A stretch of DNA of 43,893 nt from Larkinella terrae. GTDB taxonomy: Bacteria; Bacteroidota; Bacteroidia; Cytophagales; Spirosomataceae. Below are positions 1-43,893 of the stretch, one piece after another (position 1 is the stretch's first letter; each line of letters opens with the position of its first letter). Made by a program: the position numbers and the translations under genes. The notes beneath the pieces are model-generated. The model did not search any database. It had not been told where the DNA came from and saw nothing but the letters and a program-made list of their open reading frames with translations. The stretch is taken from assembly GCF_009668025.1 (NCBI RefSeq), contig NZ_WJXZ01000020.1:1-43893 (forward strand). The letters run 5' to 3'.

Positions 1-147
1 GCTTTGAAATGCCGATTAAAGCCCGGCACCGGCCGCCCGGCCTTTAGGGGGTTGGGGGCAAACCGAAGAAAGAAAAAATTATAAAATTTAGACAGCCCCT
101 AAGATATTGGTAGTCAGACCTTTTTCATTGTTCATTCTTAATTAATC
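1..147. other. Intergenic edge with no supported gene
   Basis: No coding region is supported here. The stretch holds a GC-rich segment followed by an AT-rich one. Near 125-140 there is one short copy of the TTCATTG/TTCATTC 7-bp unit that recurs in many other gaps of this window. It lies just beyond the stop codon of the first minus-strand gene. Confidence 0.4.
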
Positions 148-3012
148 TCATTCGCCCAGGTATTTGCCGATCAGCATCTGACTTTCGTGGTTTTCGTGCG
201 AATGACCTTTGCCGAGTCGATCGTTCAGATCCTTCAGCGCTTTCTTCGAGTCATTGCTGCCAATGGCGCCCACCCGCTGAATGGTGTACGGCATGATCTT
301 GGGCAATTTGGCTTTTTCGCCCAGCTGCAAAAACCGCTTCGCATCCAGCACCGACAGCGGTTCGATGGCGTACCACACCATCAGTGGCAGGTTGTGGTCG
401 TCTTTGTCCACCGATTTCTGCACCAGCGCATCCATTACCTCCCAGCGTTGACCCGGTTCCAGCCGCATCATGGCTGAAGTCAGGTAGAGCCGGACGAGCG
501 CCGAGTTGTCGTTTTGCGCCAGGGCCGCCAGCCGCTTCAGCGTTTCGGGCAGGACGGTTTTGTCCTCGGCCAGCAACTGAATCGCCCAGCTACGGACGTA
601 TTCGCTTTCATTGCCAAGCAGATCGGTTAACTCTTTCTCCGTCAACCCTTTGGTGACGTGCAAGGCCCAGAGCGCGCGGAGTTTCCGGGTTTCGTCGGGA
701 TTGGTGGCCAGCATTTCTTTCAGGGCTTTGTGCACTTTTTTGTTCGGGCCGCGTTCCTGCAAAATCGCCCGGGCCTGCCGCACGTACCATTCGTTAGGAT
801 TCAACTGGTATTTCACCAGATCCATGTCCGAAGCTTTCCAGAGATCGACCTGCACCCACTTGTCGTTTTCGTGGGTAATCTTGAAAATCCGGCCCATCGT
901 TTTGTTATGAACGTCCGGGTTCGAGCTGTGGCATTGGTTTTTGTCGTACCAGTCAATCGCGAAAACCGATCCGCTGGGGTCGTATTTCATGTTCAGCCAC
1001 TGCGACCAGGAGTCATTCATGGTCAGAAAATCCGGCCGGTGCGTCACCTTGTAGCCCGATCCTTCGCGAACCGGGTGGTCGTTGTTCAGCTTGGCACCGT
1101 TGATGTTGTTCATGAAAATATCGTTGCGGTATTCTTTCGGCCAGCTGTTGCCGAGGTAAATCATGGCTCCGGCGTGGGCATGTCCACCCCCGGCGGCTGC
1201 CGAGCGGAAGTTCCCGGCGTGGGGTCCGCGTTCGCCCAGCCAGTGCACGTGATCGGCGTGGGTTTTAATGTCGTCGTAGGTATACGGATTGAAGTGTTTG
1301 CCACCCTGACGCTGGTAGCGCCCGCCCTGAATCATGTGGTACATGTGCGGGATTACGCAGGCCGTAATGAACGCGTGCCCATAGTCGTTGAAATCCAATC
1401 CCCAGGGGTTGCTGGTGCCTTCGGCAAAAATCTCAAACTCCTGCGTGGTGGGGTGAAACCGCCAGACGCCCGCGTTGATTTTCTTCCGTTCCGAATCCGG
1501 CGCACCCGGTTTTCCGACGTTGGAATGCGTAAACACGCCGTGATTGCCATAGAGCCAGCCGTCGGGTCCCCAGCGGAGGCTGTTCAGCGTTTCGTGCGTA
1601 TCCTGCGTGCCCCAGCCGTCGAGCAGCTTTTGCGGTGGGCCGGTCGGTTTATCGTTCTTGAAATCGGCGGGAATGAACAGCAGGTACGGGGCCGCGCCGA
1701 CCCACACCCCACCCATGCCCAGCTCCATGCCACTAACCAGGTTCAGTCCTTCGATGAAGACTTTCTTTTTGTCCAGCGTACCGTCGCCGTTGGTATCTTC
1801 AAAAATCAGAATCCGGTCGCGGCCCTGGCCTTCGGGCGCCGGAACCGGGTAGGTGTGCGACTCAACCACCCAAAGCCGTCCCCGCGCATCGAGCGTAAAA
1901 CAGATGGGCTTGACAATGTCCGGTTCGGCAGCGGCCAGTGTAATTTTAAATCCTTTCGGCAGGGTCATCACCTTCGCGGCTTCCGTACCCGAAAGACCGG
2001 CGTGAAGAACCGGGTCGAGTGGCGGCAGCACAATGATGTCCTTCGGTTTCAGCTCGTTCGGAAAATCCGGACGCGTGGGATAGAACAGAAATTCATCAAA
2101 ATTGATGTGCGCCCACTTGTCGTTCGGAATGTACGGAATCTGCGAAATACCGGTTTCGTTATCGACAATCCGGATGAAGATTTCCTTGTTCAGGTACGGT
2201 TGCAGATCGACAACGACCGGTTGCAGCGTGGCACGTCCCTGTCCGGTAATCTGGTAAATCACCTTATTGGTTTCGGCCAGCACAATTTCGACGCGCGTAT
2301 CGACCAGCGCCCCGCCCGAAACCCGGAAAGCCGCAAACGGCTGCGTGACGGTAAACGGAACGGAAGTCAAGGTGCCGGTTTGTTTGTAATTGACTGTTCC
2401 TCCGCTGCTTAAGAAGTATTTTCCGGCAAAACCGATGTTCATTTCCTTTTCGTGAACCGGCGACGGATCGGCGTTGACCAGCGGATTGGCAAACGCATCG
2501 CCTTTGGCCGTCCAGTCTTTCAGCGTACCGGTTTCAAAATTGAGGTTCAACGGCTGGCCGTTTTTCATCGGCTGCTGTCCGGCAATGGTCGCGTTCGAAA
2601 TCGTGCCTTCCACAATTTCAATACTGCCGACCATGCCAGCCGCGCGGTGGCCGGGAACCGAGCAATAATACGTATCGTTCTGCTCCGCCTTGAACGTAAT
2701 GCTCGTGCTGGAACCCTTTTCCAGAATGGTTTTGCTCTTCAGTTTTAGTTTTTCGAGGGTGATGTCATGCGTCATGACCTCCCCGTTGGTGATCGTAATG
2801 CGAACGCGGTCGCCTTTGTTGGCTTTCAGCGTTGGGTTACGCGTGCCATCTTTGGCGAAATAACCGAGCATGGTGGCTTCCAGCGCATAGTCCCGGTCAT
2901 ATTTTGCCGTGTCCGGAGCGACAGCGGTTTTCGCGACCTGACCCGTGTCGTGAATTCCGGGAACGGAAAAAAGGGTAATGAGGAGTGGAATGAGCAAACG
3001 GAGTTCGTACAT
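148..3012 (-). CDS. Secreted cupredoxin / PQQ-dehydrogenase-like beta-propeller / HEAT-repeat protein
   Basis: 954 residues with an N-terminal signal sequence (about 1-20). Residues 42-136 form a plastocyanin-like domain with a complete type 1 copper set: His82, Cys117, His122 and Met127 in the pattern YYCSVPGHRAAGM. A beta-sandwich-like linker follows (about 150-320). A six-bladed-propeller domain of the 'putative membrane-bound dehydrogenase' family runs from about 340 to 740 (motifs LPKGFKITLAAAEPDIVKP and EDTNGDGTLDKKKVF). Helical HEAT-like repeats run from about 770 to 935. Relatives in this superfamily often end in a c-type haem domain, but no CxxCH is present here. By family the propeller may oxidise a sugar or alcohol, with copper rather than haem taking electrons; that is inference. 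It is probably exported to the periplasm or surface. The gene stands alone on the minus strand. Confidence 0.85.
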   Translation of the reverse strand: MYELRLLIPLLITLFSVPGIHDTGQVAKTAVAPDTAKYDRDYALEATMLGYFAKDGTRNPTLKANKGDRVRITITNGEVMTHDITLEKLKLKSKTILEKGSSTSITFKAEQNDTYYCSVPGHRAAGMVGSIEIVEGTISNATIAGQQPMKNGQPLNLNFETGTLKDWTAKGDAFANPLVNADPSPVHEKEMNIGFAGKYFLSSGGTVNYKQTGTLTSVPFTVTQPFAAFRVSGGALVDTRVEIVLAETNKVIYQITGQGRATLQPVVVDLQPYLNKEIFIRIVDNETGISQIPYIPNDKWAHINFDEFLFYPTRPDFPNELKPKDIIVLPPLDPVLHAGLSGTEAAKVMTLPKGFKITLAAAEPDIVKPICFTLDARGRLWVVESHTYPVPAPEGQGRDRILIFEDTNGDGTLDKKKVFIEGLNLVSGMELGMGGVWVGAAPYLLFIPADFKNDKPTGPPQKLLDGWGTQDTHETLNSLRWGPDGWLYGNHGVFTHSNVGKPGAPDSERKKINAGVWRFHPTTQEFEIFAEGTSNPWGLDFNDYGHAFITACVIPHMYHMIQGGRYQRQGGKHFNPYTYDDIKTHADHVHWLGERGPHAGNFRSAAAGGGHAHAGAMIYLGNSWPKEYRNDIFMNNINGAKLNNDHPVREGSGYKVTHRPDFLTMNDSWSQWLNMKYDPSGSVFAIDWYDKNQCHSSNPDVHNKTMGRIFKITHENDKWVQVDLWKASDMDLVKYQLNPNEWYVRQARAILQERGPNKKVHKALKEMLATNPDETRKLRALWALHVTKGLTEKELTDLLGNESEYVRSWAIQLLAEDKTVLPETLKRLAALAQNDNSALVRLYLTSAMMRLEPGQRWEVMDALVQKSVDKDDHNLPLMVWYAIEPLSVLDAKRFLQLGEKAKLPKIMPYTIQRVGAIGSNDSKKALKDLNDRLGKGHSHENHESQMLIGKYLGE

Positions 3013-3257
3013 GGTAACAGGTCGTAAGTTGCTTAGGAATATTTAGTTAAAATTAGGAGAAAATCCCTCGCAGTCAAACCGGAATGGTTCAAAATTCGAC
3101 TCAAAAACCGCCAGAATACGGTTGCAAAGGTTTGCAGAAGTGATTGACGCTGTAATTTTTTGGGATTTAGCGGGAGCCGTTGGAACCCGGTAGACGGTTT
3201 TTGAACGGGATACTTTTTAATTTCGTTTCTTTGTATACTTCGTAAATGGCGTGACCA

Positions 3258-3494
3258 ATGGCTTTACAATATTTATCAGATTCCAACGGCAAACCAACCG
3301 CCGTCGTGATTCCCATTCAGGATTGGGAAATGCTGAAGAAAAAGCATGAAGATCTTTCGGAATTAGAAGAAATTGTTCCGGCCAAAAAACAAAAACCGTC
3401 GGATTTTCGGGGTTCTATTTCCAAAAAAATGGCTCGTGAAATGAACCAATACGTTGAAAAATCCAAACAGGAATGGGATCGAGATATCTTTTAG
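3258..3494 (+). CDS. Antitoxin of a PIN-domain toxin-antitoxin pair
   Basis: 78 residues. The N-terminus (YLSDSNGKPTAVVIPIQDWE) has the beta-strand/helix pattern of small Phd/RelB-like antitoxins that recur beside VapC toxins in Bacteroidota. The C-terminal half is charged and lysine-rich, as expected for a flexible toxin-binding tail. The end of the gene overlaps the start of the PIN toxin by 22 bases in another frame, which points to translational coupling. An earlier ATG at 3246 is closed by a stop after two codons, so 3258 is the start. It is expected to neutralise the toxin and repress the operon. The assignment rests mainly on gene order and size. Confidence 0.75.
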   Translation: MALQYLSDSNGKPTAVVIPIQDWEMLKKKHEDLSELEEIVPAKKQKPSDFRGSISKKMAREMNQYVEKSKQEWDRDIF

Positions 3495-3859
3495 ATTCCA
3501 ATACCGTCATTGATTATGTAGGAGAGCTGCTTCCAGAACCTGTGGCGATGACCCTTGATTCGATGTTCAATGAGGAACTCAATATCTCGATCGTTGTCTA
3601 CATCGAAGTGCTGGGATTTAATGGCAGAATCGAATCGATGAAACGTCTTCAGGCTTTTCTGGATATGGGATCGATTTATTATGTCAACAGGATTGTCGCT
3701 CTTCAAACCATCGCGATTCGTAAAAAACACAAGATCAAACTTCCGGATGCTATCATTGCCGCTACCGCGATGGTGCATAATTTTACCCTTCTGACCCGGA
3801 ATACCAGCGATTTTAAAAAGATTGAAGGGCTGCTGATCGCCAATCCGCACGAATTATAA
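3473..3859 (+). CDS. VapC-like PIN-domain ribonuclease toxin
   Basis: 128 residues, the usual VapC length. The acidic metal-binding residues of the PIN fold are all present: Asp8 (YLLDSNTVIDY), Glu45 (VYIEVLGF), Asp92 (LPDAIIAATA) and Asp113 (TSDF), with the typical TLLTRN strand before the last one. PIN toxins are Mg2+-dependent RNases that stop translation by cutting tRNA or rRNA; the target of this one cannot be read from sequence. It follows its antitoxin with a 22-base overlap, so the two should be co-translated. No catalytic residue is missing, so the toxin is probably active. Confidence 0.9.
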   Translation: MGSRYLLDSNTVIDYVGELLPEPVAMTLDSMFNEELNISIVVYIEVLGFNGRIESMKRLQAFLDMGSIYYVNRIVALQTIAIRKKHKIKLPDAIIAATAMVHNFTLLTRNTSDFKKIEGLLIANPHEL

Positions 3860-3906
3860 GCCTTCTCGGCTACTTTCTTTCACCCAGCCGACCGGCCAGT
3901 TTCTTC

Positions 3907-3914
3907 TATATTTG
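3907..3914 (+). promoter_or_regulatory. Putative -7 promoter element (TATATTTG)
   Basis: TATATTTG matches the Bacteroidota -7 consensus TAnnTTTG exactly. It lies about 80 bases before the sigma factor start and after the toxin stop codon. No convincing TTTG -33 box is seen at the usual distance, so this is a partial match. Confidence 0.45.
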
Positions 3915-3994
3915 TATTTTGTAAATAAAAAATAAAATTCGATTGGGGGATTTCCGGCGCCAACTTGTCTTCGAATTACTAGACCCTTCATTCG

Positions 3995-4669
3995 ATGTCT
4001 GCCAACTCGTTTCCATTCCGACGCATTCCCGATCCGGTTTCCATCGGGTTAACGCCCTTGCAGCGGAACGATACCGAAATCCCCGCGACGGCCGATCAGG
4101 AATTGTTCATCCGCAATGCGTTTGTTGCGGACCCCAAAATGGGCTGCGAGCTGCTCTTCCGGCAATATTTTGCGCCCCTGTGCAGCCACGCGATCCGGTT
4201 TGTTTACGACCGACAGGTGGCCGAAGACGTGGTGGCGGATTTGTTCTATACGTTCTACCAGAAGGAATTATATAAGCAGGTGAAGGGTTCGTACCGCGCT
4301 TATCTCTACCAGGCCGTGCGCAACCGGGCCTACAACAGCCTGCGCTGGGAATTGAACCGGCAGGAAACCCTTCCCGACGACCTCGATCAGGCCGATCTGG
4401 AAGCTACCCAGCCCGACCGGCTTTTGCAGCAGGACGAACTGTATCGGGCGCTTGAACAGGCCGTGCAGCATCTGTCTCCCCAACGCCAGCGGGTTTTTCT
4501 GCTGAGCCGCTTCGAAGGAAAATCGTACAAGGAAATTGCTGCGGAACTGTCGCTTTCTCCCAAAACCGTCGAAAACCACCTGCTGCAGGCCATTTCGACC
4601 GTGCGGCAATTTCTCCGACAGCAAAAACTGATTGGCTGGGCCCTGCTGCTGCTGACGGTTTTTCCGTAA
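3995..4669 (+). CDS. ECF RNA polymerase sigma factor, FecI-like (Bacteroidota type)
   Basis: 224 residues. Sigma-70 region 2 spans about 50-115 (GCELLFRQYFAPLCSHAIRF, then AEDVVADLFYTFYQ). Region 4 spans about 150-205, with the helix-turn-helix FEGKSYKEIAAELSLSPKTV. The C-terminus ends in a short hydrophobic tail (LIGWALLLLTVFP), which is unusual for a soluble sigma factor. The gene is 24 bases before a fecR-type anti-sigma gene and leads the operon with SusC and SusD. In such sets the sigma factor is held by FecR until the outer-membrane receptor signals substrate. The ATG at 3995 was taken as start; an internal start is possible because the first 30 or so residues look non-conserved. Confidence 0.92.
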   Translation: MSANSFPFRRIPDPVSIGLTPLQRNDTEIPATADQELFIRNAFVADPKMGCELLFRQYFAPLCSHAIRFVYDRQVAEDVVADLFYTFYQKELYKQVKGSYRAYLYQAVRNRAYNSLRWELNRQETLPDDLDQADLEATQPDRLLQQDELYRALEQAVQHLSPQRQRVFLLSRFEGKSYKEIAAELSLSPKTVENHLLQAISTVRQFLRQQKLIGWALLLLTVFP

Positions 4670-4693
4670 TCATCAACGACATACTTCCACCTC

Positions 4694-5713
4694 ATGGAAC
4701 CTACTAAAGAATTGTTATTCACCTACTTTGCCGGTCAGGCCACGTCGGTGCAACAGAAAGTGATCGGTGAATGGCTCAACCGCCCGACCAGCCGGGAAAC
4801 GTATTTTCAGTGGCTGGATGAATGGGAACGGAGCTTCCCGCAATACGCCCCCGATCTGACCCACCACGTCGATCTATTCCGTCAGCGAATGGAAAATCCG
4901 GCGGAAGAACAGCCCCGCGTGGTACGCCGGTTTCCGGAAGAATCCCGCTCGTTTCAAAAACCGTTTCGGTGGTTGGCAGCCGCTTCCGTATCCCTAGCCC
5001 TGCTCGCCGGGGGCTGGTTTTTTCAAAAATTGCTCCTGTACAAAACCATCTCAACCGGCTCGCGCCAGCTCCGCTCGCTGAGCCTGCCCGATGGCTCCAC
5101 GATCGCGCTCAACAGCAATTCGTCCCTGACCATTCCCCGCATCGGCTACGGCTGGCTTTCCCGGCGGGTGGCGCTGACGGGCGATGCGGTTTTCGACGTC
5201 AAGCACCTTTCGACCCACCAGCCTTTTGTGGTGCAGGACATGAACGGACTGGATGTGGAAGTGCTGGGAACCGAATTTTCGGTGCGCAGCCGGACGGCCA
5301 AGGCAGAGGTGGTTCTGAAACGCGGCAAGGTGAATCTGCGCTATGCCTCCGAGAACCAGCCTCCGCAGAATCTGGTGATGAAACCCGGCGACCGGGTTCT
5401 GCTCGACGGTAAAGGCTCGCTTCAGTTACAGCCCAAGGCCGACACCATGCGGTTTGCCAGTTGGCGGTATCGCCTGTTTAGCTTTAACAATACGCCCCTG
5501 CGCGAAGTGGCCCGCCAGATTCAGGCGGTTTTTGGGGTCCACGTCCAGCTTTCCGACCCGTCGCTGGCCCGCCGGAAATTGACCGGAACGATCCGCGCCG
5601 GATCGTCCGACGAGCTGGCGGAGGCCCTGGCGGAATTGCTCAACCTGCGGCTCAGCCACCACGACCAGCATCTCATTTTTTCAACTGCTTCCGAAAACTC
5701 CATTACGCAATGA
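4694..5713 (+). CDS. FecR-family anti-sigma factor
   Basis: 339 residues in the usual FecR order. The cytoplasmic N-terminal segment (1-90, with WLDEWERSF) binds the sigma factor. One membrane span lies at about 93-110. A FecR domain follows at about 120-215 (LPDGSTIALNSNSSLTI, VEVLGTEFSVRS), then a C-terminal DUF4974 domain at about 260-330 (FNNTPLREVARQIQAVFGV), which in the family contacts the STN domain of the SusC-like receptor. It follows the sigma gene by 24 bases, and its stop overlaps the susC start by 4 bases (ATGA), so all three are one transcription unit. It should relay substrate sensing from the outer membrane to the sigma factor. Confidence 0.95.
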   Translation: MEPTKELLFTYFAGQATSVQQKVIGEWLNRPTSRETYFQWLDEWERSFPQYAPDLTHHVDLFRQRMENPAEEQPRVVRRFPEESRSFQKPFRWLAAASVSLALLAGGWFFQKLLLYKTISTGSRQLRSLSLPDGSTIALNSNSSLTIPRIGYGWLSRRVALTGDAVFDVKHLSTHQPFVVQDMNGLDVEVLGTEFSVRSRTAKAEVVLKRGKVNLRYASENQPPQNLVMKPGDRVLLDGKGSLQLQPKADTMRFASWRYRLFSFNNTPLREVARQIQAVFGVHVQLSDPSLARRKLTGTIRAGSSDELAEALAELLNLRLSHHDQHLIFSTASENSITQ

Positions 5714-8700
5714 GAAAATCGTTACCCCTCGCCCTGGCAACCGGGTTATTAATCAGCGTCGGTTACGGCAATACCGTAGCCCAGACGCTCGCCCTGGTCC
5801 GGACAACCCAGCAGATCGACGCCCCGCAGTCGGGCAAAACCGCTGCAACGACGGGCGCCAATCTGACGCTCAAGCAAACCTTACTGGAACTGAAGGCGCA
5901 TTACGGCGTCGATATTTTGTTTGAAGAATCGGTTGTTGGACGAAACCTGAGCCCCGTCGAACCGCTCGATCTGAGTGCCCGGCTGGAAACGAATCTGAAT
6001 ACGGTTTTGAAACGTTACGGCCTACGGTTTAAGAAGTTACGTTCGGGTGCGTACCTGATTTTGCCGCCCAAAAACAGCGACCGGTCCGCCATCAGTTTGC
6101 CCCAGCTGACCAACACCTCAACCGCCGGAAATGGCCCTATCCCACTGGCGGGCCTGACCAATATTTCACCGACCCAACTGATCGGCGTGGCCCCGGTGGA
6201 TGTGCGGGTCAGCGGTCGGGTGACGAGCGAAACCGGCGAAGGACTTCCCGGGGTGAGTGTGGTGGTGAAGGGCTCTCCGCGCGGAACCTCCACCGACGCC
6301 GAGGGCCGCTACCAGCTCAGCGTTCCCAACGAGAACGTCACGCTGGTTTTCAGTTTCGTCGGTTACGCGAGTCAGGAACAGGTGGTTGGAAACCGGTCGG
6401 CAATTGATATTCAACTGGTTCCGGATACCAAAGCGTTGAACGAAGTGGTGGTGGTCGGCTACGGACAGGTCAAGAAAAGCGATCTGACCGGCGCGGTGGC
6501 CACGGTTCCTGTGGAAGAAATTAAGAAAGTAGCCGTTACTTCGCTTGACCAGGCGTTGCAGGGCCGCGCGGCCGGGGTGCAGATTACCCAGAATTCGGGC
6601 GCGCCGGGCGGTACGACCAGCATCCGGATTCGGGGCGGCAACTCGATTCAGGGCGATAACGAGCCGCTGTACGTCATCGACGGTATTCCGTTTAAAAACG
6701 ATGGAGTAAGTAATGGATCGAGTTTCAACGTGTTGAGTACGCTCAACCCCAGCGATATTGAATCAATTTCGGTGCTGAAAGATGCCTCTTCGACCGCCAT
6801 TTATGGATCGCGCGGAGCGAATGGCGTGGTGATTATCACAACCAAACGCGGCAAAGCCGGGAAGTCGACGATCACCTTCGATACGTATTACGGTGTTCAG
6901 AATGTCCGCCGGAAATACCCGGTTTTGAACGCCCGGGAATACGCGCAGTTTGTCAACGACGCCAATACCAACGAAGGCCGTCCGGCGGTTTACACCCAGG
7001 CTCAGGTCGACGCCTTTGGCGAGGGCACCGACTGGCAGGACGAGATTTTCCGTCAGGCGCCCATTTCCAATTACCAGCTTTCGTTCAGCGGAGGTGACGA
7101 AAAAACGCAGTACGCCATCTCGGGCGGTTATTTCAAACAAAACGGCATCATTGTTAATTCCGATTTCGACCGGTATTCGTTTCGGGTGAATCTGGATCGC
7201 AAGCTGACCAGTAAAATCAAGATCGGTAACAGCCTGACGGTCAACCGAACGGTTACCAATCAGGCGCGTTCGGACGGCGATTTGGGCAGTGCCGGACTGG
7301 TCACGATTGCCGCGCTCCAGTTTCCGCCCATTCTGCCGGTGGTGACGCCCAACGGTTCTTATTTGCTGACCGATCCCGCGCTGGCTTTTACCGCCGACAA
7401 TCCGGTGGCGCTGGCCCGCGACAACAAAAACCGCAACACGGCCTACCGGGTTTTTGGTAGTGTTTTCGGTGATTATCAGATTATTGATGGGCTGAACCTA
7501 CGCGTGTCGCTGGGAATGGATGCGGTTTTGCAAAAACAGGACTCGTATTTGCCGCGATCGGTGGGAAGCGGTTTGGCGCAGGGCGGGGCTGCGGCTATTT
7601 TCAATTCGCAGGCGATGACCTGGCTCAACGAAAACCTGTTGACGTACACCCGCACTATTAACACCGTCCACAATATAACGGCCTTAATTGGGTATACACA
7701 GCAAGCCAGCCGGACGGAATCCAATCGGGCGCAGGCGCGGAATTTTGTAAACGACAACCTCGGTTCGAGCAATCTGGCGTCGGGTTCGGTGCCACTGACA
7801 CCTGAATCGGGCATCGGAACCTGGGGCTTGAGGTCGTACCTGGCGCGGATCAACTACGGCTACAAAGACAAATACCTGTTAACTGCCTCATTCCGGACCG
7901 ACGGTTCTTCCCGGTTTGGGGCCAACAAACGCAACGGCTATTTCCCCTCGGCGGCTCTGGCCTGGCGGGTTTCGGAAGAAACATTCATGAAAAGCAGCCG
8001 GGTGGTGAACGATTTGAAAGTTCGGTTGACCTACGGCGCGACCGGTAATCAGGACGGCGTTGGAAACTATCCGGCCTATTCGCTGCTGGGAACCCAGAAT
8101 TACGTGTTTGGGAACACGGTTTCGACCGGTTTGGGGCCGAATCAGATTGCCAACCCGGATTTATCGTGGGAAACCACCACGCAGGCCGATTTTGGTGTCG
8201 ACGTCGGTTTCCTGAATAACCGGATCACCCTGACCGCCGATGCGTATCTGAAACGGACGAAAGATCTGTTGCTGAACGTCACCGTTCCGAGTACCTCGGG
8301 TTTTTCGAGCGCCATCAAAAATCTCGGAAAAGTGGAGAACAAGGGACTCGAATTCAGTATTTCGTCGCGCAACATCGACGGCGATTTCAAATGGAATACC
8401 GACCTGAATTTCGCGCTAAACCGCAACAAGGTACTCGACATCGGCGGAACACCCCAGATTTTTGCCGGAAGTGTCGCCAACATTGGTCAGGGGCTGAATT
8501 CCGGGATTATCCGGGTTGGCGAGCCGCTGGGGTCGTTCTTCGGCTACGTGACCAATGGCCTCTACCAGACCACCGACGAGCTGACGGCGCTGGCCGATCC
8601 GCAGGCCCGGAAACCGGGTGATCGCAAGTACGCCGATCTGAACGGCGATAAGAAAATCGACGACAACGACCGCACCATAATCGGCCGGGCGCAACCCAAA

Positions 8701-9189
8701 TTCATCGGCGGCATCAGCAATACGTTCTCGTTCAAAGGCATCGAGCTGACGGCTTTCTTTCAGGGCGTTTACGGAAATAACATCCTGAATGCCAACCGGT
8801 ATGAACTGGAATACCTGAATGCGACCACCAACCAGGACCGGGATATGCTGAACCGCTGGACACCAACCAATACCAACACCGACATTCCGCGGGCTTCGAC
8901 GACCCGCCCAGCAAACCGCGTTTCGACCCGCCAGATTGAAGACGGTTCCTATCTGCGGCTGAAGAATCTTCAGGTGGCTTACAATCTGCCTTCTTCGGTT
9001 ATTCAGGCCCTGAAAATTCAGTCGGTGCGCGTTTATGTAACCGCCCAGAACTTCCTGACCTGGACCAACTATTCGGGCTACGATCCGGAAGTAAACCGGT
9101 TTGGGCAGGACAGCCGCAGCCAGGGCTTCGACTACGCCAGCTACCCGGCCACGAAAACGCTTTTGTTTGGACTAAACGTAGGATTTTAA
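5710..9189 (+). CDS. SusC/RagA-family TonB-dependent receptor with STN signalling domain
   Basis: 1159 residues. The order is: signal peptide (1-25), STN domain (about 52-118), carboxypeptidase-regulatory-like beta domain (about 167-235, VSGRVTSETGEGLPGVSVVV), TonB-box-like segment (LNEVVVVGYGQVKKSDLTGAV), plug (about 250-370), and a long outer-membrane barrel ending in a C-terminal Phe (LLFGLNVGF). SusC-like proteins import large substrates across the outer membrane with a SusD lid. The STN domain marks this one as a transducer that signals through the FecR encoded just upstream, with which it overlaps by 4 bases. The substrate cannot be read from sequence, and no glycoside hydrolase lies nearby to hint at it. 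Confidence 0.96.
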   Translation: MRKSLPLALATGLLISVGYGNTVAQTLALVRTTQQIDAPQSGKTAATTGANLTLKQTLLELKAHYGVDILFEESVVGRNLSPVEPLDLSARLETNLNTVLKRYGLRFKKLRSGAYLILPPKNSDRSAISLPQLTNTSTAGNGPIPLAGLTNISPTQLIGVAPVDVRVSGRVTSETGEGLPGVSVVVKGSPRGTSTDAEGRYQLSVPNENVTLVFSFVGYASQEQVVGNRSAIDIQLVPDTKALNEVVVVGYGQVKKSDLTGAVATVPVEEIKKVAVTSLDQALQGRAAGVQITQNSGAPGGTTSIRIRGGNSIQGDNEPLYVIDGIPFKNDGVSNGSSFNVLSTLNPSDIESISVLKDASSTAIYGSRGANGVVIITTKRGKAGKSTITFDTYYGVQNVRRKYPVLNAREYAQFVNDANTNEGRPAVYTQAQVDAFGEGTDWQDEIFRQAPISNYQLSFSGGDEKTQYAISGGYFKQNGIIVNSDFDRYSFRVNLDRKLTSKIKIGNSLTVNRTVTNQARSDGDLGSAGLVTIAALQFPPILPVVTPNGSYLLTDPALAFTADNPVALARDNKNRNTAYRVFGSVFGDYQIIDGLNLRVSLGMDAVLQKQDSYLPRSVGSGLAQGGAAAIFNSQAMTWLNENLLTYTRTINTVHNITALIGYTQQASRTESNRAQARNFVNDNLGSSNLASGSVPLTPESGIGTWGLRSYLARINYGYKDKYLLTASFRTDGSSRFGANKRNGYFPSAALAWRVSEETFMKSSRVVNDLKVRLTYGATGNQDGVGNYPAYSLLGTQNYVFGNTVSTGLGPNQIANPDLSWETTTQADFGVDVGFLNNRITLTADAYLKRTKDLLLNVTVPSTSGFSSAIKNLGKVENKGLEFSISSRNIDGDFKWNTDLNFALNRNKVLDIGGTPQIFAGSVANIGQGLNSGIIRVGEPLGSFFGYVTNGLYQTTDELTALADPQARKPGDRKYADLNGDKKIDDNDRTIIGRAQPKFIGGISNTFSFKGIELTAFFQGVYGNNILNANRYELEYLNATTNQDRDMLNRWTPTNTNTDIPRASTTRPANRVSTRQIEDGSYLRLKNLQVAYNLPSSVIQALKIQSVRVYVTAQNFLTWTNYSGYDPEVNRFGQDSRSQGFDYASYPATKTLLFGLNVGF

Positions 9190-9213
9190 TCTAATTAACC
9201 GCCGGGCGGCCCC

Positions 9214-9292
9214 GAATGAACAATGAACAGTCCGTATTCCCGAATAGACAACACTCGGTTTTCTATTCATTATTAATTGTTAATTATTCATT
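9214..9292. repeat. Inverted heptad repeat (GAATGAA/CAATGAA type) between susC and susD
   Basis: The 119-base gap between the susC-like and susD-like genes holds a left arm of 7-bp units (9214-9230, GAATGAACAATGAACAG). A right arm of complementary AT-rich units lies at about 9265-9292. The arms can pair imperfectly. The same unit family occurs at 13753-13847 and, in altered form, at 16232-16306 and 30957-31021. The position inside a SusC/SusD pair suggests an RNA hairpin that could set the relative level of the two messages; that role is inference. Confidence 0.6.
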
Positions 9293-9308
9293 TCTAACGA
9301 CTTAGATC

Positions 9309-10730
9309 ATGAAAAGATACCTCTTCCTCCTCTGTCTCCTGTCGTCCTGCGAAGTGCTGGATCAGAAGCCTGAATCGAGTTTTACGCCGGGTAATTTTTA
9401 CAAAAATGCCGACGATGCCAAAGCGGCCGTCAGTGCGGTTTATGATCCGCTGAACAGCCAGAATTTATACGGGCAGGTGATGTGGATTTTGCAGGACCAG
9501 GCCACCGACGACGCCGAATGGGGCAATGGCCGCTCGACCGCCAATCAACCCAAAAACGACCTCGACAAATATTCGTTTACCCCCGCGACCAACACTTTTC
9601 AGGCGATCTGGTCGACGGTGTACGCGGCCATTAACCGGGCGAATACCGTCATCAGCCGGGTTCCCGGAATTCCGATGGACAACGACCTGAAAGCCCGGTA
9701 CGTGGCCGAAGCCAAGTTCATGCGCGGTTTTTACTATTTCACGCTGGTGCGGTATTTCGGCGGAGTCCCGCTTATTACGACGGAGACGACTTCGCTGAAT
9801 GATTTAGCCATCGCCCGGGCTTCCGTCGACGATGTTTATAAACTGATTATTCAGGATTTTACCGACGCCGAAACTACGCTGCCGGTGACGTATTCGGCCG
9901 CCGACCGGGGCCGGGCAACGAAGGGCGCGGCCAAAGCGTATCTGGCGAAGGTGTATCTAACCCGGCAGGACTGGCCGAAAGCCGCAGCCAAGGCGAAGGA
10001 AGTAATCGATCTGGGGCAGTATGATTTGTGGGCCAATTTTGCCGACGCGTTTCTGATTGCCAATAAAAACGGCAAGGAAGCGGTTTTTGAAATGCAGGCG
10101 CTGAGCGGTGGTTTTGGCGAAGGAAGCCTGATGCAGGGTTACATGCGCCCCAATTTCGACCGCGTGAATGGCGTTTCCGGTTTCGGCGATGATCCCGCGA
10201 CCGAAAACCTGTACAAAGCCTACCGCCCGGACGATAAACGCCGGAATGTGACGCTGAAACTCTATTCGACCACCACCATGCCCGCGGCACCGGCCAGCGT
10301 GTTGTTTCCCTGTTATGTTTATAAATACCTCGATCCAACGTCGACCGGAACGAGTGATGGTGGCAATAACTACCCGATTATCCGGTATCCCGACGTGCTG
10401 CTGATGTACGCGGAAGCGTTGAACGAACAGGCGGCCAACAACACCGACGCCTACGCGACAATCAACCGCATCCGAAACCGGGCGGGTTTGCCAAACCTGA
10501 CGGCCAACCTGAGTCAGGCGCAGTTCCGCGACAGCCTGCTGCTGGAACGACGGCTGGAGCTGGCTTTCGAAGGGCATCGGTGGTACGATCTGGTGCGCAC
10601 CAAACGCCTGATCAGCGCGATGAAGGCTCAGAACCCAACCATACCCGTCGCCGAACATCATTATTTGTTTCCCATTCCCCAAACGGAACGGGATGTGAAT
10701 CCGAAACTGGACCAGAATCCGGGGTATTAA
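9309..10730 (+). CDS. SusD/RagB-family outer-membrane substrate-binding lipoprotein
   Basis: 473 residues. The N-terminus is a lipoprotein signal (LLCLLSSC, lipidated Cys14). SusD hallmarks are visible: the N-terminal SusD-like region (TPGNFYKNADDAKAAVSAVYD), TPR-like helices including AEAKFMRGFYYFTLVRYFGGVPLIT, and the C-terminal RagB region (IRYPDVLLMYAEALNE, LLERRLELAFEGHRWYDLVR) ending in LDQNPGY. It should cap the SusC-like channel and capture the substrate at the cell surface. It sits 119 bases after the receptor gene, separated by a heptad repeat. No hydrolase gene follows, unlike in typical polysaccharide utilisation loci. Confidence 0.96.
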   Translation: MKRYLFLLCLLSSCEVLDQKPESSFTPGNFYKNADDAKAAVSAVYDPLNSQNLYGQVMWILQDQATDDAEWGNGRSTANQPKNDLDKYSFTPATNTFQAIWSTVYAAINRANTVISRVPGIPMDNDLKARYVAEAKFMRGFYYFTLVRYFGGVPLITTETTSLNDLAIARASVDDVYKLIIQDFTDAETTLPVTYSAADRGRATKGAAKAYLAKVYLTRQDWPKAAAKAKEVIDLGQYDLWANFADAFLIANKNGKEAVFEMQALSGGFGEGSLMQGYMRPNFDRVNGVSGFGDDPATENLYKAYRPDDKRRNVTLKLYSTTTMPAAPASVLFPCYVYKYLDPTSTGTSDGGNNYPIIRYPDVLLMYAEALNEQAANNTDAYATINRIRNRAGLPNLTANLSQAQFRDSLLLERRLELAFEGHRWYDLVRTKRLISAMKAQNPTIPVAEHHYLFPIPQTERDVNPKLDQNPGY

Positions 10731-10780
10731 TCTGTTGGGTTACGGATTTGAGTGGCAATTGACAATTTTACCGGAGTATA

Positions 10781-10935
10781 GTCCCGTAGGGACGTAATGT
10801 TTGTAGAAAAAAGTGGCTTATCGCGTGTACGAGCGTGCCTTTAGGTACGCAATCTGATAGGCTAATTGCGTACCTAAAGGCACGCCGGGAAACATTGGTG
10901 CCTTTTCTACTACAAACATTACATCCCTACGGGAC
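10781..10935. repeat. Nested palindromic repeat (REPIN-like)
   Basis: Two inverted repeats are nested. The outer arms are 10781-10810 and 10903-10935; they differ by one base and a 3-base insertion, and each begins or ends with the small palindrome GTCCCGTAGGGAC or a near copy. The inner arms 10833-10853 and 10865-10885 are a perfect 21-bp match around an 11-base loop. Architecture (a small hairpin in each arm, arms inverted around a spacer) resembles REPIN/BIME elements, which are mobilised by RAYT transposases in other bacteria. No transposase gene is in the window. It lies downstream of the susD-like gene and could also end its transcript. Confidence 0.8.
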
Positions 10936-11123
10936 TGAAAATTCTTATCATTTAAATTCCCGGTTAAGTTTGAGAATCATAAGTAGTAAACCGAAGTCTG
11001 ATCTCAATTTGAAAAATGCAGCGTCGAACGTATTTGCAAAGCACTAATGCCGTTAACCATTTCTCAACTGGCAACTCGTAAGTAATAGTCAGCCGAAAAC
11101 CGCTGCTCGCCCAAAAAAATGCG

Positions 11124-11267
11124 ATGAATGACGTCATTCGGAAAGTAGCTGCGGATACGCATTCGCCTTTGCTGGATATGCACCCTGTTTTCGAAACCGT
11201 GGGTAACATCGGTCTGGACGCGGGCAGAAATTATCCATCCTATCTCCAAAAACTCGTTACGGCCTGA
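11124..11267 (+). pseudogene. Possible remnant of an SGNH/GDSL-type hydrolase
   Basis: A 47-codon reading frame in the 557-base gap between the susD-like gene and the FAD oxidoreductase gene reads MNDVIRKVAADTHSPLLDMH near its start. This resembles the C-terminal 'N..ir.vA......liDmh' segment of SGNH-hydrolase esterases. The frame stays open upstream to 11082, without an intact N-terminal domain or catalytic serine motif. It could be the eroded tail of an esterase gene or a chance match. The rest of the gap (10731-10780 and 10936-11081) holds nothing else recognisable. Confidence 0.2.
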
Positions 11268-11287
11268 TAGCTTTTCTGAACTCATCT

Positions 11288-12994
11288 ATGACTTCTTCCA
11301 AACACCCTTTTTCGCTATTTCCGGGCAGATTGGCGACCCAATGGCTGGTTGTTGCCACCCTCATCAGCGTCCTGATTTTCCTGCCGGGCCACCGCACCTC
11401 CGTTCGTAAACCAGCGGCAACGCGCAAAGCTGACGTCATCATTTACGGCGGAACGGCGGCTGCGGTTACGGCGGCTGTTCAGGTTACCAAAATGGGCAAA
11501 TCGGTGATTGTCGTGTCGCCCGATAAACACCTGGGCGGTTTGTCGGCGGGCGGGTTGGGATTTACCGATACGGGCAACAAAGAGGTCATCGGCGGGCTTT
11601 CGCGCGAGTTCTACCACCGGCTTTACGAACACTACCAGAAAGATGCTTCGTGGATGTGGCAGAAACGGAGTGAATACGGCAACAAAGGCCAGGGAACGCC
11701 CGCGCTCGACGGCAATAACCGGACGATGTGGATTTTTGAACCGCACGCGGCTGAGCAGGTGTTCGAGGATTTTGTGAAGGAAAACAAGCTGACGATTTAC
11801 CGGAACGAATGGCTCGACCGGTCGGCGAAAGGCATTCAGAAGCAGAATGGCGTGATCAAATCCATTAAAACGCTGTGCGGCACCGTATACGAAGGCAGCA
11901 TGTTCATCGACGCGACCTACGAAGGCGACCTGATGGCGGCTGCGGGCGTCAAATACCACGTCGGGCGGGAAGCCAACAGCGTTTATAACGAGACGCACAA
12001 CGGCCTGCAGGTGGGCGTTTTTCAGCACCGGCATTATTTTAGTAAAGATGTCAGCCCGTATAAAATCGCGGGGGATCCGAAGAGTGGTTTGCTGCCCGAA
12101 GTGTCGGCCGAAGTACCGGGCGTCAATGGCACGGGCGACAATAAAATTCAGGCGTATTGTTTCCGGATGTGCCTGAGCAATCACCCCGAAAACCGGGTGC
12201 CGTTTCCGAAACCGGCGGGCTACAATCCGGCCCGTTACGAGCTGCTGGCGCGCGTGTTTGCCACCGGCTGGCGCGAAACCTTTGACAAATACGACCCGAT
12301 TCCGAACCGGAAAACCGATACCAACAACCACGGCCCTTTCAGCACCGATTATCTGGGCAAAAACTACGACTACCCCGAAGCGACGTATGAACGCCGGAAA
12401 GCGATCATTCGCGACCACGAGCTGTATCAAAAGGGACTGATGTATTATTTGCAGAACGACCCGAAAATTCCGGCCGACGTTCACGAAGCGATGCAGCAGT
12501 GGGGTTTGCCGAAGGATGAGTTCAAAGACAACGGCGGCTGGCCGCACCAGTTGTATATCCGCGAAGCCCGGCGCATGATTGGTGAATTTGTGATGAAGGA
12601 AGCCGACGCGCTGGGCAAAACCGTTGTGCCGAATCCGGTCGGAATGGGGTCGTACGCGCTGGATGCCCACAATGCGCAGCGGTTTGTTAAAAAAGACGGT
12701 TTTGTGCAGAACGAAGGCGATATCGGCGTGCATCCCGACAAACCGTATTCGATTGCTTACGGCGCCATTATTCCCAAAGAAAACCAGTGTAAAAACCTGC
12801 TCGTACCGGTTTGCGTGTCGAGTTCGCACATTGCCTATGGATCGATTCGGATGGAACCGGTTTTCATGATTCTGGGGCAATCAGCCGCCACGGCTGCCGT
12901 GCTGGCAATTGAAAACAAGACTTCGGTGCAGCAGGTGCCCTACGCCAAACTTCAGGCGGTTTTACTCAAAGACGGGCAACGACTGACGTTGTAA
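11288..12994 (+). CDS. Exported FAD-dependent oxidoreductase (FAD_oxidored family)
   Basis: 568 residues. A hydrophobic N-terminal segment (about 17-34, LVVATLISVLIFLPG) acts as signal or anchor. The dinucleotide-binding fold starts at about 48 (ADVIIYGGTAAAVTAAVQV), followed by the family motif HLGGLSAGGLGFTDTG. Near the C-terminus NLLVPVCVSSSHIAYGSIRMEPVFM is typical of the 'FAD-dependent oxidoreductase / xanthan lyase-like' proteins of soil Bacteroidota and Planctomycetota. The glycine motif is GGTAAA instead of GxGxxG, which is normal in this family. By context it may act on the substrate imported by the SusC/D system, but a 557-base gap with a palindrome separates it from that operon, so shared expression is not shown. 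The biochemical reaction is unknown. Confidence 0.85.
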   Translation: MTSSKHPFSLFPGRLATQWLVVATLISVLIFLPGHRTSVRKPAATRKADVIIYGGTAAAVTAAVQVTKMGKSVIVVSPDKHLGGLSAGGLGFTDTGNKEVIGGLSREFYHRLYEHYQKDASWMWQKRSEYGNKGQGTPALDGNNRTMWIFEPHAAEQVFEDFVKENKLTIYRNEWLDRSAKGIQKQNGVIKSIKTLCGTVYEGSMFIDATYEGDLMAAAGVKYHVGREANSVYNETHNGLQVGVFQHRHYFSKDVSPYKIAGDPKSGLLPEVSAEVPGVNGTGDNKIQAYCFRMCLSNHPENRVPFPKPAGYNPARYELLARVFATGWRETFDKYDPIPNRKTDTNNHGPFSTDYLGKNYDYPEATYERRKAIIRDHELYQKGLMYYLQNDPKIPADVHEAMQQWGLPKDEFKDNGGWPHQLYIREARRMIGEFVMKEADALGKTVVPNPVGMGSYALDAHNAQRFVKKDGFVQNEGDIGVHPDKPYSIAYGAIIPKENQCKNLLVPVCVSSSHIAYGSIRMEPVFMILGQSAATAAVLAIENKTSVQQVPYAKLQAVLLKDGQRLTL

Positions 12995-13120
12995 TGGTCA
13001 AAACAGACGGGCATTTCGGGCCGAAAAAAGACTCGAAAAAATCGAAAATTTTATTTTCCCGGGCCTGATCTACCAGCGCGAATTGGTAACGTAAGCCAAC
13101 AATCTGTGTAGATTTTTCCA

Positions 13121-13159
13121 CAAAAAAACCGCTCCGGTCAGTGCGACCGGAGCGGTTTT
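13121..13159. terminator. Bidirectional intrinsic terminator
   Basis: A perfect 15-bp inverted repeat (arms 13125-13139 and 13145-13159, core CCGCTCCGGTC) has a 5-base loop. It is flanked by A residues on the left and T residues on the right, giving a U tract in both directions. It lies between the convergent FAD oxidoreductase and coiled-coil lipoprotein genes and should end both transcripts. Confidence 0.9.
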
Positions 13160-13182
13160 GATTTATGCAAAGAGAAGCTCTC

Positions 13183-13695
13183 TTAGTTGTCTTTATCCAG
13201 TTTGTCACCGGCTTTGTCAAAGGCATCGCCGATGTCATTTCCTGCTCTTTTAAAGCCTTTTTTCACATCCTGCCAGGCCGCTGCGGTAGCATTCTGGGCA
13301 TTTTCCAGATCCTGCCCCAGCTCCTTGCGGTCTTCCTCCAGCTTGGCCAGTTTTTCTTCGGATTTTGCCTTGGCTTTCACGCTTTCCCGCTTCATATCGG
13401 CCTTTAGCTCATCGATTCGGGCGTCCAGCTTACGCTGTTGTTCCTTGATGTTGGCAACGGCTTTATCGCGTTCTTCCCGAAAATCGGCAGCCGCTTCATC
13501 GCCTTTTGCCTCCATTTTATCACCCGCTTCTTTGGCGTCGGCCTCCATGGCTTCACCGGTTTTTTCCATGGCGTCTTCGGTGCGGGATTCATTTTTACCG
13601 TCATTCTGACAAGACGCCAGCGACAGCGAGCCTACCACTAAAATAGCTCCGGCCAGCATACGAACCTGTTTGAACGTCATCATCACCTTTTTCAT
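13183..13695 (-). CDS. Coiled-coil lipoprotein of unknown function
   Basis: 170 residues starting at MKKVMMTFKQ. A lipoprotein signal ends in SLASC (Cys29). The mature part is almost entirely charged helix rich in Lys, Glu, Ala and Asp, with repeated 'K.E...D.A.A' patterns, consistent with a long coiled coil. The tail (GFKRAGNDIGDAFDKAGDKLDKDN) resembles small stress-related YtxH/CsbD-like envelope proteins, but no family can be named with confidence. A longer reading frame from 13824 was not used because its first 43 codons run through a heptad repeat and lack signal-peptide character. It is followed by a strong terminator shared with the convergent gene. Confidence 0.75.
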   Translation of the reverse strand: MKKVMMTFKQVRMLAGAILVVGSLSLASCQNDGKNESRTEDAMEKTGEAMEADAKEAGDKMEAKGDEAAADFREERDKAVANIKEQQRKLDARIDELKADMKRESVKAKAKSEEKLAKLEEDRKELGQDLENAQNATAAAWQDVKKGFKRAGNDIGDAFDKAGDKLDKDN

Positions 13696-13752
13696 AGCAA
13701 TACTGATTGATTGGTTTGTATCAGGCCATTGGCAAAAGCAATGCCAGAAAGA

Positions 13753-13847
13753 GAATGAACAATGAATAATGAACAATGAATAATGAACAGGCTGACGCAT
13801 ACACCAACGCATCAACCTCTTCATTATTCATTATTCATTGTTCATTC
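13753..13847. repeat. Inverted array of TTCATTA/TTCATTG heptads
   Basis: The left arm (13753 to about 13789) is a run of 7-bp units GAATGAA, CAATGAA, TAATGAA. The right arm (13820-13847) is the reverse complement (TTCATTATTCATTATTCATT and on). About 30 unrelated bases form the loop. Arms of 28 bases match almost perfectly apart from one extra unit on the left. It separates two minus-strand genes. Confidence 0.85.
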
Positions 13848-13853
13848 TTTCTT

Positions 13854-14483
13854 TTACATGCTTTTCCACTTGATGGCACAGCCGATGGCTTTGGTGTTGG
13901 TGGTGACGACGGGGCGGCCCGCCAGCAGGTTATTGACGGCTTCTTCCACGAATCTTCTTTTTACGACAGCCGCAACCTGGGGACTATCGTCGATCATGCC
14001 GGTATATTCCATCGTAAACCGGTCGCCGGTACGTTTCAGGACGAACACTTCCGGCGTGCGGGTTGCCCCGAAGGCGTGTGCCACACTCTGGGTTTCGTCC
14101 GATAAATACGGGAAGGAGTAATTTTTCTCCTGCGCCCGAATTTTCATGTTCTCAAACGAGTCTTCGCTGTAAGCACCCGGATCGTTGGGCTGAATGGCAA
14201 TGAGCGGAAAGCTCAGGGGAGCGTATTTGTGGTCGAGGGCAATCATGCGCTCCTCGTAGGCTTTCGAAAACGGGCAGTGGTTGGTCGTAAAGACGATAAT
14301 CACGCCTTTTCCATTTTTATAATCACTCAGGGAAACCGGACGACCGTCGACATTCTTCAGCTTAAAATCCATGATGACGTCGCCAATGGCGTACACTTTC
14401 TCATCCGCGAAAGGGGGCGCCGGAACGAACCTGGCCGCTGTCGCAATCATCAGCACAGCAAGCAGACTTATCCACGCTTTCAT
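13854..14483 (-). CDS. Secreted thioredoxin-fold (AhpC/TSA, redoxin-type) protein
   Basis: 209 residues from MKAWISLLAVLMIATAA, a signal peptide; an upstream ATG at 14531 adds a hydrophilic extension and was not used. The AhpC/TSA fold is visible: FKLKNVDGRPVSLSDYKNGKGVIIVFTTNHCPFSKAYEERM and, later, FGATRTPEVFVLKR with the cis-Pro of thioredoxins. The active site has a single cysteine (NHCPFS), as in the 'NHCPY' redoxin subfamily of Bacteroidota and Planctomycetota, so it is more likely a peroxiredoxin-like or thiol-binding protein than a CxxC oxidoreductase. It probably acts in the periplasm. Confidence 0.85.
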   Translation of the reverse strand: MKAWISLLAVLMIATAARFVPAPPFADEKVYAIGDVIMDFKLKNVDGRPVSLSDYKNGKGVIIVFTTNHCPFSKAYEERMIALDHKYAPLSFPLIAIQPNDPGAYSEDSFENMKIRAQEKNYSFPYLSDETQSVAHAFGATRTPEVFVLKRTGDRFTMEYTGMIDDSPQVAAVVKRRFVEEAVNNLLAGRPVVTTNTKAIGCAIKWKSM

Positions 14484-14722
14484 ATGAATCAGGGTTATAG
14501 TCGGAAAAAATCTCTCCGTAGGATCATACACAATCGGAATCCGTCAACCGATTCCGGTAAGGTAACATACGGCTGACCGTTCCTACGTTCTGAGAGCCGT
14601 TTTACCCGGTAACTCAACAATGCAAAATCCGTGCTAACTAACAAATAAACAGCGCGTTTCCATCTCTTTTAACATTTCTGACGAATAGAAGGTTCTGGTT
14701 TCTTTTTTCAAACAAAAACTCC

Positions 14723-14730
14723 TATATTTG
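14723..14730 (+). promoter_or_regulatory. Putative -7 promoter element of rplU (TATATTTG)
   Basis: TATATTTG fits the Bacteroidota -7 consensus TAnnTTTG. It lies about 40 bases before the rplU start codon and downstream of an AT-rich tract. No exact -33 TTTG box is seen. The region 14484-14768 is the divergent promoter space for the redoxin gene (minus) and the ribosomal protein operon (plus), with no gene in it. Confidence 0.6.
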
Positions 14731-14768
14731 CACCTCATTTCTGAGAAACAACATTTTCTGTATCAATC

Positions 14769-15080
14769 ATGTATGCAATCGTAGAGATCGCAGGGCAGCA
14801 ATTTAAAGTTGAGAAGGGCCGTTACGTCTACACCCACCGGTTGGAAGGCGACACGGACGCTGCACTTGTGTTCGACAAGGTTCTTCTTGTCGATAATGGC
14901 GGTTCTGTATCGGTAGGCGCCCCGACCGTCGCTGGCGCTCAGGTTTCCGGTAAAATTCTGGAACACCTGAAAGGCGAAAAAGTACTCGTCTTCAAAAAGA
15001 AACGCCGGAAAGGCTACCGGAAGAAAAACGGCCACCGTCAGTACCTGACCAAAGTATTAATCGAAGACATAACCGTATAA
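14769..15080 (+). CDS. rplU: 50S ribosomal protein L21
   Basis: 103 residues, the normal length for bacterial L21. The conserved start YAIVEIAGQQFKVEKG and the C-terminal signature FKKKRRKGYRKKNGHRQYLT are present. It binds 23S rRNA in the large subunit next to L20. It precedes rpmA (L27) with a 92-base gap, the standard bacterial order. Unusually, that gap is filled by an inverted heptad repeat. Confidence 0.98.
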   Translation: MYAIVEIAGQQFKVEKGRYVYTHRLEGDTDAALVFDKVLLVDNGGSVSVGAPTVAGAQVSGKILEHLKGEKVLVFKKKRRKGYRKKNGHRQYLTKVLIEDITV

Positions 15081-15083
15081 TCG

Positions 15084-15161
15084 TTTTCGGTTTTCGGTTT
15101 TCGGCGAACAGACGCCAGCGCGTGTCGACCAACCGTAAACCATAAACCGTAAACCGTAAAC
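15084..15161. repeat. Heptad repeats TTTTCGG x3 and CGTAAAC x4 between rplU and rpmA
   Basis: Positions 15084-15104 are three exact copies of TTTTCGG. Positions 15134-15161 are four 7-bp units CGTAAAC, CATAAAC, CGTAAAC, CGTAAAC. The reverse complement of the second array reads GGTTTACGG against GGTTTTCGG of the first, so the two can form an imperfect hairpin around a 29-base loop, inside the message between two ribosomal protein genes. Confidence 0.85.
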
Positions 15162-15172
15162 TTTCTAAAAAA

Positions 15173-15484
15173 ATGGCACACAAGAAAGGTGTAGGTAGTT
15201 CAAGGAACGGCCGCGACTCGATGAGTAAACGCCTGGGCGTGAAACTTTTCGGTGGTCAGTCAGCCATTGCCGGTAACATCATCGTTCGGCAACGCGGTAC
15301 CAAGCATCACCCCGATAAAAACGTTGGAATCGGCCGCGATCACACGCTGTTTGCGCTGGTCGACGGGTATGTACACTTCCGCAAAGGCAAGGGAGGTCGT
15401 TCATTCGTGAGCATCCTGACGTCAAAACCGGAAGTTGTTGAAGCCGCTCCGGTAGAAGCAACTCCAGCAGTTGCTGCGGAATAA
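15173..15484 (+). CDS. rpmA: 50S ribosomal protein L27
   Basis: 103 residues. The start [20 protein letters not shown] and the core [20 protein letters not shown] are diagnostic for L27, whose N-terminus reaches the peptidyl transferase centre. There is no N-terminal cleavable extension of the Firmicutes type. The C-terminus carries an acidic Ala/Val/Glu/Pro tail (about 85-103) that extends past the E. coli length. It is followed by a strong terminator. Confidence 0.98.
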
Positions 15485-15520
15485 ACCGCTACTCCCAACG
15501 GATTCGTAAAAGAACTGAAG

Positions 15521-15551
15521 ACCTGTCTGGCCAAAACCGGACAGGTTTTTT
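15521..15551 (+). terminator. Rho-independent terminator after rpmA
   Basis: A 10-bp stem ACCTGTCTGG/CCGGACAGGT (one G-T pair) has loop CCAAAA and is followed by six T residues. It should end the rplU-rpmA transcript before the Nfu gene. Confidence 0.93.
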
Positions 15552-15625
15552 GTTGTTGGCAAACTAATCAATCCCGACTGCTGTTTGCCCAGTAACGGTT
15601 TTTCCCTCACTGAAACTACAAGAAA

Positions 15626-16228
15626 ATGACCACTACATTATATCCGGCCATCTCGCTGTATACCGAAAGCAGCCCGAACCCCAACTCGATGAAGTTCGTG
15701 GTAAACTTTCCGCTGGTGCCGGAAGGACTTTCGTTCGACTACACCGATGCCTCGGAAGCGCTCCTGACGGGCAAGAGTTCGCCCTTGGTGGTGGCGTTGT
15801 TTGGCTTCGATTTCGTGAAACGGGTGTTTATTGCCAGCAACTTCATCACGGTTACGAAAGATGACGAAACCGAGTGGGAAGATGTGCTGATCGAGGTGAA
15901 GCAATTCATCCGGGCGTATTTCAACGAGCAGAAACCGGTTTTTGCCCAGCAAACGATTGATTCGAACACCACCAAGGTAGAAGCCGATTCGCCGACGATC
16001 CAGAAAATCAAGTCGGTGCTCGACCAGTACATTCGCCCGGCGGTAGAATCCGACGGGGGTGCTATCAGCTTCCATTCCTTTGACGATCAGGACGGTACGG
16101 TAAAAGTACTGCTGCAGGGTTCGTGCAGCGGCTGCCCCTCTTCCACCCTGACGCTGAAAGCCGGTATCGAAAATCTCCTCACACGATTAGTACCGGAAGT
16201 AAAACAAGTCGAAGCCGAAGGCGTTTAA
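15626..16228 (+). CDS. Nfu/NifU-type iron-sulfur cluster scaffold protein
   Basis: 200 residues with two domains. The Nfu N-terminal domain spans about 8-100 (ESSPNPNSMKFVVNF, then SSPLVVALFGFDFVKRVFI). The C-terminal NifU domain spans about 123-195, with the cluster-binding CxxC at Cys167 and Cys170 (GSCSGCPSSTLTLKAGIE). It carries or delivers Fe-S clusters to client enzymes in the cytoplasm. The gene follows the rpmA terminator, so it likely has its own promoter, and is followed by a heptad repeat hairpin. Confidence 0.95.
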   Translation: MTTTLYPAISLYTESSPNPNSMKFVVNFPLVPEGLSFDYTDASEALLTGKSSPLVVALFGFDFVKRVFIASNFITVTKDDETEWEDVLIEVKQFIRAYFNEQKPVFAQQTIDSNTTKVEADSPTIQKIKSVLDQYIRPAVESDGGAISFHSFDDQDGTVKVLLQGSCSGCPSSTLTLKAGIENLLTRLVPEVKQVEAEGV

Positions 16229-16231
16229 AAG

Positions 16232-16306
16232 AATGATGAATGAGGAATGATGAACGATGAAGTTCGCGCATTAGCATTCATCGTTCATCATTCATAATCC
16301 ATCATT
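16232..16306. repeat. Inverted heptad repeat (AATGATGAA type)
   Basis: The left arm 16232-16261 and right arm 16277-16306 are 30-base near-complements (AATGATGAATGAGGAATG against its inverted partner, with a few mismatches) around a 15-base loop. Units are mostly 7 bp (ATGATGA, TTCATCG, TTCATCA). It fills the gap between the Nfu gene and the DUF5723 gene. Confidence 0.8.
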
Positions 16307-16320
16307 ATAAGTCCTTGCCT

Positions 16321-17760
16321 ATGCGTTTGCGTCTGACGCGGTTTTTGCTGTTTTTATTCATCACCTCTCCGGTTGTTGCTCAAAATTTTCTGGGGATAGC
16401 GCCCAGCCCGTACGGCGGTACGCAGAGCCTGTACCTGAATCCGGCTTTTGCTGTGGATTCGAAATACGGTTTTTACCTGAATATTGGCGCTGGTAATGCG
16501 CACCTCGACAACAATTACGTCCGCTACCAGGCTCCGTTTTCGCTCACTTCGCTCGTTCTGAAGCGGGTTCCCGATCAATATAAGTTTGCGGATGGTTCGG
16601 TTTTGTTTCGCCCGGATTTCCTGGGTGAAATTGCCAACGGAAAGCCCAAAAGCGGTACCGCCTGGACTGATTTACGCGGTCCTTCGCTCCAGGTTCGGCT
16701 GGGCGATCAGGTCGCCCTTGGTTTAACCACGCGGCTGCGGGCGGCAGCTCAGTTCCACAATGCCTCCGAATCACTGCTGTCGGTCGTCCGGGCCGGTCTG
16801 GAGGATTCCCGGCTGTACAACATTCCGACCAAAGATAACCAGTTCAGTGTCAATACCAATACCTACGCCGAGATCGGCCTGACGCTGGCTGCGGCCATCA
16901 TCCAGGACGATTATCAGCAACTTTCGATTGGCGCGACGGTCAAACGACTTCAGGGCATTACCGCCGGTTTTCTAAACAACAACGGTTTATCCTACCGCCT
17001 GCTGTCGGACACGGCCAAAGCAAACAATTACTACATGCAGGTCGATCAGGTCAACGCCGAGTTGGGTTACACGACGTATCTGCAGGATCGCGGCCGATCG
17101 GTTTCGTTGCGTCAGCTTTTCGACGGCAATAATCCCGGCCGGGGCTGGGGTGCCGACATCGGTTTTTCGTACCAACTGAAAACCGACGACAATCCGGACG
17201 ATTACGCCCTCCGGCTGGGCGTTGCCATCACGGACATCGGCGCGATTCGGTACCGCGATGATCGGTATGTCCAACGGTATTCGATCAACACCACCAACCA
17301 GCAATTCACGACGAAGGATTTTAACGACGCCAGGGGCAGCGAAGGCATTGCCGAAGTGATTCGGGATAAACTCAACCTGACCGAAGCGGCCAATAAAAAG
17401 CAGTTTACCTCCGGTTTGCCAACCGCGCTTTCGTTGAATGCCGATATCAATATGGGCAGCGGTTTTTACCTGACCGGTACGTTTCTCCAGAATTTACGGG
17501 CGAAAGATGCCATTTCCATCCGACAGCCTACGCTGGTTGCCGTGACGCCCCGACTGGAAAAATCGGCTTTCGGCGTTGCCGTTCCGCTTGTGGTTCTCAA
17601 CAACGCCTTTATGGCCGGAGCCTCCATCCGAATCGGACCGGTTTTTCTGGGAACCGACAATCTGTTCGGGATGATCGGCAGTAATTCCAATAAATTGCGG
17701 CCGCGTGGGGCCGATATCTATGCCGGACTGGCGCTGGCCAGTTTGCGCCGTAAACCGTAG
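16321..17760 (+). CDS. DUF5723-family outer-membrane beta-barrel protein
   Basis: 479 residues from the ATG at 16321; a TTG six bases earlier is in frame but less likely. A signal peptide ends near VVAQ. The mature start NFLGIAPSPYGGTQSLYLNPAFAVDSKYGFYLNIGAG (an 'N-P-A' motif shared with porin-like PorP/SprF and DUF5723 proteins) is followed by amphipathic beta strands to the C-terminus. It likely forms an outer-membrane barrel. The OmpA-family gene follows 12 bases later, so the two are co-transcribed. A large CHU_C-domain secreted protein is encoded nearby on the other strand. A link with type IX secretion or surface anchoring is inference. Confidence 0.8.
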   Translation: MRLRLTRFLLFLFITSPVVAQNFLGIAPSPYGGTQSLYLNPAFAVDSKYGFYLNIGAGNAHLDNNYVRYQAPFSLTSLVLKRVPDQYKFADGSVLFRPDFLGEIANGKPKSGTAWTDLRGPSLQVRLGDQVALGLTTRLRAAAQFHNASESLLSVVRAGLEDSRLYNIPTKDNQFSVNTNTYAEIGLTLAAAIIQDDYQQLSIGATVKRLQGITAGFLNNNGLSYRLLSDTAKANNYYMQVDQVNAELGYTTYLQDRGRSVSLRQLFDGNNPGRGWGADIGFSYQLKTDDNPDDYALRLGVAITDIGAIRYRDDRYVQRYSINTTNQQFTTKDFNDARGSEGIAEVIRDKLNLTEAANKKQFTSGLPTALSLNADINMGSGFYLTGTFLQNLRAKDAISIRQPTLVAVTPRLEKSAFGVAVPLVVLNNAFMAGASIRIGPVFLGTDNLFGMIGSNSNKLRPRGADIYAGLALASLRRKP

Positions 17761-17772
17761 CAACCGAGCGAC

Positions 17773-18996
17773 ATGAAGGGTTTTAACGCGATGCTGGTTT
17801 CACTGATCCTGACGCTGCAGGCCGTGATTTGCAACGGGCAAACGAATCCGGCTGCGAGCCCGGTCGAGGAATATACCGTTCGGATTGAGACGAAAGACCG
17901 CAGCGGCCGGCTCATTCCGGCGACGCTGACCATCACCAACGAAGCGACCAGAAGGGTTCAGCGCGGCACCCAACAATCCGGTTCATATACCGTGGCGCTT
18001 CCGGCCGGGAACGTCTACCGACTCGAGGCTAACTACGCCGGATACCGGCCCACCCAAAAAACACTGCGTCTCGACCGCGTTGCCGACCGGCAGCAAACCC
18101 AGCAAACCATTATCCTGGAAATGGAGCGCGAAATATCCACCGAATCGCCCGTGAACGTCACGGTTACCGACTACGACACCAAACAGTTGATCCGGCAGAA
18201 AATGAACGTTCAGGTGCAGGAATTTGACGGCAAGCGGGTGATTATGACCGGGCCACCGCGCGAAGGCCGGTTTACGTTTCTGGCCGCCTTTGGGCAGCGA
18301 ATCCGGTTTACCGTTGAAGTGGAAGGTTACGAACCCTACGAATATACGGTTGACGTAAAAGATCAGCACGACATTACCATTCGCCTGCAGCGGGCCAAAA
18401 GTCCGGTGGTGGCCGAGGCTCCGCCAACCGCCGAAACCGCTCCGCCCGCCAACGCACCCTTGCCGGCAACGACGACTCCCCCAACGAACGCTCCGCCGGT
18501 CGGGATGGAGACCAAACCGGCGACGCCCACGATCGCGCCAAAAGTAGAGAGCGAATCCGTACCCAAAACCGCTCCGCCAACCGTGGCGGAAACCAAACCC
18601 GTTGCGCCGGTTCCGGCACCGGCCAATACGGATTTGTCGACCCTGGCAACGGGAAAAACCGTCACGCTCAACAATGTGTATTTCGATCAGAGCAGTTATC
18701 TGTTGCGTCCCGAATCGCACGCGCAACTGAATCAGCTGGTTGCGTTATTGAAAAGCCGCCCGGGTTTAAAGATCGAGATTTCGGGTCATACCGACAATGT
18801 GGGCGACCCACGGCTGAACCTGGCTCTTTCCGAAAACCGCGCCAGAGTCATTATGTCTTACCTGATTACCAACGGGATTGCCGAAAACCGCCTTCGGTTT
18901 AAGGGATATGGTCAGACCCAGCCGGTTGCGGCCAACGATTCGGAAGAGAACAAACGCAAAAACCGGCGGGTCGAAGTGAAATTACTGGATGGATAA
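17773..18996 (+). CDS. OmpA-family peptidoglycan-binding outer-membrane protein
   Basis: 407 residues. A signal peptide ends about residue 23. Two beta-sandwich regions like CarboxypepD_reg (about 35-120 and 128-210) follow. Then comes a Pro/Ala/Thr-rich linker (about 213-293). The C-terminal OmpA domain spans about 297-405 (NNVYFDQSSYLLRPESHAQL, ISGHTDNVGDPRLNLALSENRA, NKRKNRRVEVKLL), whose family binds diaminopimelate in peptidoglycan. It follows the DUF5723 gene by 12 bases and probably tethers that barrel or its complex to the cell wall. Its last 15 bases overlap the convergent response-regulator gene. Confidence 0.92.
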   Translation: MKGFNAMLVSLILTLQAVICNGQTNPAASPVEEYTVRIETKDRSGRLIPATLTITNEATRRVQRGTQQSGSYTVALPAGNVYRLEANYAGYRPTQKTLRLDRVADRQQTQQTIILEMEREISTESPVNVTVTDYDTKQLIRQKMNVQVQEFDGKRVIMTGPPREGRFTFLAAFGQRIRFTVEVEGYEPYEYTVDVKDQHDITIRLQRAKSPVVAEAPPTAETAPPANAPLPATTTPPTNAPPVGMETKPATPTIAPKVESESVPKTAPPTVAETKPVAPVPAPANTDLSTLATGKTVTLNNVYFDQSSYLLRPESHAQLNQLVALLKSRPGLKIEISGHTDNVGDPRLNLALSENRARVIMSYLITNGIAENRLRFKGYGQTQPVAANDSEENKRKNRRVEVKLLDG

Positions 18997-19455
18997 GTTA
19001 TTGGCCGACGAAGCGGAATTAATGGCTAGCCAATGCTGGTAAACCTGACGCATCAACTCTTTAATTTCATCAAAATAGAGCGGTTTACTGATACAAACCG
19101 TAGCGCCCAGGTCCAGACAGAGTTCCATTTCGCCCTGATTCTGGGTATTGACGAACAAAACAACCGGGATGCGTTGCCAGGCCGGTTTTTCTTTAATCTG
19201 CCGCAGCGTTTCGAATCCGCTCATGCCCGGCATGTATTTATCCAGAATGACAATCCAGGAGTTTAGCGCGGCCGGTAGTGCGGTTGTTTCCTCCTCCAGA
19301 AAATCCAACAATCGTTCTCCGCTATCAAATTCCCGAACCGGAGCCGCAATTTCCATCGATTCCAGCGCCATCCGCATCAACATCCGGTCTTCTTCATCGT
19401 CATCTACCAGCAGAATAGTTGGCTTATTTTCAGAATTAGTAAACTGTGTTTCCAT
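18982..19455 (-). CDS. Single-domain response regulator
   Basis: 157 residues from METQFTNSEN. A receiver domain is visible: acidic pocket LLVDDDEEDRML, phospho-acceptor Asp in VILDKYMPGMSGFETL, and the conserved Lys in CISKPLYFDEI. The switch Thr/Ser expected after the fourth strand (IPVVLFVNTQ) appears replaced by Val with Thr two residues later. No output domain is present, so it is of the CheY/Rcp1 type and probably acts by protein contact. The nearest kinase gene is the TPR kinase 6 kb away, and no direct partner is adjacent. A longer TTG start at 19464 is possible. Its 3' end overlaps that of the OmpA gene. Confidence 0.9.
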   Translation of the reverse strand: METQFTNSENKPTILLVDDDEEDRMLMRMALESMEIAAPVREFDSGERLLDFLEEETTALPAALNSWIVILDKYMPGMSGFETLRQIKEKPAWQRIPVVLFVNTQNQGEMELCLDLGATVCISKPLYFDEIKELMRQVYQHWLAINSASSANNLSIQ

Positions 19456-19650
19456 GCGATCCAATTTTGTTCACAAGAAGGATCAAAAGTCGCAACTTGG
19501 CGGCAATGGTCTAGTCCATTCAATCAAATTTTCAAATTTGTTTAAGAAAATATGAACAAATCGGGCCGTTCATTTCGAGTTTTTCTATCTGGCCGCGTTG
19601 TCTCCGGTTATTTCAGGTAGAAATCAGCAGAAAAATGGAAACAACAGGTT

Positions 19651-22050
19651 TCACCGGGTAATCAGCAAACTGCCGCTCCGGTTGGGTTGCGACCCGCCGG
19701 GTTTGATCACATACTGGTAAACCGCCGGGGGCAGATCCTGCCCTTCACTTTTTCCGTCCCAGGGCTGCGTGTAGCCCTGCGATACAAATACCGGATTTCC
19801 CCAGCGGTTATACACTTCCACTTTACAATCGGGATAATCGCCGATACCGCGAATGACCCAGTTATCATTGACCCCATCGTTGTTGGGTGTAAAGGCATCC
19901 GGAATAAAAAGCACGGTAATGACCGATACGGTCAGTTTGGTTGTAAACTCACAGCCTTGTGGCGTCGTAACCCGCACCTGGTAGGTCGTGGTCGTGTCGG
20001 GGCTGGCGTACGGTTTGGCGGCCACCGGGCTGCTCAATCCAACCGAAGGCGTCCAGTAATAGCTCAGCGTATCGACACCGTTTTTGTTTAACTGAACCTC
20101 ACTTCCCCGCCGAACCGACGCGTCAGCCACCGCAATGGACGGCGCGGGCAGCACGGTAACCGTTTGTTGCGTCCGGCCGGGGCAGGTATTCCCGGCCTGG
20201 GTCAGCGTGTAGGTAATCACAAATTGGCCGGGACCGGTTTTTGCCGGATCAAACTCCGAAGCCGTCACGGCACTGGCGGCCTGCCCCACACCCGCAAACG
20301 TTCCTCCGCCCGGTTCGGCACGCAGGGCCAATCGCGCCGGGGCGTTTTCGCAAATGGCAGGCAAAGGCGTCATCGAAACGGCTGGGGCTGCGTTGAATTG
20401 CAACAAAACCTCATCCGAAGTCGATTGGCACTGGCTGGTATCGGTAACGGTGACGACGTAATGCCCGGCCTGGGTCACGGCCAGCGAGCCTTTCACCTCC
20501 TGAGCCAGCACATTTCCCGTGTTGAGCCATTGGTAGGTATACAACGGATTCGCAACGGCAATCAGCCGGATGGTATCGCCCGAGCAGGCGGTTTTGCTCA
20601 CTGGCGGTACGATCGACGCCAGCGGTTTTGGATTCACCTTAACGTTAACACTGTCGGTTACGACGCAGCCGGTGGCGGCACTGACGATCTGGACTTTGTA
20701 TTCACCGGTTTCGTGCGGCTGGTAATCCGACTCCTTCGCACCGGGCAAGAGCTGATCGTTTTTAAACCAGCTATACGTAAAATTGCCTTTGGGCGCTTTT
20801 AGCTGAATGGATTTACCCTCGCAAAACGTCGTTGGGCCACTGGCGGTCAGCTTCACTTGTTCGGCCGTCATCAAATCGACTTTGATGCTGGTTTGCGCGG
20901 GACTTGGTTTTCCGCAGGTATTCCGGAATCGTTTGACGACGGTATAATTCCCGGATTCTTTAATAACCAGCGTAGCGGTGGTATCGCCTTTCAGGTCCTG
21001 GCCATCGCGTTGCCACTGAAACGACCACTGGTCCGAGTAGTCGGTTTTGAGCGTTACATCCTGACCCTGACAGGCCGATACGCTTGTAATGGCGCCGTTT
21101 GCGGTTTTGCCGATCTGGGCATTCTCGGGGGCTTTCGCCAGGGTAATAGCCGGTGCGGGAGGTGTATTGGTGGGGCAGTCGACCACGGCCAGCTGGAAAT
21201 CCCGCCGGACGGAACCGATCCATTTGCCGTTCCGGAACTCTTCGCATATAACCGCAAATGCAAACAAGCCAACCTGGCTGGCCGTGACGGTCAGTTGACC
21301 GGTTTCGCCATCCACTTTCAACGCGGGACTGCCCGGAACCGAATTGGTTGCGCTGAAACCCGGCTTCCAGGACACCATCGGATAAGCGGAACTGGGCTGG
21401 TTGTCAAATGCAATGCCCTGACTGGTAAATCCTTTAAACGGCGTTACAATGGCGTAAGTTAGTTGATCACCGTCAGCGTCTGTAGCCTTGAAGCTGAACG
21501 TGAAAGGTTGCCCTTTGCAGGCGTATTCGCCCGTCGGAACCGAAAAAGCCGGTGACGAGTTGATCATCGTTTTGGGCGACGGGAACTCCAGATGAAAAAC
21601 CATACCCGACTCGTCGGCCTGGCTAATGTTGTCGATCGCGCCACTGCGGCAACACACCCCGTGGACAACGTAGTACCCCCCCGGATCGTCGAAACGATCC
21701 GCATCCAGTTCAATTTCTTTGCTATAAGTGACCACGCTGAGTTTCAGCGGCCGGAGTTGGGCACAGGCCTGATTGGAAACGGCCAAGGGGTCCTGCCGGA
21801 GCAGGGGCAATTCAAACTCGCCCATTTTCAGATTGTCTTTCCGGCGATAAATCGCCAGTTTGACCGTCGGCTTGATATCACCCGTGCGGCTGTTCTGTTC
21901 ATCGATGAACATATCCAGCGACAATGTATACCGGTTATCTGTCCCCTTTGCAGTGAGTCGAATGTTACCGCCGACGATGTGTGAAGCTGAAACCCGGCAC
22001 CAAAATCCGAGTAACATGACTAGTAAAAGAAGTGTATTCCGTTGAGCCAT
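19651..22050 (-). CDS. Large secreted protein with gliding-motility-associated C-terminal (CHU_C) domain
   Basis: 799 residues from MAQRNTLLLLVMLL, a signal peptide; GTG at 22056 is an alternative start. The middle holds several Ig/PKD-like domains with repeated 'ACSGDTIRL', 'FCEGKSIQL' and 'ACQGQDVTL' strands of SprB-like adhesins. The C-terminal 90 residues (FIPDAFTPNNDGVNDNWVI, VEVYNRWGNPVF, WDGKSEGQDLPPAVYQYVI) are a CHU_C (type B) type IX secretion signal. It should be exported by the type IX system and attached to the cell surface. Type B cargo usually needs a PorP/SprF-like outer-membrane partner; the nearby DUF5723/OmpA pair is a candidate. Confidence 0.93.
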   Translation of the reverse strand: MAQRNTLLLLVMLLGFWCRVSASHIVGGNIRLTAKGTDNRYTLSLDMFIDEQNSRTGDIKPTVKLAIYRRKDNLKMGEFELPLLRQDPLAVSNQACAQLRPLKLSVVTYSKEIELDADRFDDPGGYYVVHGVCCRSGAIDNISQADESGMVFHLEFPSPKTMINSSPAFSVPTGEYACKGQPFTFSFKATDADGDQLTYAIVTPFKGFTSQGIAFDNQPSSAYPMVSWKPGFSATNSVPGSPALKVDGETGQLTVTASQVGLFAFAVICEEFRNGKWIGSVRRDFQLAVVDCPTNTPPAPAITLAKAPENAQIGKTANGAITSVSACQGQDVTLKTDYSDQWSFQWQRDGQDLKGDTTATLVIKESGNYTVVKRFRNTCGKPSPAQTSIKVDLMTAEQVKLTASGPTTFCEGKSIQLKAPKGNFTYSWFKNDQLLPGAKESDYQPHETGEYKVQIVSAATGCVVTDSVNVKVNPKPLASIVPPVSKTACSGDTIRLIAVANPLYTYQWLNTGNVLAQEVKGSLAVTQAGHYVVTVTDTSQCQSTSDEVLLQFNAAPAVSMTPLPAICENAPARLALRAEPGGGTFAGVGQAASAVTASEFDPAKTGPGQFVITYTLTQAGNTCPGRTQQTVTVLPAPSIAVADASVRRGSEVQLNKNGVDTLSYYWTPSVGLSSPVAAKPYASPDTTTTYQVRVTTPQGCEFTTKLTVSVITVLFIPDAFTPNNDGVNDNWVIRGIGDYPDCKVEVYNRWGNPVFVSQGYTQPWDGKSEGQDLPPAVYQYVIKPGGSQPNRSGSLLITR

Positions 22051-22211
22051 AACCACATGCTATCCCGGCATTTTCTTACAAAAAGCAAGCCACTGTGCCC
22101 CAAATTACAAGAATAGTTCTATATTTTTTGTTTTTTAGCGATATGATTCTGAATTCAAGCGGCTAACCGGTATCAGGCAATCCGAAAAACAGTATCTTTT
22201 ACGAAAATTTG

Positions 22212-22219
22212 TAGTTTTG
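22212..22219 (+). promoter_or_regulatory. Putative -7 promoter element of recG (TAGTTTTG)
   Basis: TAGTTTTG fits TAnnTTTG and lies about 68 bases before the recG start in the 236-base divergent gap (22051-22286). No -33 box is evident. The gap otherwise holds AT-rich sequence and no gene. Confidence 0.4.
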
Positions 22220-22286
22220 GTAAATCACAAGGGCCGGGCTACCGAACCCAATCTGCTCTTGCGGGGTTGTTCCACAAACGGAGGGT

Positions 22287-24389
22287 ATGACTGAGCGCGT
22301 AACGTTTTTCGACACAAAAATTGAATATTTGAAGGGTGTGGGGCCTCAGCGGGCGGCATTACTCAACACCGAATTAAATATTTTTACGTACCGGGACCTG
22401 ATTCAGTATTACCCGTTCCGGCACGAAGACCGCACCCGGTTTTACACCATTGACGAACTCTCGGAAGCCCTCCCAGCGGCCCAAATCATCGGCCGCATCC
22501 GCGACTGGGCGGTGGTGGGCGAAGGGCCGAAAAAACGCCTGATTGCGGTTTTTACCGACCATACCGGTTCGATGGACCTGGTTTTTTTTCAGGGCATTAC
22601 GCATTTTGAGAAGTTTCTGCGCCCCGGTGCCGAATACATCGCCTACGGCAAGCCCGTCGCGTTTGGCAACAATTTCAGCATCACGCATCCGGAACTCGAC
22701 CCCCTGACGGCCGAAAACGAGCATGGAAGCACGTTCCAGCCCATTTACAACCTGACCGAAAAGCTCCGCCGGATGCGGGTCGACAGCAAACTGCTGGCGC
22801 GGATGGTGCAACAGTTGCTCGAAACCGCTTACCAGCATATTCACGAAACGCTGCCGAATTCGCTGCTGGAACAATACCGGCTGATCTCGAAAGCCGAGGC
22901 CATTGAGAACATTCACCTGCCCAAAAGCCAGGCCTGGCTCAAACAGGCCGAACGGCGACTGAAGTTTGAAGAGCTGTTTTACAACCAGTTACGGCTGATT
23001 AAGAATAAGCTCATTCACAAAACGGAATACCCCGGGCAGGTTTTCCGCAGCATGAGCCTGCTGACCCGGTTTTACAAGGAATTCATGCCGTTTCAACTGA
23101 CCGAAGCCCAGAAACGGGTGCTGCGCGAAATTCACGGTGACCTGATCAGCGGGAAACAGATGAACCGGCTGTTGCAGGGCGATGTGGGCAGCGGCAAAAC
23201 CATCGTGGCTTTCATTACCATGCTGATGGCCATCGACAACGGCGCGCAGGCCTGCATCATGGCGCCCACCGAAATCCTGGCCGACCAGCATTATTACGGC
23301 CTGAAAGTTTTTGCCGACCAACTCGGCCTGACCATCGGCCGGCTGACGGGCTCGACCCGCACCAAAGGCCGCCGGATTATCCACGACCAATTGCAGAGCG
23401 GTTTGATGCACATCATCGTCGGGACACACGCGCTGCTGGAAGATGCCGTACAGTTCAAAAATCTGGGGCTGTGCATCATCGACGAGCAGCACCGGTTTGG
23501 GGTAGCCCAGCGCGCGCGGCTCTGGAACAAAAACCAGGATATTTACCCGCACATGATGGTGATGACGGCCACGCCCATTCCGAGAACGCTGGCGATGACC
23601 CTCTACGGCAACCTCGATCTGTCGGTCATCGATGAACTTCCGGCGGGTCGAAAACCGATCAAAACCGTCCACCGCTACGACACCCACCGGCTGGAGGTGT
23701 TTGGATTTATGCGGCAGCAGATCGAGCAGGGGCGGCAGGTGTACGTCGTTTATCCCTTGATTGAAGAGTCGGAAAAACTGGATTTCAAGGATTTGATGGA
23801 CGGGTACGAAAGCATTACCCGCGCCTTTCCGAACCACCCCATCGGCGTTTTGCACGGGCGCATGACCGGTTACGACAAGGATTTTGAGATGGAGCGGTTT
23901 GTGAAAGGCGAAACCAAAATCATGGTGGCTACGACGGTGATCGAGGTCGGCGTCAATGTGCCGAATGCCAGTGTGATGGTGGTCGAAAGTGCCGAGCGGT
24001 TTGGACTGGCGCAGCTGCACCAGTTGCGGGGACGCGTCGGGCGGGGCGCCGAGCAGTCGTACTGCATTCTGATGACGGATTACAAGCTCTCGAAGGAAAC
24101 CCGCACCCGCATCGAAACGCTGGTCAAAACCAACAACGGTTTTGAAATTGCCGACGTCGACCTGCAACTCCGCGGCCCCGGCGACCTCTCCGGCACGCAG
24201 CAAAGCGGTATTGCCGACCTCATTCTGGCCGATCTCGCCAAAGACGGTGCCATTCTGGTGGCCGCCCGGGAATCGGCGCAACGAATTCTGGAAGAAGATC
24301 CGGGACTGGTTTTACCCCAACATGCCCCGGTTCGGAACCAGGTGGAAATGCAGCGCGAAGGCGAAACGAACTGGAGCCGGATTAGTTAG
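22287..24389 (+). CDS. recG: ATP-dependent DNA helicase RecG
   Basis: 700 residues, the standard length. It has an N-terminal wedge/OB domain (about 10-190, IEYLKGVGPQRAALLNTEL and TGSMDLVFFQG), then a superfamily 2 helicase with Walker A GDVGSGKT (298-305), the RecG-type DEQH box (399-402, CIIDEQHRFGVAQR), TATPIPRTLAMTLYG, and the C-terminal motif QLHQLRGRVGRG. RecG remodels stalled replication forks and branch-migrates Holliday junctions. The gene runs alone in its direction after a divergent gap. Confidence 0.97.
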   Translation: MTERVTFFDTKIEYLKGVGPQRAALLNTELNIFTYRDLIQYYPFRHEDRTRFYTIDELSEALPAAQIIGRIRDWAVVGEGPKKRLIAVFTDHTGSMDLVFFQGITHFEKFLRPGAEYIAYGKPVAFGNNFSITHPELDPLTAENEHGSTFQPIYNLTEKLRRMRVDSKLLARMVQQLLETAYQHIHETLPNSLLEQYRLISKAEAIENIHLPKSQAWLKQAERRLKFEELFYNQLRLIKNKLIHKTEYPGQVFRSMSLLTRFYKEFMPFQLTEAQKRVLREIHGDLISGKQMNRLLQGDVGSGKTIVAFITMLMAIDNGAQACIMAPTEILADQHYYGLKVFADQLGLTIGRLTGSTRTKGRRIIHDQLQSGLMHIIVGTHALLEDAVQFKNLGLCIIDEQHRFGVAQRARLWNKNQDIYPHMMVMTATPIPRTLAMTLYGNLDLSVIDELPAGRKPIKTVHRYDTHRLEVFGFMRQQIEQGRQVYVVYPLIEESEKLDFKDLMDGYESITRAFPNHPIGVLHGRMTGYDKDFEMERFVKGETKIMVATTVIEVGVNVPNASVMVVESAERFGLAQLHQLRGRVGRGAEQSYCILMTDYKLSKETRTRIETLVKTNNGFEIADVDLQLRGPGDLSGTQQSGIADLILADLAKDGAILVAARESAQRILEEDPGLVLPQHAPVRNQVEMQREGETNWSRIS

Positions 24390-24511
24390 GGTCCTCTCCA
24401 ATTGATCAGCAGAAACAATCTTTTCGATCCACATTGGTGGAATAGGAGCCAAAACCGTTACGCACTTCATTTCTTCAAACGCCATGTTCAGGAATCGACC
24501 GGTTTCAGCAA

Positions 24512-24553
24512 AACAGCCTGACAGAGACGGAATCGTCATTCTATCAGGCTGTT
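24512..24553. terminator. Hairpin terminator between recG and the convergent secreted-protein gene
   Basis: Arms 24512-24521 (AACAGCCTGA) and 24544-24553 pair over 10 bp. A second small stem GACG/CGTC lies inside. Read on the minus strand it is followed by a T run (GCTGTTTTG), so it best serves the minus-strand gene ending at 24562. The bases 24390-24511 hold no convincing gene. Confidence 0.7.
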
Positions 24554-24561
24554 GCATTGAT

Positions 24562-25053
24562 TTAATAATTGGTCGGCGAACGGTAAACGATGTAGCGTTG
24601 TGATGCAGAAGCCGGAACATCGACGATCTCGACCTGACGAATATACGTCTGTTTGCCGTCACTGACTTCGAGCAGGTATACGCCGGATTTGGACTCTTCA
24701 AAATTGAATTTCCGCCGATATGGATTCTTCGATCTTCCCAAAAACTCCTGATGAATAACGTCGTTTCTTGAGTTTTTCAGCGTAACCCGAATGCGCGATC
24801 GGTGAATGGCCAGCATCAGATTCACTTTTTTGCTGGCATCCAAAAACATGCTTACGTCGAACGCCCGCCCGTTGGCTACCAGGTCGTCGGAGGCCTGTGC
24901 TTTCACGGACAGAATGGTCAGGATCAGGCTGATGAAAACTGTCCTGGCAATTTTTCGTGTGGTGGATTTAAAGGATCTGCCGGTTACTGACTGGCCCGAA
25001 AACCGGGTACCGATCACCGTTAAGTAAGTCGTTGTTAAAGCAATTCGTTTCAT
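24562..25053 (-). CDS. Small secreted protein of unknown function
   Basis: 163 residues. A hydrophobic segment (TVFISLILTILSVKAQASDD, about 38-57) looks like the real signal peptide, but it is preceded by about 36 mostly polar residues with no internal Met, so the true start may be a downstream non-ATG codon. The mature part ends in GVYLLEVSDGKQTYIRQVEIVD, a strand pattern like type A type IX sorting (Por_Secre_tail) domains, then about 20 further residues. No family is recognised. It is convergent with recG, with a hairpin between them. Confidence 0.65.
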   Translation of the reverse strand: MKRIALTTTYLTVIGTRFSGQSVTGRSFKSTTRKIARTVFISLILTILSVKAQASDDLVANGRAFDVSMFLDASKKVNLMLAIHRSRIRVTLKNSRNDVIHQEFLGRSKNPYRRKFNFEESKSGVYLLEVSDGKQTYIRQVEIVDVPASASQRYIVYRSPTNY

Positions 25054-25231
25054 GGTGTAAGAACATTAATTTCGTGGTGTGTATCAGACTTTTATCGGTG
25101 CAAAATTCGCGCTTCGATCCACGCCAAAAAACACTGAAATCCGTGATTTTCTGTCCCCGAATTCGGTGATTTTCAGGACAAAGACCGGCGATTGTACGGA
25201 CTGAAGGGCTCCTGCGTGTTCAACCTAGGCC

Positions 25232-27352
25232 ATGAAATCGTTGCAAAAATTACTACTGCTGATCGTTTTGCTGGGCGTAAATCGCCCGCTCCGGGCTCAG
25301 AGTTACTATACGCCCCCTTTTGATTTCGACCGGAGTATGGACAAGGCGTATGTCGATAGCCTGTTGCGGACCACGCGCATTCGACTGGCTGGTCTGGACC
25401 GGATGCGGCCAACGGCGACCGTCGACACCGCCCGCATGGAGTACCTGCATTTCATGGCGTACGTCCATTACAGTGGCATGTCACACCGCGACAGCTCGCT
25501 TTTGGTGGCCAACCAGTTGATCCAACTGGCGGAACGCAAAAAAAACATCAAATACCAGATCAAAGGCCTTCTGCTCACCGAACGGTATTACCGGGATTTC
25601 AAGGTTAATTATCCCCAGGCCATCAAACTGAATTACCGCCTTTTAGCGCTGATCGAAACAACGCCGACGACCTACGCCATGTATTTCTGGCGTATTTACC
25701 GAAACCTCGGCCACATCAGCAGTGCGATCGGCGAGTACAGCGACGCCGTGACGTATCTGCAGAAAAGCATCAGTTGGTTCAACAAAGACAAAAAAATCGA
25801 CCCCATTCACCTGGCCGATCTGCACCGGTTTCTGGCCAATGCCTACATCGGTCAAAAGCAGTTAAACGAGGCCGAAGCACATTACCTGCTTTCCTGGGAT
25901 TTTGTGAACCACCTGAGCAAGGTGTCGATTTCCAACAAAGCGTATCTGACCAACGACATTGGTCAATTATATAACCTCCAGGAGAAGTTTACGCAGGCCG
26001 TTCCCTTTCTCAAGCAATCCATTGCGTACTGGGGGCAGCTCAACGCGCCCTTTCCCCAGGCCGACGCGCTGGCCGATCTGGCGGTTTCTTACCTCGGTTT
26101 GAAACAGTATGAGGCCGCTATTGCCAGCGCCCGGGAAGCGTTGGCTAAAAACCAGAAGGTTCCGGCGCCCATGCTCACGGCTTATTCGGTTTTGATCAGC
26201 GCCTACGAACATCGGCAGGACTGGAAAAACGCCTTTGAGTACCAGCGGCTTTTCAACGCCAAAAAAGGGGAAGAACAGCAGGCCATCAACCAGACCGAGA
26301 GCCTGCGAAGCAAGGCAAAATTTGAACGGGAGCAGCTTGAGATCGCGCACCGTCAGGAGCGGCTTTTGCAGAACCAGCGCTACCAGATGCTGGCTAAACA
26401 GGCCGAAATCGACCGGCTTAACAACACCTTCCGAACCAACGAATTACAACGGCTGGCGCAAACCCGGGATCTGAAATACAGACTCGAAAGCCAGCAGCTC
26501 AGAACCGTCGCTACCCAGAAACAGGCCGCGCAGCAAGCCACTATCAAGCAATTAAAAATCAATCAGTTGCATGCGGGATTGGCGGCTCAGAAACAACTTC
26601 GCAATCTGCTGCTGATCGGGATCGGAATCATCAGTTCGCTGGGCTTGCTATTGCTGTATTATAACCTCCGCATCCGGCAAACCAACCTGGCTTTGCGGGC
26701 CAAAAACCGGGAGATTGAAATGGCCCTGATCAAAGGACAAACCATTGAACGTAAGCGCGTTGCTACCGAACTCCACGACCGGGTGAGTAGTTTGCTCGGC
26801 GCCACTAAAATGACATTCCAGACGATGGATGCCGAAATTCTGTCGCCCCGCAACAAGAAATTATACGAAAACAGCCTGAACCTCCTCAACGATGCTGTAA
26901 CGCAGGTTCGGCAACTGTCGCACAATCTCATTCCCGAACAGTTGCTCCAGCAGGACTTGCTGGTTTCGCTCAAGACGCTGGTCAAAAAGCTGAATCTGAC
27001 TGAGCAAACGGTTTTTTCGCTGAGCAGTGAGCCCAGCGGCAAACTTCCGCTGACGCAGGAAGCCAAGTTCAATCTGTACGTTATCTGCCTGGAACTCTGC
27101 ACCAATGTGCTTCGTCACGCCCAGGCAAGCCAGGCCCACATTAAGTTGATCTGGCACGATAACTGGCTGGCCCTACAGGTCATCGATAATGGCGTTGGAA
27201 TGAAAACCGGGCGGGAAAGTGGAATGGGGCTGGATAACATTCGGAAAAGGGCCGAAACGATTGGTGCCCGGTTCCGGCTCGAATCGGACCCGTACGATGG
27301 AACCAAAGCCAGCATTTTGCTGCCGCTTTCTTCCGATAAAGCCTTTAACTGA
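25232..27352 (+). CDS. TPR-containing sensor histidine kinase (HisKA_3 type)
   Basis: 706 residues. A signal peptide (1-24) leads a periplasmic TPR array (about 80-340, e.g. YSDAVTYLQKSISWFNKDKK), a coiled coil (about 345-450), one membrane span (about 457-477), the HisKA_3 phosphoacceptor box ERKRVATELHDR (His515), and a HATPase_c domain with N-box Glu621/Asn625 and G-box DNGVGM at 652. These kinases normally phosphorylate a LuxR/NarL-type regulator. None is adjacent; the next gene (6 bases later) is a Tat-exported TIM-barrel protein. The partner regulator is probably encoded elsewhere. Confidence 0.93.
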   Translation: MKSLQKLLLLIVLLGVNRPLRAQSYYTPPFDFDRSMDKAYVDSLLRTTRIRLAGLDRMRPTATVDTARMEYLHFMAYVHYSGMSHRDSSLLVANQLIQLAERKKNIKYQIKGLLLTERYYRDFKVNYPQAIKLNYRLLALIETTPTTYAMYFWRIYRNLGHISSAIGEYSDAVTYLQKSISWFNKDKKIDPIHLADLHRFLANAYIGQKQLNEAEAHYLLSWDFVNHLSKVSISNKAYLTNDIGQLYNLQEKFTQAVPFLKQSIAYWGQLNAPFPQADALADLAVSYLGLKQYEAAIASAREALAKNQKVPAPMLTAYSVLISAYEHRQDWKNAFEYQRLFNAKKGEEQQAINQTESLRSKAKFEREQLEIAHRQERLLQNQRYQMLAKQAEIDRLNNTFRTNELQRLAQTRDLKYRLESQQLRTVATQKQAAQQATIKQLKINQLHAGLAAQKQLRNLLLIGIGIISSLGLLLLYYNLRIRQTNLALRAKNREIEMALIKGQTIERKRVATELHDRVSSLLGATKMTFQTMDAEILSPRNKKLYENSLNLLNDAVTQVRQLSHNLIPEQLLQQDLLVSLKTLVKKLNLTEQTVFSLSSEPSGKLPLTQEAKFNLYVICLELCTNVLRHAQASQAHIKLIWHDNWLALQVIDNGVGMKTGRESGMGLDNIRKRAETIGARFRLESDPYDGTKASILLPLSSDKAFN

Positions 27353-27358
27353 TCCACC

Positions 27359-28282
27359 ATGACTCTGCTCTCCCGTCGCCATTTTCTGCAATCTTCTGCA
27401 CTCCTGGCAGGTAGCCTGATGACTCCGGCCTGGAAGGCGAATCAAAAACCGCTGCGGCTAGGCGGCCCCATTTTCTTAAAAAGCGACGATCCGGAGGAAC
27501 TGGCCCGCGAGCACCGGCGTCTGAATTACAGCTCGGCCTACGTTCCGGCGGTCAAAAACGCGGAAACCGAAAAAATTGCGGCCATCCGGAAGGCGTTCGC
27601 GGCTCAGAATGTCATCATTGCCGAGGTGGGTGCCTGGGTTAATATGCTGGATCAGGATGCCGAAAAGCGGCAGAAAAATCTGGCGTATGTTACCGAACGT
27701 TTAGCCCTGGCCGACGAAATCGGGGCACTGGCCTGCGTCAACATTGCCGGTTCCTACAACCCCAAACAGTGGGATGGTCCGGATGCTCGCAACTTTTCGA
27801 AGGACTATTTCGACGCGACGGTGGAAAACTGCCGGAAAGTGATCGACGCCGTTAAACCGAAAAAAGCCCGATTTGCGTTGGAAATGATGGGCTGGAGCCT
27901 GCCCGACGGTCCGGATTCGTACCTAAAATTCATCAAAGCCATTGACCGCCCGGCTTTCGGGGCGCACATCGACATCGCCAACATCATCAATACGCCCGAG
28001 CGGTTTTACAAAAACACGGAACTCATCAACGAAACGTTCCGCAAACTGGGCCGCTGGATTGTGGCGGTTCATGCCAAAGATGTTCACGGCAAAGACGTCC
28101 ATTTTGCCGAAACCATGCCGGGGCGCGGGGCGCTTGATTACCAGGCGTATATCCGAAATGTCACGGCTTTACCGCAGGAAACACCCTTTATGCTCGAACA
28201 CCTGCGCACGCCCGAAGAGTACGATGAAGCCCGGTTATTTGTGATCAAAAAAGCCGCCGAAGCCGGTATTCCGCTGGCTTGA
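27359..28282 (+). CDS. Tat-exported sugar phosphate isomerase/epimerase-like TIM-barrel protein
   Basis: 307 residues. The N-terminus SRRHFLQSSALLAG is a twin-arginine signal. The rest fits the AP endonuclease 2 / xylose isomerase-like TIM barrel (PF01261), with candidate metal ligands in LEMMGWSLPD, GAHIDIANI, AVHAKDVHGK and ending EHLRTPEEYDEARLFV. Family members isomerise or epimerise sugars, and those with Tat signals are common in Bacteroidota carbohydrate loci. It starts 6 bases after the TPR kinase, suggesting co-expression. The substrate is unknown. It ends 5 bases from the convergent small secreted-protein gene. Confidence 0.88.
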   Translation: MTLLSRRHFLQSSALLAGSLMTPAWKANQKPLRLGGPIFLKSDDPEELAREHRRLNYSSAYVPAVKNAETEKIAAIRKAFAAQNVIIAEVGAWVNMLDQDAEKRQKNLAYVTERLALADEIGALACVNIAGSYNPKQWDGPDARNFSKDYFDATVENCRKVIDAVKPKKARFALEMMGWSLPDGPDSYLKFIKAIDRPAFGAHIDIANIINTPERFYKNTELINETFRKLGRWIVAVHAKDVHGKDVHFAETMPGRGALDYQAYIRNVTALPQETPFMLEHLRTPEEYDEARLFVIKKAAEAGIPLA

Positions 28283-28287
28283 GACGA

Positions 28288-28659
28288 TCAATGGACTTCG
28301 TAGTTGATGGTAACGACGTGCCGGGCGGTAGGGCCTGCTTTGCTGATTGAGATTTTTTCAACCTGCGTTCCTTTTTTAGCCAGTACCCGTTTGACGTAAC
28401 GCACATCATCCGACGGTTTCCCGTTTAAAATGTAAGTGACCGTTCCGGACGGATAATCAAACAAATTGATCGAATCCGTTTCGACGACCCGCGCCTTGCC
28501 GTCCCAATTCACATAGTCATACGTATCCCGGTCTTTCTGCCGGATTTGGTCGTAGGTCGGAAACGAATTTCCCACTTTTTGTGACTGGCCGGAAACCGGG
28601 TGGTTCAGAAAAAACAACGCCATCATGCCTACCAACAGGAAACCGGTTTTCATTGCCAT
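28288..28659 (-). CDS. Small secreted protein of unknown function
   Basis: 123 residues. A signal peptide (MAMKTGFLLVGMMALFFLNH, cleavage near VSGQ) is followed by about 98 residues with GTVTYILNGKPSDD and KKGTQVEKISISKAGPTARH, a small beta-rich domain. The 'YILNGK' pattern is like the strands of TonB-C or carboxypeptidase-like add-on domains, but no family is assigned. A second ATG at 28653 is an equally good start. It is convergent with the TIM-barrel gene (5-base gap). Confidence 0.7.
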   Translation of the reverse strand: MAMKTGFLLVGMMALFFLNHPVSGQSQKVGNSFPTYDQIRQKDRDTYDYVNWDGKARVVETDSINLFDYPSGTVTYILNGKPSDDVRYVKRVLAKKGTQVEKISISKAGPTARHVVTINYEVH

Positions 28660-28712
28660 TCGGATTATAGTTCAACATCACTGCCATCGTAAGACGGTCT
28701 CCAAAAACCGCC

Positions 28713-29384
28713 TTACTTCAATTGCGCCGACAGCCGCTTGGCCAGCGTGTGGTTTTTAAACGACGGGCTCAGCTTGTCGTACATCGCACGGGCCTCGGTT
28801 TTCGGAAACTGCGTCCAGTACCAGTTCAGCAGATAAAGGCTCAGCTGCGAGTCGGGATTGGCGTTGATTTGCTCGGCCACTTTCTGGTTTTGCTCCAGCT
28901 TCAACCGCTTTTCTTCCCGCGCAACCCGGTTGGCAATGGCCGTATCCTTAGCCGAACGCTGGCGGTCGTTGTACAGATCCATCAGCACGTCGCGGTAGGG
29001 CCGGTCGACTTCGTTCTGAAATTTCAGCCAGCTATCGGTCAGCGGAGAGCCTTTCACTTCGGCTTCCCGAAAAGCGTCGCGCGTTCCCTCGAGCGTCAGG
29101 TCACCGTCCCAGATGAACTGCACCTGTCCTGGCAAACCGGCGGCTACCACATTATAAAAATCGATTTCGGGAATAGTCCGGCTAAAGGCGAATTTCCCGT
29201 CGACTGCCCGGGTCGAATCCACGATCAGCGGTTTGCTGTTGGCGTTATCGGTTTTCTTGAGGTAAACCATCACCGTACCCAGGCCGGTGACATTGCCCTG
29301 CAATTTGACGTTTTTCTGCGCCAGAACGGATGGTACAATTCCAAAACTGAGCAGGATAAGAAGATTAAAAAAACGGTTTTTCAT
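28713..29384 (-). CDS. Secreted DUF4369-domain protein lacking a thioredoxin domain
   Basis: 223 residues from MKNRFFNLLILLSFGIVPSV (signal peptide); a longer frame to 29477 adds an unlikely leader. Residues about 22-115 match the DUF4369 pattern (VKLQGNVTGLGTVMVYLKK, VDGKFAFSRTI, VQFIWDGDLTLEGT), followed by a helical region (about 125-220). DUF4369 usually forms the N-terminal part of TlpA/ResA-like thioredoxins. Here the protein ends before any thioredoxin domain or CxxC, so it is a stand-alone version. The substrate and role are unknown. Confidence 0.8.
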   Translation of the reverse strand: MKNRFFNLLILLSFGIVPSVLAQKNVKLQGNVTGLGTVMVYLKKTDNANSKPLIVDSTRAVDGKFAFSRTIPEIDFYNVVAAGLPGQVQFIWDGDLTLEGTRDAFREAEVKGSPLTDSWLKFQNEVDRPYRDVLMDLYNDRQRSAKDTAIANRVAREEKRLKLEQNQKVAEQINANPDSQLSLYLLNWYWTQFPKTEARAMYDKLSPSFKNHTLAKRLSAQLK

Positions 29385-29580
29385 AGGTTCGATGGTGAGG
29401 CTTTTACGAGTTGCCGAATAATAAAACGTTTTGATACACAGAATGTAACCCGGTATATTACGGATAATTAACAACAAAAATAGCCGTTGTGTCTACGTTT
29501 ATTTTCCTGATCCGGCGGTAAACTTATTCTCTGGCCTTCGTAAATCAAAACAATTCGTTTAACCTACGCTATTCTGCTGC

Positions 29581-30939
29581 ATGGACGTCTCCGCTCCCTC
29601 CACCGTACTGATTGATTCCGGGCTGGCCCGCGAGGGCACCGCCCGGCCCGTTGCCAAAGCCGACCGCATTCAAACCATCGACATCGTTCGGGGGTTTGCG
29701 CTGCTCGGTATTCTGATGATGAACATTCCGTATTTTGGCCTGTCCTACACGGCCATTCCCCGGTTTTTCACCGCCCCGGCCAACTCGCCGGATTTCCGCA
29801 CCCTGGCCGTGGTGTCGGTGGTTTTTGAGGGCACCATGCGCGCCTTGTTTTCCATGCTGTTCGGGGCGGGAATGCTGCTCTTCATGGCCAAAAAAGACAA
29901 CCTGGCCGACGGCTACGGCATGCCCGATTACTATTATCGTCGGCTTTTCTGGCTCATTCTGTTCGGGGTTTTTAATGCATATATTCTGCTCTGGCCCGGC
30001 GACATTCTCTACACCTACGGCGTTTGCGGTCTGTTTCTCTTTCCATTTCGGAAAATGCCCCCCCGAAATTACCTGCTCATCGCTTTTTTCTGCGTGGCGG
30101 TTTCGGGCGCAAAGGGTTTTTTTGGCGCGATGGAGACCAAAGAAAAGCGGGAGGGTTACAAACAGGCGATCCAGTTGGAAAAACAAAAAAAACCGCTGAC
30201 CGACGAGCAGAAAAAAGCCAAAGAAGCCTGGCTAACCTTCGAGAAAAATTTCAAATACGATAAAAAGAAAGAGGAGGAAGTGAATAAAACCATGCTGGGA
30301 AGCTACGGCACGGTTTTTACGTACCTCATTCCGCTCAATACCAAATTGGAATCGACCAAGTTTTACCTGAGCTATATCTGGGATGCCTGGTCGCTGATGT
30401 TTCTGGGAATGGCGCTGTTCAAATGGGGCTTTTTTTCCAATAAGCTGTCCACCCGAACGTATTTCCTGACGCTGCTGGCCGGTTACGGTTTTGGTCTGAC
30501 GTTCGGCTGGTTCGGCTTCCGGGACCACGTCGCCTGGTATACCGACCCCGGCAAAGCGTTCGACAGCGACTCGTTTCCGTTTCAGGCTTTTTACCACGTT
30601 CGCCGGGCGGCTTCCGCCATTGGTCACGCCAGTTTACTGCTGCTGATTTACCGTTCGGGCGTTGTGTCCTGGCTGATGAAAGCCCTGGCGAACGTCGGGC
30701 AGATGGCCTTTACGAACTACCTGATGCAGAGCATTATCTGCACGCTGTTCTTTTACGGATACGGTTTTAGCTACTTCGGTAAACTGTCGTATTACGAACT
30801 CTATTTTGTCGTAGCCGCGGTCTGGGTTTTTCAACTCATTTTCTCGGCCATCTGGCTGCAATTTTTCCGCTTTGGCCCGTTCGAATGGCTCTGGCGGTCC
30901 CTCACCTACTGGAAGCGGCAACCGATGAAGTTGAATTAA
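29581..30939 (+). CDS. DUF418-family polytopic membrane protein
   Basis: 452 residues. The start of the membrane core, DRIQTIDIVRGFALLGILMMNIPYF, is the signature of the DUF418/YeiB family. About eight to ten membrane segments follow. A charged soluble loop rich in Lys and Glu lies at about 185-235. The C-terminal DUF418 block contains FTNYLMQSIICTLFFYG and RFGPFEWLWRSLTYWK. These proteins are thought to be inner-membrane transporters or acyltransferase-like, but no function is established. It stands alone, and a heptad hairpin follows it. Confidence 0.92.
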   Translation: MDVSAPSTVLIDSGLAREGTARPVAKADRIQTIDIVRGFALLGILMMNIPYFGLSYTAIPRFFTAPANSPDFRTLAVVSVVFEGTMRALFSMLFGAGMLLFMAKKDNLADGYGMPDYYYRRLFWLILFGVFNAYILLWPGDILYTYGVCGLFLFPFRKMPPRNYLLIAFFCVAVSGAKGFFGAMETKEKREGYKQAIQLEKQKKPLTDEQKKAKEAWLTFEKNFKYDKKKEEEVNKTMLGSYGTVFTYLIPLNTKLESTKFYLSYIWDAWSLMFLGMALFKWGFFSNKLSTRTYFLTLLAGYGFGLTFGWFGFRDHVAWYTDPGKAFDSDSFPFQAFYHVRRAASAIGHASLLLLIYRSGVVSWLMKALANVGQMAFTNYLMQSIICTLFFYGYGFSYFGKLSYYELYFVVAAVWVFQLIFSAIWLQFFRFGPFEWLWRSLTYWKRQPMKLN

Positions 30940-30956
30940 AAGAATTTCAAATGTAA

Positions 30957-31021
30957 AATGATGAATGTCGAATGTAAAAGTGATTCAAAACCGTGCACTT
31001 TTACATTCATCATTCATCATT
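30957..31021. repeat. Inverted heptad repeat after the DUF418 gene
   Basis: The left arm 30957-30982 and right arm 30996-31021 are 26-base near-complements (24 of 26 match) around a 13-base loop. The motif includes AATGATGAATG and TGTAAAAGTG; further right-side units continue to about 31036. Between convergent genes (DUF418 plus, GNAT minus) it could act as a bidirectional transcript end, but it lacks a clean U tract. Confidence 0.8.
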
Positions 31022-31039
31022 TATAATTCATCATTCCTT

Positions 31040-31345
31040 TTATAACACTTCTTCTTCCTTATTCCAGATATCCTCGTAGTCTTTCGGGTGGCGTTTGAAT
31101 TGGACGTTGACGTACGGGCAGAGTGGAATCACCTTCAAATGGTGTTCACGGGCGTAAGCTGCCATCGTGTCGAGCAGTTGTTTGGCGTAGCCTTTCCCTT
31201 CCATGTCCGGGTCAACCTCCGTGTGATAAACCGCCAGATTGCCGTCGGAAACGCTGATCGCCATTTCGCCGATTTTAACGCCCGATTCGTAGAGATTGAA
31301 AGCTCCGTGCCCTTTTTGATTCAGTTCTAATTTGATTTCTGACAT
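31040..31345 (-). CDS. GNAT-family N-acetyltransferase (YjdJ-like)
   Basis: 101 residues from MSEIKLELNQKG; an ATG at 31369 would add 8 residues and start 3 bases past the beta-lactamase stop. The small acetyltransferase fold of the YjdJ/'GCN5-related' subfamily (about 90-100 residues) is clear: GEMAISVSDGNLAVYHTEVDPDMEGKGYAKQLLDTMAAYAREH with the acetyl-CoA loop EGKGYAKQL, then VIPLCPYVNVQFKRHP. The acceptor is unknown. It is downstream of and probably co-transcribed with the class D beta-lactamase and lipoprotein genes. Confidence 0.9.
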   Translation of the reverse strand: MSEIKLELNQKGHGAFNLYESGVKIGEMAISVSDGNLAVYHTEVDPDMEGKGYAKQLLDTMAAYAREHHLKVIPLCPYVNVQFKRHPKDYEDIWNKEEEVL

Positions 31346-31372
31346 GATCGTTTTCGTTAATTGAACCATAGT

Positions 31373-32164
31373 TCAAATTCCCATCGTCTTCAAAATCGCT
31401 TCCGTGATTTGCCGACGGGCGGGGACAAATGTATCGGGAACCGGTTTGGAGCTTTCTACATTCGTGGCAAAATAATAGACTTTATCGCCCTTTTCAACAT
31501 AACCCACAAACCAGCCGATGTCGGGATTGCCACTGGCGGCCCAGCCGGTTTTTCCGTACAGTTTGGCCCCCTGCCGTTCTTCGATGAACATGATCTTTTT
31601 CAGGATTTCCAGGTTCTTTTTGGCAAACGGCACATTGCCTTCGTGAATCCGGCGCAGAAAATCGACCTGCTCTTCCTGCGTAATCGTCGATTTTCCCTCC
31701 AGCCAGAATGTATCCAGGTTATTGGCATTGATGTCCAGCTTTCCGTAATTGGCCTTCCCGACCCATTCCCGCATTCGTTTCAGGCCAATTTTCCGGGCCA
31801 GTTCCTGGTAACAGGGCACGCACGATACTTTAAAAGCGGTTTCGAGCGTATTGTCGCGGTTCCAGGCGTCGACGTCGCGCTTGACGCTATCCCACTTCAT
31901 GACGGAGTTTTCGTCCTTCAAAATACCGGTTTCCAGGCCAATCAGCGTGTTCAGGATTTTGTACGTGGAAGCGGGCAAAAACCGTTGGCGGGTTCGTTCA
32001 AAATTATAAGCCGTGTAATGATCGCGCTGCGGGTCGTACAGCAAAAAAGATCCTTTGAGTTTTTTCTCGGCAAAAAACCGCTCAAAATCCGGCCGCTCCG
32101 TAACGGAAGCGGGGCGATAACTCAGCAGAAAAACCGCTGCCAGCGCCATCAGTATTTTCCTCAT
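31373..32164 (-). CDS. Class D (OXA-like) serine beta-lactamase
   Basis: 263 residues with a signal peptide (about 1-21). Class D motifs are in order: active-site STYK (Ser66, Lys69), S-x-V as SCV (114-116), YGK at 140-142 where most enzymes have YGN or FGN, the W-region with FWLEGKSTITQEEQVDFL, and KTGW (205-208). Lys69 would carry the carbamate used as general base. It is probably periplasmic and hydrolyses beta-lactams, although some chromosomal Bacteroidota members are poorly active. The operon partners are a lipoprotein gene 15 bases upstream and a GNAT gene downstream. No BlaR/BlaI-type regulator is present. Confidence 0.9.
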   Translation of the reverse strand: MRKILMALAAVFLLSYRPASVTERPDFERFFAEKKLKGSFLLYDPQRDHYTAYNFERTRQRFLPASTYKILNTLIGLETGILKDENSVMKWDSVKRDVDAWNRDNTLETAFKVSCVPCYQELARKIGLKRMREWVGKANYGKLDINANNLDTFWLEGKSTITQEEQVDFLRRIHEGNVPFAKKNLEILKKIMFIEERQGAKLYGKTGWAASGNPDIGWFVGYVEKGDKVYYFATNVESSKPVPDTFVPARRQITEAILKTMGI

Positions 32165-32179
32165 ACAGCTTTGATACTC

Positions 32180-33658
32180 TTACGGTTTTGACGAAATGTA
32201 TTGAATCTTGGCGAACTTTCCGGCTCCGCCCTTCTCGCCCAGCGCCGGTTCAAATCCCAGTTGCAGAATGGCGCCGGTCCAGCCTGGCACTTTTGTCATG
32301 TCGACTTCGTAAGTCCGGTATTGGCCATCGCCGATAATCGGGAAATCAACCAGGTGCGCCGGTACAAATTCGGGATCGTTCGGGGCTATCCACCGGAGCC
32401 GGGCCTGCGTCGCATCGGTTTTGATGGCGGCCCGGATGTAAACCTTCGGCATATCGGCAGCCTGCCACATTTCGTTCGGCCCGGCCATCAGAAAGCTACC
32501 GTTGTCGAGCGGAATATCCAGCTCATTTTTGATCGGCCAGCCCCGGTCGAAGCCCTGGTAATACCACCACGACTGCCGGTCGGCCACGAAGCGGTAATCC
32601 GGAGCGGTTTTCGGACGCGGTTGCGCGTAAACATACTTCCGAATGTCGTCGATCGACCCAACGATCAAGGCGTAGCTGTATTCGTACTGGATATTCGAGT
32701 CAATGATTTCATAGGCGGAAGGGGTAATGTAGCCTGTCGTAAAATCGTATTCGCCCCCCACCGGCGACGTTCCGAAACTACCGCCGATAAAATACTGGTG
32801 ATTCGGTTTGTAAACCGCCACGCCCCAGTTGGCGTCGTTGACCATCGCCAGCCAGTTTTCGGGTGAGAGCATGGCTTTGCCCCCAAAAATTTCATTGACC
32901 GTCTGGCTACCGGTTTTGGTGAGGGCGTCGTTGGTAAACGGTTTGGTACCCGTGTAGGAGACAATATTGCGAAACGGCGCATTCAGAAAAACAGCGGGCA
33001 ATTCCTGCGGTCGGGCCGAATATTGCTTGGTATCCGACCGGTTATTGTTCAGCTTATGGCGAACTTTAACGGTATTTTTATCGAGCGAAATCCAGGTTTC
33101 AATCGTGCATTCGGCCGGTTCGTTATCGTTCGGCCAGATCATCGGCAGCGTTTTGATGTAAATCTGCTGGCCGTCGTTCCGCGTTTCGAGCACTTTGGAG
33201 CGGTTGCCGAAAACGTCGCCCGACATGATCGGGTTCCAGCCCAGATCTTTCCAGAGCGGATGAGGCTGTTTGCCATTTGGCGCAAAAGGCGTGGGTCCCG
33301 AATAAAACGACGCCTGAATCTGCCGTCCCGAATCCCAGTTATTCACCAGATTCTGCCCGTTGGCCGAGGCTGCGAGGTACGTAATGGCCCCTCCCATGTT
33401 CAGATCGACGCTCAACCGGATCGATCCGTTGTCGATATACGACGGTTTGGGCGGAGGCAGGGGCAAGCCGGTGATGGGTGAACTGCCCGGCCCGCTGGCG
33501 CCCGGATTGGAAGAACCGGGCGTTCCGGGCGTCGAGGTCGAACCGCCCTGGTTGGAGGGAGTCCGCCAGACGCGCTCTTCGTATTTATAACAGCCTGTAA
33601 ACGTCAGACCTACCACCCAAATCAGAATCCATGCACGCAGACGTATCATTCCATTCAT
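32180..33658 (-). CDS. Lipoprotein with Gly/Pro/Ser linker and beta-sandwich-like domains, unknown function
   Basis: 492 residues from MNGMIRLRAW (ATG at 33649 also possible). The lipobox is TFTGC (Cys23). A low-complexity Gly/Ser/Pro linker (about 37-72) separates it from a large beta-rich domain (about 75-375) starting IRLSVDLNMGGAITYLA, with HPLWKDLGWNPIMSGDVFG and SFGTSPVGGEYDFTTGYI. The C-terminal part (about 375-490) resembles a carbohydrate-binding-like sandwich. No family can be named; a sugar-related surface role is inference. It is the first gene of the tight minus-strand operon with the beta-lactamase. Confidence 0.75.
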   Translation of the reverse strand: MNGMIRLRAWILIWVVGLTFTGCYKYEERVWRTPSNQGGSTSTPGTPGSSNPGASGPGSSPITGLPLPPPKPSYIDNGSIRLSVDLNMGGAITYLAASANGQNLVNNWDSGRQIQASFYSGPTPFAPNGKQPHPLWKDLGWNPIMSGDVFGNRSKVLETRNDGQQIYIKTLPMIWPNDNEPAECTIETWISLDKNTVKVRHKLNNNRSDTKQYSARPQELPAVFLNAPFRNIVSYTGTKPFTNDALTKTGSQTVNEIFGGKAMLSPENWLAMVNDANWGVAVYKPNHQYFIGGSFGTSPVGGEYDFTTGYITPSAYEIIDSNIQYEYSYALIVGSIDDIRKYVYAQPRPKTAPDYRFVADRQSWWYYQGFDRGWPIKNELDIPLDNGSFLMAGPNEMWQAADMPKVYIRAAIKTDATQARLRWIAPNDPEFVPAHLVDFPIIGDGQYRTYEVDMTKVPGWTGAILQLGFEPALGEKGGAGKFAKIQYISSKP

Positions 33659-33791
33659 AAGTACAAGAGCTTTGCTGTTTTTCCGGTCAATAAAATCTGT
33701 TTCTCTCAAAACGTCAAATTGGGGATAAGTTTACAAAATAATGGCTTTAATGTTTAACTTGCCTGCTATTTAAACCAAAAGCAATTCCATA

Positions 33792-34625
33792 ATGGGCCTG
33801 AAAAGCTTGATTCCCAACTCGATAAAGACTGCGTTAAAAAATGTAATTCCCATTTCGGTGATTGACCAGTTGGAGTTAATTACCGGCGAGCGGGATGCGC
33901 TCACTCCACCCTCCCGGATGATTTTTATCGGTGATGGCGATTTTAAGAAAGTGGGTAAACTCACGATCGATCGCATGGGGAAAATCGGCGATCTGCGGCC
34001 CACCGACCGCGTTCTGGATGTCGGCAGCGGTATTGGACGGCTGGCGGTTCCGCTCACCGAGTACCTGACGGCCCCCGGTGGTTACGACGGTATCGAGATT
34101 GTGAAAGAGGGCGTCGACTGGTGTAACAAGGAAATCCGGAAGCGGTTTCCGAACTTCAATTTTCACCACCTGAACGTCTACAATAAAATGTATAACCCGA
34201 AGGGAACGATGCAGGGCCACGAGCTGAAGTTCCCGTTCGAGTCCTCGACCTTCGATTATGTTATTCTGAACTCGGTCTTTACCCACATGCTTGAAGCGGA
34301 TTTTGAGCGGTATCTGGGTGAAATTTCGCGAACGCTGAAGAAAGGCGCTCGGGGTTACATCACAATGTTTCTGCTCAATGACGAATCCCGCCGGTTGAAC
34401 GCCGAAGGCAAGAACAAATACGAACGACACCTGACGCCGTTTACCGACAAAACGATGGTCTATCTCCAGGATTTGCCGGAAAGTATGATTGCCTTCGACG
34501 AAACGTACGCCCGGGAAGCGTTTGCCAAAGCCGGACTCACCATTCGTGATATTAAATTCGGCAACTGGTGCGGCCGCACGAATACCGTCGATTACCAGGA
34601 TTTGCTCTTTGTAACCAAAAAATAG
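33792..34625 (+). CDS. Class I SAM-dependent methyltransferase
   Basis: 277 residues. Motif I is VLDVGSGIGRLAVPL (74-88), followed by YDGIEIVKEGVDWCNKEI (motif II) and a post-I segment FPFESSTFDYVILNSVFTHM. The latter half contains LGEISRTLKKGARGYITMFLL and ends YQDLLFVTKK. The substrate (small molecule, lipid or sugar) is not evident. It stands alone between the beta-lactamase operon (divergent) and carB, and a perfect hairpin follows its stop codon. Confidence 0.9.
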   Translation: MGLKSLIPNSIKTALKNVIPISVIDQLELITGERDALTPPSRMIFIGDGDFKKVGKLTIDRMGKIGDLRPTDRVLDVGSGIGRLAVPLTEYLTAPGGYDGIEIVKEGVDWCNKEIRKRFPNFNFHHLNVYNKMYNPKGTMQGHELKFPFESSTFDYVILNSVFTHMLEADFERYLGEISRTLKKGARGYITMFLLNDESRRLNAEGKNKYERHLTPFTDKTMVYLQDLPESMIAFDETYAREAFAKAGLTIRDIKFGNWCGRTNTVDYQDLLFVTKK

Positions 34626-34627
34626 CA

Positions 34628-34670
34628 TTTTTGTCGTTGCGCAGCGGAATTCCGGGCGCAACGACAAAAA
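34628..34670. repeat. Perfect 15-bp palindromic hairpin after the methyltransferase gene
   Basis: Arms 34628-34642 (TTTTTGTCGTTGCGC) and 34656-34670 are exact complements. The 13-base spacer contains the smaller palindrome CGGAATTCCG. On both strands the stem is preceded by T and followed by A, so a standard U-tract terminator is not formed; the T and A runs pair with each other. The remaining gap to carB (34671-34936) holds AT-rich sequence, TTCGTC-type short repeats and a TTCATTATTCATTA heptad pair, but no gene. Confidence 0.85.
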
Positions 34671-34936
34671 CATTTAAACTTTTTCTTCCTAATTCGTTGC
34701 CATCCACTAATTTTGTGGGATTTTTGACCATACCAAAACAGATTGGCTTCGAAAGCCGCCAAACGGTTCGCCCTGTGTCTGCGTTCCGGTCGTTGTGCCA
34801 ACCTGTTTTCGCTTCGGGCCAATTCGTTTCAGGAGGTCAGGAATAGTGATCGTGCGTTGATTCGTCAACTCACCTTGTTCATCGGTTCGTCGCTTGCGAC
34901 GGTTCGTCAGATTCATTATTCATTAGTCTCACTGTA

Positions 34937-37831
34937 ATGCCCAAAGACTCTTCAATTCGTTCCATTCTCATTATTGGCTCCGGCCCGATCGTTATTGGCC
35001 AGGCGTGTGAATTCGACTACGCTGGTTCGCAGGCCGCCCGCTCGCTGCGCGAAGAAGGCATCGTGGTATCGTTGATCAACTCGAACCCGGCCACGATCAT
35101 GACCGACCCCATCAACGCCGACTACGTTTACCTGAAACCGCTTGAGAAAAAATCCATCGTGGAGATTCTCAAAGCCCATCAGGAAGCAGGTCATCCGATC
35201 GATGCGGTTTTACCCACCATGGGCGGTCAAACGGCGTTGAATCTAGCCATCGAATGCGACGCGGCTGGTATCTGGAAAAAATACGGCGTTCGCATCATCG
35301 GCGTTGACATCAAAGCCATCGAAACCACCGAAGACCGTGAGAAATTCCGGCTGAAAATGCTCGAACTGGGCGTCGGGGTTTGCAAGGGACGCACGGCCCG
35401 CTCGTTTCTGGAAGGGAAAGAAATTGCGCAGGAAATCGGTTTTCCGCTGGTAATCCGGCCTTCGTTCACACTCGGCGGAACGGGGGGCGGTTTTGTGGAT
35501 AGACCGGAAGATTTTGATAAAGCGCTGAACAACGGTTTGCACGCTTCGCCGGTTCATGAGGTGCTGGTGGAACAGAGTGTCATGGGCTGGAAAGAATATG
35601 AGCTGGAACTGCTGCGCGACGGGGCCGGCAATTTCATCATCATCTGTTCCATCGAAAACTTCGACCCGATGGGTATCCACACGGGCGACAGCATCACCGT
35701 GGCCCCGGCCATGACGCTGCCGGATACGCTGTATCAGCAGATGCGCGATCTGGCGATTAAAATGATGGACGGCATCGGGAAATTTGCCGGGGGATGTAAC
35801 GTTCAGTTCTCCGTCAATCCCGCCGACGATTCCATTATTGCCATTGAAATTAACCCGCGCGTGAGCCGCTCTTCGGCCCTGGCGTCGAAAGCGACCGGCT
35901 ACCCGATTGCGAAGATTGCCGCCAAAATGGCGATCGGCTATAACCTGGACGAACTGACGAATCCGATTACCGGGTCAACTTCGGCCTTCTTCGAACCCGC
36001 TATCGACTACGTGATCGTGAAAGTGCCCCGCTGGAATTTCGACAAATTTCCGGGTTCCGACCGGTCGCTGGGTCTGCAAATGAAATCGGTGGGCGAAGCG
36101 ATGGGCATTGGCCGCAATTTTCAGGAAGCCCTGCAGAAAGCCTGTCAATCTCTGGAAATCCGGCGCAACGGTCTGGGCGCTGACGGCAAGGAACTGACCG
36201 ACCAGGAAGCCATCAAATACAGCCTGGCGCACCCGAGCTGGAACCGGATGTTCCATATTTACGACGCGTTCAAGGCCGGTATTTCGTTTAAAACCATCCA
36301 GAATCTGACCAAAATCGACAAGTGGTTTTTGTATCAGATCGAAGAACTGGTTGAACTGGAGCGCGAAATCATGCAGTTCGACCTGGAAGATATTTCGCCC
36401 GCTCTGATTCTGAAAGCCAAGCAGAAAGGCTACGCCGACCGCCAGCTGGCGCATTTGCTGGGGGTGAAAGAAAGCAAAATCTACGATTTCCGGCAGGAAC
36501 ATAACATTCGGCGCGTCTTCAAGTGCGTGGATACCTGCGCGGCAGAGTTTGAAGCCCGGACGCCCTACTATTATTCGACGTTCAACAGTCCGCAATTGCC
36601 GAGCGCGGGGGGTGAATTTCCCGATACCGGGGCGTTGCCGGTTGGCGAGCTGGCCGGTAACGAGTCGATCACCAGCGAACGCAAAAAAGTGGTCATTCTC
36701 GGTTCAGGACCCAACCGCATCGGACAGGGAATCGAATTCGACTATTCGTGCGTGCACGGCGTATTGGCCGCCAAAGAGGCTGGCTACGAGACGATTATGA
36801 TCAACTGTAATCCCGAAACCGTCTCGACCGATCCGGACATTGCCGACAAACTTTACTTCGAACCGGTTTTCTGGGAGCACGTTCACGCGATCATCATGCA
36901 CGAAAAACCGGTGGGTGTCATCGTGCAGCTGGGCGGACAGACGGCCCTGAAAATGGCCGAAAAACTGACGCGCTACGGGATTAAAATCATTGGTACGGAT
37001 TACGAATCGCTTGATCTGGCCGAAGACCGGGGCCGGTTCTCGGCGCTGCTGCGCGATTATAACATTCCGTATCCGAAATTCGGGACGGTGCGCGGTTCCG
37101 ACGAAGCCGTCGAGCTGTCGCGCGAACTCGGTTTTCCGCTGCTGGTGCGGCCCAGCTACGTGTTGGGCGGCCAGAGCATGAAGATCGTTCTGAACGAACA
37201 GGAACTGGAGCAGCACGTCGTCAAGATTCTGCACGACATTCCCGACAACAACATCCTGCTCGATCACTTCCTCGAAAACGCCATTGAAGCCGAAGCCGAC
37301 GCCATTTGCGACGGCGAAGACGTGTATATCATCGGGGTCATGGAGCACATCGAACCGGCCGGTATTCACTCCGGCGACTCCTACGCGCTGCTGCCGACCT
37401 TCGACCTGAGCGACAACGTCATTCAGCAGATCGAAGCCCACACGCGCACGATTGCGAAGGCGCTGAAAACCGTTGGCCTGATCAACATACAGTTTGCGGT
37501 GAAAGATGAGGTGGTATACATCATCGAAGCCAACCCCCGGGCGTCGCGGACGGTGCCGTTTATCTGCAAGGCTTACCAGGAACCGTACGTTAACTACGCC
37601 ACGAAGGTGATGCTGGGTGCGAAAAAAGTGAAGGATTTCGACTTTAACCCGGTGAAAAAAGGGTACGCGATCAAAATACCGGTTTTCTCGTTCAGTAAAT
37701 TCCCGAACGTGAACAAAGAACTGGGGCCGGAAATGAAATCGACCGGTGAAGGCATCTACTTCATCGACGATCTGGAAGACGATTTTTTCCGGAAAGTCTA
37801 CTCCGAGCGGAATTTGTATCTGAGTCGGTAG
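34937..37831 (+). CDS. carB: Carbamoyl-phosphate synthase large subunit, without the C-terminal allosteric domain
   Basis: 964 residues. Two homologous halves are seen: the first from SILIIGSGPIVIGQACEFDY with an ATP-grasp domain, the second from about 585 (VVILGSGPNRIGQGIEFDYS) with its own ATP-grasp domain. The linker signature VFKCVDTCAAEFEARTPYYY lies at about 530-550. E. coli CarB has 1073 residues and ends in an MGS-like domain that binds UMP and ornithine; this protein stops at YSERNLYLSR just after the second ATP-grasp block, so that domain is absent. This shorter form is also seen in many Flavobacteriia. It makes carbamoyl phosphate for arginine and pyrimidine synthesis together with CarA, which is not in the window. 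Confidence 0.97.
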   Translation: MPKDSSIRSILIIGSGPIVIGQACEFDYAGSQAARSLREEGIVVSLINSNPATIMTDPINADYVYLKPLEKKSIVEILKAHQEAGHPIDAVLPTMGGQTALNLAIECDAAGIWKKYGVRIIGVDIKAIETTEDREKFRLKMLELGVGVCKGRTARSFLEGKEIAQEIGFPLVIRPSFTLGGTGGGFVDRPEDFDKALNNGLHASPVHEVLVEQSVMGWKEYELELLRDGAGNFIIICSIENFDPMGIHTGDSITVAPAMTLPDTLYQQMRDLAIKMMDGIGKFAGGCNVQFSVNPADDSIIAIEINPRVSRSSALASKATGYPIAKIAAKMAIGYNLDELTNPITGSTSAFFEPAIDYVIVKVPRWNFDKFPGSDRSLGLQMKSVGEAMGIGRNFQEALQKACQSLEIRRNGLGADGKELTDQEAIKYSLAHPSWNRMFHIYDAFKAGISFKTIQNLTKIDKWFLYQIEELVELEREIMQFDLEDISPALILKAKQKGYADRQLAHLLGVKESKIYDFRQEHNIRRVFKCVDTCAAEFEARTPYYYSTFNSPQLPSAGGEFPDTGALPVGELAGNESITSERKKVVILGSGPNRIGQGIEFDYSCVHGVLAAKEAGYETIMINCNPETVSTDPDIADKLYFEPVFWEHVHAIIMHEKPVGVIVQLGGQTALKMAEKLTRYGIKIIGTDYESLDLAEDRGRFSALLRDYNIPYPKFGTVRGSDEAVELSRELGFPLLVRPSYVLGGQSMKIVLNEQELEQHVVKILHDIPDNNILLDHFLENAIEAEADAICDGEDVYIIGVMEHIEPAGIHSGDSYALLPTFDLSDNVIQQIEAHTRTIAKALKTVGLINIQFAVKDEVVYIIEANPRASRTVPFICKAYQEPYVNYATKVMLGAKKVKDFDFNPVKKGYAIKIPVFSFSKFPNVNKELGPEMKSTGEGIYFIDDLEDDFFRKVYSERNLYLSR

Positions 37832-37850
37832 TCGGATGCAAATCATAGGA

Positions 37851-37891
37851 CGGTTGGGTGAGCCTTTTCGGGTTCGCCCAACTGTTTTTTT
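37851..37891 (+). terminator. Rho-independent terminator after carB
   Basis: A long stem built on GTTGGG/CCCAAC (37853-37858 with 37877-37882), extended inward through TGAGCC/GGTTCG, has a T-rich loop. It is followed by seven T residues and then TGTTTTTT. It ends the carB message before the second toxin-antitoxin pair. Confidence 0.92.
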
Positions 37892-37934
37892 GTTTTTTAC
37901 GTTATAGAGTCGGATATTTATTAAAAAGAGAAAT

Positions 37935-38150
37935 ATGACTGTTCTGACTTTATCCCTTGAAGAATCAGCTTTTAATGACTTGGAGAAAAAGTCAAAGCAA
38001 CTCAATTTATCGTCAGAGAAACTGGTTCAGAAGATTATTGCGGACTATTTATTTCTGGAGAAAATGAATAAGATTCGCCGGGAAATGAAAGGATTTGCCG
38101 AAGAAGCAGGATTTCAATCGGAAGAGGATATTTTCAGGGAAATCTCCTGA
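37935..38150 (+). CDS. Putative ribbon-helix-helix antitoxin
   Basis: 71 residues. The N-terminus MTVLTLSLEESAFNDLEKKS and KLVQKIIADYLFLEKMN fit the short beta strand plus two helices of ribbon-helix-helix (CopG/MetJ-type) antitoxins. The C-terminal GFAEEAGFQSEEDIFREIS is a charged tail often seen in antitoxins of PIN-family toxins. A PIN toxin gene follows 85 bases later with its own promoter-like element. Function rests on size, fold pattern and the neighbour. Confidence 0.7.
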   Translation: MTVLTLSLEESAFNDLEKKSKQLNLSSEKLVQKIIADYLFLEKMNKIRREMKGFAEEAGFQSEEDIFREIS

Positions 38151-38166
38151 TTTATCACTGGCGAAA

Positions 38167-38174
38167 TATTTTTG
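38167..38174 (+). promoter_or_regulatory. Putative -7 promoter element for the PIN toxin gene (TATTTTTG)
   Basis: TATTTTTG fits TAnnTTTG and lies about 62 bases before the ATG of the PIN-domain gene, inside the 85-base gap from the antitoxin. No -33 TTTG is seen at the usual spacing. It implies the toxin could be transcribed apart from its antitoxin. Confidence 0.4.
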
Positions 38175-38235
38175 CCTATTTTTACACCTATTGGCTACCG
38201 GACGGTCGAGTTCCATATCTTGATTGATCTCTTCC

Positions 38236-38670
38236 ATGGAAACGCGTCCCAGCATATCTGCTTCCACCGTCATTGTTTTCGACACAAACGTATTTATTTC
38301 CACTTTTGCTTTTCCAGGGTTCTCTGCTAATGTCCACGATTTCTGCGCGGTCAATTTTCAGTTATTTACCTCAGAATGGGTTCTTAATGAGTTAGACAGG
38401 AAATTAGGGCTTCCCAAATTCCGCTGTTCGATCGAACGTCGATCCGCCATTAACGAAACATTACGGATTCGCCACAAAGTAGTTGTTCCTGACAACGAGT
38501 TGCCTTCCATTTGTCGAGATGCTGATGATAACCATATCCTGCAGCTAGCGGAGTTTGTAAATGCGGATTTTATCATCACTGGCGATCGAAATCTGCTGGA
38601 TTTAGTTCAATTTGATTCGACCGAAATTTTATCTCCGCGCGAGTTTTATGATCGGTATATTCAGCAGTAA
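38236..38670 (+). CDS. PIN-domain toxin of a second toxin-antitoxin pair
   Basis: 144 residues from METRPSISAS; a TTG 12 bases upstream is in frame. PIN residues are present: Asp in VIVFDTNVFIS, Glu in SEWVLNELDRKL, Asp in CRDADDNHILQLA, and Asp in IITGDRNLLDL. It matches the 'putative toxin-antitoxin system toxin component, PIN family' pattern, with the late DADDNHIL motif. It probably cleaves RNA. The antitoxin lies upstream but, unlike the first pair in this window, the genes do not overlap. Local sequence is AT-richer than the window average. Confidence 0.88.
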   Translation: METRPSISASTVIVFDTNVFISTFAFPGFSANVHDFCAVNFQLFTSEWVLNELDRKLGLPKFRCSIERRSAINETLRIRHKVVVPDNELPSICRDADDNHILQLAEFVNADFIITGDRNLLDLVQFDSTEILSPREFYDRYIQQ

Positions 38671-38692
38671 TTGATGTACTCCTCAAATACCT

Positions 38693-39133
38693 CTATTTTC
38701 TCACAAATGAGTGCCCAAAGCAATCATCGCAATTATCCGCCAGTTCCAGTTCTCTAGTTGAAACTTTTCTGATTATGCTGTTATTCCCATTCATTAGGTA
38801 TAATGGGTAAAAATTGATTGTATCTTTCTTCTGACTTACGAAATTGCTGACAATAATGCCTGGTTCCTTGTCAGTACTGTAAATACTTTTTGCGTTGGTT
38901 AATTGATAGCTTCCGGAGTATAATAGATACTGATTGCTATATACTTCAAATACGCCATCCTCTTTGAACCGCAAAATACGTACATCGTTGTTACTGGGTT
39001 TTATGTGCAAAGTTGCAATTCCACCGATTGATGAAACCCAACGCCAGTCGCCCACAAGAGGATGTTGGGGTTCATTGGATTGACAGCCCCAGATGGTTAA
39101 GAGAAAGGTTAGCAGCGGTAGTATCTTTTTCAT
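38693..39133 (-). CDS. Small lipoprotein of unknown function
   Basis: 146 residues. The lipobox is TIWGC (Cys17). The mature part reads LVGDWRWVSSIGGIATLHIKP and ILRFKEDGVFEVYSNQYLLYSGSYQL, the strand pattern of lipocalin-like or META-like small beta barrels. Two cysteines near the C-terminus (DNCDDCFGHS) are notable. No close family is recognised. Codons are clearly AT-richer than in neighbouring genes, which fits recent acquisition together with the adjacent toxin-antitoxin pair. Confidence 0.7.
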   Translation of the reverse strand: MKKILPLLTFLLTIWGCQSNEPQHPLVGDWRWVSSIGGIATLHIKPSNNDVRILRFKEDGVFEVYSNQYLLYSGSYQLTNAKSIYSTDKEPGIIVSNFVSQKKDTINFYPLYLMNGNNSIIRKVSTRELELADNCDDCFGHSFVRK

Positions 39134-39412
39134 AGTGGTTAGGAGAATGGCAGATAGCTGCTATGATTCCTGATAAACCAACTCGTTGCAACGTCGATCA
39201 GGAAAATAAATCTACTAATTTGAACACTGACCGGGCCGATTCTCCCATTGCGATGGCGTTATAATCATGATCCGTGTGTTGATTTTCTATTAAAGAAACG
39301 AAACGTTTCGACTGGCGATAATTTTAAGGTTTTTATAATTACAGTAGAGCAACTGTTTATTTGGCTTTTGCGTTATATCTTTATCTATAATCCGAACAGC
39401 CAGTCGTTCCGC

Positions 39413-39649
39413 ATGATTTTCAAATTCTTATTCGTTCTTCTGCTCCTCATTGCGTTCGTTCCGCCGGTGCGCCGGTTTTTCTTTTGGCTGCTCGTTGGCC
39501 GGCAAATCGCGAAAGAGCAGCGGAAAGCTAATGAGCGGTTTAACCAGAAAGGCCGCGAAGGCGAAACCCGTGTCCACTCCACCACGCCCGGCGCGACCGA
39601 CTCGAAACTGAAAGGGGGCGAGTACGTCAACTACGAGGAAGTCAACTAA
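39413..39649 (+). CDS. DUF4834-family small membrane protein
   Basis: 78 residues from MIFKFLFVLLLLIAFVPPVR; an earlier in-frame ATG at 39248 was rejected because the added residues do not match the family. One N-terminal membrane segment is followed by FFFWLLVGRQIAKEQRKA and a short charged C-terminus ending GGEYVNYEEVN. DUF4834 proteins are about this size and nearly restricted to Bacteroidota; their role is not known. It ends 3 bases from the convergent lipoprotein gene. Confidence 0.8.
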   Translation: MIFKFLFVLLLLIAFVPPVRRFFFWLLVGRQIAKEQRKANERFNQKGREGETRVHSTTPGATDSKLKGGEYVNYEEVN

Positions 39650-39652
39650 GGC

Positions 39653-40084
39653 TTACGGGCGCACTTCCCGCTCCTTCTGATACTTGACGGCCATGCCCCG
39701 CATCGAATACCCATTGACGGTTGCCGTCGTATAATACTGATACCGAACCGCAACCATCGCGTCCGCACCGATTTTTTTGGCCTGCATGGTCAGGCGCGCC
39801 AGCAGCAGTTCCTTCTGTTCAATGCTGTTCCCCCGTTTCACCATCCGTCCCTTTTGCGGTTGCTGCTGATCGACCAGCGGAAACTCTTCCTTGTATTCCA
39901 GCCACTCCAGTTCCGTGAACGGCCGGTCGGGCTGCTGATTTTCGTAAAACACATCGACCGGATAATGGGGCGACATTGAAATGGGAATCGCCGGCCGAAA
40001 ACATCCCGCCAGGCTCGTCATCAGGATGATCAACCCCACAAAACCGTACTGCCCCCACTTCGCTGTTCGATATTCGCTAGTCAT
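39653..40084 (-). CDS. Lipoprotein with a YbjQ-like C-terminal segment
   Basis: 143 residues. The lipobox is SLAGC (Cys28). A middle region DVFYENQQPDRPFTELEWLE leads to LTMQAKKIGADAMVAVRYQYY and SMRGMAVKY, the 'A..lGADAvv.vry......g.AV' strand-helix pattern of YbjQ/UPF0145 and related proteins. The gene begins 8 bases inside the 3' end of purN, which suggests translational coupling. The role is unknown; the context with purN does not explain it. Confidence 0.75.
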   Translation of the reverse strand: MTSEYRTAKWGQYGFVGLIILMTSLAGCFRPAIPISMSPHYPVDVFYENQQPDRPFTELEWLEYKEEFPLVDQQQPQKGRMVKRGNSIEQKELLLARLTMQAKKIGADAMVAVRYQYYTTATVNGYSMRGMAVKYQKEREVRP

Positions 40085-40685
40085 TAGTCGTTATTTCAGT
40101 ATTCATTAACACTTTTTCCACAATTTCCGGATAATACCGGTGTTCCAACACCTGCACTTTTCGGGCCACCTCTTCCGGCGTATCCGACGGCTCGAGCGCG
40201 CAGGAAGCCTGAAAAATAATGTTGCCCTCGTCGTAGTGCTCGTTTACGTAGTGAATCGTGATGCCGGAAGTTGGCTCCTGGGCCGCTACCACAGCTTCGT
40301 GCACAAAATGACCGTACATGCCTTTTCCGCCGTATTTCGGCAGCAAGGCCGGGTGAATGTTGATCATCTTCTGAGGAAACGCTTTCACGAGCGATTCCGG
40401 TATAAGCCACATAAAACCGGCCAGTACAATCAGATCAACTTCCTGTTTCTGAAGCAGTTGAATAATGCGCTCGCTCTCGTAAAAGGTTTTCCGATCAAAC
40501 ACCAAAACCGGCACGTGCAGCTTCTGATCGGTACCGAAGCCCCGGCGCGCGCGGTCGATAATCCCGGCCTTCGGGTTGTTGGAAAGAATCAGCGTGACCT
40601 CAATGTCGGGATGATCCGTTAAATAACCGGCAATTTTCTCCGCATTTGTTCCGGAGCCGGAGGCAAAAATGGCAATTCGCTTCAT
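40077..40685 (-). CDS. purN: Phosphoribosylglycinamide formyltransferase (GAR transformylase)
   Basis: 202 residues. It has the PurN fold from MKRIAIFASGSGTNAEKIAGY with catalytic Asn109, His111 (MINIHPALLPKYGGKGMYG) and Asp152 (HYDEGNIIFQ). The enzyme transfers a formyl group from 10-formyl-THF to GAR in purine synthesis. The usual neighbour purM is not present here. Its stop overlaps the start of the downstream lipoprotein gene by 8 bases, and it is divergent from the ABC transporter genes. Confidence 0.96.
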   Translation of the reverse strand: MKRIAIFASGSGTNAEKIAGYLTDHPDIEVTLILSNNPKAGIIDRARRGFGTDQKLHVPVLVFDRKTFYESERIIQLLQKQEVDLIVLAGFMWLIPESLVKAFPQKMINIHPALLPKYGGKGMYGHFVHEAVVAAQEPTSGITIHYVNEHYDEGNIIFQASCALEPSDTPEEVARKVQVLEHRYYPEIVEKVLMNTEITTND

Positions 40686-40759
40686 GGATTGATCAAAATG
40701 GAACGCAATAACGCTACAAACCTACGTATCTTTCGAAAAAATTTGATGATATTAGCCGT

Positions 40760-41386
40760 ATGCTTCAATCGCATCAACTGACCTTCGCTTACTCCCCAAC
40801 CAGGCGTTTCTCGTTTCCGGACATTCGCTGCAACGATCGCGAAGCGGTTTTGATTCTGGGGAAATCCGGTACGGGTAAAACAACGCTGCTGCATTTGCTG
40901 GCGCTGCTCCTGCGGCCCGAAAAAGGCTCGGTTACCATCGACCAAACCGATCTGACGCAACTACCAGCCTCAAAAACCGCCACGTTTCGGGCCGAACATG
41001 TGGGCATCATTTACCAGAAACCGCATTTTGTGAGCGCGCTGTCGGTGATGGACAACCTACTGCTGGCCAACTATTTAGCCAAAAACCCGCAGGATAAAAA
41101 CCGCGCCCGCGAACTGGCTACGCACCTGGGATTTGCCGACCATCTGAACAAGAAAACCCACGAAATGAGCCAGGGCGAACAGCAGCGCGTGAGCATTGCA
41201 CGGGCCGTCATGAACAAACCGGGCGTCATTCTGGCCGACGAACCCACGTCCAGTCTCGACGACGTCAACTGTGCCCGCGTGGTGGCTTTGCTGCGCGAAC
41301 AGTCCGAGCAAATCGGAGCCAGCCTGATCGTCGTGACGCACGACCAGCGGTTGAAAGATGAATTTTCGAATCAGGTGAATTTATAA
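40760..41386 (+). CDS. ABC transporter ATP-binding protein (LolD/MacB type)
   Basis: 208 residues. Walker A is GKSGTGKTT (34-42). The Q-loop region is HVGIIYQKPHFVSALSVMDN. The signature is MSQGEQQRVSIARA (in place of LSGGQ), Walker B VILADEPTSSLDD, and the H-switch VVTHDQRL. It fits the LolD/MacB/FtsE group that powers FtsX-like permeases. A permease with a His-rich loop follows 96 bases later, so the two should form one transporter. The gap between them holds an inverted heptad repeat. Confidence 0.95.
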   Translation: MLQSHQLTFAYSPTRRFSFPDIRCNDREAVLILGKSGTGKTTLLHLLALLLRPEKGSVTIDQTDLTQLPASKTATFRAEHVGIIYQKPHFVSALSVMDNLLLANYLAKNPQDKNRARELATHLGFADHLNKKTHEMSQGEQQRVSIARAVMNKPGVILADEPTSSLDDVNCARVVALLREQSEQIGASLIVVTHDQRLKDEFSNQVNL

Positions 41387-41470
41387 GTTTATCGTTTAAG
41401 GTATATGGTTTATAGTTGAAAGTCAGCTTACTACTCTTCATTTTCAATCATAAGCTTTAAACTAAAAACG
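41387..41470. repeat. Inverted heptad repeat (GTTTAxx type) between the ABC genes
   Basis: The left arm 41387-41421 reads as five consecutive 7-bp units GTTTATC, GTTTAAG, GTATATG, GTTTATA, GTTGAAA. The right arm (about 41435-41470) is an imperfect reverse complement with units GTTTTTA, GTTTAAA, GCTTATG, ATTGAAA. The unit GTTTAxx is the complement-related form of the CGTAAAC heptad found between rplU and rpmA, showing that the same family occurs in two distant operons. Confidence 0.8.
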
Positions 41471-41482
41471 GACTAACTGGAT

Positions 41483-42709
41483 ATGAATCTTTTTAAAATA
41501 AGCTGGGCCAATCTGAAAGACAAACCGCTTAGCAGCTTCCTGAGCGGTTTGCTGATGACGTTGGGCATCACAATTATCTCGCTGCTGCTGCTGTTGAACA
41601 AGCAACTGGACGAGCAGTTTTCCCGCAATGTCAAGGGCATCGATATGGTTCTGGGCGCGAAAGGCAGCCCGTTGCAACTGATTCTGTCGAGCATTTACCA
41701 GATCGACTCTCCGACGGGCAATATTCCGCTCGACGAAGCCGAGCGACTGACCCGCAACCCGATGATCAAAAGCGCCATTCCGTTGTCGATGGGCGATAGT
41801 TACAAGACCTTCCGGATTGTCGGTACCAACAAAAAATACGTCGACCATTTTGAAGCGACCGTCGGGCAGGGTGCTTTGTTTCAGAACAACATGGAAGCGA
41901 CCATCGGCGCCCGCGTCGCTGAAACAACCGGTTTAAAAATCGGCGATACGTTTTCCGGTTCGCACGGTCTGGACGGCAATGGCGAAGAACACGGTGCCAC
42001 AAAATACAAAGTCGTCGGTATTTTTAACCCAAGCAGCAGCGTCATCGACCAACTGATTCTGACGCCGTTATCAAGTGTCTGGGCGATTCATGAACACCAC
42101 GAAGAGCACGAAGGTGAGGAGCATGAGGAACACGCCGAAGAAGACCACGATCACGAAGCCGAATCGCCCCGCGAAATCACCAGCATGCTGATCAAGTTCC
42201 GGAACCCGCTGGGGATGATGGTCGCCCGGGGCATCAACAACAACTCCAAACTGCAGGCGGCTTTGCCGTCCATCGAAATCAACCGCCTGTTCGATTTGCT
42301 GGGCATCGGCGTCGATACGCTGCGCGGATTGGCCGTTGCCATCATGCTCATTGCGGGCATCAGCGTGTTTGTGTCGCTCTATAATTCACTGAAAGAACGC
42401 AAGTACGAAATGGCGCTGATGCTCTCGATGGGCGCCGGACGCACGCAACTGTTCGGGATGTTGCTGCTCGAAGGGCTGACGCTGTCGCTGATCGGTTTTC
42501 TATTGGGCCTGATCATGAGCCGCATCGGTTTATTGCTGTTTTCAATGCGGGCCGAACGGAATTTCCACTATAGCCTGAACAACCTGAGCATTTTACCCGA
42601 AGAATGGCTCGTTCTCGGCGTTGCGGTCTTAATCGGTATCGTAGCCGCTGCTTTACCCGCCCTCGGCGTTTACCGCATGAACATTTCCAAGACGCTGGCG
42701 GAGGAATAA
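41483..42709 (+). CDS. FtsX/MacB-type ABC transporter permease with a His-rich extracytoplasmic loop
   Basis: 408 residues. A first membrane span (about 17-38) is followed by a MacB-like periplasmic domain, then three spans in the C-terminal FtsX core (TLRGLAVAIMLIAGISVFV, KYEMALMLSMGAGRTQLFGM). Residues 203-224 form a loop with eight His and many Glu (HEHHEEHEGEEHEEH and on), typical of transition-metal binding. Similar His/Glu-rich FtsX permeases occur in zinc-linked operons of other bacteria. It pairs with the ATPase gene 96 bases upstream. What it moves (lipoprotein, peptide or other) is not evident. Confidence 0.92.
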   Translation: MNLFKISWANLKDKPLSSFLSGLLMTLGITIISLLLLLNKQLDEQFSRNVKGIDMVLGAKGSPLQLILSSIYQIDSPTGNIPLDEAERLTRNPMIKSAIPLSMGDSYKTFRIVGTNKKYVDHFEATVGQGALFQNNMEATIGARVAETTGLKIGDTFSGSHGLDGNGEEHGATKYKVVGIFNPSSSVIDQLILTPLSSVWAIHEHHEEHEGEEHEEHAEEDHDHEAESPREITSMLIKFRNPLGMMVARGINNNSKLQAALPSIEINRLFDLLGIGVDTLRGLAVAIMLIAGISVFVSLYNSLKERKYEMALMLSMGAGRTQLFGMLLLEGLTLSLIGFLLGLIMSRIGLLLFSMRAERNFHYSLNNLSILPEEWLVLGVAVLIGIVAAALPALGVYRMNISKTLAEE

Positions 42710-42735
42710 TTTAACGGTTTTCGGTATTAACGCTT

Positions 42736-42827
42736 ACCCACGGACTGGTAGTCCGTGAGACCTGATTTTTCCAGATGATTTTTACAATATGAGTGTTGAA
42801 AATCGCACGGACTACCAGTTCGTGGGT
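42736..42827. repeat. REPIN-like inverted repeat with hairpin arms
   Basis: Arms 42736-42757 and 42806-42827 are 22 bases and differ at one position. The left arm is itself a hairpin (CACGGACT, GGT, AGTCCGTG: 8-bp stem, 3-base loop) and the right arm nearly so. The 48-base spacer has further short complementarity. It lies between the permease gene and the convergent TIM-barrel gene. The architecture matches REPIN/BIME elements. Confidence 0.85.
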
Positions 42828-42832
42828 ACGTT

Positions 42833-43765
42833 TTAACTCCCAAAAACCTCCTTCACCTCCTTTAAATCCTGCCGGTGGGCTGTCAGGGCGTCCATCGTGT
42901 TGGGCGATTGCTTTTCGATGCACTGCTCCAGCACCAGATGCGGGCGGACTCCGATGGTTTTTAGCTCCTTCGCCAGACGCGGGTAATCGATGTCGCCGGG
43001 TCCGAAGGTTTCGCTCCAGATCCCGCCTTTCGACTGACGGAGGTGCAGTTCCGTGATCCGTTTGCCGTAAAGCTTCACAATGTCAAACAGCGCCACCTGC
43101 GAATTGCCGGAACCACGGTAAATCCAGTGGACATCCAGGCAAAGCGACACATTTTTGGGGTCGGTCGCCAGCATCATGTGGTGAAACTCGCGGGCGGAAT
43201 TGCGCATTTCGACGTCGTGGGTGTGATACGACAGCGTCATGCCCCGCTTCCTGAGTTCAGCCCCCAGCCGGTCCAGATTGGCGGCCTGAATGGCCAGATC
43301 GGCATCGGTTTTATCCTCCCCACTTCCCCACTTGATCGGGCTTGGATTCGTCACCACAATGCGCAGCCCCAGCGGTCGGGCCGCATCGGCAATGGCCGTC
43401 ACCGTTGCCAGCGTCTTGTCGGCTTCATCGGCTTTGTGCAGCGTGCTGTTGACGTACAGCGAGTGCATTTCCAGCTTGTGCTTTTTCAGCAAGGGCGCGA
43501 GTTTCTGGATCTCGTCCGCCGAATTCACCGACGGTTCGTACCCCACAATGCCCGACTTGGCAAAATCGGCCAGCGACGCATCCAGATCGGCCGCCCAGCT
43601 GCGCCCCTGCCGCTGGTAGAACGTGTGCCAGGTATATTGGTTGCAGGCAATCGGCGGCCGCTCGGCCAAACCGGTTTTTGTCTCCGCCAGAGCGGTTTTC
43701 GTAAGCGGCATCAGGGCGGCCAAACCCGCCAGCGATTGTAAAAAAGTACGGCGATCAGCAGTCAT
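42833..43765 (-). CDS. Tat-exported sugar phosphate isomerase/epimerase-like TIM-barrel protein (second copy)
   Basis: 310 residues. The N-terminus DRRTFLQSLAGLAALMPLT is a twin-arginine signal. The TIM-barrel (xylose isomerase-like) pattern is seen in SLYVNSTLHKADEADKTLA, LSYHTHDVEMR, VSLCLDVHWIYRG, ITELHLRQSKGG and LVLEQCIEK. It is in the same broad family as the TIM-barrel gene at 27359 but clearly divergent from it. The substrate is unknown. It is bordered by palindromic repeats at both ends. Confidence 0.88.
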   Translation of the reverse strand: MTADRRTFLQSLAGLAALMPLTKTALAETKTGLAERPPIACNQYTWHTFYQRQGRSWAADLDASLADFAKSGIVGYEPSVNSADEIQKLAPLLKKHKLEMHSLYVNSTLHKADEADKTLATVTAIADAARPLGLRIVVTNPSPIKWGSGEDKTDADLAIQAANLDRLGAELRKRGMTLSYHTHDVEMRNSAREFHHMMLATDPKNVSLCLDVHWIYRGSGNSQVALFDIVKLYGKRITELHLRQSKGGIWSETFGPGDIDYPRLAKELKTIGVRPHLVLEQCIEKQSPNTMDALTAHRQDLKEVKEVFGS

Positions 43766-43802
43766 AAGGTTTAGGGAGTAAACCCTGTCAGCGCCGGGCC
43801 GT

Positions 43803-43893
43803 CGTACGGTCGTAGACCCTGACAGCGGTTTGATTTGGGTTTCCTGAAAAAATCAAATCTTATTGTGCCGCTGTAAGGGTATTCGACCGTACG
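43803..43893. repeat. Third nested palindromic repeat, cut by the window edge
   Basis: Arms 43803-43828 and 43868-43893 match as inverted repeats at 23 of 26 positions (outer core CGTACGGTCG). Inside, TTTGATTT and AAATCAAA form a second stem. A further degenerate copy of the ACCCTGACAGCG segment lies just to the left (about 43783-43796). The right arm runs to the last base of the window, so the element may extend further. Confidence 0.75.

Follow-up and report, generated by a model that had tools for sequence, protein, structure and literature searches.

The window, the whole stretch of 43,893 nucleotides that was analysed, covers contig positions 1-43893 of the 7.85-Mb genome of Larkinella terrae, which comprises 22 contigs. 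At 13752-13848 the window contains a hairpin composed of two 29-nt arms that are complementary at 28 of 29 positions around a 39-nt loop. The right arm lies 5 nt from the stop codon of a minus-strand gene of the AhpC/TSA family (13854-14483). Tandem heptads were identified by TRF at 13754-13789 and 13820-13846, and the arms are built of 7-bp units (TTCATTA, TTCATTG and their complements) as originally predicted. A 116-nt stretch with the array folds at -43.4 kcal/mol, compared with -13.6 +/- 2.8 for 200 shuffles, none of which equalled it (z -10.6). At this site folding of the sense strand is stronger (-57.1 vs -43.4) through G.U pairs within the tip of the loop. No Rfam families were found in the window.

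Table 1. Hairpin arms and loop motifs of the heptad arrays in the window.
Feature	Position	Strand	Remarks
Left arm, reported hairpin	13752..13780	+	AATGAAC/AATGAAT heptads; tandem array extends to 13789
Conserved tip motif GGCTGACGCAT	13790..13800	+	Read from the sequence; motif enriched in heptad-hairpin loops
Imperfect inverted partner of tip GGCTGACGCAT	~13807-13818		Read from the sequence
Right arm, reported hairpin	13820..13848	+	TTCATTA/TTCATTG heptads; 28/29 complementary to left arm
Left arm, weaker heptad hairpin	9214..9229	+	3' of TonB-receptor-plug gene 5710-9189
Right arm, 9214 hairpin	9264..9292	+	TTCATTA/TTAATTG/TTAATTA
Left arm, GTTTTCG heptads	15083..15104	+	Directly after rplU (ribosomal L21) stop
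Right arm, 15083 hairpin, AACCGTA/AACCATA heptads	15131..15161	+	Imperfect complement; 5' of next gene
Left arm, AATGATG/AATGAGG/AACGATG heptads	16232..16261	+	3 nt past nfu stop
Right arm, 16232 hairpin	16277..16306	+	Loop holds tip reversed (GCATTAGC)
Left arm, AAATGATGAATGTCGAATGTAAAAGTG	30956..30982	+	Gap between convergent genes
Right arm, 30957 hairpin	30996..31022	+	

Arrays of the same architecture had been proposed for three other gaps of the window. Those at 16232 and 30957 are clean hairpins, whereas 9214 has a weaker, bulged one. The gap after rplU (15083-15161) exhibits the same build as 13753, but its unit is quite different and its stem imperfect; the gene that follows is taken to be rpmA from its usual place after rplU. 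Inspection by eye also identified degraded GTTTATN-type heptads with a partial inverted partner in the gap at 41380-41480. Two long-armed palindromes without heptads, of the CCCGTAGGGACG...TTTGTAG and CCCACGGACTGGTAGTCCGTG types, are located at 10780-10936 and 42735-42828. Palindromes with a similar CTACAAACATT end adjoin some Y1 transposase genes in Larkinella, and for this reason the two look like REP/RAYT elements.

Both a 0.84-Mb sample and whole-genome pattern counts support the predicted genome-wide occurrence of heptad hairpins in L. terrae. The pattern TTCATTRTTCATTR occurs 95 + 95 times on the two strands of the 7.85-Mb genome and its reversed pattern does not occur, which exceeds the expectation for AT-rich gaps. 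Autocorrelation of 424 gaps from a 0.8-Mb sample peaks at lag 7 (z 13.4), followed by lag 14 (z 11.6) and lag 21 (z 10.3); lags 3, 4, 8, 10 and 11 are likewise above shuffles (z 7.0-10.8), lag 7 being the strongest and not the sole peak. Period-7 tandem stretches number nine in the gaps of the 0.8-Mb sample, one in its coding sequence and none in shuffled gaps. Inverted repeats numbered 127 in 462 gaps of the genome, compared with none in one shuffle per gap.

Hairpins were also collected from 12 blocks of nine genomes, namely L. terrae (G000), another Larkinella (G001), Larkinella sp. C7 (G002), L. humicola (G003), L. arboricola (G004), L. knui (G005), L. punicea (G006), L. soli (G007) and L. 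rosea (G008). The pooled counts are not independent, as several blocks were picked because they are syntenic with the window and the same sites recur in related genomes. The 234 arms of all detected hairpins exhibit a lag-7 self-match of 0.455 against 0.296 when shuffled (z 16.7), a lag-14 peak (z 20.3) and a smaller peak at lag 10 (z 5.9). Lag 7 is the best lag with at least 70% match in 56 of these arms and lags 8, 9 and 10 in four each, whereas shuffled arms gave one case for 7, one for 8 and two for 12. Neither of the two outcomes proposed as refutation (counts at the level expected of AT-rich gaps, or no 7-bp periodicity) was obtained, and the observation is confirmed as real and far beyond chance.

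Beyond the genus, 20 stretches (1-20 kb each) from 20 genomes of the family yielded 20 arms of at least 18 nt, which did not exhibit a significant lag-7 signal (z 1.9). Outside Larkinella, genomes G010 and G033 have arms that look heptad-like; those of G016, G024 and G027 do so less clearly. Emticicia aquatilis, a different genus, has a hairpin with AATTAAG heptad arms at 425-555 of stretch L295. Three consecutive TTCATTN units were found in 13 of the 59 genomes in the relatives set and in 18 of the 395 in the phylum set, counts that both include L. terrae. Another genus of the family carries a single direct array of approximately 60 TTCATTA units (G036:C335:8449-8867).

The original prediction of a single heptad hairpin family was not supported. 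The period-7 units of L. terrae include AATGAAY, AATGATG, AGAGTTA-like, GTTTACG, TGACGAT, GAATAAC and GGGCATA, along with smaller sets of units with periods of 8, 9 and 10, and the loops mostly differ between sites. Several unit families share period and position, and species can have different units in the same orthologous gap; the idea of a single dispersed family with a single unit was rejected because of this variation.

The units exhibit an absolute polarity. With AATGAANAATGAA on the left and TTCATTNTTCATT on the right, 5-35 nt apart, L. terrae has 54 matches and L. rosea 31, and the remaining seven genomes have none; overlapping registers of one array enter these counts more than once. 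The opposite order gave no match in the nine Larkinella genomes, compared with 85. The C content of heptad 5' arms is generally low (0.073). In 82 heptad hairpins the 5' arms contain 261 stop words against 236.7 +/- 6.1 in shuffles, and 38% of heptad 5' arms have stops in all frames against 21% of shuffled ones, a figure inflated by the repeated units; this is a weak hint that all-frame stop codons are the reason for heptads.

A second shared feature is the tip GCTRAYGC, present in 26 of 87 heptad-hairpin loops (0.41 in shuffles) and absent from the other 61. It occurs in 9/43 such loops in L. terrae, 6/18 in L. punicea and 6/17 in strain C7. The heptad units that accompany it number at least four (AATGAAC, AATGATG, AGAGTTA and GTTTACG). 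Of the loops outside heptad hairpins, 5 of the 165 long ones and none of the 64 short ones contain the tip. The related TGGCTGACGCRT has 42-101 copies in each of six genomes (L. terrae, C7, L. humicola, L. knui, L. punicea and L. rosea), compared with 1-3 for its reversed form. It exceeds the reversed control in seven of the nine Larkinella genomes and in the family members G010, G012 and G016, with no excess in L. soli (0 vs 1 reversed) or G001 (7 vs 6). Within the sampled blocks, 33 of 38 intergenic GGCTRACGC copies are inside hairpins.

The position of the hairpins relative to genes was determined with gene calls from a simple custom script and not a standard gene finder. Among the gaps sampled from the nine genomes, a hairpin of any kind is present in 84 of the 160 convergent ones, 198 of the 722 co-directional ones and 26 of the 246 divergent ones. 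The 91 heptad hairpins follow the same order, with 29/160 convergent, 55/722 co-directional and 7/246 divergent gaps, as do those of L. terrae alone (11/62, 31/306 and 3/91, respectively). Within co-directional gaps, heptad hairpins are located a median of 3 nt past the stop codon and 22 nt from the next start (n = 55), and all hairpins together 10 nt and 56 nt (n = 201).

Heptad hairpins resemble the canonical terminators of the same genomes in their position after stop codons. Canonical terminators exhibit short loops, a G.U excess and many T-rich tails, whereas heptad hairpins have mostly long loops, with a median of 25 nt when only loops of at least 10 nt are counted, and neither a T tail nor a G.U excess. 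Downstream of the stems of 37 co-directional heptad hairpins there is no U-tract, the T fraction being 0.19-0.46 over 14 positions. A canonical terminator is present in 3 of 60 convergent gaps with a long hairpin compared with 19 of 67 without (P 0.0007), and in 0 of 26 with a heptad hairpin; the exclusion by long hairpins in convergent gaps weakens to P 0.06 in L. terrae alone, and likewise to P 0.06 once gaps must have 40 nt free. Co-directional gaps exhibit no exclusion of terminators by heptad hairpins (5/49 vs 56/462, P 0.82). Judged by this arrangement, a 3'-end role of the heptad hairpins is likely.

Stems that are kept for folding of the sense-transcript RNA are expected to contain more G.U than A.C mismatches. 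Heptad stems exhibit no such excess on the sense strand (35 G.U vs 43 A.C), whereas the short-loop hairpins of the same genomes do (128 vs 54). The counts in L. terrae alone are 16 vs 24 for heptad stems and 51 vs 29 for the short-loop control. The count for a control restricted to hairpins that end in T-rich tails (47 vs 5) carries some bias from the way these were selected, and the unselected 128 vs 54 was relied on. Long-loop hairpins as a whole have 142 G.U and 126 A.C, and those without heptads 107 and 83 (P 0.09). Selection for pairing at the RNA level was therefore not seen in the stem mismatches of heptad hairpins. Folding energies were better for the sense strand in 27 and for the antisense strand in 26 heptad hairpins, and in 48 vs 33 of the non-heptad long-loop hairpins (Wilcoxon P 0.036); this test is weak, as the short-loop control has no significant strand bias either (17 vs 12, P 0.46). 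We read this as a DNA-level process that would dominate the pairing of heptad arms. An RNA function would still be compatible with these counts, because fast copying of the arms would erase the record of wobble pairs.

Comparison of orthologous gaps indicates that the units can be exchanged while a hairpin is retained. The gap at 13753 contains AATGAAY units in L. terrae and L. rosea and AGAGTTA-type units in L. humicola, L. punicea and C7; L. soli has a short-loop hairpin only, and no hairpin was detected in L. knui, G001 or L. arboricola. The loop at this site is inverted in L. punicea relative to L. terrae, L. rosea, L. humicola and C7. The gap downstream of nfu carries AATGATG-type arms in five of the nine genomes (L. 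terrae, L. rosea, L. punicea, C7 and L. arboricola), AGAGTTA-type arms in L. humicola and a short-loop hairpin in L. knui, with none detected in G001 and L. soli. The Nfu protein of L. terrae itself shares 98% identity with its L. rosea counterpart and 80-94% with those from six other Larkinella records.

The closest comparison is provided by the sister species L. punicea and C7, whose 234 orthologous proteins are a median of 97.2% identical. Their 160 orthologous gaps comprise 34 with a hairpin in both species, 17 with a hairpin in one and 109 with neither. In 26 shared long-loop hairpins, which include some replacements by unrelated hairpins, the two arms of a hairpin match each other at 0.955 and the same arm matches between species at a mean of 0.69 (median 0.785). 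The reference identities are 0.908 for flanks, 0.921 for the 109 hairpin-free gaps and 0.394 for unrelated hairpins, and eight short-loop cases have a between-species arm identity with a median of 1.0 and a mean of 0.856. When limited to the 20 pairs with alignable loops, identity is 0.94 within the hairpin, 0.80 between species and 0.91 in the flank. Arm homogenisation, a mark of template switching, is found; the excess of arm divergence over the flank is marginal in this strict subset (in 13 of the 20 pairs the between-species arm identity is below that of the flank; P 0.049).

In several gaps of these sister species the unit has changed throughout both arms. The clearest such change involves 10-nt periods, of CTCTGAT type in C7 and CTCCGCT type in L. 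punicea, and the whole-genome loads of the two units are reciprocal (GCGGAGNNNAGCGGAG 27 in C7 vs 75 in L. punicea; ATCAGAGNNNATCAGAG 52 vs 15). A heptad unit has changed at one gap (223/227), with (AGAGTGA)n in C7 and (AGAGTTA)n in L. punicea. When each gap is compared once, with a margin of at least 12, the loop is inverted between the sister species in 3 of 34 gaps against 0.12 expected (P 3e-4), and is forward in 10. One of the three is doubtful (45/30, margin 13), with a partly palindromic loop and different arms; the two undoubted inversions alone give P 0.007. Two further clear inversions were found between L. humicola and L. punicea. All 106 orthologous loop pairs, which are not independent, comprise 36 forward, 13 inverted and 57 undecided, and at least one of the inverted calls is between unrelated hairpins; the figure relied on is therefore the one with a single comparison per gap. 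Two other gaps (90/84 and 115/117 in L. punicea and C7, respectively) have hairpins with CCCCTAAATCCCCTAAAGGGGACTT-like arms in L. punicea that are absent in C7, as if recently inserted.

The reading that we favour, and to which we give an even chance of being correct, is that slippage and template switching build and keep the stems at the DNA level and that the stems serve as bidirectional 3'-end hairpins. Replication slippage by 7 nt would enlarge and homogenise the units inside an arm. Polymerase template switching would then copy one arm onto the other, sometimes inverting the loop, so that new units reach both arms. This second step is supported by two signatures, as arm homogenisation together with spacer inversion is the mark of template switching described in the available text of PMC8604942; the doubtful inversion weakens it slightly, and the inversions between L. 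humicola and L. punicea stand. Hairpins next to stop codons may be retained because RNA from either strand gains a stable 3'-end stem, which would act as a transcription end or an exonuclease barrier in place of a canonical terminator, chiefly between convergent genes. Spread of units between dispersed sites, a suggested addition, would explain species-wide shifts of unit family. Several points count against the favoured reading: slippage and template switching do not predict the absolute polarity or the conserved tip, and unbiased copying of arms by itself should not make them diverge faster than the flanks. Other such points are the stronger sense-strand fold at 13753, the sense lean of non-heptad long-loop hairpins, the missing U-tract, the lack of terminator exclusion by heptad hairpins in co-directional gaps and its borderline strength for long hairpins in L. 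terrae alone, and the mixing of related genomes in the pooled counts.

The same two processes could also produce palindromic heptads anywhere, with survival at 3' ends only because promoters and coding sequence purge them, and with no function at all. Such tolerance fits the few heptad hairpins in divergent gaps and the many between convergent genes, as well as the missing sense-strand G.U signal and the very unlike load of one unit among congeneric genomes. It does not account for the absolute polarity, the tight spacing past the stop codon, the depletion of canonical terminators in convergent gaps or the tip that is kept while arms change, and a neutral by-product is on balance unlikely, though more likely than the other rivals. 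The opposite view, in which the hairpins are intrinsic terminators of unusual shape paired by ordinary compensatory evolution of RNA, draws on the 3'-end position, the convergent enrichment, the partial exclusion of canonical terminators, the wobble pairs of the tip at 13753 and the weak sense lean of non-heptad long-loop hairpins; poly-U is also not a necessary trait of terminators according to the accessible part of PMC8355165. We consider it improbable, since G.U is the most frequent intermediate in terminators as far as the available text of PMC5381666 describes them, and heptad stems lack the excess that short-loop hairpins exhibit. Multi-base arm swaps and loop inversions also argue against it.

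The tip invites two explanations that place specificity in the sequence. It could belong to a mobile palindrome, REP or MITE-like, with the GGCTGACGC tip spread by a transposase and the arms decaying or growing later. The tip is dispersed, the six genomes with 42-101 copies of TGGCTGACGCRT have 1-3 reversed, intergenic GGCTRACGC is mostly inside hairpins in the sampled blocks (33/38), Y1 transposase genes are present in 9 of 9 genomes, and other palindromes (CCCCTAAATCCCC type) appear newly inserted in L. punicea. A script-based survey of 28 Y1-transposase loci (+/-1.5 kb, nine genomes) nevertheless identified no heptad hairpin, with other palindromes at 24 loci and none at four, and mobilisation of heptad hairpins by RAYT found no support there. 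The tip is present at 7 of the 28 loci but approximately 1 kb away, presumably in coding sequence, and most heptad loops (61/87) lack it. Of the 17 one-sided gaps of L. punicea and C7, 12 were inspected by eye; at about six sites whose arms are heptad-like or similar, the other species seems to have a degraded copy and not a cleanly empty site, and three sites look like insertions of other palindromes. A mobile origin is accordingly rather doubtful. Alternatively, a sequence-specific DNA- or RNA-binding protein could read the units or the tip, with unit shifts tracking its specificity. The reciprocal loads of GCGGAGNNNAGCGGAG and ATCAGAGNNNATCAGAG in the sister species and the conserved tip agree with such a protein, which is hard to reconcile with several unrelated units in one genome and is quite improbable. 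As a long shot, the tip GGCTGACGCRT may mark out certain gene-end hairpins as a class, with heptad arms that a dedicated, possibly trans-acting templating process actively rewrites, such that sets of sites switch unit together between sisters while tip, site and pairing persist.

REP/RAYT palindromes are dispersed intergenic palindromes. Larkinella resembles this system in having dispersed intergenic palindromes along with Y1 transposase genes (Pfam PF01797), but differs in that the palindromes flanking its Y1 genes are of other kinds, with no heptad hairpins seen. With respect to the dispersed core that characterises REP/RAYT elements, the heptad arms vary and the tip is in 26 of 87 loops. 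Heptad repeats are also known from cyanobacteria, as STRR sequences.

The closest counterpart is the GGGAATC heptameric repeat of Xanthomonas, for which the available text of Rehm 2015 (PMC4692102) reports inverted (convergent) pairs at close spacing, 70 in one genome and 75 in another. Taken together, these repeats are mainly intergenic and lie closer to the upstream gene (28 vs 160 nt). They differ among related species in both length and sequence, and consist of one G-tract unit that the authors take to be quadruplex-forming; the convergent orientation would by itself make the 5' arm of a pair G-rich. Larkinella likewise has tandem 7-nt units in convergent pairs and heptad hairpins nearer the upstream gene end (3 vs 22 nt). 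In contrast to Xanthomonas it has several units, of which AATGAAY, AATGATG and AAATGTAAAA have no G-tract and the GGGCATA-type minority has one, and its stems are near-perfect. The many units, the shared tip, the replacement of units at orthologous sites and the inversion of loops are new in Larkinella relative to Xanthomonas. The resemblance to the Xanthomonas repeats, as far as these are described in that source, suggests a recurrent process.

TAACTGA heptad repeats in five Bacteroidetes are intergenic and almost all direct according to the accessible text of MacGregor 2015 (PMC4679880), and in the genome on which that study centred most of them directly precede start codons. The Larkinella arrays, unlike these, are inverted and nearer stop codons. 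The description of such repeats as little described for Cytophagales is therefore fair for the hairpins but less so for heptads in general, given the TAACTGA and Xanthomonas repeats in the parts of the two papers available. By title and abstract, no recognisable report of such hairpins in Larkinella or Cytophagales was found in a search with most subscription journals outside its range. The over-representation of heptads among bacterial repeats has been explained by slippage (Mrazek 2007, as cited in the available text of PMC4679880 and PMC4692102). Hairpins can be created by template switching according to the part of PMC8794818 at hand, where a role in their maintenance is less clear. The quasipalindromes treated in the accessible text of PMC8604942 and PMC8794818 are events in yeast coding genes and in rRNA and microRNA genes, whereas in Larkinella a whole class of gene-end hairpins is concerned.

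Long stems are usually read as proof of selection on RNA, and the gene-end stems of Larkinella exhibit signs of a DNA-level process instead, namely the missing wobble bias, the matched arm swaps and some inverted loops. They offer a natural test bed, in many copies, for the building of hairpins by template switching, and bear on a long-standing question, why 7 nt is the favoured unit length of bacterial tandem repeats, and on how genomes replace terminator-like hairpins without losing them.

Two further arrangements were observed on contig C6 of L. terrae. Nested hairpins, in which GTTTACG-type arms enclose a second array with another unit, are located at 600527-600618 and 674725-674853 (G000:C6). 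Three hairpins at 335234, 337934 and 340651 are approximately 2.7 kb apart and have the same or nearly the same loop, identical in the first two, and were probably copied together with their gene.
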